From Natrarchaeobius halalkaliphilus (lineage in GTDB: Archaea; Halobacteriota; Halobacteria; Halobacteriales; Natrialbaceae), in the NCBI RefSeq assembly GCF_003841485.1, contig NZ_REFY01000001.1, positions 124,001-188,000 on the forward strand: 64,000 bases of DNA, in the 5' to 3' direction. This document shows, in pieces, positions 1 to 64,000 of this stretch. A program made the translations under genes and the position numbers. Positions within the stretch are counted from its first letter, which is position 1, and the number at the start of each line of letters is the position of its first letter. The notes below the pieces were generated by a model, which saw only the letters and a list, made by a program, of their open reading frames with translations, had not been told where the DNA came from and did not search any database.

Positions 1-9540: not shown

Positions 9541-10701
9541 CTACTCGTCCGACTCGGTGTCGGCGCTTCCGTCGGCGTTAGCGTCGTCGGTATCGGCCGC
9601 GCTGGCGTCGCTTCCCTCCTCGTTCGCCCCGGACTGGACGTCCGCGACGGTGAACTCGACCTCGACGGTTTCGTTGTCGTGTTCGATCGCACTCGCCTCG
9701 TCGGGTGCTTCCGGATCGCCCTCGTAGAGAACCGCTGTGAGTTCGTCGTCGTCGTCGACGGATTCCTCGAGCGCGACCGTCACGTTCTCGTGTTCGCCGG
9801 GGCCGAGTTCCTCGCTCGTCCCGATCAGACTCTCGTTGTCCTCGACGGCGACGAAGCCGTCCGCGGGGATCGCGACCTCTGTCGTGACGTTCTCGTCCGC
9901 CGCGTCGACGACGTCCACCGCAGGATCGGTGTGGAACTCGAGTTCGATCGTCTCGATCGCACCGTCTCCGTCCGTATAGACGCCGATCGTCTGTTCGCCC
10001 GGCGAGGCGCCGGTGGTGTTGATCTCGAAGGTTACCTCGCGGGATTCGCCGCCGTCGAGTTCGAGCGCCTGCTGTTCGATGACCGTCCCGCCGACGCGGA
10101 AGTCGATGCTCTGTTGGGTCTCGCGATCGGTCGGATTGCGGATTTCGGCGGTGATCTCGATGGTTTCGTTCGTCAGTGCCTGAGTCGGGGTCTCGAGCGA
10201 TTCGACCAGGAAGGAGTCGGTGAGCGCGTCGTCGCCCGTCGTCGTCACCGTTGCGGTGTCACTGACCGGGAAGCCGGCTTCCTGGTAGGGGTGGTCCTCC
10301 TGGCCGTCCGTCTCCTCGTAGGCGTACGTTTCGTCGTCCGTGGTGTCGCGGTGTACAGTCGCGGTCAACTGACCGATCAGCTCGGGTTCGTCGTCCTCGT
10401 CGACCTCGACGGTGACGTTTTCGTGGGTGCCGCTTGCGAGGTACTCCGAGACGGCGATCGGATCCGATCCGCCGTCGGTGACGACGACGAATCCGCCGTC
10501 GGAAACGGAGACCTCGTCGATGGTCACGTTCGTCCCGTCGCCTCGTTGGTCCTCGAACTCGATAGACGCCTCGAGATCCTGTTCGACGCCGAATATCGCG
10601 GGTGCCTGTCCGACGATGATTCCTGCCGCCAGAACGATCGCGATCGCGATCAGGATCCCGACGATGCGCTTGAGTGTATCGAACGTCGATCTCGTACTCA
10701 T
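9541..10701 (-). CDS. Surface-anchored protein with two repeated beta domains (DUF7282-like)
   Basis: A 386-residue acidic protein with one N-terminal membrane helix (IVGILIAIAIVLAAGIIVG) that exports or anchors the rest. Two similar segments flank a central CARDB-like region with EITAEIRNPTDRETQQ. The repeats share DGGFVVVTDGGSDPIAVSEY in the first and DGFVAVEDNESLIGTSEEL in the second, then HENVTV in both. The C-terminus is a low-complexity acidic tail. Such repeats are common in haloarchaeal cell-surface proteins. Function unknown. The start at 10701 places the helix at the N-terminus. Confidence 0.7.
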   Translation of the reverse strand: MSTRSTFDTLKRIVGILIAIAIVLAAGIIVGQAPAIFGVEQDLEASIEFEDQRGDGTNVTIDEVSVSDGGFVVVTDGGSDPIAVSEYLASGTHENVTVEVDEDDEPELIGQLTATVHRDTTDDETYAYEETDGQEDHPYQEAGFPVSDTATVTTTGDDALTDSFLVESLETPTQALTNETIEITAEIRNPTDRETQQSIDFRVGGTVIEQQALELDGGESREVTFEINTTGASPGEQTIGVYTDGDGAIETIELEFHTDPAVDVVDAADENVTTEVAIPADGFVAVEDNESLIGTSEELGPGEHENVTVALEESVDDDDELTAVLYEGDPEAPDEASAIEHDNETVEVEFTVADVQSGANEEGSDASAADTDDANADGSADTESDE

Positions 10702-10945
10702 TTGGGGGTGGTATCGATCGTAGGTAGGGGCTCGAGCGACGTAAAACGCGTCGTCCGTTCGCAGTATTTCGATCGTTCTCGACCGATACGTCCGGTAATC
10801 AAGCATTACTCGAGAATAAACGGTTTTCGGAGGGGAACGAACGATCTCCGACGGGTTCGCGTGGGCGCGGACCGGCGGTCGGTGACTCACTTCAGCCGAT
10901 TCGAAGCGGGTTTAGCTACGGCCCGTCGAACTTCCATCGATACCG

Positions 10946-11875
10946 ATGCCACTTCGCGTCACGTTTCTGGGAACGGCGGGAGCGGTTCCGACGACCGACC
11001 GGAATCCGAGCGGGATCTTCGTTGCTCGGGACGGCGAGGGGCTGCTGTTCGACGCCGGCGAGGGAACTCAGCGCCAGATGATGCGTTTCGGGACGGGATT
11101 TTCGATCTCGAATCTGTTCGTAACGCATCTTCACGGCGATCACGTCCTGGGGATTCCCGGCTTGCTCCAGACGATGGCGTTCAACGACCGTGAGAGGCCG
11201 CTGTCGATCTACACTCCGGATGGCACGCGCCAGCAACTCCGGGAGCTGATCGGCGCACTCGGTACTCGCCTCTCGTTTCCGTTGCACGTCACTGCGGTTG
11301 AAGACGGCGACGTTGCTCACCGCGGCGACGACTACGAGGTTCGCGCGTTCGAAACCGATCACGACACTCGTTCCGTGGGGTACGCACTCGTCGAGGACGA
11401 CCGAAAAGGACGGTTCGACCGCGAACGCGCGGAGGACCTCGGCGTCCCAGTGGGACCGAAGTTTTCGACGCTCCACGAGGGGAATCCGGTCGAACTCGAG
11501 GACGGAACCGTCGTCGAACCGGAACAGATCGTCGGTGATCCGCGTCCGGGACGGACGATCGTATACACCGGCGATACGCGGCCGACGGCGGCAACGGTCG
11601 AAGCCGCGGCGGATTCCGACCTGTTGATCCACGATGCGACGTTCGCAGAGGACGGGGCAGATCGCGCGGCGAAGACGGCCCACTCGACGGCACGAGAGGC
11701 GGCCGAGGTCGCTTCTCGGGCCGGCGTCGAACGACTGGCGCTGGTTCACCTTTCCTCGCGGTACGCGGGGTATCCCGACGGCCACCTCGCGGAGGCGCGC
11801 GAGGTCTTCGACGGAACCGCACTGGTTCCCGACGACGGGGACGAACTCGAGATTCCGTATCCGAACCAGGAGTGA
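10946..11875 (+). CDS. rnz: Ribonuclease Z (tRNA 3'-end processing)
   Basis: A 309-residue metallo-beta-lactamase-fold endonuclease that trims tRNA 3' ends. The N-terminus MPLRVTFLGTAGAVPT and the zinc motif THLHGDHVLGIPGLLQ are diagnostic. Further zinc-ligand regions are seen at YTGDTRP and HLSSRY near the C-terminus. The length is that of the short, prokaryotic RNase Z. It is separated by 244 bases from the divergent surface-protein gene. Confidence 0.95.
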   Translation: MPLRVTFLGTAGAVPTTDRNPSGIFVARDGEGLLFDAGEGTQRQMMRFGTGFSISNLFVTHLHGDHVLGIPGLLQTMAFNDRERPLSIYTPDGTRQQLRELIGALGTRLSFPLHVTAVEDGDVAHRGDDYEVRAFETDHDTRSVGYALVEDDRKGRFDRERAEDLGVPVGPKFSTLHEGNPVELEDGTVVEPEQIVGDPRPGRTIVYTGDTRPTAATVEAAADSDLLIHDATFAEDGADRAAKTAHSTAREAAEVASRAGVERLALVHLSSRYAGYPDGHLAEAREVFDGTALVPDDGDELEIPYPNQE

Positions 11876-11974
11876 GCGGGAGAAGGGCCGTCGTTCGTCG
11901 CTAGGTCTCCGCGCCAGCGTTCGCCGCTACGTTTCCGCGCCGGATTTATACTGCCTTCGCCCCTACCACCTTCC

Positions 11975-13948
11975 GTGAGTACGCGAACGAGTGCGCTCGA
12001 TGCAGTCGTCTTCGGTGTCGACGTTCAGAGCGGAGACGTCCGCGGCGATGCACCCTCCTACGCGCTGGTCGTCTACGACGGCGAGGAGATCGATCGGGAC
12101 GTCGTCTCCCACCGGAAGCTTCGACGGCTGATCGACGACGAAGCGCCGGCGATCGTCGCGACGGACAACATGTACGAACTGGCCGCCGACAAGGATCAGC
12201 TCATTCATTTCCTCGGCACGCTTCCAACCGAAACCCGGCTCGTTCAGGTGACGGGATCCCACCAGCCCGAGCCCCTTTCTCGCGTCGCGAAACGCCACGG
12301 TATCCCGTACGGAAAAGAGCCGATGAAAGAGGCGGAAGCCGCTGCCCGCCTCGCCTCTCACAACGTCGGCCACGAGGTTTCCGCGTTCACCGACACGACC
12401 GATCTCAAGGTCTCGAGAGGCCGGTCGACCGGCAGCGGCGGCTGGAGCGAGGATCGCTACACCAGACGCATCCACGGCTCCGTCAAGCGTCGCGCCCGCG
12501 AGGTGGAGTCCGAACTCGAGGAGGCCAACCTCGAGTTCGAAACGGACGTCCGGGAATCGTACGGCGGCTACGCGAACGCGATCTTCACCGTCGAGGCGCG
12601 GCCGTCGGATATCCCCGTCTCGAGCGCCCGCTCGGGCGACGTTCGCGTCGAAATCGAACGCGAGCGCCGCGACGGCATCGAGTTCCGTCCGCTCGCCAAG
12701 CGCCGCGATCACGTCCTGGTCGGCATCGATCCGGGAACGACGACCGCCGTGGCGATCGTCAGCCTCGAGGGGGAGGTCCTCGACGTCTGGAGTTCGCGGA
12801 CGAGCGACACCGCCGACGTGATCGAGTGGATCGTCGAGCGCGGCCGACCGATCGTCGTCGCGGCGGACGTGACGCCGATCCCCGAAACGGTCGAGAAGTT
12901 CCGCCGGAGCTTCGACGCGGCCGAGTGGACGCCGGAGCGTGATCTCCCGATCGACGAAAAACAACACCGCACCCGGGAGGAGCCCTACGACGACGACCAC
13001 CAGCGCGACGCGATGGCGGCCGCGTTGTACGCCTTCGACGCACACGAAGACCAGTTCGAGCGTATCGCCTCGAAACTCCCACCGGGCGTCGATCGCGGCG
13101 ACGTCACCGCGCGCGTCGTGGCCGGCGAGGAAAGCGTCGAGGCCGTCCTCACGGACCTCGAAGACGACGACGAACCCGACGAGGAGTCGACGGAGCACGA
13201 ACCCCGCGAGCTCTCCGAGGAGGAACGACGAATCAAAGACCTCAAACGGCAGGTCGACCGCCTCCAGTCCCACGTCGAGACTCTCGAGGACAGACTCGAG
13301 GGAAAAGACGATCGGATCGACGACCTCGAGGCCGAGCTGACGGTTTCGCGCCGTGAGGAGCGTCGCGAGGTCCGCAAGGAGCGGGAGGTGACCCGTCTCG
13401 AGCGAAAGACGAACCGGCTCGAACGCGAGCGCGATCAGGCCCGTGAAGAGGTCGAAACCTTAGAGGAGAAAGTCGAGCGGATGAAGGCGCTCTGGAAACT
13501 CGACCATTCGAACTTCAGCGACGTCTCCGCGAAAAAGGAGGGACTCGTTCCGGTCAAAGTCGTCGAAAAGTTCTCGAAAGGGGCGATCCGCGAGGCCGAC
13601 GACCAGTACGGTCTCGCGGTCGACGACGTCGTCTACCTGCGCGATGCCAGCGGCGCGGGTCGGTCGACCGCGGAACTCCTCGCCGGATTCGAACCCCGAG
13701 TCGTTCTCAAAGACGGCGGCCTCTCGGAGGTCGCGGACGACATCCTCTTCGAGGCGGATATTCCGGTCGGCCCGGCGGGCGACGTCGCGATGCAGGAGGT
13801 CGACGAACTCGCAGTGGCTCGCGAAGAGGACGTCGACGCCGTCATCGAAGACTGGCGAGACCGCGCGCGCGAGCGTCAGCTAGATCGCAAAGCCGCGATG
13901 GTCGACCAACTCATCAGCGAACATCGGGCCGGCGACAACGAGGTGTGA
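11975..13948 (+). CDS. DUF460 protein: RNase H-like domain with long coiled coil
   Basis: A 657-residue archaeal protein of the DUF460 family. The segment HVLVGIDPGTTTAVAIVSLEG around residue 247 has the first-strand aspartate and glycine-rich turn of an RNase H/RuvC fold. Residues of about 410-510 form a highly charged coiled coil (for example VDRLQSHVETLEDRLEG). A C-terminal domain follows. The family is conserved in archaea and suspected of nuclease activity, not proven. The start is GTG. The large antisense frame seen in this region is a codon-bias shadow. Confidence 0.82.
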   Translation: MSTRTSALDAVVFGVDVQSGDVRGDAPSYALVVYDGEEIDRDVVSHRKLRRLIDDEAPAIVATDNMYELAADKDQLIHFLGTLPTETRLVQVTGSHQPEPLSRVAKRHGIPYGKEPMKEAEAAARLASHNVGHEVSAFTDTTDLKVSRGRSTGSGGWSEDRYTRRIHGSVKRRAREVESELEEANLEFETDVRESYGGYANAIFTVEARPSDIPVSSARSGDVRVEIERERRDGIEFRPLAKRRDHVLVGIDPGTTTAVAIVSLEGEVLDVWSSRTSDTADVIEWIVERGRPIVVAADVTPIPETVEKFRRSFDAAEWTPERDLPIDEKQHRTREEPYDDDHQRDAMAAALYAFDAHEDQFERIASKLPPGVDRGDVTARVVAGEESVEAVLTDLEDDDEPDEESTEHEPRELSEEERRIKDLKRQVDRLQSHVETLEDRLEGKDDRIDDLEAELTVSRREERREVRKEREVTRLERKTNRLERERDQAREEVETLEEKVERMKALWKLDHSNFSDVSAKKEGLVPVKVVEKFSKGAIREADDQYGLAVDDVVYLRDASGAGRSTAELLAGFEPRVVLKDGGLSEVADDILFEADIPVGPAGDVAMQEVDELAVAREEDVDAVIEDWRDRARERQLDRKAAMVDQLISEHRAGDNEV

Positions 13949-14002
13949 CGTTCCGGTCGCACTCGAAGTCACTGTACCGTTCCGATCTCACTCGGAGTCT
14001 GC

Positions 14003-14182
14003 TCAGCGCTCTTCGTTTCGCCGTTCGTCCGCGCGTTTCTTGGCTTCCTCGAGCGTTCGTTCCGCTTCCGGCGAGCGTCTGTGTTGGGGTGAGGTGATCG
14101 CTTCCCCGGAGCCCTCGAGTCGCTCGTCAGCGTCCTCGACGGCGATCCAGTCGCGAAGTCGGGAGAGAAGGGACCGAACCAT
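14003..14182 (-). CDS. Small conserved-looking charged protein (59 aa)
   Basis: The minus strand encodes MVRSLLSRLRDWIAVEDADE and then a charged helix ending KKRADERRNEER. Codon use is typical of the genome, with GC-rich third positions. There is no domain I can name. The amphipathic start could hold it at the membrane or in a complex; this is a guess. Confidence 0.55.
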   Translation of the reverse strand: MVRSLLSRLRDWIAVEDADERLEGSGEAITSPQHRRSPEAERTLEEAKKRADERRNEER

Positions 14183-14251
14183 AGCGGATCGTTGGGGAAG
14201 GACTATGAAATATCTACGGTCGATGGGGAACTGGAATCGATCGTCGCAGAC

Positions 14252-14431
14252 TCAAAACATCCCAAACCCCTGGAGAACGCTCGTAACGAGGGCCTTGACG
14301 ACGATTCCGAGTCCGGCGATCACGAGTGCGAGTCCCGCGGCGATCACGATATCGGCGTACGCGATGAGTCCGATACCGGCGAGAAGAAGCACGATTCCAG
14401 CGATTCCGAGCGGACCGAGTTTATCAAGCAT
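14252..14431 (-). CDS. Small two-helix membrane protein (59 aa)
   Basis: The product begins MLDKLGPLGIAGIVLLLAGI and has two closely spaced hydrophobic helices with a short turn, then FGMF and a stop. Haloarchaeal genomes carry many such small membrane proteins of unknown role. It lies downstream of, and divergent from, the aIF1A gene. Confidence 0.6.
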   Translation of the reverse strand: MLDKLGPLGIAGIVLLLAGIGLIAYADIVIAAGLALVIAGLGIVVKALVTSVLQGFGMF

Positions 14432-14614
14432 ACGGAGAGTCCTCGGCGGGAGGAAAATAAAACGCGTGCTTTCGCCGTCTCGGCTCGTCGATCGGATCGA
14501 GTGCCGACTCGCTGTCGAATCAGGTGCGTCCGCCCGTCCGAACGCTCGTCAGAACTGACAGTCCCGTGCTCGGAACGATAAAGGATTAAACCGTTCGACC
14601 GCGAATCTCGAGGC

Positions 14615-14905
14615 ATGAGCGACGACGGCGAGGGCGGTCGGAAGAACCTTCGGATGCCGGACGACGACGAGGTCTTCGCAACCGTCACGAACATGCTCGG
14701 GGCGAACCGGGTCAAAGTACGCTGTGCCGACGGGACGGAGCGAACCGCACGCATTCCCGGGAAGATGCAAAAACGAATCTGGATCCGCGAGGACGACGTC
14801 GTCCTCGTCGAGCCGTGGGACTGGCAGGACGAGAAGGCCGATATCACCTGGCGCTACGAAAAGAGCGAGGCCGACCAGCTTCGACGCGAAGGCCACATTC
14901 AGTAG
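14615..14905 (+). CDS. eif1A: Translation initiation factor aIF1A
   Basis: A 96-residue S1-like OB-fold factor that binds the ribosomal A site and supports start-codon selection. The core [20 protein letters not shown] and [20 protein letters not shown] are the family's most conserved stretches. The charged N-terminus with [14 protein letters not shown] is usual for haloarchaea. It is a single-gene unit; an AT-richer patch (GATAAAGGATTAAA) lies about 25-40 bases upstream. Confidence 0.95.
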
Positions 14906-15147
14906 TCCGAACTGTTGGGTTGTGGACGCGTCACTTCGTTCCCGTAGTCTGTCGTCAAACCGCCTCTCGTTTGCGTTTTCGGTCATCGAACCGTCCCCGA
15001 CTCGCGTTTCGTGACGCCACTCCGCACCGGGTTCGGAGGCACGCCAGGGGGTCGTTTCGGAGACTGGTATTCGGAGACTGGTACGTCCTTCCGCGTGCAC
15101 CGGTCCAGTACAGAAAGCTTATCATCTCGGTTTACGCTCACGTAGGC

Positions 15148-16512
15148 ATGACTCTCAGTCGTCGCCAGCTCCTGCAGGGTGTCGGCGCTGGCGTCTCCGC
15201 TGGGCTGGTCGGGACGGTAGTCTCGGAACCGGCATCGGCATCCTCGTCGCCGTCGTCGGATACCCGCCGGGTGTTCGTCCATCCGGAAAACGGACTGCTC
15301 GGTGACCTCCTCGACGCGGTCGAGGGGGTCGGCGGCACGACGCTCCTCGAGTTCGACAACTTCGAGTTCGTGGTGGCCGAGGTGCCGTCGAACCGGGTCA
15401 GCGACCTGGCCGGAGCTGCGGGGATCGCGTTCGTCGAGGACGACGAGGAGACGGGGATCCCCGACGACTGGTCGCCCTCGCTGCTGGACGTGTTGGTGCC
15501 CCCGGACCGATCGGACTGTTCGACTCATCCCGACCAGCGCACGTCGTGGGGACTCGAGCGAATCGGTGCCGACGATGTGGATCCGGGCGGGTCGGACGTC
15601 GACGTTGGGATTCTCGATACGGGCATTCAGTCCGATCACTGCAGCCTCTCGGTCGCGGGCGGGCGAAACTTCACGGCGACCGGGACGCCCAGTGACTACG
15701 AGGACCGACACGGACACGGAACCCACGTCGCCGGGATCGCCGGTGCGGTCGACAACGATCTCGGGATGGTGGGAACGGCACCGGACACGAACCTCTACGC
15801 CGTAAAGGTCCTCGACGACGACGGCCGCGGCCGGTACAGCGAACTGGTCGCGGGTATCGACTGGTGTCTCTCGAACGATATCGAACTCATCTCGATGAGC
15901 CTCGGGGGCGAGAACGAGAGCGAGACGGTCGACGACGTGATCGAGACCGCCACCTCGGACGGGCACCTCCTGCTCACCGCGGCCGGAAACGAGGGCAACG
16001 CGGAAGACGGCTCCTGCGACGAGGAGACGATGACTTACCCGGCAACCCACGACGACGTTCTCGCGGTCGCCGCGATGGACGAAGACGACACGCTGGCGTC
16101 CTACAGCAGCGTCGGTTCGGCCGTCGACCTGTTGGCACCCGGTACGGAGATCACGTCGACGATCACCGACAACGAGTACGCCGAAGCGAGCGGAACGAGC
16201 ATCGCCTGTCCGTTCGTTACCGGCGTCGCGGCGCTGGTCTGGGGGATCAGCGAGGCGGACGGACCGGGTCCGAACGACGCCATCCGACGGACGCTTACCG
16301 ACTCCGCTGAACCGGTCCTCGAGACCTGCGAGGAAGGCCACGGACTCGTCGACGCCCGCGCGGCGGTCGACGGCGACGTACCGGACGCAGACGATAGTTC
16401 ATCGGATCGGGAAGGCGAACCTACCGATCGCGGCGAAAGCCGGTCGGCACTCGAGTGGCTCGCAGACGCGGTCTCTGGTCTTCTCGAGCGAATACGCGAA
16501 CTGTTCGGATAG
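15148..16512 (+). CDS. Tat-exported subtilisin-like serine protease
   Basis: A 454-residue extracellular protease. The N-terminus has a twin-arginine signal (LSRRQLLQG followed by an alanine-rich segment), so it is exported folded by the Tat pathway as halolysins are. An inhibitory propeptide spans roughly residues 35-120. The catalytic triad is D157 (GILDTGIQ), H190 (HGHGTHVAG) and S351 (SGTSIACPF). The C-terminus ends in a short helical segment instead of a large extension. The ATG at 15148 places the signal correctly; longer in-frame starts do not. Confidence 0.92.
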   Translation: MTLSRRQLLQGVGAGVSAGLVGTVVSEPASASSSPSSDTRRVFVHPENGLLGDLLDAVEGVGGTTLLEFDNFEFVVAEVPSNRVSDLAGAAGIAFVEDDEETGIPDDWSPSLLDVLVPPDRSDCSTHPDQRTSWGLERIGADDVDPGGSDVDVGILDTGIQSDHCSLSVAGGRNFTATGTPSDYEDRHGHGTHVAGIAGAVDNDLGMVGTAPDTNLYAVKVLDDDGRGRYSELVAGIDWCLSNDIELISMSLGGENESETVDDVIETATSDGHLLLTAAGNEGNAEDGSCDEETMTYPATHDDVLAVAAMDEDDTLASYSSVGSAVDLLAPGTEITSTITDNEYAEASGTSIACPFVTGVAALVWGISEADGPGPNDAIRRTLTDSAEPVLETCEEGHGLVDARAAVDGDVPDADDSSSDREGEPTDRGESRSALEWLADAVSGLLERIRELFG

Positions 16513-16605
16513 ACGGCACCGCCAGTCTGCAGATCAGCGTCCGCAGGACACAGATCGGCCAGAACGCGCCTCGAGTCTCGAGGGTGTTCCTCGAGGATCG
16601 ATCGG

Positions 16606-17727
16606 CTACAATCCCGCGACGTCTTCGATAGCGTCGGTCAGCGCTTCGATGCTCTCTACGTCGTGTTCGCCCATGTGACCGATGCGGAACGTCTTCTCAC
16701 CGAGGGCGGAGCCGTAGCCGTTCGAAAAGACCATATCGTACTCCTCGGAGACGTTCTCGATGGTTTCTGCGACGTCGATCCCGCGTGTGTTCTCGATGCA
16801 AGCCACCGTCCGGGATTCGTACCCCTCTTCGGGAAACATCTCGAAGTGCTTTCGGGCCCACTCGCGTGTGTATTCGGCCATCTCGCGGTGACGTCGATCC
16901 CTCGCGTCGTGGCCTTCCTCGAGCATGTGTTTCATCTGTGTTCGGTAGGCGAGCATGACGGGAATCGCGGGCGTCGAATGCGTTTGTCCCTTCCGGTCGT
17001 AATAGTCGATCGTCCGCTGGAAGCCCCCGTACCACGAGGCGGAATCGCTCTCGAGTTCGCGCTCGTAGGCGTCCTCGCTGACGACACAGACGGCGAGTCC
17101 CGGCGGCATGGCGAACGCCTTCTGGACCGAGGTGAAGATTACGTCGATGCCGTGGGCGTCGATATCGACGTAGTCGCCGCCGAGCGCCGAGACCGCGTCG
17201 ACGATGAAGTACGTGTCCGGGTACTCGGCAACGACGTCACCGATCTCCTCGACGGGGTTGCGGACGCCGGTCGAACTCTCGTTCATCACGCAGGTAACGG
17301 CGTCGTACTCGCGCTCGCCGTCCTCGAGCGCCTCGCGGACGTCGTCGGGTTTGACCGCCTGACCCCACTCGTAGGCGACGGTGTCGACGCGCTTGCCGAG
17401 ACGGTCTGCGATGTCGGCCTGGCGCTCGCTGAAACTACCACAGGTCGTACAGAGGACGTCCTCGTCGACGAGGTTCAGGATCGAACTCTCCATGAAGCCG
17501 GTTCCAGAGCCCGTGAGAACGACGACGTCGTTCTCGGTGCCGAGGAACTCCTTCGTGTCCTCGACGACGGTCGTATAGAGGTCCGTCATTCGGTCCATTC
17601 GATGGCCGAACATCGGCTCGCACATCGCCTCGATGACGTCCTCGCGCACCTCGGTCGGACCCGGAATGTACAGCGTCTTGTCTGGGTAGTCGTCTTTGTA
17701 TTCGCGTTTGTTGGTCACGCAAGCCAC
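16606..17727 (-). CDS. PLP-dependent aminotransferase, alanine-glyoxylate/serine-pyruvate type
   Basis: A 373-residue class V aminotransferase. The N-terminus TLYIPGPTEVREDV and the phosphate-binding region GSGTGFMES are characteristic; the PLP-bearing lysine lies in FTSVQKAFAMPPGLA. The family moves amino groups between alanine or serine and glyoxylate, pyruvate or phosphohydroxypyruvate, and the exact donor is not visible. It is a monocistronic minus-strand gene. Confidence 0.85.
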   Translation of the reverse strand: MACVTNKREYKDDYPDKTLYIPGPTEVREDVIEAMCEPMFGHRMDRMTDLYTTVVEDTKEFLGTENDVVVLTGSGTGFMESSILNLVDEDVLCTTCGSFSERQADIADRLGKRVDTVAYEWGQAVKPDDVREALEDGEREYDAVTCVMNESSTGVRNPVEEIGDVVAEYPDTYFIVDAVSALGGDYVDIDAHGIDVIFTSVQKAFAMPPGLAVCVVSEDAYERELESDSASWYGGFQRTIDYYDRKGQTHSTPAIPVMLAYRTQMKHMLEEGHDARDRRHREMAEYTREWARKHFEMFPEEGYESRTVACIENTRGIDVAETIENVSEEYDMVFSNGYGSALGEKTFRIGHMGEHDVESIEALTDAIEDVAGL

Positions 17728-17825
17728 CTGAGTGAGCGAAACTGCGTCGCGAACTGGTATGGTACTTTTGATGCGGCACCGAAAACGCCGTGACGATCGG
17801 CAGCGACCACCGCACTCGAGTTAGA

Positions 17826-18875
17826 TCAGTCCGCACACGGCGACCCGTTGGACGTCCTCCCGGTGCGCTCGGAGCGACGGTCGCGGTGGCGCTCCTCGCC
17901 CGCGTGAGCCACGTAAACGTTGCTGCCGACGACGACGTCGTCCGTCTCGGTCGGTGTGCGGCCCGGACCGTATCCGATCGCCGGGCCGAGTAGCCGCCAG
18001 ACCGCATCGATCTTGCAGAGTGCAAAGCCGGTGACGATCAGCGCGAAGCCAGCGACCGTTGCAACCGTGATCGACTCACCGAGTACCGCCCAGCCGAAGA
18101 CGGCGGCGACGATCGGTGCCGCGTAGTTGACGAGACTGATTTCCGTCGCCCCCACGCGTTCGAGCAACACGAAGTACAGGAAGAACGCGCCGCCGGTCGA
18201 GACGACCCCGAGGTAGGCGAGCGCACCGAGCGTCGCCGGCGTCACGGTGACGCTCGAGACGTGTTCGCCGGGGTGGACGGCGCTGAGTGCGTGGAGAATG
18301 AACGCACCGAGCGCCATCGCCCACGCCTGTAACGAGACGACCGGAAGCGTTCCCTGAATCCGTTCGATGAGAACGGAGCCGACCGCAAACGACAGTGCGG
18401 CGACGAACAACAGCGCGATGCCGAGTCCGTGGCCTGCGAGCGAGCCGCCCGAAACGGCGATTACGACGATTCCGGCGAGGCCGACGACGAGTCCGGCGAC
18501 GACCGGTGCCCGGATCCGCGTTCGCGGAAGGACGGCCAGCGCGATCAGCGGCGTGACGATCGGTATAAGACTCATGACGATCGCTGAAACCGCACTCGAG
18601 ACGTACGACTGGCCGACGAAGAGGAGACCGAAGTGGACGCCGACGAGCAAGACGCCGCCGACGACGATCGCGAGCCAGTCCGCCCGCGCCTGTGGCCGCC
18701 ACTCCGTCCGGAGCGCGACGACGAGGGCGGCGAATACGACCGCCGCGACGTCGAATCTGAGCGCTGCAAAGAGCAGCGGCGGCAGCGTCTCGAGACCGAT
18801 CTCGATGGCGCTAAACGCGGTCCCCCACGCGACCGCGAGGGCGACGAAGAGTAAAATATCTCTGTTCGAGTTCAT
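17826..18875 (-). CDS. EamA/DMT-superfamily transporter
   Basis: A 349-residue integral membrane protein with about ten helices arranged as two EamA repeats. The first repeat starts ILLFVALAVAWGTAFSAIEI and has the usual W-G-x-x-F near the start; the second begins after the midpoint with the conserved ending SLVNYAAPIVAAVFGW. A hydrophilic tail of some 40 residues is extra. Drug/metabolite transporters export amino acids or metabolites; no substrate can be assigned. Confidence 0.85.
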   Translation of the reverse strand: MNSNRDILLFVALAVAWGTAFSAIEIGLETLPPLLFAALRFDVAAVVFAALVVALRTEWRPQARADWLAIVVGGVLLVGVHFGLLFVGQSYVSSAVSAIVMSLIPIVTPLIALAVLPRTRIRAPVVAGLVVGLAGIVVIAVSGGSLAGHGLGIALLFVAALSFAVGSVLIERIQGTLPVVSLQAWAMALGAFILHALSAVHPGEHVSSVTVTPATLGALAYLGVVSTGGAFFLYFVLLERVGATEISLVNYAAPIVAAVFGWAVLGESITVATVAGFALIVTGFALCKIDAVWRLLGPAIGYGPGRTPTETDDVVVGSNVYVAHAGEERHRDRRSERTGRTSNGSPCAD

Positions 18876-19231
18876 GTATGTGATGACGGTCTGGAGACTA
18901 CTTGATGGTTCGGATTCTGTGTTTATAGCACCTCTAGTGCCCGAATTCGGAGTTATACGTTACCATGAACCACACATCCATGGTAGTGTGTTACTAATTG
19001 GTTCGACATACGTCAGCGGTCTCGTCGAGCGGATCTCACCGAGCGGATAATTCGGAGAGACCACTAGCCCCACGAGTCCGTTCGAGATCGTTCTCGCGTC
19101 GGGTGCTATCGAGAGGTCGATGCGAAACGGCGACTCGAGGACGGTCGCGAGTCGGCTGGACGGCCTCGAACGACGGACTGACGTCTCCGACAGTGGGCCA
19201 AAGGGAGAAGAACGACAGTAGAACGGATCGA
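18876..19231. other. 356-base intergenic region
   Basis: No gene is seen. It holds the promoter side of the minus-strand transporter at its left and the 3' side of the halocyanin gene at its right. Around 18960-19010 there is a small inverted repeat, ACCATG...CATGGT, in an AT-richer stretch that could be an operator. The remaining bases are GC-rich and unremarkable. Confidence 0.4.
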
Positions 19232-19708
<477 letters not shown>

Positions 19709-19854
19709 CGAGCAATCGTTGGAGATGAGCACATAAAAATTGATATCCTCTATCCGTGCGTAGCCATGCGATTCCATACCAAGATTGGTTGTTATTTTGG
19801 ATACGAGTGAACGTTCGTCTCATTATTCCCGTCGGTCGTGTGACCACCGATCGA

Positions 19855-21084
19855 TCAATCACACTCGGTTGGCCCGAGCCCGTCCGATGCGATCGAGAGC
19901 CGGAACACGATCGGTGCCGCGACGATGGCGATGGCGATCTCGAGGCCGCCGACGATCAGAAACGCGAGATCGTAGCCGAACTGTCCGGCGACGATGGAAC
20001 CGACGAGGAAGCCGCCGAGAAATCCGAGGCTTCCGGCGAGATTGAACCCGGCCATCGCGAGTCCGCGCTCGTCTTCGTCCGCGAGATCGGTGACGAGCGC
20101 CATCGTCGCCGGCGAGACGAGTGCACCGAGAACGCCGATGGTGGCCATCGCGATCGCAGCGGTCGCGACGGTCGGTGCGACGCCGACCACCAGAATGCCC
20201 ACCCCGTAACACATCGATCCGAGGACGATCGGGATCGTCCGTCCTATCCGATCGGAGAGTGACCCGAACGGATACTGCAACAGGGCAAACGGTGCGAAAA
20301 AACACGCGAGCAAGAGTCCGGTCGTTCCGGCTTCGAGCCCGAACGTCTCCTGGAAGTAAAGCGTCCCGACGAGTGCGAAAAAGCCCGCGGTCATCCGATC
20401 GACGAACCCGAACGCGTACGGAACCGACAGCGATGGTCGCCGTTTGATCCCCTCGAGGAGCGCTCCAGCGCTTCTGTGGACGTCCGGCGTCCGATCGTCG
20501 ACGGCGGCGACGACGACACCGACGGTGAGAAGCAATCCCGCGGCGACGACGAGGGGCGCGACGGGATCGACTTCGGTCAGTTGTCCGCCGACTGGTGCGC
20601 CGAGAGCCGCACCGAGGCCGATAGCGATTCCGGCGGCACCCATATTTTTCCCGTGGCCACCGGGGAGATCCATGAGCATGGTCATCGTCAGGGAGAACGC
20701 GCCGACGGTCATGGCACCCTGGAACACCCGAAGAGCAAGCACGCCTTCGAACGGAACCGATCCGACGGCGGGGACGAGCGCGAGCGCCCCGTAGCTGAGC
20801 GCACCGATGACCGCACCGACGACGATAAACGGCGTTCGGCGACCCGTGACGTCGCTGACGATCCCCCAGAGTCCGACGAACGCGATGTAGGCCGCGAACT
20901 CGGCGACGAAAAACCACATCCCCGCATCGAGCGTGGTTTCGGTGAGCGGCGAACCCGACGCATCGGCACCTAGCACGTCGACGAGCGTCGCGATTCCCGG
21001 ATACAACAGGAGCTGAGAGAACATCACCGCGAAGACGACTGCGGCGAGAACGACTCGATCCCGATCACCGGTATCTGCGGCCAC
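19855..21084 (-). CDS. Major facilitator superfamily transporter
   Basis: A 12-helix MFS protein with the loop-2/3 motif WGIVSDVTGRRTPF and the equivalent second-half motif GSLSDRIGRTIPI. The frame is open to an ATG at 21231, but that start would leave only eight bases to the divergent cofE start and adds a non-hydrophobic, poorly structured extension. A GTG at 21084 (VAADTGDRDRVVLAAVVF, 409 residues) is therefore preferred. Substrate unknown; the motifs resemble drug or sugar exporters. Confidence 0.78.
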   Translation of the reverse strand: MAADTGDRDRVVLAAVVFAVMFSQLLLYPGIATLVDVLGADASGSPLTETTLDAGMWFFVAEFAAYIAFVGLWGIVSDVTGRRTPFIVVGAVIGALSYGALALVPAVGSVPFEGVLALRVFQGAMTVGAFSLTMTMLMDLPGGHGKNMGAAGIAIGLGAALGAPVGGQLTEVDPVAPLVVAAGLLLTVGVVVAAVDDRTPDVHRSAGALLEGIKRRPSLSVPYAFGFVDRMTAGFFALVGTLYFQETFGLEAGTTGLLLACFFAPFALLQYPFGSLSDRIGRTIPIVLGSMCYGVGILVVGVAPTVATAAIAMATIGVLGALVSPATMALVTDLADEDERGLAMAGFNLAGSLGFLGGFLVGSIVAGQFGYDLAFLIVGGLEIAIAIVAAPIVFRLSIASDGLGPTECD

Positions 21085-21239
21085 GACCGCGGCTAGGGCC
21101 TCCGACCCTATGAACTCGTTCGTCTCGGTCGGTAACGACGCGCGTTCGACCGTCGAGTTCGTTCCAGTTCCGCTGGTCGGACGCCGTCTCCATTCTCCGG
21201 TGACGGTGTGCTTTTCACGACGCTTGCCCACCCATCGAT

Positions 21240-22016
21240 ATGGAACTCGAGCCAGTGACGGACGTACCAGAGATCCGTCCCGGCGACGATATCGCCGCCC
21301 TCGTCGCGGATCGGGCCACTCTCGAGCCCGGCGACGTTCTGACGGTGGCGAGCACGATCGTCTCGAAGGCCGACGGACGAACGGCGGATCTCGAGGCGTA
21401 TCCCGTCAGCGGCCGCGCACGAGAGATCGCTGACCGAATCGGTGCGCTCACGGACGACGAGAAAGACCCGCGGTTCGCACAGGCGGTTCTCGAAGAGAGC
21501 ACGGAGCTGCTGATCGACTGTCCGTTCTTGCTCACGGAGACGCGGTTCGGTCACATCTGTGTCAACGCGGGGATCGACCGCTCGAACGTCCCGGACCACG
21601 ATCTGCTCCTGTTGCCGGACCGACCGGCGAAAAGCGCAGAGCGCATTCGGACGGGGTTGGTCGATCGTGGGATCGACGACGTCGCGGTGATCGTCACGGA
21701 CACCTGCGGGCGACCGTTTCGACACGGTCAGCGCGGCGTTGCACTGGGCTGGGCCGGGATGCCCGCGAGCCGGGACTGGCGCGGCGAGCTCGACCGCGAC
21801 GGGCGCGAACTCGGCGTCACCGTCCAGTCGGTCGTCGACGAACTCTCCTCGGCCGCCAACCTCGTCGCCGGGGAAGGCGCGGGCGGCACGCCCGCCGTCG
21901 TCGTCCGCGACTGGGAGTTCGGTGACGTAGCGGGGAGCGACGAACTGTTCCGGTCGGTCGAGGACGACCTGATCAGACGGGCGCTCCGACAGTGGGAGTG
22001 GGGGGAAGACCGATGA
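21240..22016 (+). CDS. cofE: Coenzyme F420-0:L-glutamate ligase
   Basis: CofE adds glutamates to F420-0 using GTP. The 258-residue protein begins MELEPVTDVPEIRPGDDIA and contains GDVLTVASTIVSKADGR, VNAGIDRSNV, TDTCGRPFRHGQRGVALGW and AAADLV-like SSAANLVAGEGAGGTP, all typical of the family. The stop overlaps the ATG of the next gene (ATGA), so the two are translated together, placing F420 synthesis with an F420-using enzyme. Confidence 0.93.
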   Translation: MELEPVTDVPEIRPGDDIAALVADRATLEPGDVLTVASTIVSKADGRTADLEAYPVSGRAREIADRIGALTDDEKDPRFAQAVLEESTELLIDCPFLLTETRFGHICVNAGIDRSNVPDHDLLLLPDRPAKSAERIRTGLVDRGIDDVAVIVTDTCGRPFRHGQRGVALGWAGMPASRDWRGELDRDGRELGVTVQSVVDELSSAANLVAGEGAGGTPAVVVRDWEFGDVAGSDELFRSVEDDLIRRALRQWEWGEDR

Positions 22017-23041
22017 CGAACGACGGCCCGGACGGTGTTTCCGTCCGCGGTTCTTCGGAGCCGACCCGGGCCATCGAACTCACGCCCGAACACCCGCCGG
22101 CGCGGATCGCTGAGCTCGCGGCGTGCGCCGAGCGCGAGGGCTTCGACGTCGCCTTTACGAGCAGTCACTACTTCAATCGCGACCCGTTCGTGACCCTCTC
22201 GCGCATGACGGACGCCACCGACGAGATCCGACTGGGTCCGGGGGTCGTCAATCCCTACGAGACCCACCCCGTCAAGCTGGCCGCACAGACGGCGACGATC
22301 GACGAGGTGAGCGACGGACGAGCGGTCTTCGGCGTCGGTGCCGGAGACCGCTCGGCGCTTTCGAACATGGGCGTCGAGCGCGACCGGCCGCTGCGGCGCG
22401 TCCTCGAGACGTTCGACGTCGCACGCGACCTCTGGGACGGAACGACCGTCACTCACGAGGGAACGTTCACCGCGAGAGACGCTTCGCTGAACCTCGAGCC
22501 GGCCGAGATCCCGGTGTACGTCGGAGCACAGGGTCCGCAGATGCTTCGGATGAGCGCCAAACACGCCGACGGCGCGTTGATAAACGCGGCCCATCCTCGC
22601 GATCTCGAGTGGGCGTCCGACCAGATCGAGCGCGGACTCGAGGATCGGCCGGACGAACACGGCGAGTTCGAGGCGCTCGCGTTCGCGAGCGTGAGCGTCG
22701 CCCCGGAGGAAGACGACGCTCGTGCGGCAGCGCGGCCGCCGGTCGCGTTCATCGCCGGCGGTGCGGCCGATCCGGTTATAGACCGCCACGATATCGATCG
22801 CCAGGCCGCGAGCGCGGTCAGCGACGCGCTCGAGGACGGCCGGCTCACCGAGGCGTTCGATCGCGTCACGCCCGAGATGATCGACGCCTTCTGTATCGCG
22901 GGAACGACGGAGACCGTCGCGGATCGCTTCGAGGCGGCGCTCGAGCACACCGACGGGATCGTCGTCGGATCGCCGCTGGGACCGGATCTCGAGGATGCGA
23001 TCGTTCGCGCGAGCGAGGCGCTCTCGATCGCGAGTGCGTGA
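22013..23041 (+). CDS. F420-dependent luciferase-like (LLM) oxidoreductase
   Basis: A 342-residue TIM-barrel flavin-like monooxygenase-family protein that should use coenzyme F420. It shows RIAELAACAEREGFDVAF, then LGPGVVNPYETHPVKLA and the loop GVGAGDRSAL typical of the Mer/F420 oxidoreductase group. It overlaps cofE by four bases. Methylenetetrahydromethanopterin reductase (Mer) and the haloarchaeal F420 oxidoreductase group are both possible; I cannot separate them by eye. Substrate unknown. Confidence 0.82.
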   Translation: MTNDGPDGVSVRGSSEPTRAIELTPEHPPARIAELAACAEREGFDVAFTSSHYFNRDPFVTLSRMTDATDEIRLGPGVVNPYETHPVKLAAQTATIDEVSDGRAVFGVGAGDRSALSNMGVERDRPLRRVLETFDVARDLWDGTTVTHEGTFTARDASLNLEPAEIPVYVGAQGPQMLRMSAKHADGALINAAHPRDLEWASDQIERGLEDRPDEHGEFEALAFASVSVAPEEDDARAAARPPVAFIAGGAADPVIDRHDIDRQAASAVSDALEDGRLTEAFDRVTPEMIDAFCIAGTTETVADRFEAALEHTDGIVVGSPLGPDLEDAIVRASEALSIASA

Positions 23042-23062
23042 GAAGCGAACGGCGACGGACGA

Positions 23063-23257
23063 TCAGTTCGACGTGACGAGGCTGCCGATCGCGCCGAGGG
23101 TCAGCGCGCCGAAGACGCCGACGGAGAAGACGATGAGGAGCGTTCCGACGAGGACGAGCAGCGGTGCGAGCCCCTCGCCCATCGCGACGTCGGTGAAGAG
23201 TTCGTTCATCTCGACGATGTTGTCCACGATGACGTTCAACACTGCGGCGGTTTGCAT
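23063..23257 (-). CDS. Small membrane protein (64 aa)
   Basis: The product has an amphipathic start (MQTAAVLNVIVDNIVEMNEL) and two hydrophobic helices, GLAPLLVLVGTLLIVFSVGV and FGALTLGAIGSLVTSN. It faces the cofE operon. No family is recognised. Confidence 0.6.
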   Translation of the reverse strand: MQTAAVLNVIVDNIVEMNELFTDVAMGEGLAPLLVLVGTLLIVFSVGVFGALTLGAIGSLVTSN

Positions 23258-23415
23258 GTCTAAAGATTCTTAACGGGAGTACTTGGCCGTGCCGATCCGT
23301 CGTCACGACCGCGTCCACGACGCCCGCTCACTCGACAGCCTCGTCGATCGGTGACGACGACGCCCGATCCGTCCGCGGCGAACGATATAACTCGGTGCCG
23401 ATCGAACAGGGTCGC

Positions 23416-23625
23416 GTGACCGACGACGCGACGCTTTCGGATTTCGCTACGGGTCGCTCCGACGAGGATACCGACGAACGACGCGACGCGGACGGCACCG
23501 ATGGCGTCTCCTCGCTGTCGACGTACGCGTGGGGAGAGTACGTCTGCAGTCGGTGTGACGGCGCGGCCGAGCGCGTCTGGCGGGACGACGGTGCGGTCGT
23601 CTGTCCCGACTGCAAGGACTGGTAG
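23416..23625 (+). CDS. Small zinc-ribbon protein (69 aa)
   Basis: The C-terminus holds a treble-clef-like ribbon with CSRCDG and CPDCKDW, preceded by a disordered acidic segment. A GTG at 23416 gives VTDDATLSDFA, the start seen in haloarchaeal zinc-ribbon proteins of this type, and is preferred to the ATG at 23395. A TATA-like ACGATATAACT lies about 35 bases upstream. Such proteins are abundant in haloarchaea, with roles mostly unknown. Confidence 0.7.
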   Translation: MTDDATLSDFATGRSDEDTDERRDADGTDGVSSLSTYAWGEYVCSRCDGAAERVWRDDGAVVCPDCKDW

Positions 23626-23650
23626 CCGCCCCGTCCGTTCAGGCCCGCGG

Positions 23651-23761
23651 TCACGGAAGCGTCTGGAGACAGCTTCGACAGTAAGTATAGAAGCGATCGT
23701 TCGTAGTTCCACAGACGCGACACGAGACGGCGGTTCCCGATAGCTCTGTTTTCGTGGTCAT
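23651..23761 (-). CDS. Very small double-CxxC zinc-ribbon protein (36 aa)
   Basis: The minus strand encodes MTTKTELSGTAVS, CRVC, an eleven-residue spacer, CRSC and LQTLP then stop. Two CxxC pairs at this spacing can bind one zinc ion. It converges with the zinc ribbon at 23416 with 25 bases between the stops. It is too short for most gene finders; support is the paired cysteines and codon use only. Confidence 0.5.
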   Translation of the reverse strand: MTTKTELSGTAVSCRVCGTTNDRFYTYCRSCLQTLP

Positions 23762-23848
23762 CGAGGTCGGATACGCGAGCCAGTCGAATACGCCTCCGGC
23801 ATACCTTTGCAAGTCGTTCGGTGGCTCTCGCGGTGATTGCCCCGAAGA

Positions 23849-23856
23849 TTTATATC
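23849..23856 (+). promoter_or_regulatory. TATA element of the cold-shock gene
   Basis: TTTATATC lies 26-33 bases before the cspA ATG, preceded by a BRE-like purine stretch (CCGAAGA). The spacing implies a leaderless transcript. Confidence 0.7.
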
Positions 23857-23881
23857 TCAGTCGTGGGTTTATTCACCTGCA

Positions 23882-24076
23882 ATGGCGAAAGGTACGGTCG
23901 AATTCTTCAACGACACTGGCGGTTACGGGTTCATCGAGAGCGACGATTCGGACGAGGACGTGTTCTTCCACATGGAGGACGTCGGCGGCCCCGATCTGGA
24001 AGAGGGTCAGGAGGTCGAATTCGACATCGAGCAGGCCGATAAAGGCCCGCGCGCGACGAACGTCGAGCGCCTGTAG
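23882..24076 (+). CDS. cspA: Cold-shock-domain protein
   Basis: A single 64-residue cold-shock OB fold that binds single-stranded RNA or DNA. MAKGTVEFFNDTGGYGFI contains the RNP1-like motif, DEDVFFHM is RNP2, and the C-terminal strand is GPRATNVERL. The ATG at 23882 matches the family start. It is monocistronic with its own strong-looking promoter. Confidence 0.95.
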   Translation: MAKGTVEFFNDTGGYGFIESDDSDEDVFFHMEDVGGPDLEEGQEVEFDIEQADKGPRATNVERL

Positions 24077-24379
24077 GCACCCAGTAACGCGAGGGGTATC
24101 GTTCTCTGATCGTCACCCGACGAGCGGCGGCTCCCTCCTCGAGTTAGCTGAATTGAGGCGCTAAGCCCCTTCCTCAAGGAGCAACGCAAGGAGCGAACGG
24201 CGTCAGCCGTGAGCGAATAGGGGAGGGTAGTTCACGTGGCGTAGATCGGAGCCGCGGGCCGTATCAGTCGCTATGATACTTCAGTGGTGATGACACAAAA
24301 CCTATGGTCGACAGAGCCCGATGACGAACAACGACGATGAGACCGCTGCGCTCTGACCGTCCCCGTTTCCTCCCAAGCG
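24077..24379. other. 303-base region between cspA and the MoxR gene
   Basis: It holds the orphan insertion-sequence right end (24149-24235), then sequence with an inverted repeat GTATCA...TGATAC near 24260-24282 before the MoxR gene. No protein gene is supported. Confidence 0.5.
24149..24235 (+). mobile_element. Orphan IS200/IS605 (IS1341-type) right end with omega-RNA-like fold
   Basis: The stretch from AATTGAGGCGCTAAGCCCC to GGGGAGGGTAGTTCAC resembles the 3' ends of haloarchaeal tnpB elements as I know them. It has a closing stem (CCCC with GGGG), a CCTT/AAGG hairpin and a CGGC-GTCA-GCCG hairpin. In intact elements this region is transcribed as the guide (omega) RNA of TnpB, with the guide being the host sequence just after the conserved end, here starting at 24236. 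No tnpB frame is present upstream, so this is a solo end or decayed copy. Recognition is from memory of the family; no alignment was possible. Confidence 0.5.
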
Positions 24380-25369
24380 ATGACTGACCTCGATCACCAC
24401 AGAGACAGAAACCACGAGCCGTCCACGGACGACGAGTTGTCCGTTTCGAGCGTCGCGAACCTCTGTACCGAACTCGAGGAGAACGTCGCTCGCGTGATCG
24501 TCGGCCACGACGACGTCGTCGAACACGTCGTGACGGCCATGCTCGGCCGAGGTCACGTGTTGCTCGAGGACGTTCCCGGCGTCGGCAAGACGATGCTCGC
24601 TCGCTCGATCGCGACGTCGATCGACTGTATGTTCCGGCGCGTCCAGTTCACGCCGGATCTGCTCCCCTCCGACGTCACCGGCGTCAACGTCTTCAATCAG
24701 AAGACGCGCGAGTTCGAGTTTCAGCCCGGCCCCGTCTTCGGAAACATCGTTCTGGGCGACGAGATCAATCGCGCGCCGCCGAAGACGCAGTCGGCGTTGC
24801 TCGAGGCGATGGAAGAAGAACAAGTTACCGTCGACGGCGACACGCGGGAACTCCCCGACCCGTTCGTCGTCATCGCGACCCAGAACGCCGTCGAGCCGAA
24901 CCGGACCTACGATCTCCCGTTCGCTGAACTTGATCGGTTCATGAAGAAACTCGAGTTAGGCTATCCGGAACCCGACGAGGAGACCGAGCTCCTCGGTCGA
25001 ACCGTCGGCGGACATCCGATCGAATCGCTCGAGCCGGTGACTGACCGCGAGACGATCGTTCGCGCCCGCGAGACGGTCGCGAAGGTTCGCGTGGAGGAGC
25101 CGGTCCGAGCGTACGCGACCCGGCTCGCGGGCTACACGAGAGAGAACGCTCGAGTCGGCGTCAGCCCTCGCGGAACGATCGCGCTGTTACGGGCGGCACA
25201 GGCGCGGGCGATCACCGAACACCGCGAGTACGTCGTCCCCACCGACGTCAAGATCGAGGCCCCGGTCGTACTGGGCCATCGAATCCGGACGGACGACCGG
25301 GCGCGTGACGGCGATCGAGTGGTCGAAGAGGCCCTCGAGCGCGTCCCGGTCGAGGCGGAGCGGGTGTAG
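24380..25369 (+). CDS. MoxR-family AAA+ ATPase
   Basis: A 329-residue MoxR chaperone-like ATPase. Walker A is VPGVGKTM, the region after it (RRVQFTPDLLPSDVTGV) is the MoxR signature, Walker B is IVLGDEINRAPPK, and sensor 1 is IATQNAVE. It is the first gene of a three-gene operon with a DUF58 protein and a transglutaminase-like membrane protein. MoxR ATPases are thought to mature partner proteins, often with VWA or DUF58 domains; the target here is unknown. Confidence 0.92.
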   Translation: MTDLDHHRDRNHEPSTDDELSVSSVANLCTELEENVARVIVGHDDVVEHVVTAMLGRGHVLLEDVPGVGKTMLARSIATSIDCMFRRVQFTPDLLPSDVTGVNVFNQKTREFEFQPGPVFGNIVLGDEINRAPPKTQSALLEAMEEEQVTVDGDTRELPDPFVVIATQNAVEPNRTYDLPFAELDRFMKKLELGYPEPDEETELLGRTVGGHPIESLEPVTDRETIVRARETVAKVRVEEPVRAYATRLAGYTRENARVGVSPRGTIALLRAAQARAITEHREYVVPTDVKIEAPVVLGHRIRTDDRARDGDRVVEEALERVPVEAERV

Positions 25370-25385
25370 CCCAGGTGATCCACCA

Positions 25386-26471
25386 GTGAGACTCACCCTC
25401 CGCGGATGGGTCGTCGTCGCCGTCATCGCGTTTTCACTCTGGACGAGCGCGCGCTACGGACCACGGTCGCTGAACGCCGTCGTCGTTCCGGCGACGATCG
25501 TCGTACTCGCCGGGGTCGTCTCGGTTGCTCGGATCAGCCGGCCGAGCGTCGAGCGGACCACGTCCAGCGAGGGCGTCGCCGGCGACGGATTGACGATCGA
25601 GCACGTAATCGACGGCGACAGAACGGTTTCAGCTACCCTCAGCGAGGCCGCTGACGGCGAGCTGTACGACGTGAAAAGCGACGGTGACCCGACCACGGAG
25701 ACGGTTCTCGAGGCCGGCGTCCAAACCCGTTTCGAGTACGAACTCCACCTCGAGAAGCGTGGAACGGACGTGATCGGTCCGCTTTCGATCGTCGTAACGG
25801 ACGTTTTCGGGCTCGTCGCCCGACGGTTCGACGACGACGGGACGACGAGCCTGGTGGTCGTCCCGCCGACGAAAGAGCTGCGGGCCGGGCCGACGGAACG
25901 GTTGCTCGCGCCCGCGGTCGAATCGGACCGAGACGAGCGCGCGGAGTTCGATCACCTCCGCGAGTACCGGCGTGGCGATTCGCTACGCGACGTTCACTGG
26001 AAGTCGACGGCAAAACGAGCGGATGACGGCCTGTTCGTCACGGAGTACGTCGCCGAGGGCGACGCCGGCTCCGTCACGATCGCCCTCGAGTGTGTGGAGG
26101 GACGGGCGGACGAACTGGCGACTGCCGCCGCGAGCGTGGCGGACTCGCTTCTCGAGCGCGGAGTTCGCGTCGGACTGGTGCGATCCGACGGGGGGGCTCC
26201 GTTGGCTCCGGGTACGGGGCGAGAGCACCGTCGTGACGTACTCGAGATCCTCGCCGTCGTCGACAGCGGCGAACTCGCGGTCGACACGCGTCGCGAAGCC
26301 GACGTTCGGATTCGTGCCGACGAAAGCGAGACGACGGTAAGCGTCGGCGACGTCGAAACCTCGTTCGAGCGACTTCGGCGTGGTCGCGATCACGGACGCG
26401 AGTTCGGACCTACCGTCGACGAAACGAGATCCGACGATCCGGGGATGGACGACTTCGGGGCGGTCGCGTGA
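25386..26471 (+). CDS. DUF58-domain membrane protein of the MoxR operon
   Basis: A 361-residue protein with two N-terminal membrane segments (GWVVVAVIAFSLW and LNAVVVPATIVVLAGVVSVA) and a central DUF58 domain with the motif EFDHLREYRRGDSLRDVHWK, which is diagnostic. It begins at a GTG 16 bases after the MoxR stop and its end overlaps the next start (GTGA). DUF58 proteins are the usual partners of MoxR ATPases. Confidence 0.88.
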   Translation: MRLTLRGWVVVAVIAFSLWTSARYGPRSLNAVVVPATIVVLAGVVSVARISRPSVERTTSSEGVAGDGLTIEHVIDGDRTVSATLSEAADGELYDVKSDGDPTTETVLEAGVQTRFEYELHLEKRGTDVIGPLSIVVTDVFGLVARRFDDDGTTSLVVVPPTKELRAGPTERLLAPAVESDRDERAEFDHLREYRRGDSLRDVHWKSTAKRADDGLFVTEYVAEGDAGSVTIALECVEGRADELATAAASVADSLLERGVRVGLVRSDGGAPLAPGTGREHRRDVLEILAVVDSGELAVDTRREADVRIRADESETTVSVGDVETSFERLRRGRDHGREFGPTVDETRSDDPGMDDFGAVA

Positions 26472-28774
26472 GTACGCGGTCGTCGGACTCGAGCGACGGC
26501 GTTCGGACGCGAACGGTGAGCGTCGACACCGACGACGCGATCGGCCCGGATCTGTTTCGTCTGCTCGCGCTCGGCTGTGTGCTGGTTCTGACGGCGTCGT
26601 ACGTGAGCGTCCTGCGCGAGGTCACGCGCGTCGTCGGCGGGACTCGGTCGCTGTTCGTTCTGGTCGGAGCGACGATCCTCGCCGCAACGATTCTCTCCCG
26701 ATTGATCCGCCCTCGAACGGCGACGGTAACCGCACTGGCGGCCGGCGGCGTGAGCTTCGGCTACTACCTCGAGGCGAGCGGCGTCGGCATCGGAGGTGCA
26801 CTCGACGGATTCGAGGAGATTCTCACCGACACCGTCACGCTCGTGACCGGGCTCCCGCTGCTTCGGATGATCGAGGCCGGGATCTGGTCGCTCGCGTTCG
26901 TTCCCGCGCCCGTCTTTCTCTCGTGGTATCTCGCGTTGCGGGGACGGTACGGACTGAGCGTTCTCGCCGGCGGGACGGCGCTGGTCTTTCTCGTGTTGAC
27001 GGGCGACGCGGAGACGACCACCACTCTCGTGGGGACGCTCGGTGCGATGGGTGCTATCGGCTTCGGTGAACTCACGCGACGGGAGGGATCGATCGCACAG
27101 GCGGATCTGCTCGCCGTGCTCTTTGCCGTCGTCATCGTGCTCTCGCTGTCGGTCACGTTCGTTCCGAGCGGTCCGGCCAGCCCGACGACGGCCGGCGGCG
27201 CGACCGGAGGAACGCTCGAGGGAACGATCGACTCGGCCTCCGAGCAGTCCGGAATCGCCGGCGACGTCGATCTCTCGCCCGAGAAGCGATTCACCGTCGA
27301 AGCCGACCGGCCGTCGTACTGGCGTACCGGCGTCTACGACCGGTTCACCGGCGACGCCTGGGTCAGAACCGGTCAGGACCGGTCGCTCGAGGAAGGAATC
27401 GCCACACCGCCGGGGAGACACGATCGGATGCGCCAGACCGTGACCGCGGAGACCGAACTGGGAGTGATGCCCGCAGCAGCCCAGCCGATCGACGTCGACG
27501 GCGACCTGGCCCAGCGGACCGAGGTCTCGACGCACGATCAGATCCGACCAACTTCGACGCTACTCGAAGGCGACAGCTACGTCGTCGAGAGCGCGATCCT
27601 CCACGCCACGCCGGACGACCTCGCGGCTGCGGGGGAGGACTACCCCGATGACGTGAGTGAGTCCTATCTGCAAACGCCTGAGGGGACCTCGAGCGAGTTC
27701 GAGCAACGGACCGCGGAGGTGACCGCGGATGCCGAAACCCCCTACGAGAAAGCGACCGCGATCGAGCGCTACCTTCGCTCCTCGAAGGAGTACTCGCTCG
27801 ACGTCGACCAGCCGGAGGGAGACGTAGCCGAGGAGTTCCTGCTCGAGATGGACGAGGGGTACTGCGTCTACTTCGCGACCGCGATGACCCAGATGCTGCG
27901 GGCCGAGGACGTGCCAGCCCGATACGTGACCGGATATACGGCCGGCGAACCCGTCGACGACGGTGAGTACGTCGTTCGCGGTCTCGACGCTCACGCCTGG
28001 GTGGAAGTCTACTTCCCGGAGAAGGGCTGGGTCGCGTTCGAGCCGACGCCGGGCGACGAACGCGACGAGGTTCACAGCGAGTTCCTCGAGGACGAATCCG
28101 ACGACGTCGAGGATAACGGCGAAGCCGATGGCACCGACGATCCGGCGGACGAGAACGTCCCGAGCGACCAGAACGCGGACGACGGCTCCGCTGACGATAC
28201 AGCGGAGAACGGTTCGGTCGACGATGGAGAGGACAACCCTCCATTCGACGACTCGAGCGACGACGTTGCGTCGCCGGTCGACTCTCTCGACGGAAACGTC
28301 CAACAGACAGACGACGGGATCGGGATGGACGACGTCGTCTCGCTGCTGACCGTCACGCGCGAGACCGCAGCGATCGCGGCCGTCGTCCTGATCGGTCTCG
28401 TGGCTTTCGTTCACCGAACCGGTGCGTTCGCCGGCGCGCGTCGGACGGTCGGGATCTACCGGCACGGACGACGAGCCGACCCGGACGAGGACGCTCGACG
28501 CGCGTTTTACCGACTCGAACGACTGCTCGCCCGCGAGTACCGCCCGCGGCGGCGCGACGAATCGGCGCGCGAGTACGTGCGGACGCTCGCGGCGGCCGAC
28601 GAGGACGGGGTCGCGAGCGACCGCCGAACCGAGGCGGTGCTCGCGTCATACGAGCGCGCCGTCTACGGCGGTGGTGTCGGTCGCGAGCAGGCGGACGACG
28701 CGATAGAACTAGTCGATGGGTTGTCACGCGAGCGCGTACCGGTCGTCGGCCGTCGTCGTGACAGGTCGGAATAA
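26468..28774 (+). CDS. Transglutaminase-like membrane protein (DUF3488, TGc and DUF4129 parts)
   Basis: A 768-residue protein. Residues of about 15-225 contain several membrane helices (DUF3488-like). The transglutaminase-like domain has the cysteine C466 (GYCVYFATAMTQ), H509 (DAHAWVEVYF) and the acidic residue of FEPTPGD near 525. A long acidic disordered linker of D, E, N and S follows, then one membrane helix near residue 635 and a C-terminal DUF4129-like region. The start is a GTG that overlaps the DUF58 stop. The trio probably builds or remodels an envelope complex; that is family-level knowledge, not proven. Confidence 0.88.
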   Translation: MSTRSSDSSDGVRTRTVSVDTDDAIGPDLFRLLALGCVLVLTASYVSVLREVTRVVGGTRSLFVLVGATILAATILSRLIRPRTATVTALAAGGVSFGYYLEASGVGIGGALDGFEEILTDTVTLVTGLPLLRMIEAGIWSLAFVPAPVFLSWYLALRGRYGLSVLAGGTALVFLVLTGDAETTTTLVGTLGAMGAIGFGELTRREGSIAQADLLAVLFAVVIVLSLSVTFVPSGPASPTTAGGATGGTLEGTIDSASEQSGIAGDVDLSPEKRFTVEADRPSYWRTGVYDRFTGDAWVRTGQDRSLEEGIATPPGRHDRMRQTVTAETELGVMPAAAQPIDVDGDLAQRTEVSTHDQIRPTSTLLEGDSYVVESAILHATPDDLAAAGEDYPDDVSESYLQTPEGTSSEFEQRTAEVTADAETPYEKATAIERYLRSSKEYSLDVDQPEGDVAEEFLLEMDEGYCVYFATAMTQMLRAEDVPARYVTGYTAGEPVDDGEYVVRGLDAHAWVEVYFPEKGWVAFEPTPGDERDEVHSEFLEDESDDVEDNGEADGTDDPADENVPSDQNADDGSADDTAENGSVDDGEDNPPFDDSSDDVASPVDSLDGNVQQTDDGIGMDDVVSLLTVTRETAAIAAVVLIGLVAFVHRTGAFAGARRTVGIYRHGRRADPDEDARRAFYRLERLLAREYRPRRRDESAREYVRTLAAADEDGVASDRRTEAVLASYERAVYGGGVGREQADDAIELVDGLSRERVPVVGRRRDRSE

Positions 28775-28810
28775 GGCGCGCTGGAAGTGGTTTTTAGCTT
28801 CGATGCGACT

Positions 28811-28828
28811 CGAGAAGTGAACTTCTCG
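28811..28828. repeat. Short perfect inverted repeat after the transglutaminase operon
   Basis: CGAGAAGT, two bases, then ACTTCTCG: an 8-base perfect palindrome 37 bases past the stop at 28774. It could be a weak terminator hairpin or a protein-binding site for the downstream aIF1 gene; nothing else is seen in 28775-28930. Confidence 0.4.
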
Positions 28829-28934
28829 TGTCACGGGATGCGGGCTGCCTGCTCCCAAAGCCACCTCGCCTCGACGAACCGTCCGTTCGCTCACTGAAAA
28901 AGAACCACGCGAGGGCATGCAGGTCCCGATAGTG

Positions 28935-28942
28935 TTTAATAT
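28935..28942 (+). promoter_or_regulatory. TATA element of the aIF1 gene
   Basis: TTTAATAT lies 25-32 bases before the ATG at 28967, the normal place for a leaderless haloarchaeal promoter. Confidence 0.6.
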
Positions 28943-28966
28943 GGTCATTTCGTACGATCAACCGTA

Positions 28967-29260
28967 ATGTCGGAAGTCTGCTCGACGTGCGGGCTGCCCG
29001 AGGAACTCTGCGTCTGTGAAGACGTGGCCAAGGGACAACAGCAACTCACCATCCGCATTGACGAGCGCAGATACGGTAAAGAGGTAACGATCGTCGAAGG
29101 ATTCGATCCGAAGGATGTCGACCTGGATAGTCTCTCGTCGGATCTCAAGTCCAAGTTCGCCTGTGGCGGTACCGTCGAGGACGGCCACATCGAACTTCAG
29201 GGTAATCACACGGGTCGCATCGAGGATTTCCTTCGGGACCGCGGCTTCAACGTCGCATGA
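28967..29260 (+). CDS. Translation initiation factor aIF1 (SUI1 family)
   Basis: A 97-residue SUI1-fold factor that monitors start-codon pairing on the small ribosomal subunit. The N-terminus carries a small zinc-binding-like segment ([14 protein letters not shown]). The SUI1 core has [34 protein letters not shown] and [12 protein letters not shown]. The lengths and motifs match archaeal aIF1. Confidence 0.93.
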
Positions 29261-29314
29261 ATTCCGCGATGATCTGAAACGACTTCCGACCGGCCGGTCA
29301 CGAATCGTCCACTC

Positions 29315-29393
29315 GTACGGATCGTTACAACGTTTACCGGTGATTGCTACTCCGTCCGGGCAATCGCCGGTAACAAATCATAACAGACCGTAC
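29315..29393. repeat. 79-bp imperfect palindrome, second full copy of the dispersed element
   Basis: The left arm GTACGGATCGTTACAACG and following TTTACCGGTGATTGC face a right arm ending ATAACAGACCGTAC. The inner stem pairs TTACCGGTGATTGC with GCAATCGCCGGTAA, one mismatch in 14. The inner stem differs in sequence from the copy at 8348-8429 but stays paired, while the outer tail is conserved. It lies between aIF1 and the convergent rhodanese gene. Confidence 0.7.
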
Positions 29394-29485
29394 CAGTCAC
29401 CGCTGTTCTGTCGCGCGATCTGACGGCTTCGAGCGAGCGCTGGCCGTCCGTCGAGCGATCGCTCACAGTCTCAAACGCGACGGAT

Positions 29486-29851
29486 TCAAAACGGCGATTC
29501 GGGCTCCGTCGTCGAGTCGCCGTCGCCGTCCTCGCGGACGAGACCGTACCGCATCCCGTACTCCTCGAGCCCTCCCGCCATGCTTTCTACCCGTGCGTCC
29601 GCGCTTCCCTCGTACGAGCCGATGAGCTTTGCAGCCTGAACGCTTGCTTTGCCGTGCGGGCAGACGGTGACGATTCGATCTGCGTCCTCGAACTCGTCGA
29701 TCCGGGCCGTGAGTTCGTGGAAGGGAACGTTCTCGCTGTCGGGAATATGACTGCGCTCGAAACTGCGCTCGTCACGAATATCGACGATGCGAACGTCCGA
29801 ATTCGCCTCGAGGAGTTCGTTGACCTCGTCGGGTGAAACTTCGCCGTCCAT
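29486..29851 (-). CDS. Single-domain rhodanese
   Basis: A 121-residue rhodanese with the active-site loop VTVCPHGKASVQAAKLI, where the cysteine accepts the sulfur. Other family signs are VRIVDIRDERSFERSHIPDS near the start and MAGGLEEY near the end. The start at 29851 (MDGEVSPDEVNELLE) is preferred to the one 12 residues earlier. Sulfur transfer is likely; the acceptor is unknown. Confidence 0.85.
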   Translation of the reverse strand: MDGEVSPDEVNELLEANSDVRIVDIRDERSFERSHIPDSENVPFHELTARIDEFEDADRIVTVCPHGKASVQAAKLIGSYEGSADARVESMAGGLEEYGMRYGLVREDGDGDSTTEPESPF

Positions 29852-29948
29852 CACCACCGCTTTCGAACGCCGACAGGATAAGGACACGGATCGACGGCGA
29901 CGAACGTTCCGACGCGATTGCGAGCGCCGTCAGCTCCGTCGGTTCCCG

Positions 29949-30548
29949 TCAACCGGACCGATCAAAACCGTCGAGACGGGTCTGGTCGCTCTCGGTGCCG
30001 TCGACACCCGCCACGTCCGCTGCGCGCTCTATGGCGGCGGCGAACGTCTCTTCCTGGCTGCGATCGTACAGCGTCGCCGCCGGGTGAACGCAGACCACTA
30101 GCCGTCGCGGCGTTCCGTCGATCCGGATCTCTTCGATCGCACCGGCCTCTTTCGTCACCGCAACCGATCGCTCGAGCAGGTGCTCGCTCGGGACCTTCCC
30201 CAACGTGATGATAACCGCCGGGTCGAGCCGGTCGATCTCGGACTCGAGATAGCCACGGCAGTTCTCGAGTTCGTCCGTCGTCGGATCCCTGTTGTCCGGC
30301 GGTCGACAGCGTACGCAGTTGGTGATGCGGACGGCGTCGCGATCGAGACCGACGATCCGAAGCTGGTCGTCGAGCACCGATCCGCTACGACCGACGAACG
30401 GCTCCCCCCGTTCGTCTTCGCGCGCTCCCGGTCCTTCACCGACGAACAGGACATCGGCGTCGGCCGGCCCGGTTCCGTTGACGATCCGGCTGCGAGAATC
30501 GACCAGCGCGGGACAACGCGTACACTCGGTCACGCGGAGGTCTTCCAT
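29949..30548 (-). CDS. Uracil-DNA glycosylase, iron-sulfur type (family 4-like)
   Basis: A 199-residue enzyme that removes uracil from DNA. It has the cysteines of a 4Fe-4S cluster at CTRCPALVDSR and CVRCRPPDNRDP, the catalytic region GEGPGAREDERGEPFVGRSG and the C-terminal HPAA motif. The layout matches archaeal family 4 UDG. Start at 30548 (MEDLRVTEC) chosen; the ATG nine bases earlier adds three residues. Confidence 0.88.
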   Translation of the reverse strand: MEDLRVTECTRCPALVDSRSRIVNGTGPADADVLFVGEGPGAREDERGEPFVGRSGSVLDDQLRIVGLDRDAVRITNCVRCRPPDNRDPTTDELENCRGYLESEIDRLDPAVIITLGKVPSEHLLERSVAVTKEAGAIEEIRIDGTPRRLVVCVHPAATLYDRSQEETFAAAIERAADVAGVDGTESDQTRLDGFDRSG

Positions 30549-30612
30549 CGAACCCATACTCGAGGGGTCAGGGGGCCGCCTACTACGTCTTTCGGGTCGA
30601 GGCTGGCGACGA

Positions 30613-31188
30613 TCAGTCGGGTTCGGCGTACGCGTCGCCCGCTCGGGCGGCGAGGCGAGCGACGCGAATCGGTTCCGGCCGGCCGCCGGACGGCGTAAAC
30701 GCGTCGACCACCTCGGCCGCTTCGTCTGCTCCGCAGCCGACGTGTCTGACGTACACCGTCTCGCCGTTGATCGACAGCGTCCGACGCTCGGGCAGTGAGC
30801 GATATATCTCGAGGCGATGCTCGAGATCGGTATCCGAGAACGCCTCGTCCAGACCGGACTCGAGACCGTCGCTCGCCTCGAAGGAGACGGTGATCACGGG
30901 TCGCTGAACGGTCGCCGCAATACGCGACGGCTCGAGCACGTTGTACCAGGCGGGGGCGATCGCACCGAGGAGAACGTACCGGACGTCCGGCCGATCGAGA
31001 TCCTCGACCACCGAGACGACGGCCTCGGTCGCGTCGGTACCGCCGACGGTACACTGTCCGTACGTGAGCCCGTCGAGAACGCTGTCGGCGCGAACGACGG
31101 CCCCCGCCAGCGTACTCCGGGTTCGATCCGGACACCGGTCGCCGCGGTACGACTCGGCAATGCCGAGCGCCCGCACTCCGGATTTCAT
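30613..31188 (-). CDS. DUF99 family protein (endonuclease V-like fold)
   Basis: A 191-residue member of the archaeal DUF99 family. The N-terminus MKSGVRALGIAESYRGDRC is typical, as is the inner VRYVLLGAIAPAWYNVL. The family is structurally related to endonuclease V, but no activity is established. Its start overlaps the stop of the small upstream gene at 31188. Confidence 0.8.
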   Translation of the reverse strand: MKSGVRALGIAESYRGDRCPDRTRSTLAGAVVRADSVLDGLTYGQCTVGGTDATEAVVSVVEDLDRPDVRYVLLGAIAPAWYNVLEPSRIAATVQRPVITVSFEASDGLESGLDEAFSDTDLEHRLEIYRSLPERRTLSINGETVYVRHVGCGADEAAEVVDAFTPSGGRPEPIRVARLAARAGDAYAEPD

Positions 31189-31364
31189 CAGGAGTCGTCG
31201 TCTTTGATCTCTTTTAGCCGGTCGAGTAACTCGTCACTCGATGCGCCGTTTTCGAACTCGAGCGTTCCGTCGTGACTGTTCTGATCGGATTTGACCGCGT
31301 CGTCTTCGTCAAAATCAGCATCGACGTCCTGTTGCTCGGATTCGTCGTAGCTCCCGAATCCCAT
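31188..31364 (-). CDS. Small acidic haloarchaeal protein (DUF5786-like, 58 aa)
   Basis: The product starts MGFGSYDESEQQDVDADFDE and ends with a short helix, DELLDRLKEIKDDDS. It is highly acidic. The stop overlaps the start of the DUF99 gene, so the two are co-translated. The ATG at 31364 is preferred because the in-frame one seven residues earlier adds a basic stretch unlike the rest. Function unknown. Confidence 0.65.
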   Translation of the reverse strand: MGFGSYDESEQQDVDADFDEDDAVKSDQNSHDGTLEFENGASSDELLDRLKEIKDDDS

Positions 31365-31470
31365 ACGGGTATTTCTACGTGCCACCCACTCAAAAATCCG
31401 TGGTAATTATTCCGACCCGAATTTCGCGTACAGAAGAACGTCGGCAACGCGTCGGACGAAACGGACAGTA

Positions 31471-31480
31471 TCGTTTTTAT
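31471..31480 (+). promoter_or_regulatory. TATA-like element of the MBL hydrolase gene
   Basis: TCGTTTTTAT lies about 23-32 bases before the ATG at 31503, consistent with a leaderless transcript. Confidence 0.5.
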
Positions 31481-31502
31481 CCTCGCCCGCGACTGGCCGA
31501 AC

Positions 31503-32114
31503 ATGGACGTCTATCACGTAACCGACGGTGCCGAGATATTCACCTGTAACGCGTTTCTTGCCATCGGAGATCAGACGACGCTCGTCGATGCGAGCTCGTG
31601 GGACGGCGTCGTCGACGAGATTCGCGAGCGGACCGACGACGTGGACGCCGTGGTAATGACCCATCAACACGGCGATCACGTCAGCCAACTCGAGGCCGTC
31701 GTGGACGCGTTCGATCCCGATGTCTACGCCTACGACGACCATCCGACGCGAACCCATTCGATCGACGACGGCGACACGGTACCGATCGGTGATGAAACGT
31801 TCGACGTGGTGTACACGCCCGGCCACGCCGACGATCACGTCTCGTTCGTCTCGGAACGCTCGCTGTTCTCCGGCGACGTCGTCGTCCACGACGACGGCGC
31901 GTTCGAGTACGGCAGTTTCGGACGAACGGATATGGCAGGTCAGTCCCGCGAGGAACTCATCGAAAGCATCGAGCGACTCAGAGAGCGTCTGCCCGAGGGA
32001 GTCGAGCACCTGTACGCGGGCCACGGTGGCGTCTTCCACGGCGACGTGCGCGACGTCGTCGAGACGGCACTCGAACGTGCAACGAACCGAGAGCCGAAGT
32101 ATCCCGACGAGTGA
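31503..32114 (+). CDS. Metallo-beta-lactamase-fold hydrolase
   Basis: A 203-residue single-domain MBL hydrolase with the binuclear zinc motif VMTHQHGDHVSQLE, a further ligand region YTPGHADDHVSF, FSGDVVVHD and a C-terminal AGHGG. The family includes glyoxalase II-like and other hydrolases. The substrate cannot be told. Confidence 0.85.
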   Translation: MDVYHVTDGAEIFTCNAFLAIGDQTTLVDASSWDGVVDEIRERTDDVDAVVMTHQHGDHVSQLEAVVDAFDPDVYAYDDHPTRTHSIDDGDTVPIGDETFDVVYTPGHADDHVSFVSERSLFSGDVVVHDDGAFEYGSFGRTDMAGQSREELIESIERLRERLPEGVEHLYAGHGGVFHGDVRDVVETALERATNREPKYPDE

Positions 32115-32138
32115 GACGGTCACGCACGACAGACCGTA

Positions 32139-32882
32139 TCAATCGTCGTCGCTCGTCACTACCGGTGATTCGTTCGCGACGTCTCTCGAGCGTTCGAACC
32201 AGTCGTCGATGTTTTCAGCGACGTAGTCTTTGCCGCCCCAGCCGAACGCGATGCCGATCGCCAGCGCAGCGGCGAGTCCGCCGCCGTAGGCCAACGCCTG
32301 TGCGAACGTATGGAGGATCGTCACGTCGACGCCCATCGTCTCGAGACCGATGACCAGGACGACGAAATAGAGCAATCCCTTCGTGACGCCGGCAAGGGCA
32401 GGTGAGACGCCAGAACCCCGTGCAATGGGAGACTGGCGGACTTGATCGGCGGCGTAGCTCGCCAGGTAGAACCCGAGGAACAGGACGATGAGGCCGACGA
32501 CGATCGGCGGCACGTACGAGAGCAAGTCCTGGGCCCAGGTAGAGAAGAACCACGACGCCGACGCCGTATACCGAAACGCGACCCACTCGATCGCGACGAA
32601 AAACGCGACTATCACGACGTAGTACCTGGTGATCGTTGCAAACGTCCTCGAGACGGCCTTCTGATCGTCGGAAAACAGAGCATCGAAGGGCGTCCGTCGA
32701 ACTTTTTCGTCGAGTTCGATCCGTCGACCCGTGCTGATCACGAGCGGCCGGACTCGGTTTCCGATAGCGACTCCGATCAGGACGATGGCGGCTGCGACGA
32801 GCAACAGCGGTACGAGTTCGACGAGATCGACGATACTCCGTTCGATCGATCGTCTGACGTCGCCGGCGAGCAAGGGCCGCAC
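32139..32882 (-). CDS. Conserved transmembrane-helix protein (mechanosensitive-channel-like)
   Basis: A 247-residue membrane protein with four to five helices. The pattern LIVLFLGFYLASYAADQVR followed by LYFVVLVIGLETMGV and a glycine/alanine-rich helix (GGGLAAALAIGIAFGWGGKD) resembles the 'conserved TM helix' proteins related to MscS channels. The beta domain of true MscS is missing. The stop codon runs straight into a copy of the dispersed motif at 32130. Confidence 0.7.
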   Translation of the reverse strand: MRPLLAGDVRRSIERSIVDLVELVPLLLVAAAIVLIGVAIGNRVRPLVISTGRRIELDEKVRRTPFDALFSDDQKAVSRTFATITRYYVVIVAFFVAIEWVAFRYTASASWFFSTWAQDLLSYVPPIVVGLIVLFLGFYLASYAADQVRQSPIARGSGVSPALAGVTKGLLYFVVLVIGLETMGVDVTILHTFAQALAYGGGLAAALAIGIAFGWGGKDYVAENIDDWFERSRDVANESPVVTSDDD

Positions 32883-33265
32883 TACCGCTCACCCGGTACC
32901 GGCACACTCCACTCACTCAACGAACCAGTGTCGCTACGGAACATATCCATACTACAATACGGTAACTACCCATAATAAATTTACCTGTATAGGGCGTAGT
33001 GAATATATGAGTGGAGCCCGCAGGGAGATCACGCGATCATACAGACCGCGCGAAGTTCCTCGAGTGATCGAATGGAACACTCCTCGAATCTCGAGTCGTG
33101 GATCCCCCTCTCGAACTGGAGTGACGGTTCACCGGTAAGTACAGGGCGTATACGTATCGCTGGGAATAGTCGATTTATATAAACTAATAATAAATTCTTG
33201 AGTACCAGGAATAGGTATGTGCTCGCCACATATTTATCCGTCAAATAAGCGTAAATAACTATCAC
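32883..33265. other. 383-base AT-richer intergenic region
   Basis: Much of 32930-33000 and 33150-33265 is AT-rich, unlike the flanks. A GC-rich core at 33029-33145 keeps a minus-strand frame with protein-like composition (TGEPSLQFERGIHDSRFEEC, then SIRSLEELRAVCMIA and stop), open upstream only through AT-rich DNA. It may be the tail of a decayed gene. The right end holds the promoter for the gene at 33266 (ACATATTTATCC about 25-37 bases upstream). Confidence 0.4.
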
Positions 33266-33832
33266 ATGAGTTCCCACTCAAATGGACCAACTACGTACGG
33301 ATTCGGCGGCAGTTTAAATTGGCTACTCGGCAGTGCAGTAGGCGGCATCATCGGTTCGATCCTCTTCGGTGCGGTGCTATGGATTGTTGATCCAGCGATT
33401 GTCACCGAGACCATCCCAGCCATCTATGGTATAGATCCCGGTACAGTCGGATTGGTGTTTCATTTGATACATGGGACCGTCCTCGGTATCATTTTTGGAT
33501 TTATTGTCAGTCGTAATCCAATCTTCAGCACCATTACCGCAGACGCCACAACCGGCTTATTCGCTGGTAGGGGGCTGACCACACGATTCGCCCTTGCTGG
33601 ACTCGTCTATGGACTCGCTGTTTGGGCGTTCCTGCCGATAATCGTTCAATCGATTTGGATCGCCTTCACTGGAATTGTCGACCCTGGCTTTCCGTTTGCC
33701 GCATTTGAGAGTCTCATCGGTCATCTGCTCTATGGTCTTCTCCTCGGTGCACTTTTCGCGGTTTTCGTCGAGACCGCTCCAGAAGCAGAAGAGACTGAAT
33801 CTCCGTTCGATGAAACTTCAGATTCCGACTAA
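33266..33832 (+). CDS. Four-helix membrane protein, AT-richer than its neighbours
   Basis: A 188-residue protein with about four membrane helices: WLLGSAVGGIIGSILFGAVL, VFHLIHGTVLGIIFGFIV, ALAGLVYGLAVWAFLPIIV and LIGHLLYGLLLGALFAVFV. The GH/HxxxG-rich repeats suggest helix packing, not an active site. Codon use is clearly less GC-biased than around it, so it may have come by transfer. No function is recognised. Confidence 0.7.
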   Translation: MSSHSNGPTTYGFGGSLNWLLGSAVGGIIGSILFGAVLWIVDPAIVTETIPAIYGIDPGTVGLVFHLIHGTVLGIIFGFIVSRNPIFSTITADATTGLFAGRGLTTRFALAGLVYGLAVWAFLPIIVQSIWIAFTGIVDPGFPFAAFESLIGHLLYGLLLGALFAVFVETAPEAEETESPFDETSDSD

Positions 33833-33892
33833 ATATGCTGAATTACTGCATAGTCTCGCACAAATCCGGAACCGTTCCCCGGAGGGAGTCGA

Positions 33893-34042
33893 TTATGCCG
33901 CGCGGGCTTCCTTGGCTTTGGGACGGAGGTTCCCGTAGCCACACTTGCGGCAGTTGTCTGCGTCTTTCGGGTTGCGGGCGTTACAGCGCATGCAGATCAT
34001 CTTCTCGAGCGTTCGTTTTTCGGCAGCGTCGAAGGTCGGCAT
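33893..34042 (-). CDS. rpl40e: Ribosomal protein L40e
   Basis: A 49-residue zinc-ribbon protein of the large ribosomal subunit. The sequence starts [20 protein letters not shown] and the second cysteine pair is in [14 protein letters not shown]. This is the full length of archaeal L40e. It is shorter than most annotation cut-offs. It lies between an AT-rich islet and tsr3, with its own TATA element. Confidence 0.95.
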
Positions 34043-34065
34043 GTCGCTCAGTTAGGTTGACGTGC

Positions 34066-34073
34066 ATTTAACC
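34066..34073 (-). promoter_or_regulatory. TATA element of rpl40e
   Basis: On the minus strand GGTTAAAT lies 24-31 bases before the ATG at 34042. Confidence 0.55.
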
Positions 34074-34118
34074 GCTGTGGTCTGTGCGCCGTCGCGCGAA
34101 CCCGGCGTTCGTCGAACG

Positions 34119-34622
34119 CTACTCCTCGTCGGCCAGGTACTCCTCCTGAACGGCGACGACCTCGCTCGAGTCAGTACACTCGCTGTAGCGTCGCAGGGGT
34201 TCTTCGTTGAGCGTCAGGAACGTCTCACCCCAACGAAACGGCTCGAGGATCGACTCGGCGTGTTCGAGTTCGTCGAAGATACAGAGCGCGCCCGCGAGCG
34301 CCTCGACGGTCGTCAGCCGAAACGGTCGCCCGTAGTTGACCGGGTTCGCGGCGACGAGGAACGGGAGCGCTCGATGGACGCCGTTCATCCGAAACGAGGC
34401 CGCCTCGGCGGACTCCCAGGAGCAGTCGAGTGCCACCAGCGTGTCGAGCCCGGCCTCGCGGTCGGCTGGCGACAGCGCCCGCTCGGCGTGCGGATTGAGG
34501 ACGACCCCGTACGGAACCTGCCCCATCGTCCGGTAGAGAATCGCCTCGTCGAACTTCTCCATGCGACGGGCGGTACACTTCTCGGGATCGTCGTCACCCT
34601 CGTAGTAGACGTGACACTCCAC
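34119..34622 (-). CDS. tsr3: 16S rRNA aminocarboxypropyltransferase Tsr3 (DUF367)
   Basis: Tsr3 transfers the aminocarboxypropyl group of S-adenosylmethionine to a hypermodified pseudouridine in small-subunit rRNA. The 167-residue protein has the family stretches [44 protein letters not shown] and [13 protein letters not shown]. Length fits. Next to rpl40e, so ribosome-related genes adjoin. Confidence 0.9.
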
Positions 34623-34670
34623 GCGAGTTCGTAGGCGGAGCCGAAAGAAAAACGCCGCGGACCGTCCGCG

Positions 34671-36530
34671 CTACTCCTCGTGGATCGTCTCGCCGCGGTT
34701 GAGGCGTGCGGCGATCGTAAACGTCTGTTCGGCCTCGCGACGCGTCGGGAAGTGTGCCGCCATGTATCGAGCCGTCGCGATCAGTGGAACCCGCTTGCGG
34801 TGCTCGAGATCGACGCTGGCGCCGTCGTCCAGCTCGTCTTCGCGTGTCCGTACGAGATCGAACTGTCGGAACGCCGCCTCGAGGTTCTGGAGCGTGTGAA
34901 AGCCGGCGTCCTCCCGGAGAAGTCCGTGGCCGAGCGTTCGTTTCAGTGCCTCCGGATCGCCGTCGCAGTCGAAATACTCGGAGACCAGCCGACCAGCGTC
35001 GTTTACGTTCCCGTCGACGTCGAACGTCTCGAGTAAGTCCTCGAGGATCTCGTCGGAATCGCGGCCGGTTTCGTTGTCCCCCGGTTCGGGGATCGGGGCG
35101 GGCGGGGTGTTGAGGAACCGATCGAGATAGACGTTGAGGACCGCGTCGAAGACGCCGCGGTAGAGTTCGACCGCGTCGGTCCGACGCGTGGCCTGCTGGA
35201 CCGCGTTGGCGTAGGTGAACGTGTGGTGGACGGTGTTCCAGTCGCTGAACTCGTTTGCGGTCCCGAACTGGGCGACCCGTGTGGCTGCGGCGTGGCTGAC
35301 CTCGATCGCAAGCTCCTCGGTGGTCGCTCCCGCCGCGATCGCGGCCGCGAGCGCGTCGACGACGGCTTCGGGGTCGTCACCGAGCAGCGTCGCCTGGAAA
35401 TCAGCGGGTGGGGACCACGACCGCCCCGTCCCTTCGCTCACCAGCTCCGAGAGACCCCTCGTAGCGGAGATCTCGCCGCCGTAGACCTCCTCGAGCAGCG
35501 AAACGAGATCGACCGGTCGACGCCAGGACGAGCGCTCGTCGCTTCGGTCCGCGGTCACCAGCGGCTCGACGAGACTCGCGAGCGCGGCGGCCGTCCGCTC
35601 TCGAGAGCGGGACGGTGCGTTCGTTCCGTTTTCGTACGCGCGATCGGGCTGTCTCGAGTCCGTCTGTACGAGCGTCTCGAAGGCCGTGTTCGCGAAGTCG
35701 AGAACGTGACCGGTCGAGAGGTAGGGATGATCCGTCGCCGCGGCGAACACCAGTTCCGCCAGTTCGGACTCGGACCGGCCCGTCGCGACGGCGGTCCGAA
35801 GACAGCGTTCGGCACCGTCCGCGTCTCGCACCTCGACGCAGTCGCGGAACCACGATTTCAGGCGATCGAACGCGATCTCGTCCGTCGAGAACGAGAGCTG
35901 ATCGAAGCGGGGTGGCTCACCGGCCGCGTCGTCCGCGACGTGGCGGACGCCGGTGTACAGCGCCCGCTTTCGATCCTCGGTCTCGAGATCTTCGAGTACG
36001 TTTGCCATACAGCCGAGGATCGTCAGCCCGGATCCCCACCCCGACTCTCGGTACCGGGTTCCGAACTCGAGGGCCGTCGCGACCGGTTCCGAGTAGTCGA
36101 CGCCCGCATCGATCAGCCCGATCGTCGACTTGGCGACGACGAGCCGGAGGTTTTCCTCGAGGCCGGCCTCGAGACGCTCGGCCCAGTGTTCGTCGGGCGG
36201 TAACGCACGGGGCGGGTTCGGGTCGACGTAGACCGTTCCGTCGCGGACGGAGACCGGGTACGTCGGGACGTCGTCGGCCCACGGATCGAAGGTGTCCCCA
36301 CAGGAGAGTTCGAACCGGGCGTGGTGCCAGTGACAGGTGAGAATCCCGTCGTCGACGGTTCCTTCGACGAGCGGAAAGCCCATGTGCGGACACCGGTTGT
36401 TCACCGCGCGAACGTCGCCCTCGTGGGAGAAGAGGGCGATCGGCGTTCCGTCGACGCTCACCAGCTTTCGACCCTCCGCGTCGAGTTCCTCGAGCGAGGC
36501 GACCGCTCGAGCATCGTCCGATATTGTCAT
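34671..36530 (-). CDS. Rieske iron-sulfur protein with long helical C-terminal region
   Basis: A 619-residue protein. The first 105 residues are a Rieske ferredoxin-type domain; the 2Fe-2S ligands are C47-H49 (CPHMGFPL) and C66-H69 (CHWHHARF). The remaining 510 residues are mainly helical and contain paired, similar-looking histidine-bearing segments such as HVLDFANTAFETL and HTFTYANAVQQA, so this part may be an internal duplication. No signal peptide or membrane helix is seen, so it is cytosolic. Redox partner and substrate unknown. Confidence 0.8.
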   Translation of the reverse strand: MTISDDARAVASLEELDAEGRKLVSVDGTPIALFSHEGDVRAVNNRCPHMGFPLVEGTVDDGILTCHWHHARFELSCGDTFDPWADDVPTYPVSVRDGTVYVDPNPPRALPPDEHWAERLEAGLEENLRLVVAKSTIGLIDAGVDYSEPVATALEFGTRYRESGWGSGLTILGCMANVLEDLETEDRKRALYTGVRHVADDAAGEPPRFDQLSFSTDEIAFDRLKSWFRDCVEVRDADGAERCLRTAVATGRSESELAELVFAAATDHPYLSTGHVLDFANTAFETLVQTDSRQPDRAYENGTNAPSRSRERTAAALASLVEPLVTADRSDERSSWRRPVDLVSLLEEVYGGEISATRGLSELVSEGTGRSWSPPADFQATLLGDDPEAVVDALAAAIAAGATTEELAIEVSHAAATRVAQFGTANEFSDWNTVHHTFTYANAVQQATRRTDAVELYRGVFDAVLNVYLDRFLNTPPAPIPEPGDNETGRDSDEILEDLLETFDVDGNVNDAGRLVSEYFDCDGDPEALKRTLGHGLLREDAGFHTLQNLEAAFRQFDLVRTREDELDDGASVDLEHRKRVPLIATARYMAAHFPTRREAEQTFTIAARLNRGETIHEE

Positions 36531-36663
36531 ACGATACCCAACGACTCACACCCGTGTAAGCGTTGTCCGCGCGCCCCGCTCGGCGTCGACGGAGGTGGCG
36601 CCGACTGTCCTCGAGGCGGCTTCCGAATAGCACACTTTTGGCGATCCCGCCGAATGTAGCAGT

Positions 36664-36987
36664 ATGGAACCAACGACGCTCGTCAGGCAGTACTACGACG
36701 CCCTCGACGATCACGAGTACGAGGCGCTCGAGGAGGTACTCTCCACCGGGTTCGTCCAGCACCGGCCCGACAGAACGTTCGAGGGCCGCGAGACGTTCGT
36801 CCGGTTCATGCGCGACGAGCGGCCGAACCCCAATACGGAGCACGAACTCGATGCGATCGTCGACGACGGCGATCAGGTCGCCGTCCGCGGCCGTCTGATC
36901 GAATCGGGAACGACCCTGTTCGCGTTCGCTGACTTCTTCGACCTCTCGGACGGGCGGATCGTTCGACTGGAGACGTACTCGCGGTAA
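36664..36987 (+). CDS. SnoaL/NTF2-like protein
   Basis: A 107-residue cone-shaped NTF2-fold protein: LVRQYYDALDDHEYEALEEV at the start, a typical RPDRTFEGRETFVRFMR helix, and FFDLSDGRIVRLETYS at the end. The fold houses hydrolases, isomerases and polyketide cyclases; no specific activity is evident. Confidence 0.82.
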   Translation: MEPTTLVRQYYDALDDHEYEALEEVLSTGFVQHRPDRTFEGRETFVRFMRDERPNPNTEHELDAIVDDGDQVAVRGRLIESGTTLFAFADFFDLSDGRIVRLETYSR

Positions 36988-37080
36988 GTGTCGATTCGAC
37001 CTGCGCTTTCACCGACTGAACGGTTCACGGGTAGTGGATCAAACGACAAGGTATTTGCAGTACGACTTCGACGCGCCCGT

Positions 37081-37251
37081 ATGGTCCACTGCCCCGAATG
37101 CGAGGCGACCCTCGAGGAGAAGACCGACGTGGAATTCGTCGAGATGGACGCAACGACCGGGTTCTTTTCGGCCTCCAAACGCTTCTACCTGGTCGCGTGC
37201 AACGAGTGTGGCGCGGCGATCGGCAGCGGCGTCGCCGGGGCGAAAGCCTGA
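37081..37251 (+). CDS. Small zinc-ribbon protein (56 aa)
   Basis: The protein MVHCPECEATLEEKTDVEFV and onward has CPEC and CNEC pairs about 40 residues apart, enough for one zinc site, and ends GSGVAGAKA. The ATG at 37081 fits; the longer open frame upstream has no conserved look. Haloarchaeal family of unknown function. Confidence 0.72.
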   Translation: MVHCPECEATLEEKTDVEFVEMDATTGFFSASKRFYLVACNECGAAIGSGVAGAKA

Positions 37252-37268
37252 GGCTGTTTCGTCCGCAA

Positions 37269-37296
37269 CGGTAACTACTTACAGTAGACCGTCTCA
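37269..37296 (-). repeat. Partial copy of the dispersed palindrome tail
   Basis: On the plus strand CGGTAAC, then TACTTACAGTAGACCGTCTCA; it differs at only two positions from the right arm at 8404-8431. It again ends in the stop codon of the minus-strand gene (37294-37296). No left arm is visible. Confidence 0.7.
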
Positions 37297-38436
37297 GGCC
37301 GAACAGTTGTTCGGGCCGAGCTCCAGTTCGACGCGGTCCTCGGGTGCTAGCTCGAGTGTCCCCCGGTTGTACTCGATGATCTCCTCGTAGTTGGCGGGCT
37401 TCTCGCCGGCGTCGGCCATCCGGTCGACGAACGCGTCCTCGTCCAGATCGAGCAGTTCGATCCCGGTTCGTGCCTCGCGGATCGTCGTCGTGATCGCCTC
37501 GCCGGGCCTGCCGTGGGCGAACTCGCCGTCGGCGGTCACGGTGACGTGTCCCGGCAGGACGACGACTCCCTCCGGTTCGGCAAGGACGGTTCGGTGTAGC
37601 GCCTCGTAGAGCATGCGGGCACCCTCTTTTCCTTCGTCCTCGCTGAACTCGAGTTCCGTTCGTCCGGTCGAGTCGACGTGGAGCGTGTCGGCGGTTACGA
37701 GCGCTCGGTCGTCGAGGAGCAGCGAGATCATCTCGCTCGTGTGGCCGGGCGTTTCGAGGGCTTTGAGTTCTCGGTCACCGACGGCGAGCACCTCGTTTCG
37801 CTCGAGCGGCGTGAACTCGTATTCCACGCCCCGGGCAATCGCGCGCTCGCTCAGGTAGTAGGGGACACTGAGTCGCTCCGCGAGGTCACGACCGCCGGAG
37901 ATGTGATCCGCGTGAACGTGGGTGTCGATCACGCCGACGATCGAGAGATCGGCCCGGGTCGCCGCGATCTCGTACTCGTCGACGTCCGCCGTCGGATCGA
38001 CGACGACCGCGTCGCCGGTCGCTGGACAGCCGATGAGATAGCCGAAACACCCCTTCGCACGCCGCTGGATCTGAACGATGGTCAGCCCGTCGCCGGCGTC
38101 GACCTCGACGTGATCGTAGACGCCGCTCCAGCCTTTCATCCCTCCATCGACGGCCTGAACCTCGTATGCGTCCGTCGCCGACTCGAGTTGCGTCGCGAGA
38201 TTCCCGGAGGAGATCCCCTTCGCACAGATGGTGAGCACCCGGTCGGCGTCTCCGACCGCTCGCTCGAACTCCTCGAGACGTCCGTCGAGATTCTCCTCTG
38301 GACCGAACGGGAAGTGAATCGCACCGGAGACGTGCCAGGCTTCGAAGCTATCCTCGGGCCGGGTATCGACGAGGGCGAACTCGGTCTCTTCGTCCTGCAG
38401 TTCCGCGAGTCGATCGGGCGAGAGCGTGGTGACCAT
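37294..38436 (-). CDS. Rhodanese-MBL fusion (persulfide dioxygenase-like)
   Basis: A 380-residue protein whose N-terminal 110 residues are a rhodanese domain with active cysteine C71 (LTICAKGISSGN), followed by an MBL-fold domain with metal motif THVHADHISG at 172-181 and ALETPGHTSEM. In other organisms MBL domains of this type oxidise glutathione or other persulfides, and rhodanese fusions detoxify sulfide. Divergent from a DoxX-family gene, it may be part of sulfur metabolism. The family is clear; the substrate is inferred. Confidence 0.85.
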   Translation of the reverse strand: MVTTLSPDRLAELQDEETEFALVDTRPEDSFEAWHVSGAIHFPFGPEENLDGRLEEFERAVGDADRVLTICAKGISSGNLATQLESATDAYEVQAVDGGMKGWSGVYDHVEVDAGDGLTIVQIQRRAKGCFGYLIGCPATGDAVVVDPTADVDEYEIAATRADLSIVGVIDTHVHADHISGGRDLAERLSVPYYLSERAIARGVEYEFTPLERNEVLAVGDRELKALETPGHTSEMISLLLDDRALVTADTLHVDSTGRTELEFSEDEGKEGARMLYEALHRTVLAEPEGVVVLPGHVTVTADGEFAHGRPGEAITTTIREARTGIELLDLDEDAFVDRMADAGEKPANYEEIIEYNRGTLELAPEDRVELELGPNNCSA

Positions 38437-38564
38437 GGTCGACGCTACGCGTGCGATCGACGTAAAGTATCTGCGAGCGACGGACGACCGATTCCTGGAA
38501 AATGAGAACTATGATCCGAGTACTTGTTTATAGACTGCAAACGAATACCCGTAAGAGGTGACTG

Positions 38565-39128
38565 ATGATGGAAACAACCCCGGTAAACCAGTTGGAAAGT
38601 CGCGTTGGTGGCATCACACTCGAGGGGGAGCCCCACGCGCTCAGTGCGTGGTTCGTCGTTGCACTGCGGCTCACGATGGGTCTTGCGTTCCTCGGTGCCG
38701 GAGTCGGGAAGCTCTCGGTCGTCGCGGGCCAGCCCTTCGACGCGGGCGGATATCTGATGGGTGCAAGCGGACCCGCAGCCGGGCTGTTCGGGGCGATGGC
38801 CACCAACCCGGCGCTGATGGAGGTCGTCAACGTCGTCGTTCCGGCGACGCAGATTCTGATCGGTCTCGCGCTGGTGGCCGGCGCGTTCGTCAGACTGGCC
38901 GCCCTCGGCGGCGCGATGCAGATGGCGATGTTCTACCTCGCAAGCTGGGACGTCGCCGGCCCGCTCGGATTCGTCAACAGCGATCTCGTCTACCTGATGG
39001 TGTTCCTCGCGATCGCGGCCTTCGGAGCCGGCCGAATCCTCGGTCTCGACCGCGTGATCGAAACCCTCGAGGTCGGAGGCGAACCGCTGCTCGAGCGCGT
39101 CCCGGCGCTCCGATACGTCCTCGGCTAA
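38565..39128 (+). CDS. DoxX-family membrane protein
   Basis: A 187-residue four-helix protein. Segments ALRLTMGLAFLGAGVGKL, VVPATQILIGLALVAGAFVR and GGAMQMAMFYLASWD match the DoxX fold, including a small subunit of thiosulfate:quinone oxidoreductase. The divergent neighbour is a rhodanese-MBL fusion, so a role in thiosulfate or sulfide oxidation is plausible but not shown. Confidence 0.85.
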   Translation: MMETTPVNQLESRVGGITLEGEPHALSAWFVVALRLTMGLAFLGAGVGKLSVVAGQPFDAGGYLMGASGPAAGLFGAMATNPALMEVVNVVVPATQILIGLALVAGAFVRLAALGGAMQMAMFYLASWDVAGPLGFVNSDLVYLMVFLAIAAFGAGRILGLDRVIETLEVGGEPLLERVPALRYVLG

Positions 39129-39304
39129 CCACCGCCACGAGCCTCCCCCTTCGGGGCATCTGACCGCCTCGAGCGGAGTCAACGCTCTCGAGGATCGTCG
39201 TAGCAGGCTGGCTCGGCCATAGCATGACCGATGTCTCGCGTTGACGGTGTCCGTCGTCGACACGCAACCACTACGTACCACCACCTCGAATCCGCACTCG
39301 AGCA

Positions 39305-39580
39305 ATGTCATCGATTCGCCGTCTCCTGAAGGGACTCTTCGCGAGCGTCGTCGGAATCGTCGTCATCGGCCTCCTCGCGACGGTCGTCTTCGCTGTTACC
39401 ATCTTCGTCGTCTCGACCGGCGCGAGCCTCGCGGGCTACGAGCCGAGTGCGGATTACGTCGTTATCGCGGCGGCGCTCATCGTCGTCTCCGTTATTCTCA
39501 CCGGCGGGTTCACGCCGCGACTGTCGGGGAGAAGCGACGACGAGGACGGTGACCGCTTCGACGATCGGACGTTCAACTGA
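39305..39580 (+). CDS. Small membrane protein (91 aa)
   Basis: Two membrane helices, VVGIVVIGLLATVVFAVTIF and YVVIAAALIVVSVILTGGF, and an acidic tail DDEDGDRFDDRTFN. Family not recognised. Confidence 0.65.
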   Translation: MSSIRRLLKGLFASVVGIVVIGLLATVVFAVTIFVVSTGASLAGYEPSADYVVIAAALIVVSVILTGGFTPRLSGRSDDEDGDRFDDRTFN

Positions 39581-39750
39581 AACCGTGAGGTGTTCGATCG
39601 ACAGCACCGCACGGCCGCCGTCCATCGTCGGTCCAATCCTCGTTCTTCGCGCTAGTATCGTGATCGGTTCATCGTTCTCCGCGTCTGGTGTCGCTTTCGC
39701 TCGCGCTAGCCGATAGGTTCGTTTAACTGAGATGATCGCGTACGGTCGGT

Positions 39751-41274
39751 ATGGCCCTTTCAGATTCCGTCTCCGCCGTCGTCGCCGTGCTCCGTCGACG
39801 CCCGGGCGACCTCCTCCCGATGTACCTCCTCGGTGCAGCGATCCCGGCAATCGTTCGTGTTATTCCGTTTGTCGGCGTCCTCGTCGGCTATCTGTACCTC
39901 GAGTCGACCGGTCGGCTCGAGGGAATCCCCGAACAGCTTGCCGACCTCGATACGACGCCGCCCGATCCCGACGCCAGCGAGGAAGCGTTCGAGGCCTGGA
40001 TGAGCCAGTTCCAGCCGATCGTCGAACAGGTGGTGACGCTCCCGCTGGTGTTGCTCGTCGCCGCGACCGCAATCGCGAGCGTCGCCGTCCTGTTGCTCCT
40101 CTACGTCGTCATCGCCGCCGGACAGATCGCGGCCTGTGCAGCCCGATTGCGCGACGAGCGGGGAACGACGGCGGGGATCGCCGGCATCCGGCGATACTGG
40201 CTTCGCTTCCTCGGGCTGGCGGTCCTCGAGTTCCTGGTGTGGGCTGCGATCCTAATGGCGGTCGGGACCGCGACGATACTGTTCATCGGCGTCCTGGCGC
40301 TTGCAGCACCGGTGGTCGGATTGCTCGTTGGACTCCTTTCGATCCTCGTTCTGATCGGAATACTCGCCGCCGTCCGCGCGCTGTTTGCGTTCGCGCCGGT
40401 GGCGGTCGTCGTCGACGACGCCGGCGTGTTCGGCTCGCTCTCGAAGACCGTGGGGTTCATCAGGCGACGGCCGATCGAAGCCGGCTTCTACTATGCGATC
40501 TCGGTCGGAACCGTCCTCGCGATTTCGGTCGTCTCGAGTTTCCTCGTAATCGTCGAGGTCGTCGCGTTCACCTCTCTCCTTACCGTACTGGTTGTGCTTC
40601 CGGCCCTCGACCTACTGAAGACGGCGCTGTACGCGAACTACCGTGATCGGTTGCGTGCACCCGCCCAGCCCGAGCGGTCGGTCCGGACACAGTTCCGGGA
40701 CGGAATCCGCCGCGGCTGGTCCGAGATGATCGGATTCGTTCGCGACACTCCCGGAACTCACGCTCTGGTCGTCGCCCTCGCAGTCGGCTCGTTTTGGGTC
40801 GGCTGGGAGCTCGCGGGGCCGTACGCGGGGATCGTCGACGCGTCGATTTCCGCCCGCCTCGAGGGTCACATCCCGCCGGCTGCCGCCCTCGAGTTCTTCG
40901 GGAACAACTGGCTGGTGGCGATCACGACCGCCTACGCGGGCGTCGCGCTTGCCCTCCCGGCGATCGCGTCGCTGCTGTTCAACGGCGTGATGATGGGCGC
41001 ACTTTCGCGGCTCGAGGTCGATCCAGTGGAGCTGCTCACGTTCGTGATTCCGCACGGGATCTTCGAGATCCCGGCGATCTTCGTCGCGAGCGCGCTCGGA
41101 CTGTGGCTCGGCGTCGTCGGCTGGCGTGCGTTCCGCGGCCGAATCGACCGGCCGACGTTCGCCGATGCACTCGAGCGTGCGTTCTGGGTTCTCGTCGGAA
41201 TCGGCATTCTGCTCGCGATCGCCGGGTTCGTCGAGGGATTCGTCAGCCCGTACTACGCCCACATCTTGCTGTAG
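39751..41274 (+). CDS. Polytopic membrane protein fused to a SpoIIM-like (DUF95) domain
   Basis: A 507-residue protein in two halves. Residues 1-300 form a multi-helix domain of the kind found in haloarchaeal membrane proteins with glycerophosphoryl-like topology (LGAAIPAIVRVIPFVGVLVG and onward). Residues of about 320-507 match the SpoIIM/DUF95 fold: ALEFFGNNWLVAITTAYAG, LFNGVMMGAL, FVIPHGIFEIPAIFVA and the final helix. In archaea the SpoIIM-like part usually stands alone. Function unknown. Confidence 0.75.
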   Translation: MALSDSVSAVVAVLRRRPGDLLPMYLLGAAIPAIVRVIPFVGVLVGYLYLESTGRLEGIPEQLADLDTTPPDPDASEEAFEAWMSQFQPIVEQVVTLPLVLLVAATAIASVAVLLLLYVVIAAGQIAACAARLRDERGTTAGIAGIRRYWLRFLGLAVLEFLVWAAILMAVGTATILFIGVLALAAPVVGLLVGLLSILVLIGILAAVRALFAFAPVAVVVDDAGVFGSLSKTVGFIRRRPIEAGFYYAISVGTVLAISVVSSFLVIVEVVAFTSLLTVLVVLPALDLLKTALYANYRDRLRAPAQPERSVRTQFRDGIRRGWSEMIGFVRDTPGTHALVVALAVGSFWVGWELAGPYAGIVDASISARLEGHIPPAAALEFFGNNWLVAITTAYAGVALALPAIASLLFNGVMMGALSRLEVDPVELLTFVIPHGIFEIPAIFVASALGLWLGVVGWRAFRGRIDRPTFADALERAFWVLVGIGILLAIAGFVEGFVSPYYAHILL

Positions 41275-41346
41275 CGTCGCTCGATCGTTCGCACGAGACC
41301 GGTCACACGTCTCCGGCGCTGGGGCGGGTTCGGCCTCGGCGTTCGA

Positions 41347-42774
41347 TCAGTCCCCTGAGGAGGGACGGTACCGTCGACTCACGACCTTCCAGCGGCCCCG
41401 ACGGAACAGCCAGTAGTTGATCCCGCCGGGAACGTACGTCTCGAGCAGGAGTGCGAGATAGAGCGCGGCGACCCCGAGCGGAGTCACGAGACCGAGCGCT
41501 GCAGCGGGTAGTGCGAACACGTAGCGTCCGATCAGCGAGGCCAGAAACGGGAGGCGCGTATCGCCCGCGCCGAGCAGGGCACCTGCTGCGGTGCCGTCGA
41601 TCCCCATTCCGACCGCGCTGATCGCCCCGATTGCGACGAAGACGCCGGCCTGTGCGACCTCGTTCGGATCGGAGACGAACACGGACGCGATCGGCTCCGA
41701 GAAGACGATAACCACGATGGCCAGTGCGCTGTAGACGACGACCGAGAGGCGGATGATCCCGGCTCCGTACGCTCCCGCTTCGTCTTCTTCGCCTGCGCCG
41801 AGATGCTGGCCGACGAGCGAACTCGATGCTAGTGAGAGTCCCCAGTTGACGCTGTTGGAGAGGTCGCGAACCCGGCGACCGACTTCGATCGCCGTGACGA
41901 TCACCGGTCCGAACGACGCGGCGATCCACAACAGCGGGAAGACGACGACACCCTGTGCGAGGCGACGACCGATCTCCGGCAACGAGATCTCGACGAGTTG
42001 GCGAATCACCGCCGGCTCGAGGCTCAGGCTGGAGCGGCTGATCGGAACGGGGCTGGGTTTCATTCCGAGGCCGCCGTAGGATCGCCCGATCATCCCCCAC
42101 GCGAGAATCACGGTCACGATTCCGGTCGAGACGCTCGTTCCGATCGCCGCGCCGGCGACGCCGAGTCCGAATCCGAAGATGAGGATCCCGCTCAGAACGA
42201 TGTTGAGAAACGCGCCGCCGGCGCGCACGACCATCTCCGTGAACGTGTCTCCGACGGCCGTGTAGGTTCGGCTGGCGATCAGGTTGAGCATCTCGAAGAC
42301 GACGGCGGGAGCGACGAACACGAGGTAGGTGCTCCCGTGTCCGAGCGACGTGGGATCGGCTCCGAGCAATCCGATGAACGAATCTGCGAACGTAAGAAAC
42401 ACCAGCATAATCGGAACCGCGAACGCCACCGTGAGGAACACGCTCTGTGTGACCACGACCGATGCGCGCTCGGCGTCGTCACCGCCGTAGTTCTGCGAGA
42501 CCAGGCTCACGGTGCCGCCCGCGAGTCCGAGTCCGAGCATCGTCACGGTTCCCCAGTACGCGAGCGCGAAGGCGAGTCCCGCGGTTCCAGCCGTTCCGAC
42601 TGCGAGGCCGACCATCGCGAGGTCCGCAGTCTGTTTGGACGTGATCGCGAACCCGGTGATGATCCGGGGCCACGCGAGGTTCATCGTCGGACGGAACCGC
42701 TCGGCGTCGATGATCCCGAATCGCTCGAGTACTCTCGCGAGAGACGCCACTGCAGCCGCCTGCCAGCCGGTCAT
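41347..42774 (-). CDS. MATE-family efflux transporter
   Basis: A 475-residue, 12-helix protein. The first half has WPRIITGFAITSKQTADLAMVG and ALAYWGTVTMLGLGLAGG, the second half repeats the arrangement. MATE proteins exchange sodium or protons for cationic drugs or metabolites. The substrate cannot be read. Confidence 0.87.
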   Translation of the reverse strand: MTGWQAAAVASLARVLERFGIIDAERFRPTMNLAWPRIITGFAITSKQTADLAMVGLAVGTAGTAGLAFALAYWGTVTMLGLGLAGGTVSLVSQNYGGDDAERASVVVTQSVFLTVAFAVPIMLVFLTFADSFIGLLGADPTSLGHGSTYLVFVAPAVVFEMLNLIASRTYTAVGDTFTEMVVRAGGAFLNIVLSGILIFGFGLGVAGAAIGTSVSTGIVTVILAWGMIGRSYGGLGMKPSPVPISRSSLSLEPAVIRQLVEISLPEIGRRLAQGVVVFPLLWIAASFGPVIVTAIEVGRRVRDLSNSVNWGLSLASSSLVGQHLGAGEEDEAGAYGAGIIRLSVVVYSALAIVVIVFSEPIASVFVSDPNEVAQAGVFVAIGAISAVGMGIDGTAAGALLGAGDTRLPFLASLIGRYVFALPAAALGLVTPLGVAALYLALLLETYVPGGINYWLFRRGRWKVVSRRYRPSSGD

Positions 42775-42849
42775 TGTCCGTTCTTTCGCGACCGGACCCT
42801 TGCGTCTGTCGTTTGGATCGCGAGCGAGCGTGGCCCGACGCCACTCGAG

Positions 42850-43941
42850 TTACGGACGAAGCCGCGAGAGCATCGCTTTCAGGTGGGCGGGCGAGGCGAG
42901 CGAGGTCGGCCGATCCATGTGGACGCCGATCTCGCCCGAAAGCGTTCCGAGACCGACGTGCTGGATCGGTTCCGGAAACGAGTAGGCTCGTCGCAGCAGT
43001 CGTCCCAGCGCCATCTCGCGCGCTAAGTCATCGCGCCAGGCTCGTTCGTACGCTGGGAGCGTCGACGGTCGGTCGGGATCGATCTCGCGGGCGGCGTGGT
43101 CGGCACAGCTCATACCGTAGAGAATCCCTCCGCCGGTGAAGGGTTTGGTCTGTGCCGCCGCATCCCCGATCAGAAACGTTCGCCTGGCCGTCACCCGGTC
43201 CGCAGGCCCGATCGGAATCGCCCCCGAACACCGGTGGGAGACGTCGATCTCGTAGCCGTCGATCAGTTCCTCGAAATGCCTTCTCACCTGAACTCCCGGG
43301 GGGGCTGCGAGTCCGTACTCGACGCCCGCCTCGCCACGAGGGATTCGCCAGGCGAAGAACGTCGGTGCAGTGAGGTGGACGTCGACGAAGTCTTCGTGGT
43401 CGTCCTCGTCGGAAAACGCCAGCACCCCGTGTAACAGCTCGTCGGGCTGGGGTAACTCGAGTTCCTCGCGTACCCGCGATCGCGGCCCATCACAACCCGC
43501 GAGCATCTTCGTCTCGAACCGCTCGGTGCCCTCCGGCGTGCTCACGTCGACCTCGACGCGGTCGCGGTACTCACGGACTGCCGTGACGGTGTGACGCTCG
43601 CGAACGTCCGCACCCGCATCGTCTGCGAGGGCTGCGAGATGTCGATCCAGACCCACGCGGTCGATGACGTTCGAAGCTACTTCTCGCTTGTAAAACGGAT
43701 AGGACTCGCTGTGGGGACCGCCGACGTGAAAGCGCGCGCCGTAGATCTCGTTCTGGAACAACTCATCGCGTGCCCCGCGACCGATGAACTGCCAGATATC
43801 GGTGCTGACGTGTCCCGAACAGGCAAGCGGCGCCCCGATCTCACCTTTCTCGAGTGCGAGGACGTCGAATCCCTTTTCGGCGGCCCGTCGCGCGAACCGT
43901 GCCCCGGCCGGCCCGACTCCCACGACGACGAAGTCGTACAT
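42850..43941 (-). CDS. FAD-dependent geranylgeranyl-reductase-family oxidoreductase
   Basis: A 363-residue flavoprotein. The N-terminal dinucleotide fold begins MYDFVVVGVGPAGARFARRA; GCDGPRSRVRE and FLIGDAAAQTKPFTGGGILY are the other family marks. Relatives saturate the isoprenoid chains of archaeal lipids or other prenyl compounds. This protein lacks the last part of the long lipid-chain reductases, so the exact substrate is open. The ATG at 43941 starts directly on the FAD motif. Confidence 0.85.
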   Translation of the reverse strand: MYDFVVVGVGPAGARFARRAAEKGFDVLALEKGEIGAPLACSGHVSTDIWQFIGRGARDELFQNEIYGARFHVGGPHSESYPFYKREVASNVIDRVGLDRHLAALADDAGADVRERHTVTAVREYRDRVEVDVSTPEGTERFETKMLAGCDGPRSRVREELELPQPDELLHGVLAFSDEDDHEDFVDVHLTAPTFFAWRIPRGEAGVEYGLAAPPGVQVRRHFEELIDGYEIDVSHRCSGAIPIGPADRVTARRTFLIGDAAAQTKPFTGGGILYGMSCADHAAREIDPDRPSTLPAYERAWRDDLAREMALGRLLRRAYSFPEPIQHVGLGTLSGEIGVHMDRPTSLASPAHLKAMLSRLRP

Positions 43942-44010
43942 GTCCGTCACGTTCACGTCGTTCGGTAAATAGTCTAGTGAACGATCGGTGCGGATCGTGC
44001 CATCGACCAC

Positions 44011-44613
44011 TCAGATCGACTCATCTTCGAGCAGGTCCAGAAATCGGCCGGCGTCGCCGTCGAAGCGCTCGAGTAACTCACGGACCGTCGCGCGCTCGTC
44101 GTCGGTGACCGTGACGTGGACCATCCCCTCGTCGGGCTGTCCGTAGACGACGCTCGCTCGCTCGGGTGCGGCGACGATCGCCGGCAACACGACGAGGTCC
44201 TCTTCGCCGTCGACGAGGATCGTTGTCGATCCCTCGGATCGAAGTCCCTCGAGTAGCGTGCGGACGACGTCTTCGGTGATCGTTGCGGGCGGATTCTCCG
44301 CCTCGAGGTGGGTCTCCGCCGTCACCGTCTTGCGGATCTCGTCGTCGACGGCCTCGCGTTTCGTCTGTTCGTCGACGAGTGCGACGTCCGGTGGACGGCC
44401 CGCTTGCAGGAAGTGGTAGGTGACCACGTCACCGACGGCGATCAGCGGGCCGTCGACGGTCTCGAGAAGTCGATCCGCGTCGGTCTCGATGGGTCCCATC
44501 GGTTCTTTGAGCTCCCCGCGGAGTTCGTCGGGAAGGCGGAGCAGCCGATTTTCGTCACCGGGTTCGGTATCGTCGGCTCTCGAACCGTCCGATCCGTGCT
44601 CGTCTCGAGGCAC
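44011..44613 (-). CDS. GTP-dependent dephospho-CoA kinase (DUF359)
   Basis: A 200-residue protein of the DUF359 family, the archaeal enzyme for the last step of coenzyme A synthesis using GTP. Family stretches are GPLIAVGDVVTYHFLQAG, ALVDEQTKREAV, NPPATITEDV and LVDGEEDLVVLPAIVAAPE. It is the last gene of the block aIF2-gamma/PIN/RpoE'/Spt4, separated from spt4 by two bases. Confidence 0.88.
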   Translation of the reverse strand: MPRDEHGSDGSRADDTEPGDENRLLRLPDELRGELKEPMGPIETDADRLLETVDGPLIAVGDVVTYHFLQAGRPPDVALVDEQTKREAVDDEIRKTVTAETHLEAENPPATITEDVVRTLLEGLRSEGSTTILVDGEEDLVVLPAIVAAPERASVVYGQPDEGMVHVTVTDDERATVRELLERFDGDAGRFLDLLEDESI

Positions 44614-44615
44614 GG

Positions 44616-44813
44616 CTATCGAACTTTGAGGGCGTACGCGCCGGGCTCGGTGACCTGCATCTCCGTGGCGATCTGACTCTGTTCGGGATGGGCGATAACC
44701 ACGTAGCCGGCCCAGTCCTCGGTCAGTGACGATGAGTTACAGGCGTCACAGGTTTCGTTGTCCGGATCGTTGACCCGGTGGCACTCTCGACAGACGAGGC
44801 GATCGGAGACCAT
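44616..44813 (-). CDS. spt4: Transcription elongation factor Spt4 (RpoE'')
   Basis: A 65-residue zinc-finger protein that partners Spt5 at RNA polymerase. The sequence starts MVSDRLVCRECHRVND and has CDACNSSSLTEDWAGYVVIA, the Spt4 signature, with four zinc cysteines. It follows rpoE1 by two bases. Confidence 0.95.
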   Translation of the reverse strand: MVSDRLVCRECHRVNDPDNETCDACNSSSLTEDWAGYVVIAHPEQSQIATEMQVTEPGAYALKVR

Positions 44814-44815
44814 CG

Positions 44816-45385
44816 TTACTCACCCGCCGTCGCTTCCTGTTTCTCGTGGTCTTCCGTGAGCCAGCCGTGCTTGCCGAGACCGGGCTGTTTGGCCGTGAGC
44901 CCGATTTTCGAGTCGCGCGGGTTGCGCTCGTCGATACTCTTCGTGACGATCCGGGCCCGGACGGCGTCGTCGACGCCGAGCGTTCGATTGGACTCGTTCG
45001 ATGCCAGTTGCTGATTCTCGCGGTCGTACGCGAGGTACTCGTCGCTGATCTGAGAGACGTGAAGTAATCCGTCGACGGGGCCGATGCCGACGAAGGCACC
45101 GAATTCGACGACCTCGACGACGGTGCCGTCGACGACTTCTTGCATCTGTGGATCGAACGTGACGGCGTCGAAATCAGCCTCGTAGTAGACGCCCGGTCGG
45201 TTCGGCAGCACGGTCCCCTTACCGATGTCTCGAACGTGGGTGACGGAGACGACGCTTCCGACCTCTTCGTCCATGCGTCCTTCGAGTTTGTCCTGTAGCA
45301 GTCGCTTTACGAGTGCCGGCGAGACGTCACCGAGCTCCTCGGGCGGTACTTCAACCGTATCCGTTAGTCTGACCCGTTTGTACAT
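44816..45385 (-). CDS. rpoE1: RNA polymerase subunit E' (Rpo7)
   Basis: A 189-residue stalk subunit of archaeal RNA polymerase. The N-terminal tip domain starts MYKRVRLTDTVEVPPEELG; the S1-like domain has VDGTVVEVVEFGAFVGIGPV and DGLLHVSQISDEYLAYD. It is immediately followed by its usual neighbour spt4. Confidence 0.95.
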   Translation of the reverse strand: MYKRVRLTDTVEVPPEELGDVSPALVKRLLQDKLEGRMDEEVGSVVSVTHVRDIGKGTVLPNRPGVYYEADFDAVTFDPQMQEVVDGTVVEVVEFGAFVGIGPVDGLLHVSQISDEYLAYDRENQQLASNESNRTLGVDDAVRARIVTKSIDERNPRDSKIGLTAKQPGLGKHGWLTEDHEKQEATAGE

Positions 45386-45772
45386 CTATGGTCGAGTGAT
45401 CGCTAGCTTGTTTCTCCCGCGTAATGCAATTACCGGTACACTCGTCTCGAGTATCCGGTCGCGAAGCGGGCGGTCGTTCGTGACGACGTAGTCGACACCG
45501 CCTTCGCGGGCGAGTTCGACCAGGGCGTCATCTGCGTACGATGCCTCCGTATCGACGACGAGACAGCGCTCGGTCGCCAGATCGTGGCCGACGGTTGCGG
45601 CCGTTCCTTCTGCCCCTCCTTTCTCGGAGAGTCGCCTGAGTTCCTCGACGACCGACTGTGGCGCCAGCAACTCGTAGGAACCCAACAGCCGATCGAGTTC
45701 GTCGAACAATCTGACATCGAGTTCGACGGGCATCATCAGCGCGCTCGTATCGAGGACGATCCGCGTGGTCAT
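45386..45772 (-). CDS. PIN-domain ribonuclease (FCF1/Utp24-like)
   Basis: A 128-residue PIN domain with acidic active-site residues in VLDTSALMMPVE, VVEELRRLSEKG, DTEASYADDALVELA and YVVTNDRPLRDR. Its place directly between aIF2-gamma and rpoE1 is conserved in archaea and points to the FCF1-like rRNA-processing nuclease group. The ATG at 45772 is preferred to an earlier one that would overlap the aIF2-gamma stop. Confidence 0.82.
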   Translation of the reverse strand: MTTRIVLDTSALMMPVELDVRLFDELDRLLGSYELLAPQSVVEELRRLSEKGGAEGTAATVGHDLATERCLVVDTEASYADDALVELAREGGVDYVVTNDRPLRDRILETSVPVIALRGRNKLAITRP

Positions 45773-45793
45773 GCTCTCCACTCCCAATCCCGG

Positions 45794-47026
45794 CTACCTT
45801 TGCAACGTTCCCAGGCCGATCAGCCGCCACCGCGCACCGATTCGGCGATTGATCGCGATCTTTGCGCCCGGTTCGGCCGAGACGGGGCGCTTGAGATCGA
45901 CCTCACACTCGCCGTCCCGAGCGCTCGTTACCGCGCCGACGGTCGTCGCGGTGCCCACGGTCATCATCAGGGGTTCGCCGGTGCTGATCTCGTCGACCAT
46001 CTCGCCGCCGTCGACGCCGACGACGCGTTCGAGCAGGTCGACGCCCATCGTGAACTGGTCCCAGGTCGGCGGGAGCGATCCCGGCGGTCCGGCGATTCGA
46101 CCGGCCAGCGCGTCACCTTTCGTCAGCGACGGATCGAGGCCGGTGCCGACGCCGAGCAACCCGCCCGGCGTGACGGTATCGGCGCTCTCGCCGCCGGCCT
46201 GGAGCGAGCGGATCGTCGTCTCGATCGGTACGTACTCCGAGCGCCCGCCCTCTTCGACCTCGCGGCCGGGACGGATCTCGAGTTCGTCGTCGACCTCGAG
46301 TTCGCCGTGGACGAGACTGCCGCCGAGAACACCGCCGGTGAGGTTCTCGTGGGTCGTTCCGGGTTTGTTGATGTCGAAACTGCGCGCAACGTGCATTCGT
46401 GGATCGTCGTCGGGATCGCGCTCCGGCGTCGGAATCTCGTCTTCGATCGCCTGGATCAGGAGGTCGACGTTGACCTCTTGACCCGCCGAGATCGGAACGA
46501 CGGGTGCGTCTTCCGCGACGGTTCCCTCGACGAACTCCTGTATCTCTTCGTAGTTCTGTCGGGCCTGATCGCCGCTGACGAGATCGACCTTGTTCTGGGC
46601 GATGACGATGTTATCGATCCCGATGATGTCGAGCGCCATCAGGTGTTCTTCGGTCTGGGGCTGTGGGACGGGCTCGCTGGCGCTGATCACCAGCACTGCG
46701 CCGTCCATCAGCGACGCCCCCGAAAGCATCGTCGCCATCAGAGTTTCGTGTCCCGGGGCGTCGACGAACGACACGGTCCGAAGCGGCTCGCTATCGGAGC
46801 CGTCCGGACACTCCTGTTCAACAGTGTAACACTCCGGCTCGTCCACGTCTGGACAGTGACGGAACGTCGCGTCGGCGTAGCCGAGACGGATGGAGATGCC
46901 GCGCTTCATCTCCTCTGAGTGCTGGTCTGTCCACGAGCCGCTGAGAGCTTGCACCAGCGTCGTCTTGCCGTGGTCGACGTGACCGACGAGCCCGATGTTC
47001 ACCTCCGGTTGTCGATTTCCTGCCAT
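45794..47026 (-). CDS. eif2g: Translation initiation factor aIF2 subunit gamma
   Basis: A 410-residue GTPase that carries initiator tRNA. GTP-binding motifs are [10 protein letters not shown] (G1), [13 protein letters not shown] (G3) and QNKVDLV (G4). A zinc knuckle of four cysteines lies between residues 57 and 76. Domains II and III follow. A TATA-like GTTTATCA lies about 45 bases upstream, so a short leader is likely. It heads the conserved minus-strand block down to 44011. Confidence 0.97.
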
Positions 47027-47237
47027 AAGACGGTGAGTAATCTTAGATAGAGGTTCCGCCGTGCGCTTGATAAACCTACTGTTCTGAACGCGCTTGAGGC
47101 GCGCGAAACCGTTCCCGCGTGCGGTCTTTCAGCGCGTCGAATCAGTTCGATTCTGGAAGCGGTCCGTGATCCACTCGAAACGCCGTCCGGCCGGGTCGCC
47201 ACAGGCTTATACCGTTCCCGTCTCGAACTCGGATGTA

Positions 47238-48218
47238 GTGTCCGAGTTCGCGTTCGAACTCGAGTTGTGTGCCCATCTCGAGAGCCGCGTCGAGGGAATC
47301 CTGTCCCGTCAGCTCGGCGCAAGCGTTGCCGACCCCGGCGGTCGGATTCTCGACGTGGTCTGCGTCGATTCCGGTCCGGAGTTCTCCGAACGGACGGCCA
47401 TAACGAACGAGACGATCCCGGACGCCGCGATCGAGTCGGCCGTGGGTACCGGTCGAGCGCGCTACTGGAAAGACGCCTTCTCGTGCCATCCCGACCAGGC
47501 TCGACGAGCGATGGAACGTGCCTGCGAGATCGGCTTTTTCGAATCCGAACGCAGAAACGGTCGCGAGTACGTCCGGCAAGTCGCTCGCTATCCGGACTGG
47601 TACGACCGCATCGTCGGCATCGAGAACAAACCGGACCTCGGTCGACCCGGCGATCTCGAGGCCCAGCTTCGAACCGATGCGAGCCTCGCGCTGGTCGACG
47701 AGATCGTCCTCGCAACCGAGAGTTACGTGACGCGCGCCCACCTGCATCGGATCCCCGATTCGGTCGGCGTCTGGCGCGTCCACCGCGACGACGATCCGGG
47801 CGAACTCGAGATCGAGGAGATCCGAGAGGCCACGCCGCTGTCGGTCGACGGTTCCGGCATCGAGCCGCTCGCGTACCGGCCGGGCCGAACCGAGATCGCC
47901 GTCGTCTCCGCCGAGGAGAAAGCCCGCGCCCGTCGACGGCTTGCAGAGCGGTCGTACGGCAAGGGCTGGCGAACGTACGACTTTCCGGCGTGTGACAGCT
48001 GTAGCCCGACGACTGCGAGCGGTTCGACGCTCCCCTTCTGTGCCTGGGCAGGAAGGGCGGTGCACTCCGATTCGGAGTGTGGCCCGTCTTGTCCGGGCTA
48101 CGACCCTGCACCCGATCCAGCGATCGATCTCGAGGCGGAACGCGACCGTCGAACGAGATGGTGCCGAGAGCCGGAGGGGAAACGACGACGACAGTCAGGG
48201 CTTGATCGATTCGGGTGA
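47238..48218 (+). CDS. DUF5787-like haloarchaeal protein
   Basis: A 326-residue protein. It begins (GTG) VSEFAFELELCAHLE and has a restriction-fold-like core: DVVCVDSGPEFSER, then IVGIENKPDLGRPGDLEAQL, reminiscent of the E-x-K and D residues of PD-(D/E)xK nucleases. A C-terminal cysteine cluster (CDSC, CAW, CGPSC) could bind zinc or iron-sulfur. The family is of unknown function; a nuclease-like fold is my inference. Confidence 0.72.
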   Translation: MSEFAFELELCAHLESRVEGILSRQLGASVADPGGRILDVVCVDSGPEFSERTAITNETIPDAAIESAVGTGRARYWKDAFSCHPDQARRAMERACEIGFFESERRNGREYVRQVARYPDWYDRIVGIENKPDLGRPGDLEAQLRTDASLALVDEIVLATESYVTRAHLHRIPDSVGVWRVHRDDDPGELEIEEIREATPLSVDGSGIEPLAYRPGRTEIAVVSAEEKARARRRLAERSYGKGWRTYDFPACDSCSPTTASGSTLPFCAWAGRAVHSDSECGPSCPGYDPAPDPAIDLEAERDRRTRWCREPEGKRRRQSGLDRFG

Positions 48219-48386
48219 GGACTTTCCCCGTCGTTTCCCTTCTGCGATGGGATCCACCGCTGGACAGCCGACGAAGCCGGCGAAACGGCCCCACGTCTGC
48301 GAAAACGGCGAACGGGGAGTACTCGAGGGGGAGATCACAACTGCTGAGGAGTGAGCTTCGCACCGATCGCGGGGAGAAAACCGCGT

Positions 48387-50969
48387 TCACAACGACCGCG
48401 CCGAGTTCAGAACCACCAGAAGGCTGCTCGTTGCCATCGCGACGGCGGCAAAGAGCGGGTTCAACAGTCCGGTGATCGCGAGCGGAATCGCGACCGCGTT
48501 GTAGACGAACGCCCAGGCGAGGTTCTGGCGGATCCGACGGTGCGTGCCGGCGGCGAGATCGAACGTCTCGAGGACGGCCGACAGATCGTCTCCGACGATC
48601 ACGGCGTCCGCGGCATCGGTCGCGAGGGTCGTTGCGCTTCCCAGCGCGATGCCGACGTCCGCAGCCGCGAGCGCCGGTGCGTCGTTGCTGCCATCACCGA
48701 CCATCGCCACCGTTCCGCGGGTACGAAGCCGGCGGACCGTCTCCGCTTTCGCCTCGGGCGGCACCCCCGCGAAGACCTCGTCGATTCCCTCGACGTCCCG
48801 GAAGCGATCGACCGCGCCAGCGTCGTCGCCAGTGAGAACGACGATCTCTCGGCCGCCCGAGAGTTCCGCGATAGCCTCCCGCCAGTCGGCTCGGGGTGCG
48901 TCTCCGACGACGACCACGCCCCGAACCCGGCCGCCCCAGCCCACGGCGACGGGGACGTCCCCCGCGTCGCGTGCGTCGTCGATCCGGGACTCGAGGTCGG
49001 CTGACGTAGACAACCCGCGTTCGCGACACAGATCCGGATGGGCGACGACGACGCGCTCACCGTCGACGACGGCGCTGACGCCACGCCGGTCGCGTTCGAA
49101 CGCCTCGACGTCGGCGGTCACGTCAGCGACCTCGGTCGCGTCAGCAGGCGGTGAGTCGTCGACGCCCATCGGGCCGCCGTTTTCGTGACGAGACCGATCC
49201 GCCGCCGCGTCCGCGATCGCAACGCCGATCGGGTGCTCGGAAAGCGATTCGACCGCCCCGGCGCGGGTGAGGACCTCGTCGATCATCCGGCTGTCATCGG
49301 CCGACGTAGTTTCGCTCCCGTCGACGAACACGCTGTCGACGGCCATCTCACCCATCGTGAGCGTGCCCGTCTTGTCGAGGACGACGACGTCGACGTCCGG
49401 AGCCTCTTCGAAGATCGTCTCTGCGGAGACGACGATCCCCCGCGTTGCACCGGCCTGGACCCCCGAAGCGACGGCCAGCGGCGTCGCGAGCCCGAGCGCA
49501 CAGGGACAGGAGACGATAACTACGGTCAATCCGACCAGTAGCGCTGTTTCCGGACTCGAGCCGCTCGCGAGCAACAGCACGATCGTAGCGCTCGCGAGCG
49601 CAAGCACGAGCGGGACGAACACGGTCGCGAGCCTGTCCGCGAACCGCTGAACGCCGGGACGCGAGCTCTGGATCGACCACAACAGGGAGACGAGTCGATC
49701 GAGCGTACTCTCGGCGTCCTCACCGACCTCGATCACGACCGGCGCATCAGTCACGACGGTTCCTCCCCGGACCGGATCGCCGGGCTCTTTCTCGACCGGC
49801 AGCGATTCGCCGGTCACGAGCGACTCGTCGACGGCGACGTCGCCCTCGAGAACCGTTCCGTCGAGGGGGACTCGTTCCCCCGCTCGGATCAGAAGTCTGT
49901 CGCCGGGCTCGACCGCCTCGAGCGGGACCGTCTCACCGTCCGTCCGCCGCGCCTCGTCGACCTGCTGTTCCGTGAGATCCGAGAGCAGCGACGCAACGCG
50001 GCGCTTGATTCGCTCCTGGTAGTACGTTCCGGCGGTGACGACGAGGACAACGGCGACGGTGACGTCGAAGTAGAGATCCGCCCGACCGAGGACCATCGCG
50101 AGCGTGCTGTAGGCATACGAGCCGACGGCGGCGGTCGTGACGAGCAGATCCATGTTCGGCATCCCCGCCCGGAGGCTGACGTAGGCTCCCCGGAGGATCG
50201 GATAGCCGGTGTAAAAGAGGACGAACGAGGTCATCAGCCAGATGTTGACGGCGAGGTAGTAGCCGTCGAGTCCACCGAAGTCGACGACGGGCTCGTAGCC
50301 GAAGTACGTCGGATAGAGAAAGACGGCGTACCACACCATCACCATCATCCCGAACAGTCCGCCGCCGATGAGGAACGTTACGAGCGCCTGATCGCCGGAC
50401 CCGTCGTCCGCGTCGACTCCTCGGTCGCGGGCGCTGTAGCCGTATCCCGAGACGAGGTCGGAAAGCTCCGTCCGCTCGAGGCGCTCGTCGTCGTACACCA
50501 CCCGAACCGTTTCGGTGGCATAGCTCGCCTCCGCTGTCTGAACGCCCGCCGTCGATTCCGCGACGCTCTCTATGAACACTTCACAGGTCGAACAGTGCAT
50601 TCCCTCGACCGTGAGAAAGGCCTCTTCGAGGCCGTTCGCCTCGCTCGAGGCCGGTGGCGTATCGGAGCCCGGACCGGATTCCGCGTCGGAACCCTCGAGG
50701 CGCTCGCGGATCGTCGTCTCGTCGAGATCGTCTCTCTTTCCGGTCTCATCGGTTGTCGCGAGCGTCCGCGCGACCTCGAGACAGCCGCGACAACAAAAGG
50801 TTCCATCGACCTCGTCCTCGGTGATCGGATCGCTCGGAGTCCGCAATCCACAGAGCGTACAGGACCGGTCGTCGGACTCAACCGTTCTCGCGTTCGTTCC
50901 GGACGCGGCGTCTCCGCTGTCGCTAGCCTCGTCCGAATCGGTGTGTGGGGATGTTACGAAACGGTCCAT
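48387..50969 (-). CDS. P1B-type copper ATPase of the CcoI/FixI kind
   Basis: An 860-residue copper transporter. The N-terminus has a cysteine-rich metal site (CTLCG at 37-41 and CCRGC at 59-63), then one HMA domain with C126xxC129, eight helices with SCPCALG, DKTGTLTMGE and GDGSNDAPAL. The extra cysteine-rich domain before one HMA domain is the layout of CcoI/FixI, which deliver copper during terminal-oxidase assembly. It faces away from the ba3 oxidase operon, supporting that role, which is inferred. Confidence 0.88.
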   Translation of the reverse strand: MDRFVTSPHTDSDEASDSGDAASGTNARTVESDDRSCTLCGLRTPSDPITEDEVDGTFCCRGCLEVARTLATTDETGKRDDLDETTIRERLEGSDAESGPGSDTPPASSEANGLEEAFLTVEGMHCSTCEVFIESVAESTAGVQTAEASYATETVRVVYDDERLERTELSDLVSGYGYSARDRGVDADDGSGDQALVTFLIGGGLFGMMVMVWYAVFLYPTYFGYEPVVDFGGLDGYYLAVNIWLMTSFVLFYTGYPILRGAYVSLRAGMPNMDLLVTTAAVGSYAYSTLAMVLGRADLYFDVTVAVVLVVTAGTYYQERIKRRVASLLSDLTEQQVDEARRTDGETVPLEAVEPGDRLLIRAGERVPLDGTVLEGDVAVDESLVTGESLPVEKEPGDPVRGGTVVTDAPVVIEVGEDAESTLDRLVSLLWSIQSSRPGVQRFADRLATVFVPLVLALASATIVLLLASGSSPETALLVGLTVVIVSCPCALGLATPLAVASGVQAGATRGIVVSAETIFEEAPDVDVVVLDKTGTLTMGEMAVDSVFVDGSETTSADDSRMIDEVLTRAGAVESLSEHPIGVAIADAAADRSRHENGGPMGVDDSPPADATEVADVTADVEAFERDRRGVSAVVDGERVVVAHPDLCRERGLSTSADLESRIDDARDAGDVPVAVGWGGRVRGVVVVGDAPRADWREAIAELSGGREIVVLTGDDAGAVDRFRDVEGIDEVFAGVPPEAKAETVRRLRTRGTVAMVGDGSNDAPALAAADVGIALGSATTLATDAADAVIVGDDLSAVLETFDLAAGTHRRIRQNLAWAFVYNAVAIPLAITGLLNPLFAAVAMATSSLLVVLNSARSL

Positions 50970-50990
50970 ACGATCGATCGCCGGCGTCTA

Positions 50991-51022
50991 ATACGGTCTG
51001 TTATGATTCGTTACCGGTGATC
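50991..51022 (+). repeat. Half copy of the dispersed palindrome
   Basis: ATACGGTCTGTTATGATT followed by CGTTACCGGTGATC. This is the reverse complement of the right arm at 29360-29392 with few changes. No second arm is seen. It lies just upstream of the copper ATPase. Confidence 0.65.
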
Positions 51023-51052
51023 GCTTCCCATCCGGCGTTGGTTCCAGCTGCG

Positions 51053-51247
51053 TTACGCGCCGGCGGCGTCGCTATGACCACCAACGGGCGAAAACGCCAC
51101 GTAGAGACAGGCAAGGATCAACAGGACGTTGATCGTCGAGACGATCCCGGCCATCACCGAACTCCCGAGTGCGTACCAGATCAGCGGAAACAGCGCCAAC
51201 AACCCGACCGGAAGCGCTGCCCGCGGGGAAAGCTCCTCGAGTACCAT
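51053..51247 (-). CDS. Small membrane protein between copper ATPase and oxidase operon (64 aa)
   Basis: Two membrane helices: ALPVGLLALFPLIWYALGSS and SVMAGIVSTINVLLILACLY. The start at 51247 (MVLEELSPRAA) is preferred. It lies next to the oxidase genes, so an oxidase accessory role is possible, but no family is recognised. Confidence 0.65.
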   Translation of the reverse strand: MVLEELSPRAALPVGLLALFPLIWYALGSSVMAGIVSTINVLLILACLYVAFSPVGGHSDAAGA

Positions 51248-51345
51248 ACCGAAATTACCGAACACGTAACGGTAAACCTAACCCTGGTTCCTACCGTTCG
51301 GGAATACGTAGAGCCGTTAAGAGCCGACTATTCTAACGTCGACAT

Positions 51346-51567
51346 ATGAGCAAGGTGACCGACGAGCCAGCGCAAACGCGGGAGATCGGACACGACGAGT
51401 TCGATCCGGTCGGGACGCTCGCCCTGATCGGGCTGTACTTCCTGATCCTCGTCGTGCTGTGGTTTTTCATGTACTTCGTCGAGTTCCTCGGAAACGATCC
51501 GACGGTCGTAACCGGAGCTGTCACAGCGACTCCGCTGGCGGTGATGGCCGGGGTGGTGTATCGATGA
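51346..51567 (+). CDS. Small ba3-oxidase subunit (single-helix, 73 aa)
   Basis: A 73-residue protein with an acidic N-terminus and a helix (GLYFLILVVLWFFMYFVEFL) plus a second shorter one. It is the first gene of the oxidase operon, and its stop overlaps the start of subunit II (ATGA). Small helices of this kind fill the place of subunit IIa/III in ba3-type oxidases. Confidence 0.75.
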   Translation: MSKVTDEPAQTREIGHDEFDPVGTLALIGLYFLILVVLWFFMYFVEFLGNDPTVVTGAVTATPLAVMAGVVYR

Positions 51568-52406
51568 ATATTCACACCTATGAGAAGCTCTGGCTGATCG
51601 CCGCCATGCTGTTGATCGTCGGCTTCATCGCGACGATCACGTACGGCTCCGTCGGACTGGGAATCGCGATGGTCGGGGACCAACAGGAGACGGTCGAGCC
51701 GACCCAACTCGGTGAGGACGATCGCTTTGCCGAGCCACGCGTCGAACACGTCGGTGAAAACCAGTACGAGGCCTACGTGATCGCCCAGACGTTCCGGTTC
51801 CAGCCCGACCCGATCGAGGTCCCAGCGAACAGCGAGGTGACCTTTCACGTGACCTCGAGGGACGTCATCCACAGCTTCAGCGTCGCCGGCACCAACATCA
51901 ACACGATGGTTATCCCCGGCGAGGTAGCCGAGATGACCGTCGAGTTCGACGATCCGGAGGAATACGGCATCGTCTGTAACGAATACTGCGGTCCCGACCA
52001 CCACAACATGGAGGGCCAACTCCACGTCGTCCCCGAAGACGAGTTCGATCTCACCGAACTCTCGGTCGACGCGTCCGACGAGATCGGACCGGACGAGGAA
52101 GCCGCCTTCGAGATCAGCGTCGAAAACCGCATGCTCGAGGACAGGGACACCGCGGTTTCGCTCGAGATCGGAGAGGAGATGCAAACGGAAGAGGTGACGA
52201 TCGGCGGCGAAGAAACCCACGTAACGACGTTCACCGTCGATGGAGCGACGCTCGGAGAGGGCGACCACAGTTGGACGGTTTCCGCCGACGGTCACGAGGA
52301 GTCGGGATCGATCACCGTGACCGACGGCGAGAGCGATGAGGACGGTGCCGACGATGGTGAAAGTGATGAGGACGGTACCGACGACGGAGGTGAGAGCGAT
52401 GAGTAA
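51564..52406 (+). CDS. cbaB: ba3-type terminal oxidase subunit II
   Basis: A 280-residue membrane-anchored CuA protein that accepts electrons from halocyanin-like carriers. After one N-terminal helix comes the cupredoxin domain with CuA ligands in VIHSFSV and CNEYCGPDHHNM. A haloarchaeal extension with a second beta domain follows and ends in a repeated acidic tail (three ESDEDG-like units), which also creates an apparent open frame before subunit I. The start overlaps the preceding stop. Confidence 0.9.
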   Translation: MNIHTYEKLWLIAAMLLIVGFIATITYGSVGLGIAMVGDQQETVEPTQLGEDDRFAEPRVEHVGENQYEAYVIAQTFRFQPDPIEVPANSEVTFHVTSRDVIHSFSVAGTNINTMVIPGEVAEMTVEFDDPEEYGIVCNEYCGPDHHNMEGQLHVVPEDEFDLTELSVDASDEIGPDEEAAFEISVENRMLEDRDTAVSLEIGEEMQTEEVTIGGEETHVTTFTVDGATLGEGDHSWTVSADGHEESGSITVTDGESDEDGADDGESDEDGTDDGGESDE

Positions 52407-54186
52407 CGCGTACATCGACGAGTTCCCCGCCGAAGCGAAGATCATCCGGGCCGCGTTCTACAGTTCGTTCCTCGCGCTTGCCCTCGGTGGAGTGTTCGGC
52501 ATCGTTCAAACACTTCACCGGACCGATGTCTATCGGTTTATGGACTCGGTGGACTACTACACCGTGCTCACCGCTCACGGCGTCTTTCTCGTGATCTCGT
52601 TTACGATCTTCTTCCTCGTCGGGATCTTCACCTGGGCGGTAACGACCAGCCTCGATCGGGGCCTCGAAGACATCCGGTTTAGCTGGGGCTGGTACTCGCT
52701 GATGGCGATCGGGATCACGCTGACCGGCGTCGCGATCCTGGCCGGCTTCACCGACGCGACCGACGTGAGCGCGTCGGTGCTGTTCACGTTCTACGCACCA
52801 CTGCAGGCCCACCCGCTGTTCTACCTCGGGCTCGTGCTCTTCGTCGTCGGCACCTGGATCGCCGGCGTCGACTGGTTCCGCTCGTGGTGGGCCTGGAAGG
52901 CGGACAACCCGGACGAGCGGATTCCGCTTCCGACGTTCATGGTGTTGACGACGATGCTGATGTGGTACATCGCCACGCTCGGCGTCGCCGTTGCGATTTT
53001 ACTGTTCTTGCTCCCGTGGTCGCTCGGCCTGATCGAGACCGTCAATCCCCTGCTTACCAGAACGCTGTTCTGGTTCTTCGGTCACCCCGTCGTCTACTTC
53101 TGGCTCATGCCGGCGTACATGATGTGGTACGTCATGCTTCCGAAGTTCTCGGGTGGAAAACTGTTCAGCGACCCGCTCGCTCGCGTCGTCTTCGTCCTCT
53201 TTTTGATCCTCTCGGTACCGACCGGAATCCACCACCAGTACCTCGATCCGGGCATCGCGGAGGGCTTCAAGTTCATCGCGATGACGAACACGATGTTCCT
53301 CCTGTTACCTAGCCTGTTGACCGCCTTCACCGTCGTCGCCAGCATGGAACACGGCGCTCGACAACGCGGCGGCGAGGGCTACTTCGGCTGGTTGACGGCA
53401 CTCCCGTGGCGTGATCCCGTCTTCACCGGGATGGCGCTCGCGGGGCTGATGTTCGCCGCCGCCGGCTTCTCCGGAATGATCAACGCCGGCATGAACATCA
53501 ACTACCTCGTCCACAACACGTTCTGGGTCGTCGGCCACTTCCACCTCACCGTCGGCACCGCCGTTGCGCTGACGTTCATGGCCGTCACCTACTGGTTCCT
53601 CCCGCAGGTGACCGGCAGGGAACTGTGGAATCGATCGGTCGCACTCGGCCAGGTCGTCCTCTGGTTCGTCGGCATGACGTTCATGTCCAACGCGATGCAT
53701 CGGGCCGGTCTGCTCGGCGTCCCCCGTCGAACTGCCGAACCGCAGTACGAGGGCGTAACGTTCGAGGCAGCCGTCGGCTCCGTCGGAGAACTCGACGCCC
53801 AGATCGCACTCGGTGGCATCCTGCTCACCCTCTCGCTCGTCCTGTTCTTCGCGAACGTGATCGGAACCGCGTTCAACGGACGAAGCGATACCCTCCCCGC
53901 GAACGGCTACGCCGAAGCGCTTTCCGGGCCGGAAGACGCACCGCTCGTCCTCGACAACCTCAAACTGTGGACCGCGATCGCCGTCGTACTCGTCATCTTC
54001 GCCTACACCTTCCCGCTGCTCTCGATCATCCAACGTGGCGGGCTGTTCGGTCCCGAGACGATCGCCCTTCCCCTCAGCATCGAGTCGATCCCGACGGTTG
54101 CACGCACACTCGAGTCCCTCGCACTGACGACGCTCGAGTCAACGACTGAACCGATCCAGTCGCTACTCACGGGGGTGGCCAGATAG
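52399..54186 (+). CDS. cbaA: ba3-type terminal oxidase subunit I
   Basis: A 595-residue, 13-helix catalytic subunit that reduces oxygen and pumps protons. Low-spin heme ligand region VLTAHGVFLV; the Cu(B) site FFGHPVVYFWLMPAYMMWY including the cross-linked His-Tyr; HHQYLDPG; and the heme ligands in VVGHFHLTVG. The ATG at 52399 overlaps the end of subunit II by eight bases; the longer open frame only reads the acidic repeat in another frame. Confidence 0.93.
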   Translation: MSNAYIDEFPAEAKIIRAAFYSSFLALALGGVFGIVQTLHRTDVYRFMDSVDYYTVLTAHGVFLVISFTIFFLVGIFTWAVTTSLDRGLEDIRFSWGWYSLMAIGITLTGVAILAGFTDATDVSASVLFTFYAPLQAHPLFYLGLVLFVVGTWIAGVDWFRSWWAWKADNPDERIPLPTFMVLTTMLMWYIATLGVAVAILLFLLPWSLGLIETVNPLLTRTLFWFFGHPVVYFWLMPAYMMWYVMLPKFSGGKLFSDPLARVVFVLFLILSVPTGIHHQYLDPGIAEGFKFIAMTNTMFLLLPSLLTAFTVVASMEHGARQRGGEGYFGWLTALPWRDPVFTGMALAGLMFAAAGFSGMINAGMNINYLVHNTFWVVGHFHLTVGTAVALTFMAVTYWFLPQVTGRELWNRSVALGQVVLWFVGMTFMSNAMHRAGLLGVPRRTAEPQYEGVTFEAAVGSVGELDAQIALGGILLTLSLVLFFANVIGTAFNGRSDTLPANGYAEALSGPEDAPLVLDNLKLWTAIAVVLVIFAYTFPLLSIIQRGGLFGPETIALPLSIESIPTVARTLESLALTTLESTTEPIQSLLTGVAR

Positions 54187-54386
54187 TGCGGATTTCAAAC
54201 GGGGCACTCCTCGTCGTCGTCGCCCTGACCGTCCCGCTCCTCGTCGAACTCCGGACGGTCCTCTCGTGGGTCAGCGTCGAACTCACCGTCCTCGAGTCGA
54301 CGCTGCTCGGCGGCGTGTTGATCGGTACGGTCCTCGTCTGGGCGCTGTGGCCCGAAGACGGTGACACGGACCCGTCCCGACCGTGA
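54186..54386 (+). CDS. Small membrane protein of the ba3 oxidase operon (66 aa)
   Basis: A two-helix protein (LLVVVALTVPLLVEL and LESTLLGGVLIGTVLVWALW). The GTG start overlaps the last base of the subunit I stop, so it is part of the operon. Likely a small accessory subunit. Confidence 0.75.
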   Translation: MRISNGALLVVVALTVPLLVELRTVLSWVSVELTVLESTLLGGVLIGTVLVWALWPEDGDTDPSRP

Positions 54387-54399
54387 TCGGTGGTTTCCC

Positions 54400-54711
54400 T
54401 CACCAGGTTTCGATCCGGCCCTCGCGAACGTCTTCGACGCACCCCTCACAGTCGGGATGGTCCGCCTCGTAACAGGCCGGCCGATAGCGCTCGTCGATCA
54501 TCGCCGCCCGCTGTTGAGCATACCGCCGGCAGACGATCCGCGCCCTTCCCGCATCGTCCGTCGGTAACCTCCGTGCGTTCTTTGCGACTCGATAGGCTTC
54601 GCGAGCCTCTTCGAGCTGCCCGTCCGTCGATTCACGCAACTGCTCGTACTCCTCACCCGCCTCCCGCAGCTTCGACCGGAGGAATCGCTCGAGTCGACGA
54701 CGGTCCGCCAT
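54400..54711 (-). CDS. Small haloarchaeal cysteine-containing protein (103 aa)
   Basis: The N-terminal half is a charged coiled-coil-like helix (MADRRRLERFLRSKLREAGE and on), and the C-terminal half has CRRY, ACYEADHPDCEGC, a possible metal-binding group. Its start is at 54711, the more compact of two. It converges with the oxidase operon with 13 bases between stops. Function unknown. Confidence 0.65.
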   Translation of the reverse strand: MADRRRLERFLRSKLREAGEEYEQLRESTDGQLEEAREAYRVAKNARRLPTDDAGRARIVCRRYAQQRAAMIDERYRPACYEADHPDCEGCVEDVREGRIETW

Positions 54712-54807
54712 TACTCGAATCGTTCGACCGCCCGGCACATAGTCCCGTCGCCGGAACAGCGACAGAGAGTAAGGATTAACTACGGCCCCTGTTACTTTCC
54801 GGACGAC

Positions 54808-54914
54808 GGGCCCTTAGCTCAGTCTGGTTAGAGCGCTCGGCTCATAACGCGGCCGTACTTGCTGCGGTTGTGTGAGATACCGAGTGGTCGATGGTTCGAA
54901 TCCGTCAGGGCCCA
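54808..54914 (+). tRNA. tRNA-Met (CAU), elongator type, with a 32-nt intron
   Basis: The acceptor stem GGGCCCT pairs with AGGGCCC before discriminator A at 54914. D arm GCTC/GAGC, anticodon stem CTCGG (54836-54840) with CCGAG (54880-54884), T arm GATGG-TTCGAAT-CCGTC. The anticodon CAT is at 54843-54845. The intron is 54847-54878, inserted after position 37. A perfect bulge-helix-bulge supports it: CTCA/TGAG with three-base bulges TAA and ATA, each cut after its second base, extended by eight further pairs. Haloarchaeal elongator tRNA-Met is known to carry an intron here. A foreign-looking region starts just after, so this may be an integration target. Confidence 0.95.
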
Positions 54915-55477
54915 TCCAGAAACTGCACGGTTCTGAGCCAACGGGTTTTCGGGATACAGCGTTTGTACCCCTTATTTTCTGCTTTCGGGTAGTGATTGGC
55001 CCTCGAGTCGTGTTCGGAGTTCATCCAGCTGCTAGACGCGGGTCGCTGTCGTCGTGCCTTCTCTGATAACCGATGTGCCGTGGACAGTTAATCAATTAGT
55101 GGTTGAGACGTGTTCGGACGATTTTTTGCGCATAGTAGAGTTTTGGTCTGTTGAAACCCTTATTGATTTACATATCTAGTCGGTAGTTTGAGTAGATGCA
55201 GACTCTCCCAAAGTCTCGGTTGCTCCGGTTTGTCGAAGAAGCATTTCAGTTAGCGCAACGCAATTCGATACTCCTCGAAGTTCTCGAAACAACGCTACAC
55301 TCTCCATCAACACAGTATAACACCACGCCAAAGGAGTCGGCTGGCAACGAATAGTCGTTGTCTCGGTGAAGACATCAACGATCTCCGTTACGAATAAGCC
55401 GTTTCGGATTGTTCTTCTTCCCGATTCGATTCAGTAGGCCGATAACATTATTGTACCACGTGACTGGTTAGTGGTAT
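54915..55477. other. 563-base region between tRNA-Met and the accessory operon
   Basis: GC content falls sharply after the tRNA. It holds an insertion-sequence remnant (about 55137-55320) and otherwise AT-richer DNA without a credible gene. No integrase gene or second copy of the tRNA 3' end is found up to 64000, so the other border is outside the window. The last 40 bases should contain the operon promoter, but no clear TATA element is visible. Confidence 0.5.
55137..55320 (+). pseudogene. Truncated, frameshifted IS5-type transposase remnant
   Basis: An ATG at 55196 opens MQTLPKSRLLRFVEEAFQLA, the usual start of haloarchaeal IS5-group transposases. About one residue-pair later the frame shifts: the correct continuation RYSSKFSKQRYTLHQH is read in another frame. 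After this the similarity stops, so the element is 3'-truncated. The upstream GGTCTGTTGAAACCCTTAT and GGTAGTTTGAGTAG look like the element's left end. Confidence 0.7.
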
Positions 55478-57505
55478 ATGTCCGACGAGCAAAGCGATGG
55501 GTTCGGAGCAATATCCGTCAAGCCCGTCATCGACTCGTCTACGACGGATTTCATCCAGGACTTCTACGTTCCTATCCTGTCTGAATCGGTAGAGTACAAG
55601 CGGGGTGCTGGCTACTTTACGACAAATTGGCTACAGTCAGCGGCCCGCGGTATTACCGAACTCGCAGAGAACGGTGGGACGGCTAAATGGATCACGAGCC
55701 CGATTCTCGACGAGAATGATTGGGAGGCCATTAAGACCGGTGATAAGGCGAAACGAGATCGTGTGCTACGGTCCTCTCTGAGCGGGACAATAAGTGAACT
55801 CGAGACCGCACTCGATAATGATACACGAAATGCTATCGCTTGGATGATTGCTGATGGGCTCCTCGAACTCAAACTCGCTGTACCCGAGCCTTCGCTGGGC
55901 GGAGATTTCCATGATAAGTTCGGGGTATTTATTGACGGAGAAGGGAATCGGATTGGGTTCCAGAGTTCTCAGAACGACAGCAAGCATGCGATGACCAACT
56001 ACGAGGGGTATCGTGTTGATTGTGACTGGATCTCCGAGAGGGAGTCAACTGCCGTCTCCCGCCATGAACACCGCTTTGATCAGCTTTGGAATGACGAGAA
56101 TGAACATGTTCGAACATACTCAATTCCGGAAAGTATCGAGGAGCAGATCGCAAACACCAGAGACTATGGTTCACGGCCGTACGAGCAACCAGAGCAAGTC
56201 TCTAGTGGCCCTGAAGATTTCTCACTGCGAGAGTACCAGAAGGAAGCCGTTGATGCTTGGTTTGGGAACGATTGCCGCGGGATGTTCCAAATGGCGACCG
56301 GTACCGGAAAGACGTTCACTGCACTGGCAGCACTTGAGCAATACGCGAAATCGGTCGATAAGCCGCTACTGACTGTTATTGCGGTACCTGTTACTCATCT
56401 TGCCTCCCAGTGGGCAGACGAGATGGAGATCTTTGATCTTCCGAAGCCCCACCTGCTGTTCGGTAGCGTCTCGAAGGACTGGAAACAGAACCTCTCGAGG
56501 ATCACGACCAACATCGAATTGGCTACAAAGGACCATGAGATCGTAATTACTACCCACCAGTCCCTTTACAACGATGACTTTCGCGAGATGGTCGAGCGTC
56601 TTCCCGGACCGATCGCGTTCATCGGGGATGAGGTTCATGGGCTAGGCTCCGATGAGCAGCGATTGGGGCTAATCGAAGCTTACGATGCTCGAATCGGTCT
56701 TTCCGCTACCCCCGAACGGTATTATGACGAGGCTGGAAGCCGATATCTCCTGAACTATTTCGATGGTATCATTTTTGAATATCCGCTTGCAGACGCCATC
56801 CCGGAGTACCTGACTCCCTACGAGTACCACCCCATCATCGTAGAGATGACCGAGGATGAGGTCGAGGAATACAAAAAGCAGTCACGGAAGGTCGCTGCTG
56901 TCGCTGCAAGCGAAGAGATCGATGACGAGACGGTAAGCCAGGTCGCATCACAGCGTGCGGACATCGTAAAGAGTGCTGAACGGAAGTACGGGGCCCTTCG
57001 CGAACAGTTGAAACGGATGGATGATCCACACCACCTCTTGGTATATACTAATGACAGCCAAATCTCCGAAGTTCAGTCAATTCTTACCGAGAACGGTATC
57101 ATTCAGCATAAATTCACTAATGAGGAAGATGAAGAAGAGCGAGATCGGCTATTAGACGGCTTTGAGCAAAGAGAGTGGGATGCCTTGGTTGCAATGAAAT
57201 GCCTTGATGAGGGCGTCGACGTTCCTGCTACCAAGCGTGCCATCCTGATGTCAAATAGTGGTAACCCGAAACAGTTCATCCAACGCCGTGGACGGGTGTT
57301 ACGGAAGGCCGAGGGCAAGGACAAATCGGTTATCTTTGACATGTTTGTCGTGCCCACGATGACTCCAGGCGATGACATCCCCGCGGTTGAGAAGAGTATC
57401 CTGGAACGGGAGCTCGACCGTTTCGAAGAATTCGCTGAGAATGCAATAAACAAACATGGGGCTTGGAACACCATTGACCGGGTTCGTCGGGCGTATAAAT
57501 TATAA
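55478..57505 (+). CDS. Phospholipase D-like nuclease fused to superfamily 2 helicase
   Basis: A 675-residue protein. The N-terminal 200 residues are a PLD-type domain with a single HxK motif, H145-x-K147 in FHDKFGVFIDGEGN, followed by FQSSQND; PLD domains in defence systems cut DNA. The helicase part begins at LREYQKEAVDAWF: Walker A MATGTGKT near 272-279, motif II as GDEVHGL, motif III SATPER and motif VI QFIQRRGRVLRK. This is the first gene of a packed plus-strand operon with a DndD-like ATPase and a DNA methylase. Specific system type not recognised. Base composition is less GC-rich than the flanks. Confidence 0.85.
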   Translation: MSDEQSDGFGAISVKPVIDSSTTDFIQDFYVPILSESVEYKRGAGYFTTNWLQSAARGITELAENGGTAKWITSPILDENDWEAIKTGDKAKRDRVLRSSLSGTISELETALDNDTRNAIAWMIADGLLELKLAVPEPSLGGDFHDKFGVFIDGEGNRIGFQSSQNDSKHAMTNYEGYRVDCDWISERESTAVSRHEHRFDQLWNDENEHVRTYSIPESIEEQIANTRDYGSRPYEQPEQVSSGPEDFSLREYQKEAVDAWFGNDCRGMFQMATGTGKTFTALAALEQYAKSVDKPLLTVIAVPVTHLASQWADEMEIFDLPKPHLLFGSVSKDWKQNLSRITTNIELATKDHEIVITTHQSLYNDDFREMVERLPGPIAFIGDEVHGLGSDEQRLGLIEAYDARIGLSATPERYYDEAGSRYLLNYFDGIIFEYPLADAIPEYLTPYEYHPIIVEMTEDEVEEYKKQSRKVAAVAASEEIDDETVSQVASQRADIVKSAERKYGALREQLKRMDDPHHLLVYTNDSQISEVQSILTENGIIQHKFTNEEDEEERDRLLDGFEQREWDALVAMKCLDEGVDVPATKRAILMSNSGNPKQFIQRRGRVLRKAEGKDKSVIFDMFVVPTMTPGDDIPAVEKSILERELDRFEEFAENAINKHGAWNTIDRVRRAYKL

Positions 57506-57520
57506 AGGATAGATGTGTTG

Positions 57521-57733
57521 ATGGCTATAACGATGCAAGAAGATGAGGTGAGCTCACTCATCACAGAGGAAATAGATGGTATAGAAGATGATTCTCTTCA
57601 GTCCTTTATTGAAGCAATTGTTCAGCATGAACGTTCGCATCTAGACAATAAATTTGCGGAGTTTAATGATAAGTACGACGAGTTAGTCAAGAATCATGCC
57701 GACAATCAGTCGCTAGACGACTTTGACTCGTAA
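57521..57733 (+). CDS. Small acidic helical protein (70 aa) of the accessory operon
   Basis: The sequence is mostly helical and charged (SLQSFIEAIVQHERSHLDNK, then FAEFNDKYDELVKNHADNQ). Starts at GTG 57515, ATG 57521 or ATG 57533 are possible; the second is used. Its stop shares a base with the start of the ATPase gene. A subunit or regulator of the neighbouring proteins is likely; nothing specific is recognised. Confidence 0.6.
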   Translation: MAITMQEDEVSSLITEEIDGIEDDSLQSFIEAIVQHERSHLDNKFAEFNDKYDELVKNHADNQSLDDFDS

Positions 57734-59694
57734 TGGATACAATCCAATTCCTATCTATCGAGGGGAGAGATTACAGGCAATATAATGGAGAATTTAAACT
57801 CGATCTGAAAGTATCTGATGACAAGAATGTTAACGTCATCGAAGGGCAGAACGGGGCCGGCAAGTCGAACCTTCTGAACGCTATCACTCTCTGTTTCTAC
57901 GACGATGAGACACACATCGATGACTCAGTCCTTGAGGCTGATCCACTCGTCAATCTGAAACGTCTCGATGATTTGGATCCTGGAGATACTGCAACGGGAT
58001 ACGTAAGTGTGAAGCTCGGGGATGAAAAGCCGGATTATATTTTCACGCGAGAGTTCACCACTGCGAAACAGCCCGATGGTAGCTATTCCGGATCAACCGG
58101 GGATCTCCAACTCAAGCAGCGAATCGGAGAGGACATGCATGACATGGATAACGCGAACGCCCAATTGAACCAGATTCTCCCGACCGGCGTTCACGAATAT
58201 TTCCTATTCGACGGTGAGCAACTCGATGAATTCTTCGAGGACGGGTACTCAGAACGGGTGAAAGAAGGAATCCTTGATGTTTCTCACATCGAACTGCTAA
58301 ACGAGTCTCTCGATCATCTTGAGCAGGTCCAATCTCGGCTCGAGAAACAATCTTCGGAGTTCGAAGGAAACGTTGGTGAGGCCGAGGCAGTGTACAGGGC
58401 TGAAAAGGAGACTCTTCAGGACCTCAAATCGGACCGTGATACTGCTAAAACGGAATTGGAAGAGGCAAGAGAGAGAAGGGACGAGTTGGACAAAGACCTT
58501 CGACAGAGCTCTCAGGAGGATGTCCGCGAGAAGCAGCTCGAACGAGAACGACTTCGGGAGCGACTCGATGACACACAAGAGGATTTGAATGATGCTAAAC
58601 AGAAGGCCGGAAGCGCTCTAGCAACCGCAGGCATCACTGTATACAACGCAGATGCATTACGATTCGGCCTCACTAAGCTCGAGGAACTCGAACAGCAGGG
58701 AGAACTCCCCCCCAAGATTCAGGACTGGTTCATCGACCGGCTGTTGGAACGAGGAAAATGCATCTGCGGAGAGGATCTCGATAACGAGACACGGAAGGAG
58801 AACCTTCAACACCTCCAGAAAGAGGTCGCAGACATCGAAGATGAAAATATCGATGGGAAGATCCGAATACCGGATCTCCTTGACGAAGTGGACTCACAAG
58901 TACAAGACCTCTTAGACGAACGTACACAGGTTGAGGAGCTCCGGGAGAAACGAGGTGAGATACAGGGAGAAATCGATGATATCTCGGCATTCCTCCAACA
59001 GAAAGATACAATCGACGCAGAGGATGCAGCTGCTCTAGAACAGCAACGCGAGGAAGTCAATAAGCGCATCGAGGAGTTGAGCCATAAAATCGGGAAACTC
59101 GAGAGGGAAATCGAAGATCAGCAGGATACTGTTAAAGAAAAGAAAGCCGAGTGGGAGACGGAGATGGAGAAGGAAGACCAGCACCAGATTCTCCTTCGTC
59201 GGGTACAATTCGTAGAAGAGGCGCGCGAGGAAGTCAAGACAATTCGAACCAACATCCTCGACCAGGTTCGGAGCGAAACAGAAGATCGACTTGAAGAGTA
59301 CTTCAACGAGCTCATCTGGAAGGACGAATCCTATGAAATTCATCTCACCGAAAATTACGAGGTTGAAGTGCAGGGACCTACCGCGGAGAAGAAACTCGCC
59401 TCTCTGTCTGCCGGGGAACGTCAAATTTTAGCATTGGCGTTTATGTCTGCGCTCTCGCGAATTAGTGGCTTTAGCGCTCCAATTGTCATCGACACGCCGC
59501 TTGGCCGTATCTCATCAAAACCTCGTAAACGTATTGCAGCACAGCTGCCAGGGTACCTCGAAGGTCGACAGGTGACTTTGATGATGACCGACGAGGAGTA
59601 CACCGATGATGTTGCTGCCCTGCTTGACGGTCATATCGCTAATGAGTATGAACTGCAGTATAATGACGAAACCACTCAGGTGATCCCACAATGA
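57733..59694 (+). CDS. DndD-like SMC/SbcC-type ATPase
   Basis: A 653-residue ABC-type ATPase with head halves separated by a long coiled coil. Walker A is GQNGAGKS at 38-45, then FLFDGEQLDEFF; the hinge zone has a half zinc hook KCICGEDL with C343 and C345; the signature is LSAGERQ at 558-564 and Walker B is IVIDTPLGR near 585-593. The FDGE and IDTPLGR stretches are typical of DndD, an ATPase of DNA phosphorothioation. No dndC, dndE or dndB lies in the window, so it is called DndD-like only. Its stop overlaps the next start. Confidence 0.85.
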   Translation: MDTIQFLSIEGRDYRQYNGEFKLDLKVSDDKNVNVIEGQNGAGKSNLLNAITLCFYDDETHIDDSVLEADPLVNLKRLDDLDPGDTATGYVSVKLGDEKPDYIFTREFTTAKQPDGSYSGSTGDLQLKQRIGEDMHDMDNANAQLNQILPTGVHEYFLFDGEQLDEFFEDGYSERVKEGILDVSHIELLNESLDHLEQVQSRLEKQSSEFEGNVGEAEAVYRAEKETLQDLKSDRDTAKTELEEARERRDELDKDLRQSSQEDVREKQLERERLRERLDDTQEDLNDAKQKAGSALATAGITVYNADALRFGLTKLEELEQQGELPPKIQDWFIDRLLERGKCICGEDLDNETRKENLQHLQKEVADIEDENIDGKIRIPDLLDEVDSQVQDLLDERTQVEELREKRGEIQGEIDDISAFLQQKDTIDAEDAAALEQQREEVNKRIEELSHKIGKLEREIEDQQDTVKEKKAEWETEMEKEDQHQILLRRVQFVEEAREEVKTIRTNILDQVRSETEDRLEEYFNELIWKDESYEIHLTENYEVEVQGPTAEKKLASLSAGERQILALAFMSALSRISGFSAPIVIDTPLGRISSKPRKRIAAQLPGYLEGRQVTLMMTDEEYTDDVAALLDGHIANEYELQYNDETTQVIPQ

Positions 59695-60140
59695 GCGACA
59701 CTCAGCAGCAACAGGAGTTCGAGAAAACAGATCCAAGCCGAGAAATTGGTGTAGATCCGGAGAAGCACCCACTGTATAAAGAGTTAGAGAACAACCCAAA
59801 CTCGCCATTTTACGAAGAGGAACTAGTTGACATCTGGTTATTCACCGTCGGGTACGGACGCCAGCATAGTGAACGTGAACCACTCCCTGGTAATAAAAAG
59901 TGGATGCTCCGGATGACATCGCTCGATGATGACGAGGAGTGGATAGTCAAGTCGATCGCCATCGAAGAGACCGGGACCACAGATGTGCTTCAGGATGGGA
60001 AACAGATATTCACCATCGCTCAAGAGTACGCTAATTCCGGTATTGAGTTGGTACATGAAGAGGTTACAGATACAGACAGTGATTCTATCAGCGAACTGAC
60101 TTCAGATGTCGTCCGCACTCATCGGAGTCAAAACGAATGA
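59691..60140 (+). CDS. Unrecognised 149-aa protein of the accessory operon
   Basis: An acidic, probably globular protein (DIWLFTVGYGRQHSEREPLP, KKWMLRMTSLDDDEEW, ANSGIELVHEEV). The start overlaps the ATPase stop (ATGA), so the two are made together. No domain is recognised. 58 bases separate it from the methylase. Confidence 0.65.
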   Translation: MSDTQQQQEFEKTDPSREIGVDPEKHPLYKELENNPNSPFYEEELVDIWLFTVGYGRQHSEREPLPGNKKWMLRMTSLDDDEEWIVKSIAIEETGTTDVLQDGKQIFTIAQEYANSGIELVHEEVTDTDSDSISELTSDVVRTHRSQNE

Positions 60141-60198
60141 CGGCGATGCGTCCAGTATCCACAGTATTGAATACCCCCAACCGGCCACAGATTAAACA

Positions 60199-61563
60199 AT
60201 GAGTGATGATTCCGCTGGCCTTAATCATGAGCTACTCGGTCAGCAGGGTGTCTCGGGCGAAATAGAGGATGTTCTCGGTAGAATCGTGTCGTGCCTTGGA
60301 AAAGAAGTCACGCTTGGTCAAGAGCAGGATTCGGCCAATGACCAACTTCCTTCTGAGCTAAACATAAGCCCTACAGAAGCGCAGAAGCTGTACGAGAGCC
60401 TGAAGGCCCACTTTCAGGCTCAAAACACCGGTCCTCCTTTCTCTGATGTCAAGGAGGTTCAAGGTGATATCCCGGAAATGGAAGACCGACCCATCGATGT
60501 GGAACGCGCCAACGCTTGCAAGATTCACCCTAGCGATAGCGGTCGCGAGGATGACGGTCACAAATTGGAGTTGGAAGGCAATTCGGTAAACCTCATCGTT
60601 ACCTCACCCCCGTACTGGCAGCTTCGTGACTACGGTGTCGAAAATCAGCTCGGCCAAGAAGATACCCCAGAGAAATACGTCGATGATCTTGTCGATGCAC
60701 TAAACACCTGGGAAGAATTCCTGCACCCGAAAGGGTCAGTCTTCCTCAACATCGGAGATAAGTATCACGAAAAGAGTCAGGTCGGCATTCCGGGGATGTT
60801 CGCAGAAAGAGCTCGACAAGACGGATGGACGGTTCGAAACCATATTATTTGGGCAAAAAAGAATGGCCTCCCCTCCCCAGCGAAAGACCGATTAGTCCCC
60901 CGGCATGAGCACATCTTCCATCTGGTTCGCGACGATGACTACTACTATGATCTCTTTGGCTACTCCAAGGTCTTCGGAAACGGCGCGAATCCGGGCGACG
61001 TCTGGAACATGAGTCACGACCGTAACACCGGTGGTCACCTTGCCCCCTTCCCAAGTGAACTGGTCTTACGTGCCGTGACCTTAGCCTGCCCACCTGCTGT
61101 TTGTCCAAAGTGCGGTGAGCCTCATAGCCGTGAAATCGAGCGGCCGCTGCTGAATCTAAATCAGGATCGGCCACAGGCTAAACGGGCATTAAAGAAGTTC
61201 AAAGAATCCGACCTCACAGAAGAACATCTCAAGGCGATTCGTGCGGTCGGAATTTCCGACGCAGGGAAAGCCAAGGAGATTCAGGAAGAGACAGGCACTA
61301 ACGATGACGAAATCCAGGAACTAGCTGACGAAGCGAAGGAGGTGCTAGGTGGGTATTTCCGTGAATTCACCTTCCCACTCCCGACAACCGTCGGTTGGTC
61401 CGGGTGTGAATGTGAGGTGGACCCGCAGCCTGGAATGGTTTTCGACCCATTTTCTGGCTCCGGGACTACCATCAACACCGCATACTCGCTTGGATATCAG
61501 GCGTGGGGGACCGACCTTGACCGCTCGAATTTCGAGCCAAAATTGGATAACTTTATGGATTGA
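60199..61563 (+). CDS. DNA methyltransferase, TSPPYW type (likely N4-cytosine), beta order
   Basis: A 454-residue SAM-dependent DNA methylase. Motif IV is TSPPYWQLRDYG starting at residue 135, motif I is FDPFSGSGTT near 415-424, so the order IV then I marks the beta class. The SPPYW form is common in N4-cytosine enzymes, although N6-adenine cannot be excluded. The first 110 residues are an added acidic, helical segment. A zinc-like set CPKCGEPH and GCECE flanks a helical insertion in the target-recognition zone. Together with the helicase and DndD-like ATPase it suggests self-marking in a defence module. Confidence 0.9.
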   Translation: MSDDSAGLNHELLGQQGVSGEIEDVLGRIVSCLGKEVTLGQEQDSANDQLPSELNISPTEAQKLYESLKAHFQAQNTGPPFSDVKEVQGDIPEMEDRPIDVERANACKIHPSDSGREDDGHKLELEGNSVNLIVTSPPYWQLRDYGVENQLGQEDTPEKYVDDLVDALNTWEEFLHPKGSVFLNIGDKYHEKSQVGIPGMFAERARQDGWTVRNHIIWAKKNGLPSPAKDRLVPRHEHIFHLVRDDDYYYDLFGYSKVFGNGANPGDVWNMSHDRNTGGHLAPFPSELVLRAVTLACPPAVCPKCGEPHSREIERPLLNLNQDRPQAKRALKKFKESDLTEEHLKAIRAVGISDAGKAKEIQEETGTNDDEIQELADEAKEVLGGYFREFTFPLPTTVGWSGCECEVDPQPGMVFDPFSGSGTTINTAYSLGYQAWGTDLDRSNFEPKLDNFMD

Positions 61564-61565
61564 GT

Positions 61566-62168
61566 ATGACACGATACATCCTTGAAACGACGGTAGTGCA
61601 GAAAGCTATCAGAAGGCTAATAGAGAGCCCAGTCCACCGTATGTTTCCGGGTTATCTATCCCTGAAACAACAGGCTGAAATCCACGGTCGAGACGACAAT
61701 CTTCCCTTCCCGTATAACGAGTTTTTCAACCAATATCTCCGAGTCCCAGGAGGTGACAAACCGTACCTCGTTCCCTTTACCCCATTGGAAAACCCGTCCG
61801 ACGAGAATCTCTGGGTTAGCGACAATGTCCCAGGGACATACGCCCCCTCCTCACTCCGTGCTGACTCCCCTTTTACTAAGGTCGTAAAGGTAGAGGAAGG
61901 TGGACACAACTCCAGATGGAAGCTTCAGCCAGATCACTGGAAGTTAGCCCGACATCATCTCTGCAATGGCCAGACCATTCCAGCCGAATCCCTGGCTGTG
62001 TTCCTGTTCCGTAATTATGCCTTTGAAACTGATGACCCCTCGGCATACACCCTGATCCAGACTTTCGAAGACGAGTTTGGCTATGAGGTCTCTGGATCGC
62101 AGTTTACCACTCTGTATCAAACCGGCGATACGAGTATCAACGCGGACTCATTCGAACGATATGACTGA
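61566..62168 (+). CDS. Unrecognised 200-aa protein of the accessory operon
   Basis: It begins MTRYILETTVVQKAIRRLIE and contains FPYNEFFNQYLRVPGGDKPY and RHHLCNGQTIPAESLAVFLF with a late FEDEFGYEVSGSQFTTLY. A TTG at 61560, overlapping the methylase stop, is an alternative start. It overlaps the next gene by eight bases. The composition is that of a soluble folded protein. It may be the specificity or effector partner of the methylase; this is a guess from position. Confidence 0.65.
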   Translation: MTRYILETTVVQKAIRRLIESPVHRMFPGYLSLKQQAEIHGRDDNLPFPYNEFFNQYLRVPGGDKPYLVPFTPLENPSDENLWVSDNVPGTYAPSSLRADSPFTKVVKVEEGGHNSRWKLQPDHWKLARHHLCNGQTIPAESLAVFLFRNYAFETDDPSAYTLIQTFEDEFGYEVSGSQFTTLYQTGDTSINADSFERYD

Positions 62169-64000
62169 CGAAAAACTTGACCTGTCGGGAACCAACCCGC
62201 ACCGATCGGCAGCACCGGTTCGGCAATTGGATGCGACCGATTTAGACATCGCGACGCCTGCTACGCAGTCAGATGAGGAAACTGATATCTGGCGTGAGCT
62301 TCGCGACGCAATCGACGCTATCTCCACAGACGGTGTCCGAGCCGTAGTAGCAACCGATGACGCAACAATCACGACCTCGATAGACATTCAGGAAGGATCA
62401 TCCCGACCGGTACATGCCATCGAACTTGGTGTCTGGAAGGCGTATTCGGAAACCAGTTCTCCGATAACTCACGTACTAGTTCAGGCGGATGATGATTACA
62501 CGCCCTGTGGTCGGTGCGTGCAGACGGTACTCGACTACTCGAACGACGCTCTCGTTCGTGTCATGGATCCCTCAGGAGAGACATACGATGAGCTCTCTCT
62601 TGATCAGGGATCGCTATTGAGTGTGGGCAGAGGACCAAACGAGGACGGCGACCACCAAGACACCGATAATGATGGTGCTTCCGGAGAAGAAGAATCAGAC
62701 TCGATGCCAATACCCGAGACACCACCGTTTATCGACATCGAGGTAAGTGACGACGTGGGGATAGAGTACGTCAGGCTGAACGCACCGGTGTATCACCTCA
62801 AATACGAAACCTACGACCAGACATTCTGCGGGACGGACTTAACCCACCGTGAAACGGTCAGTAGCACCGAGGCACCGACTCTTTTGGATCCATGTCTGCG
62901 CTGCCATGGTGAAACAAGCCAGCAGACAGTTGAAGAACAGCGCACCGAACTCCGGGCCCAACTCGCCGAGCAACTCAACCCCGTCCGTGCAACCGAGGAA
63001 GATGCAGCGTCATTCGATGATGATGAGCTGGCTGCGATTCTAAAGCACTTGCCCGTTGAGGTGCCAACGGGAGGGGACGATGCGGTTGCACTTCGGAGTC
63101 GACTCTCTCAGGCCATTGTAGATGTCCATGACGATCAGGAGAATCCCTCCACGTTTTCTCGAGAAGAGATGCAGGCTCTTCTAGCTGCTCTTGATGGCGA
63201 GGGTACTATCTCCGATGACCCACATCTACTTGTGCACACCTCCGACGGGCGTGTCGCCCGAGTTGCCCTGTCGCATCTGAGTCTACAACGTCGTGCGGGT
63301 AAAGGAGAGTTGGCGCTCTCACTGTCAGACAGTGAGGTACCTACCGCTACACTTGCTATGAGTCCTCGTGATCAACTATACGTATTCACTAACCTTGGAC
63401 AAGTGCATCAGGCCGATGCATACCAGGTCCCTTCGGTCAGTCGCGGTGGCGAACCATCACCGCTTTCGGAGATCCTCGACCTCAATGAAGACGAGACATT
63501 GCAGGCTGCCTTCACGTGTCGTAATCTCAACTCTCACGATTACGTAATCCTCGGAAGCAGAGACGGATACATTAAGCGTACGAAGACGGCGGACTTCAAA
63601 AACATCCATCGTGGCGGGATTCGAGCAGCTGAGCTAGAGGGGGATGACGTACTGAGAGAAGCCTGCTTGATGAATGACGGCCGGGACCTACTGATGACCA
63701 CACAGTACGGGCGGGCTATTAGATTCGATGGAGGCGACGTTCGGCCGATGGGCCGCGAGGCGCGTGGTGTCAAAGGAATTGAATTAGACGATGGTGATGA
63801 AGTAGTAACAGTCAATGTTGTTAATACCCAGGCCAAGCCTGAAGTTCTCACAGTCACGGAGGAAGGATACGGGAAGCGAACATCTATCACTGACTACCGA
63901 AAGCAAAGCCGAAACGGTCGAGGGCTGCTTGACATTTCAACAGATGATCGAAACGGTCCCGTTGTGGCTGTTGAGATGACTGCCTCTGATGATGAGTTCG
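62161..64000 (+). CDS. Deaminase-fold, zinc domain and gyrase A C-terminal propeller fusion (partial)
   Basis: At least 613 residues, cut by the window end. Residues of about 55-145 match the cytidine-deaminase fold: RPVHAIELG (H85) and TPCGRC (C116, C119) supply the zinc ligands, but the catalytic glutamate position holds I87. Residues of about 180-250 have a CG...CLRC zinc pattern. From about residue 300 come repeated strands of the GyrA C-terminal DNA-wrapping propeller, with a GyrA-box-like QRRAGKG at 376-382 and later blades with SRGG, HRGGIRA, REARGVKG and SRNGRGLL. The tyrosine-bearing catalytic half of GyrA is absent. It is the last visible gene of the operon, joined by an eight-base overlap. 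Confidence 0.85.
   Translation, partial: MTDEKLDLSGTNPHRSAAPVRQLDATDLDIATPATQSDEETDIWRELRDAIDAISTDGVRAVVATDDATITTSIDIQEGSSRPVHAIELGVWKAYSETSSPITHVLVQADDDYTPCGRCVQTVLDYSNDALVRVMDPSGETYDELSLDQGSLLSVGRGPNEDGDHQDTDNDGASGEEESDSMPIPETPPFIDIEVSDDVGIEYVRLNAPVYHLKYETYDQTFCGTDLTHRETVSSTEAPTLLDPCLRCHGETSQQTVEEQRTELRAQLAEQLNPVRATEEDAASFDDDELAAILKHLPVEVPTGGDDAVALRSRLSQAIVDVHDDQENPSTFSREEMQALLAALDGEGTISDDPHLLVHTSDGRVARVALSHLSLQRRAGKGELALSLSDSEVPTATLAMSPRDQLYVFTNLGQVHQADAYQVPSVSRGGEPSPLSEILDLNEDETLQAAFTCRNLNSHDYVILGSRDGYIKRTKTADFKNIHRGGIRAAELEGDDVLREACLMNDGRDLLMTTQYGRAIRFDGGDVRPMGREARGVKGIELDDGDEVVTVNVVNTQAKPEVLTVTEEGYGKRTSITDYRKQSRNGRGLLDISTDDRNGPVVAVEMTASDDEF

Follow-up and report, generated by a model that had tools for sequence, protein, structure and literature searches.

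The seven genes at the right end of the 64,000-nucleotide window (the whole stretch of DNA that was analysed) of Natrarchaeobius halalkaliphilus were proposed in an initial annotation to form a new DNA-modification and defence operon, which raised the question of how much of this locus is new and how its last genes are related to the others. All seven ORFs were found where they had been placed, on the + strand within 55478-64000 (Table 1), and with the longest starts the gaps from gene 1 to gene 7 were 9, -1, -4, 58, -4 and -8 nt, so five of the six junctions overlap or nearly touch. When the conserved internal starts ATG 57533 (gene 2) and ATG 61566 (gene 6) were used, according to our own reading of the alignment, two of these gaps became 27 and 2 nt. 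The shifted base composition was also observed, GC being close to 0.62 before 55000 and close to 0.50 beyond it, and extension of the contig past 64000 recovered the missing right end. The individual domain calls held as well: PLD/HKD-SF2 helicase, DndD-like ATPase, N6_N4 methylase, cytidine-deaminase fold and DNA_gyraseA_C propeller.

Table 1. Features of the operon and of the DNA preceding it (window coordinates)
Feature	Coordinates	Strand	Evidence or remarks
tRNA gene, attachment-like site	54808..54914	+	Rfam RF00005, 57.7 bits
IS remnant, with the beginning of a transposase-like gene (ATG near 55196)	55147..55314	+	88% identity to contig C4
Gene 1, pbeA: fusion of a PLD/HKD nuclease domain and an SF2 helicase, 675 aa	55478..57505	+	PADLOC PbeA, 742 bits
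Gene 2, pbeB: small protein; 66 aa if started at the conserved ATG, 72 aa if at GTG 57515	57533..57733	+	BLAST, alignment
Gene 3, pbeC: ABC ATPase of the DndD/CxC type bearing a CxC zinc hook, 653 aa	57733..59694	+	PADLOC PbeC, 761 bits
Gene 4, probable pbeD: DndE-cognate-type protein, 149 aa	59691..60140	+	NCBIfam dnd_assoc_4, position
Gene 5, M: DNA methylase of permuted type, with TSPPYW ahead of FDPFSGSGTT	60199..61563	+	PF01555, E 5e-32
Gene 6: conserved protein without known family, ~200 aa	61566..62168	+	TTG start at 61560 also possible
Gene 7: predicted pseudo-cytidine-deaminase, zinc-knuckle-like stretch and GyrA C-terminal propeller fusion, 659 aa	62161..64000, stop at 64140	+	
Gene 7, cytidine-deaminase-fold domain, residues ~40-157	62278..62631	+	Alignment, profile, fold
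Gene 7, GyrA C-terminal beta-propeller, residues ~340-655, ending past the window	63178..64000	+	PF03989, 155.3 bits

The surroundings of the operon, next to a tRNA gene, are rich in defence genes. The tRNA that had been noticed ahead of the operon was matched by Rfam and missed by ARAGORN, and by our own reading it may be a tRNA-Met with an intron. The 16 nt repeat CCGTCAGGGCCCATCC, which starts at 54902 and runs across the 3'-end of the tRNA, has a second copy about 34 kb downstream, and repeats in 30 Markov-shuffled versions reached at most 13 nt. The presence of an IS remnant was also supported, as the segment between the tRNA and the operon resembles the beginning of an intact ORF of 273 aa on another contig, which was judged transposase-like by eye.

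Genes 1 to 4 correspond to pbeABCD, an antiviral effector of the CxC-DndE type already described from archaea, with gene 4 as the probable pbeD, so the core of the operon is not new. The proposal of a modification and defence operon was supported, and that of a wholly new system was not. The PADLOC PbeA match spanned residues 11-662 of gene 1, which also matched NCBIfam dnd_restrict_1 with 430.7 bits (under its cut-off of 600), and the HxK, GTGKT and DEVH motifs were present in the alignment. PbeC carried the Walker A motif GQNGAGKS, CIC and IVIDTP, with the CxC kept in 10/10 aligned rows. The two small genes gave no PADLOC match and were assigned by similarity and position: BLAST matches to PbeB occupied the same place between PbeA and PbeC in 18/18 neighbourhoods of close PbeC relatives, in all of which the position of pbeD was also constant, and gene 4 matched NCBIfam dnd_assoc_4 with E 8.2e-9 and 35.8 bits (under its cut-off of 74.25). 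The initial annotation had likened the locus to DISARM and Dnd, and neither was the best fit. DISARM has the theme of helicase, PLD and methylase, which the operon shares; it was rejected because no DrmB/DUF1998 match was found by Pfam in the seven proteins (gene 7 up to the window end) and the PbeA and PbeC profiles fitted far better. Plain Dnd was rejected on those same profile matches and on a dndC search of the genome itself (98.7% complete), which gave 0 matches.

Among the closest known systems is DndCDEA-PbeABCD of Haloterrigena jeotgali A29, also a haloarchaeal host. According to the text of Xiong et al. (PMC6459918), its four effector genes and their order agree with ours, the small proteins having 66 and 152 aa compared with 66 and 149 aa here; it differs in having phosphorothioation genes in the place taken here by the methylase and genes 6 and 7. 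In that account PbeABCD together with DndCDEA blocks the virus SNJ1 and protection suffers when any one of the pbe genes is lost, so that restriction of viruses by the present operon may be expected by analogy. The effector was first found with phosphorothioation, and the pairing of solitary copies with methylases was left open by those authors; Pbe or CxC-DndE systems with methylases are described in PMC6459918 and PMC10853773. The latter presents CxC ABC-ATPase-DndE systems with cytosine methylases (Fig. 4A iv, going by the text), which share with our operon the HKD-SF2 helicase, the small protein, the CxC ATPase, the DndE cognate (here the probable PbeD) and a permuted N4-type methylase. 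An MTaX1 gene is mentioned there as a neighbour of the methylases, and the words gyrase, propeller and deaminase are absent from its main text.

Gene 5 stands where the phosphorothioation genes would, a pairing already suggested in print. It matched PADLOC MTase_II with 386 bits, and it was the only match in the genome. The motif TSPPY preceded DPFxGSGT in 11/11 aligned methylase rows. The permuted order, with (S/T)PPY before FxGxGT, is that of cytosine-N4 DNA methylases, and by these motif rules gene 5 is probably one of them. The search for dndC gave no match in 11 of the 13 genomes bearing genes 6 and 7, and the other two had dndC on another contig; the same search found dndC in 3/24 genomes. 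The built-in control of the dndC search that covered our own genome gave a signal in 5/14 genomes, none above the cut-off.

The new part of the operon is genes 6 and 7, for which no description was found in the literature searched. Both were present in the same 13/391 haloarchaeal genomes, adjacent in each one and overlapping by 8 nt in 13/13 (arithmetic from coordinates; in our locus the overlap starts at ATG 62161), and M adjoined them in all 13. Among the matches listed, the deaminase domain of gene 7 scored at least 82.5 bits in these 13 genomes only, against 67.3 bits for other cytidine deaminases, the cut being set after this gap was seen and eight of the lower matches being read. PbeABCD was found in 11 of the 13, in the same co-directional run (one of them split over two contigs), with the internal order altered in two; in the other two genomes M and genes 6 and 7 occurred without Pbe and adjoined a GHKL-like ATPase. 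Conversely, 9/20 genomes with a close PbeC did not have genes 6 and 7, showing that Pbe does not need them. Near-copies accounted for five of the 13 genomes plus one Haloprofundus plasmid and one Haloarcula contig, and the independent lineages were few, about six with Pbe. The recurrence of the same set in diverged haloarchaea places it beyond chance. The co-occurrence of the seven genes in relatives, which the initial annotation had proposed as a test, was borne out for genes 6 and 7 and only in part for the whole set, which assorts partially. The last gene belongs to the operon: given its adjacency to gene 6 in the same 13 genomes, membership of an unrelated plasmid module, to which nothing pointed, was rejected.

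Distance correlations among the six lineages (15 pairs) were 0.90-0.94 within PbeA, PbeC and PbeD, 0.63-0.85 within M, gene 6 and gene 7, and 0.45-0.70 between these two groups. This suggested two co-evolving modules, PbeA/C/D and methylase-6-7. The contrast was weak, given that the cross-module pairs C-7 (0.70) and C-M (0.63) reached or exceeded the 6-7 pair (0.63) and that 5/9 cross-module pairs also had a permutation p < 0.05.

Gene 6 gave no Pfam match above cut-off and none in NCBIfam or PHROGs, the best score being 14.8 bits, for RteC in one relative. The PDB profile search returned only short partial hits, with E 0.0011 and 0.0066, on designed Scone proteins, and these were taken as chance. 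The AlphaFold2 model built from six sequences had a pLDDT of 36.6, and no fold is therefore claimed.

The deaminase fold that had been proposed for gene 7 was correct; its catalytic glutamate was missing in every copy read. The domain shares with housekeeping cytidine deaminase (Cdd) the fold (VIA Z 14.3, rmsd 2.8, 120 aligned; Foldseek E 3.7e-7) and the zinc ligands H, C and C, which by alignment are H85, C116 and C119 and were kept, as H and CxxC, in 15/15 copies. In contrast to Cdd, the catalytic Glu of the [HC]AE motif, which is Ile in our gene 7, was I, L or V in 15/15 copies, and the nucleoside-binding stretch N[ILV]ENANYSNS of the housekeeping enzymes was lost in the 13 aligned copies. 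The alignment comprised these 13 copies, the starts of several relatives having been trimmed to the conserved methionine, and 8 housekeeping cytidine deaminases; the copies of G343 and Haloarcula amylovorans were outside it and were included in the 15-copy motif count. Because the catalytic Glu is replaced in all of them, the domain is probably a pseudoenzyme, with zinc binding predicted from the retained ligands.

The second half of gene 7 shares with GyrA the propeller and the GyrA-box, as QRRAGKG, which was retained in 5/5 defence-linked propellers. It differs in that DNA_gyraseA_C was the only gyrase A domain detected by Pfam, the N-terminal cleavage-religation domain being absent, in its fusion to the pseudo-deaminase and the zinc-knuckle-like stretch, and in forming a separate, fast-evolving clade. 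In the propeller tree the five defence-linked sequences formed one clade beside haloarchaeal GyrA and apart from four bacterial sequences. The deaminase-propeller fusion was found in three genomes, including our own, and these three propellers did not form one clade within the five; as the branches were long, only the joint clade and its place beside haloarchaeal GyrA were used.

The explanation that we prefer, with a probability of about 0.68, is that of a PbeABCD-type antiviral system whose self-mark would be base methylation by gene 5 and not phosphorothioation, and in which genes 5, 6 and 7 would constitute a separable self-marking and licensing module. We infer that M would methylate a host DNA site, probably on N4 of cytosine, that PbeC and PbeD would scan DNA, and that PbeA (HKD nuclease and helicase) with PbeB would act on unmarked incoming DNA, whose replication would be blocked. 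Genes 6 and 7 would couple the mark to the effector; for gene 6 this role is guesswork, since it has neither a fold nor a family assignment. The deaminase domain of gene 7, probably inactive and predicted to bind zinc, would serve as a binding or sensing domain and not as an enzyme, and the fused propeller, where present, may add a DNA-wrapping grip. The best reading of the cassette is a swappable one, in which methylase-6-7 would drive the Pbe effector. The locus provides a concrete, conserved and testable case of Pbe with a methylase, in which two partner genes travel with the methylase. If a self/non-self system used a catalytically inactive deaminase together with a wrapping domain captured from gyrase, it would link a DNA mark to an effector in a novel way, and the cassette can be moved into haloarchaeal laboratory strains.

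We regard it as unlikely that methylase-6-7 is a restriction or epigenetic unit of its own and merely a neighbour of PbeABCD in defence islands. The two GHKL-linked loci and the tendency of M-6-7 and A-C-D to co-vary as two blocks would agree with it, but the Pbe genes lie in the same co-directional run in 11/13 genomes, from diverged lineages and despite a changed order in two, and Pbe is also found elsewhere near dnd or methylase genes, both in the neighbourhoods analysed here and in the text of PMC6459918. There is a decidedly small chance that gene 7 is an active deaminase working through a shifted glutamate (HxxE) on viral DNA or on the nucleotide pool, which would make the operon one of modification plus deamination. 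The whole fold and the three zinc ligands are kept, and a Glu one residue past the lost one is invariant in 15/15 copies and could in principle support chemistry; nonetheless, the loss of the catalytic Glu and of the substrate stretch argues against activity, and the 8 housekeeping enzymes carry this next Glu besides the catalytic one (HAEE), so it need not be catalytic.

It is very improbable that gene 7 acts through its gyrase part, either as a competitor of gyrase on viral DNA under replication or by acting as a decoy for gyrase inhibitors of viruses. The retained GyrA-box, which in gyrase is needed for DNA bending and wrapping (according to the text of PMC3510516), and propeller-only relatives near distant PbeA/PbeC-like genes in two genomes (G079 and G299) speak for it; however, the propeller is missing from 8/11 Pbe-linked gene 7s and from both of those linked to GHKL, and therefore cannot be the core function. 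FdhD, a sulfur-transfer protein, has a deaminase-type fold and a CxxC, as the gene 7 domain does. That this domain serves a phosphorothioate system in such a way is extremely improbable: Pbe effectors can pair with sulfur modification (PMC6459918, in the text), but dndC was matched neither in our genome nor in 10/12 of the others, the nearest relatives by profile and fold were cytidine and blasticidin deaminases, and the His is conserved together with the Cys pair, the pattern of a zinc site.

Within our preferred reading of a methylation-marked Pbe system, a speculative and in itself unlikely idea is that gene 7 is the reader: its presumably dead deaminase pocket would sense the exocyclic N4 of the cytosine modified by gene 5, in DNA or in a free nucleotide from degraded DNA, and would license or trigger Pbe, while the propeller would read the mark on wrapped DNA. 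If this were true, methylase-6-7 would be a portable self-recognition cassette for at least two unrelated effectors, PbeABCD and the GHKL-ATPase module.

As regards distribution beyond the 391 genomes, pattern scans of IMG/VR with narrow patterns gave no sign of a virus origin for genes 6 and 7, and gene 6 was absent from the phage records searched. Gene 6 was found in 2/72,556 plasmid records, both haloarchaeal, and a scan of genome contigs with a single narrow peptide pattern, in a collection different from that of the 13 genomes and with fewer hits than these, returned five loci, all of them haloarchaeal.

The window spans positions 124001-188000 on contig C1 of a 3.5-Mb assembly, whose relatives mark it as haloarchaeal, and extension of this contig recovered the right end of the operon, which had been described as missing: gene 7 stops 140 bases beyond the window. 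As the initial annotation had stated, the seven genes are co-directional and five of their six junctions overlap or are nearly contiguous, with gaps of 9, -1, -4, 58, -4 and -8 nt when the longest ORF starts are taken, and the GC content falls from roughly 0.62 to roughly 0.50 where the operon begins. The tRNA gene and IS remnant noticed 5' of the operon were also found, the former by Rfam and the latter as the remnant of a transposase-like gene, named by eye. The seven-gene locus is real and is an operon of defence type, with a function that we infer. Positions are collected in the table.

Features of the operon, its surroundings and related loci (window positions, or positions in other DNA stretches read where an L-number is given)
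Feature	Position	Strand	Remarks
tRNA gene	54808-54914		Missed by ARAGORN (bacterial mode); intron apparently present
Seven-gene operon	55478-64140
McrB-like AAA gene and McrC	L002:6125-9750		Just 3' of the operon, between the repeats; McrC, PF10117, 124.8 bits
Mrr-type restriction gene and AbiEi/AbiEii pair	L003:70-3024		Within the same element, between the repeats
Tyrosine-recombinase-like gene (by eye)	L003:8034-9047	minus	Adjoins the repeat at ~89155
Exact repeat of the tRNA 3' end	L003:9155-9170		16 nt; window ~89155
Putative integrative element	54808 to ~89170		~34 kb; 16-nt repeats at both ends
538-aa protein in the operon slot of congener G312	L138:856-2472		Pfam gave nothing at E 0.01
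GHKL-like ATPase, 247-aa protein, methylase, gene 6, short gene 7	L090:5417-11071; L116:9606-15365		Candidate separate system; no PbeABCD
Second, cut gene 6 copy of Natronomonas aquatica (G219)	L065:29-286		After the methylase, at contig end

Genes 1 to 4 are pbeABCD. PADLOC identified gene 1 as PbeA (742 bits) and gene 3 as PbeC (761 bits) and gave no match for genes 2 and 4, relatives of which occupied the same positions in all 18 other close-PbeC loci read; gene 4 also matched 'DNA phosphorothioation-associated protein 4' under its cut-off. In alignments, the HxK and helicase motifs of PbeA were intact, as were the Walker motifs and the CxC zinc hook of PbeC. According to two papers, PbeABCD together with DndCDEA blocked the virus SNJ1 in a haloarchaeal host with no visible cleavage (PMC6459918), and PbeABCD was re-described as a CxC ATPase-DndE system, for which cleavage by the HKD domain was argued (PMC10853773). 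Both papers anticipate the pairing with a methylase, because they report CxC ATPase-DndE variants with cytosine methylases (PMC10853773) and, for 155 of 320 solitary pbeAC, a methylase gene in the vicinity (PMC6459918). The locus had been proposed as a candidate new defence operon; the defence type stood, but the core was already known and the methylase pairing foreseen, and it is genes 6 and 7 that are new.

Gene 5 encodes a permuted methylase, in which TSPPYW precedes FDPFSGSGTT, and TSPPY lay ahead of DPFxGSGT in all 11 aligned rows. By the motif rules, a permuted order in DNA methylases points to cytosine N4, which suggests this base as the target of gene 5. Neither a second gene 5 match nor a match to dndC, the phosphorothioation gene, was found in the source genome, and dndC was present in two of the 13 genomes having genes 6 and 7, each time on another contig.

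Co-occurrence in other haloarchaea, which had been named as support for a system, held for genes 6 and 7: gene 6 was found in 13 of 391 genomes, and the profile of the gene 7 deaminase domain reached at least 82.5 bits in exactly the same 13. The remaining matches, among the matches listed, scored 67.3 bits or less, and the eight of these that were read all proved to be cytidine deaminases whose HAE motif is intact. Genes 6 and 7 overlapped by 8 nt, as computed from coordinates, and were adjoined by the methylase in all 13 genomes, and PbeABCD lay in the same run in 11, counting one genome (G362) whose run is split across two contigs taken as neighbours. All seven genes were also present on a plasmid of Haloprofundus and on a contig of Haloarcula amylovorans. 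Five of the 13 genomes carry near-copies of each other, so that about six lineages stand behind the Pbe-linked cases. No description of the gene 6-7 pair, with its probably dead deaminase and optional gyrase propeller, was met in the open-access literature searched; PMC10853773 credits the first description of MTaX1 to its reference 24, and a name for gene 6 may already exist in the MTaX1 literature. Natronomonas aquatica (G219) has, besides its cut second copy, a further gene 6 piece on contig C64.

The first domain of gene 7 matched the cytidine deaminase 1ux1 of the PDB in a profile search (E 3.6e-11), and PF00383 scored over its cut-off in the Halogranum copy and under it in the window copy. 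Its AlphaFold2 model (mean pLDDT 72.4; core blocks mostly 79-92) resembled cytidine deaminases in Foldseek (E 3.7e-7) and in VIA (Z 14.3, rmsd 2.8, 120 aligned). When 13 gene 7 copies were aligned with eight housekeeping haloarchaeal cytidine deaminases, the HAE position read H-x-[I/L/V]-E (a motif present in 15/15 copies) with loss of the catalytic Glu, and the N[ILV]ENANYSNS stretch of the housekeeping enzymes was gone. The zinc His and both Cys were kept. From its sequence, the domain is probably a zinc-binding pseudoenzyme. Gene 7 is long in three copies only (window, G102 and G219), which continue into a stretch resembling a zinc knuckle (CG...CxxC, by eye) and a C-terminal propeller of GyrA type; in the other 10 of the 13 genomes gene 7 has about 153-164 aa and lacks this part. 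Knuckle and propeller occurred without the deaminase domain in two proteins, one on a Halorhabdus tiamatea plasmid (G079) and one in G299, near distant PbeA/PbeC-like genes. In a tree, the five propellers grouped together in a single clade next to haloarchaeal GyrA (support 100/99, with long branches).

Whether the operon joins two modules was approached through pairwise identities in six lineages (15 pairs). Correlations were 0.90-0.94 within PbeA/PbeC/PbeD, 0.63-0.85 within methylase/6/7 and 0.45-0.70 across them, ranges that touch at 15 pairs, with five of nine cross-module pairs also at permutation p 0.05 or better, so that the contrast is suggestive only. Better evidence of modularity comes from the two genomes with methylase, 6 and 7 and without PbeABCD, G007 and G220, the latter locus being, by place and context, the Salarchaeum japonicum plasmid. 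There, PbeABCD is replaced by two proteins, one of 715 or 685 aa and one of 247 aa, and the 685-aa protein gave a weak GHKL-ATPase match, under cut-off. Conversely, genes 6 and 7 were missing from nine of the 20 close-PbeC genomes (19 scoring at least 519 bits, and G362 with its split run). In seven of these nine, the 20 kb read included a protein that weakly matched the methylase of gene 5, one (G172) had dndC nearby and one (G014) had neither in the 20 kb read. In four Pbe loci (L070-L073), a 968-979-aa protein and a TSPPY-type methylase (515-547 aa) replace methylase, 6 and 7; in L070 and L073 the start of the larger protein resembles, by eye, a GHKL ATPase.

The repeat of the tRNA 3' end is longer than those of 30 shuffled versions (13 nt or less), and together with its copy it would delimit a putative integrative element. 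In the congeners G312 and G308, similarity to the source DNA extends to 55106 and resumes at about 64720, with different genes between; in G159 the similarity ends at the tRNA end. The block that holds the operon thus resembles a unit of cargo that has been exchanged. The operon slot of G312 is occupied by a single protein.
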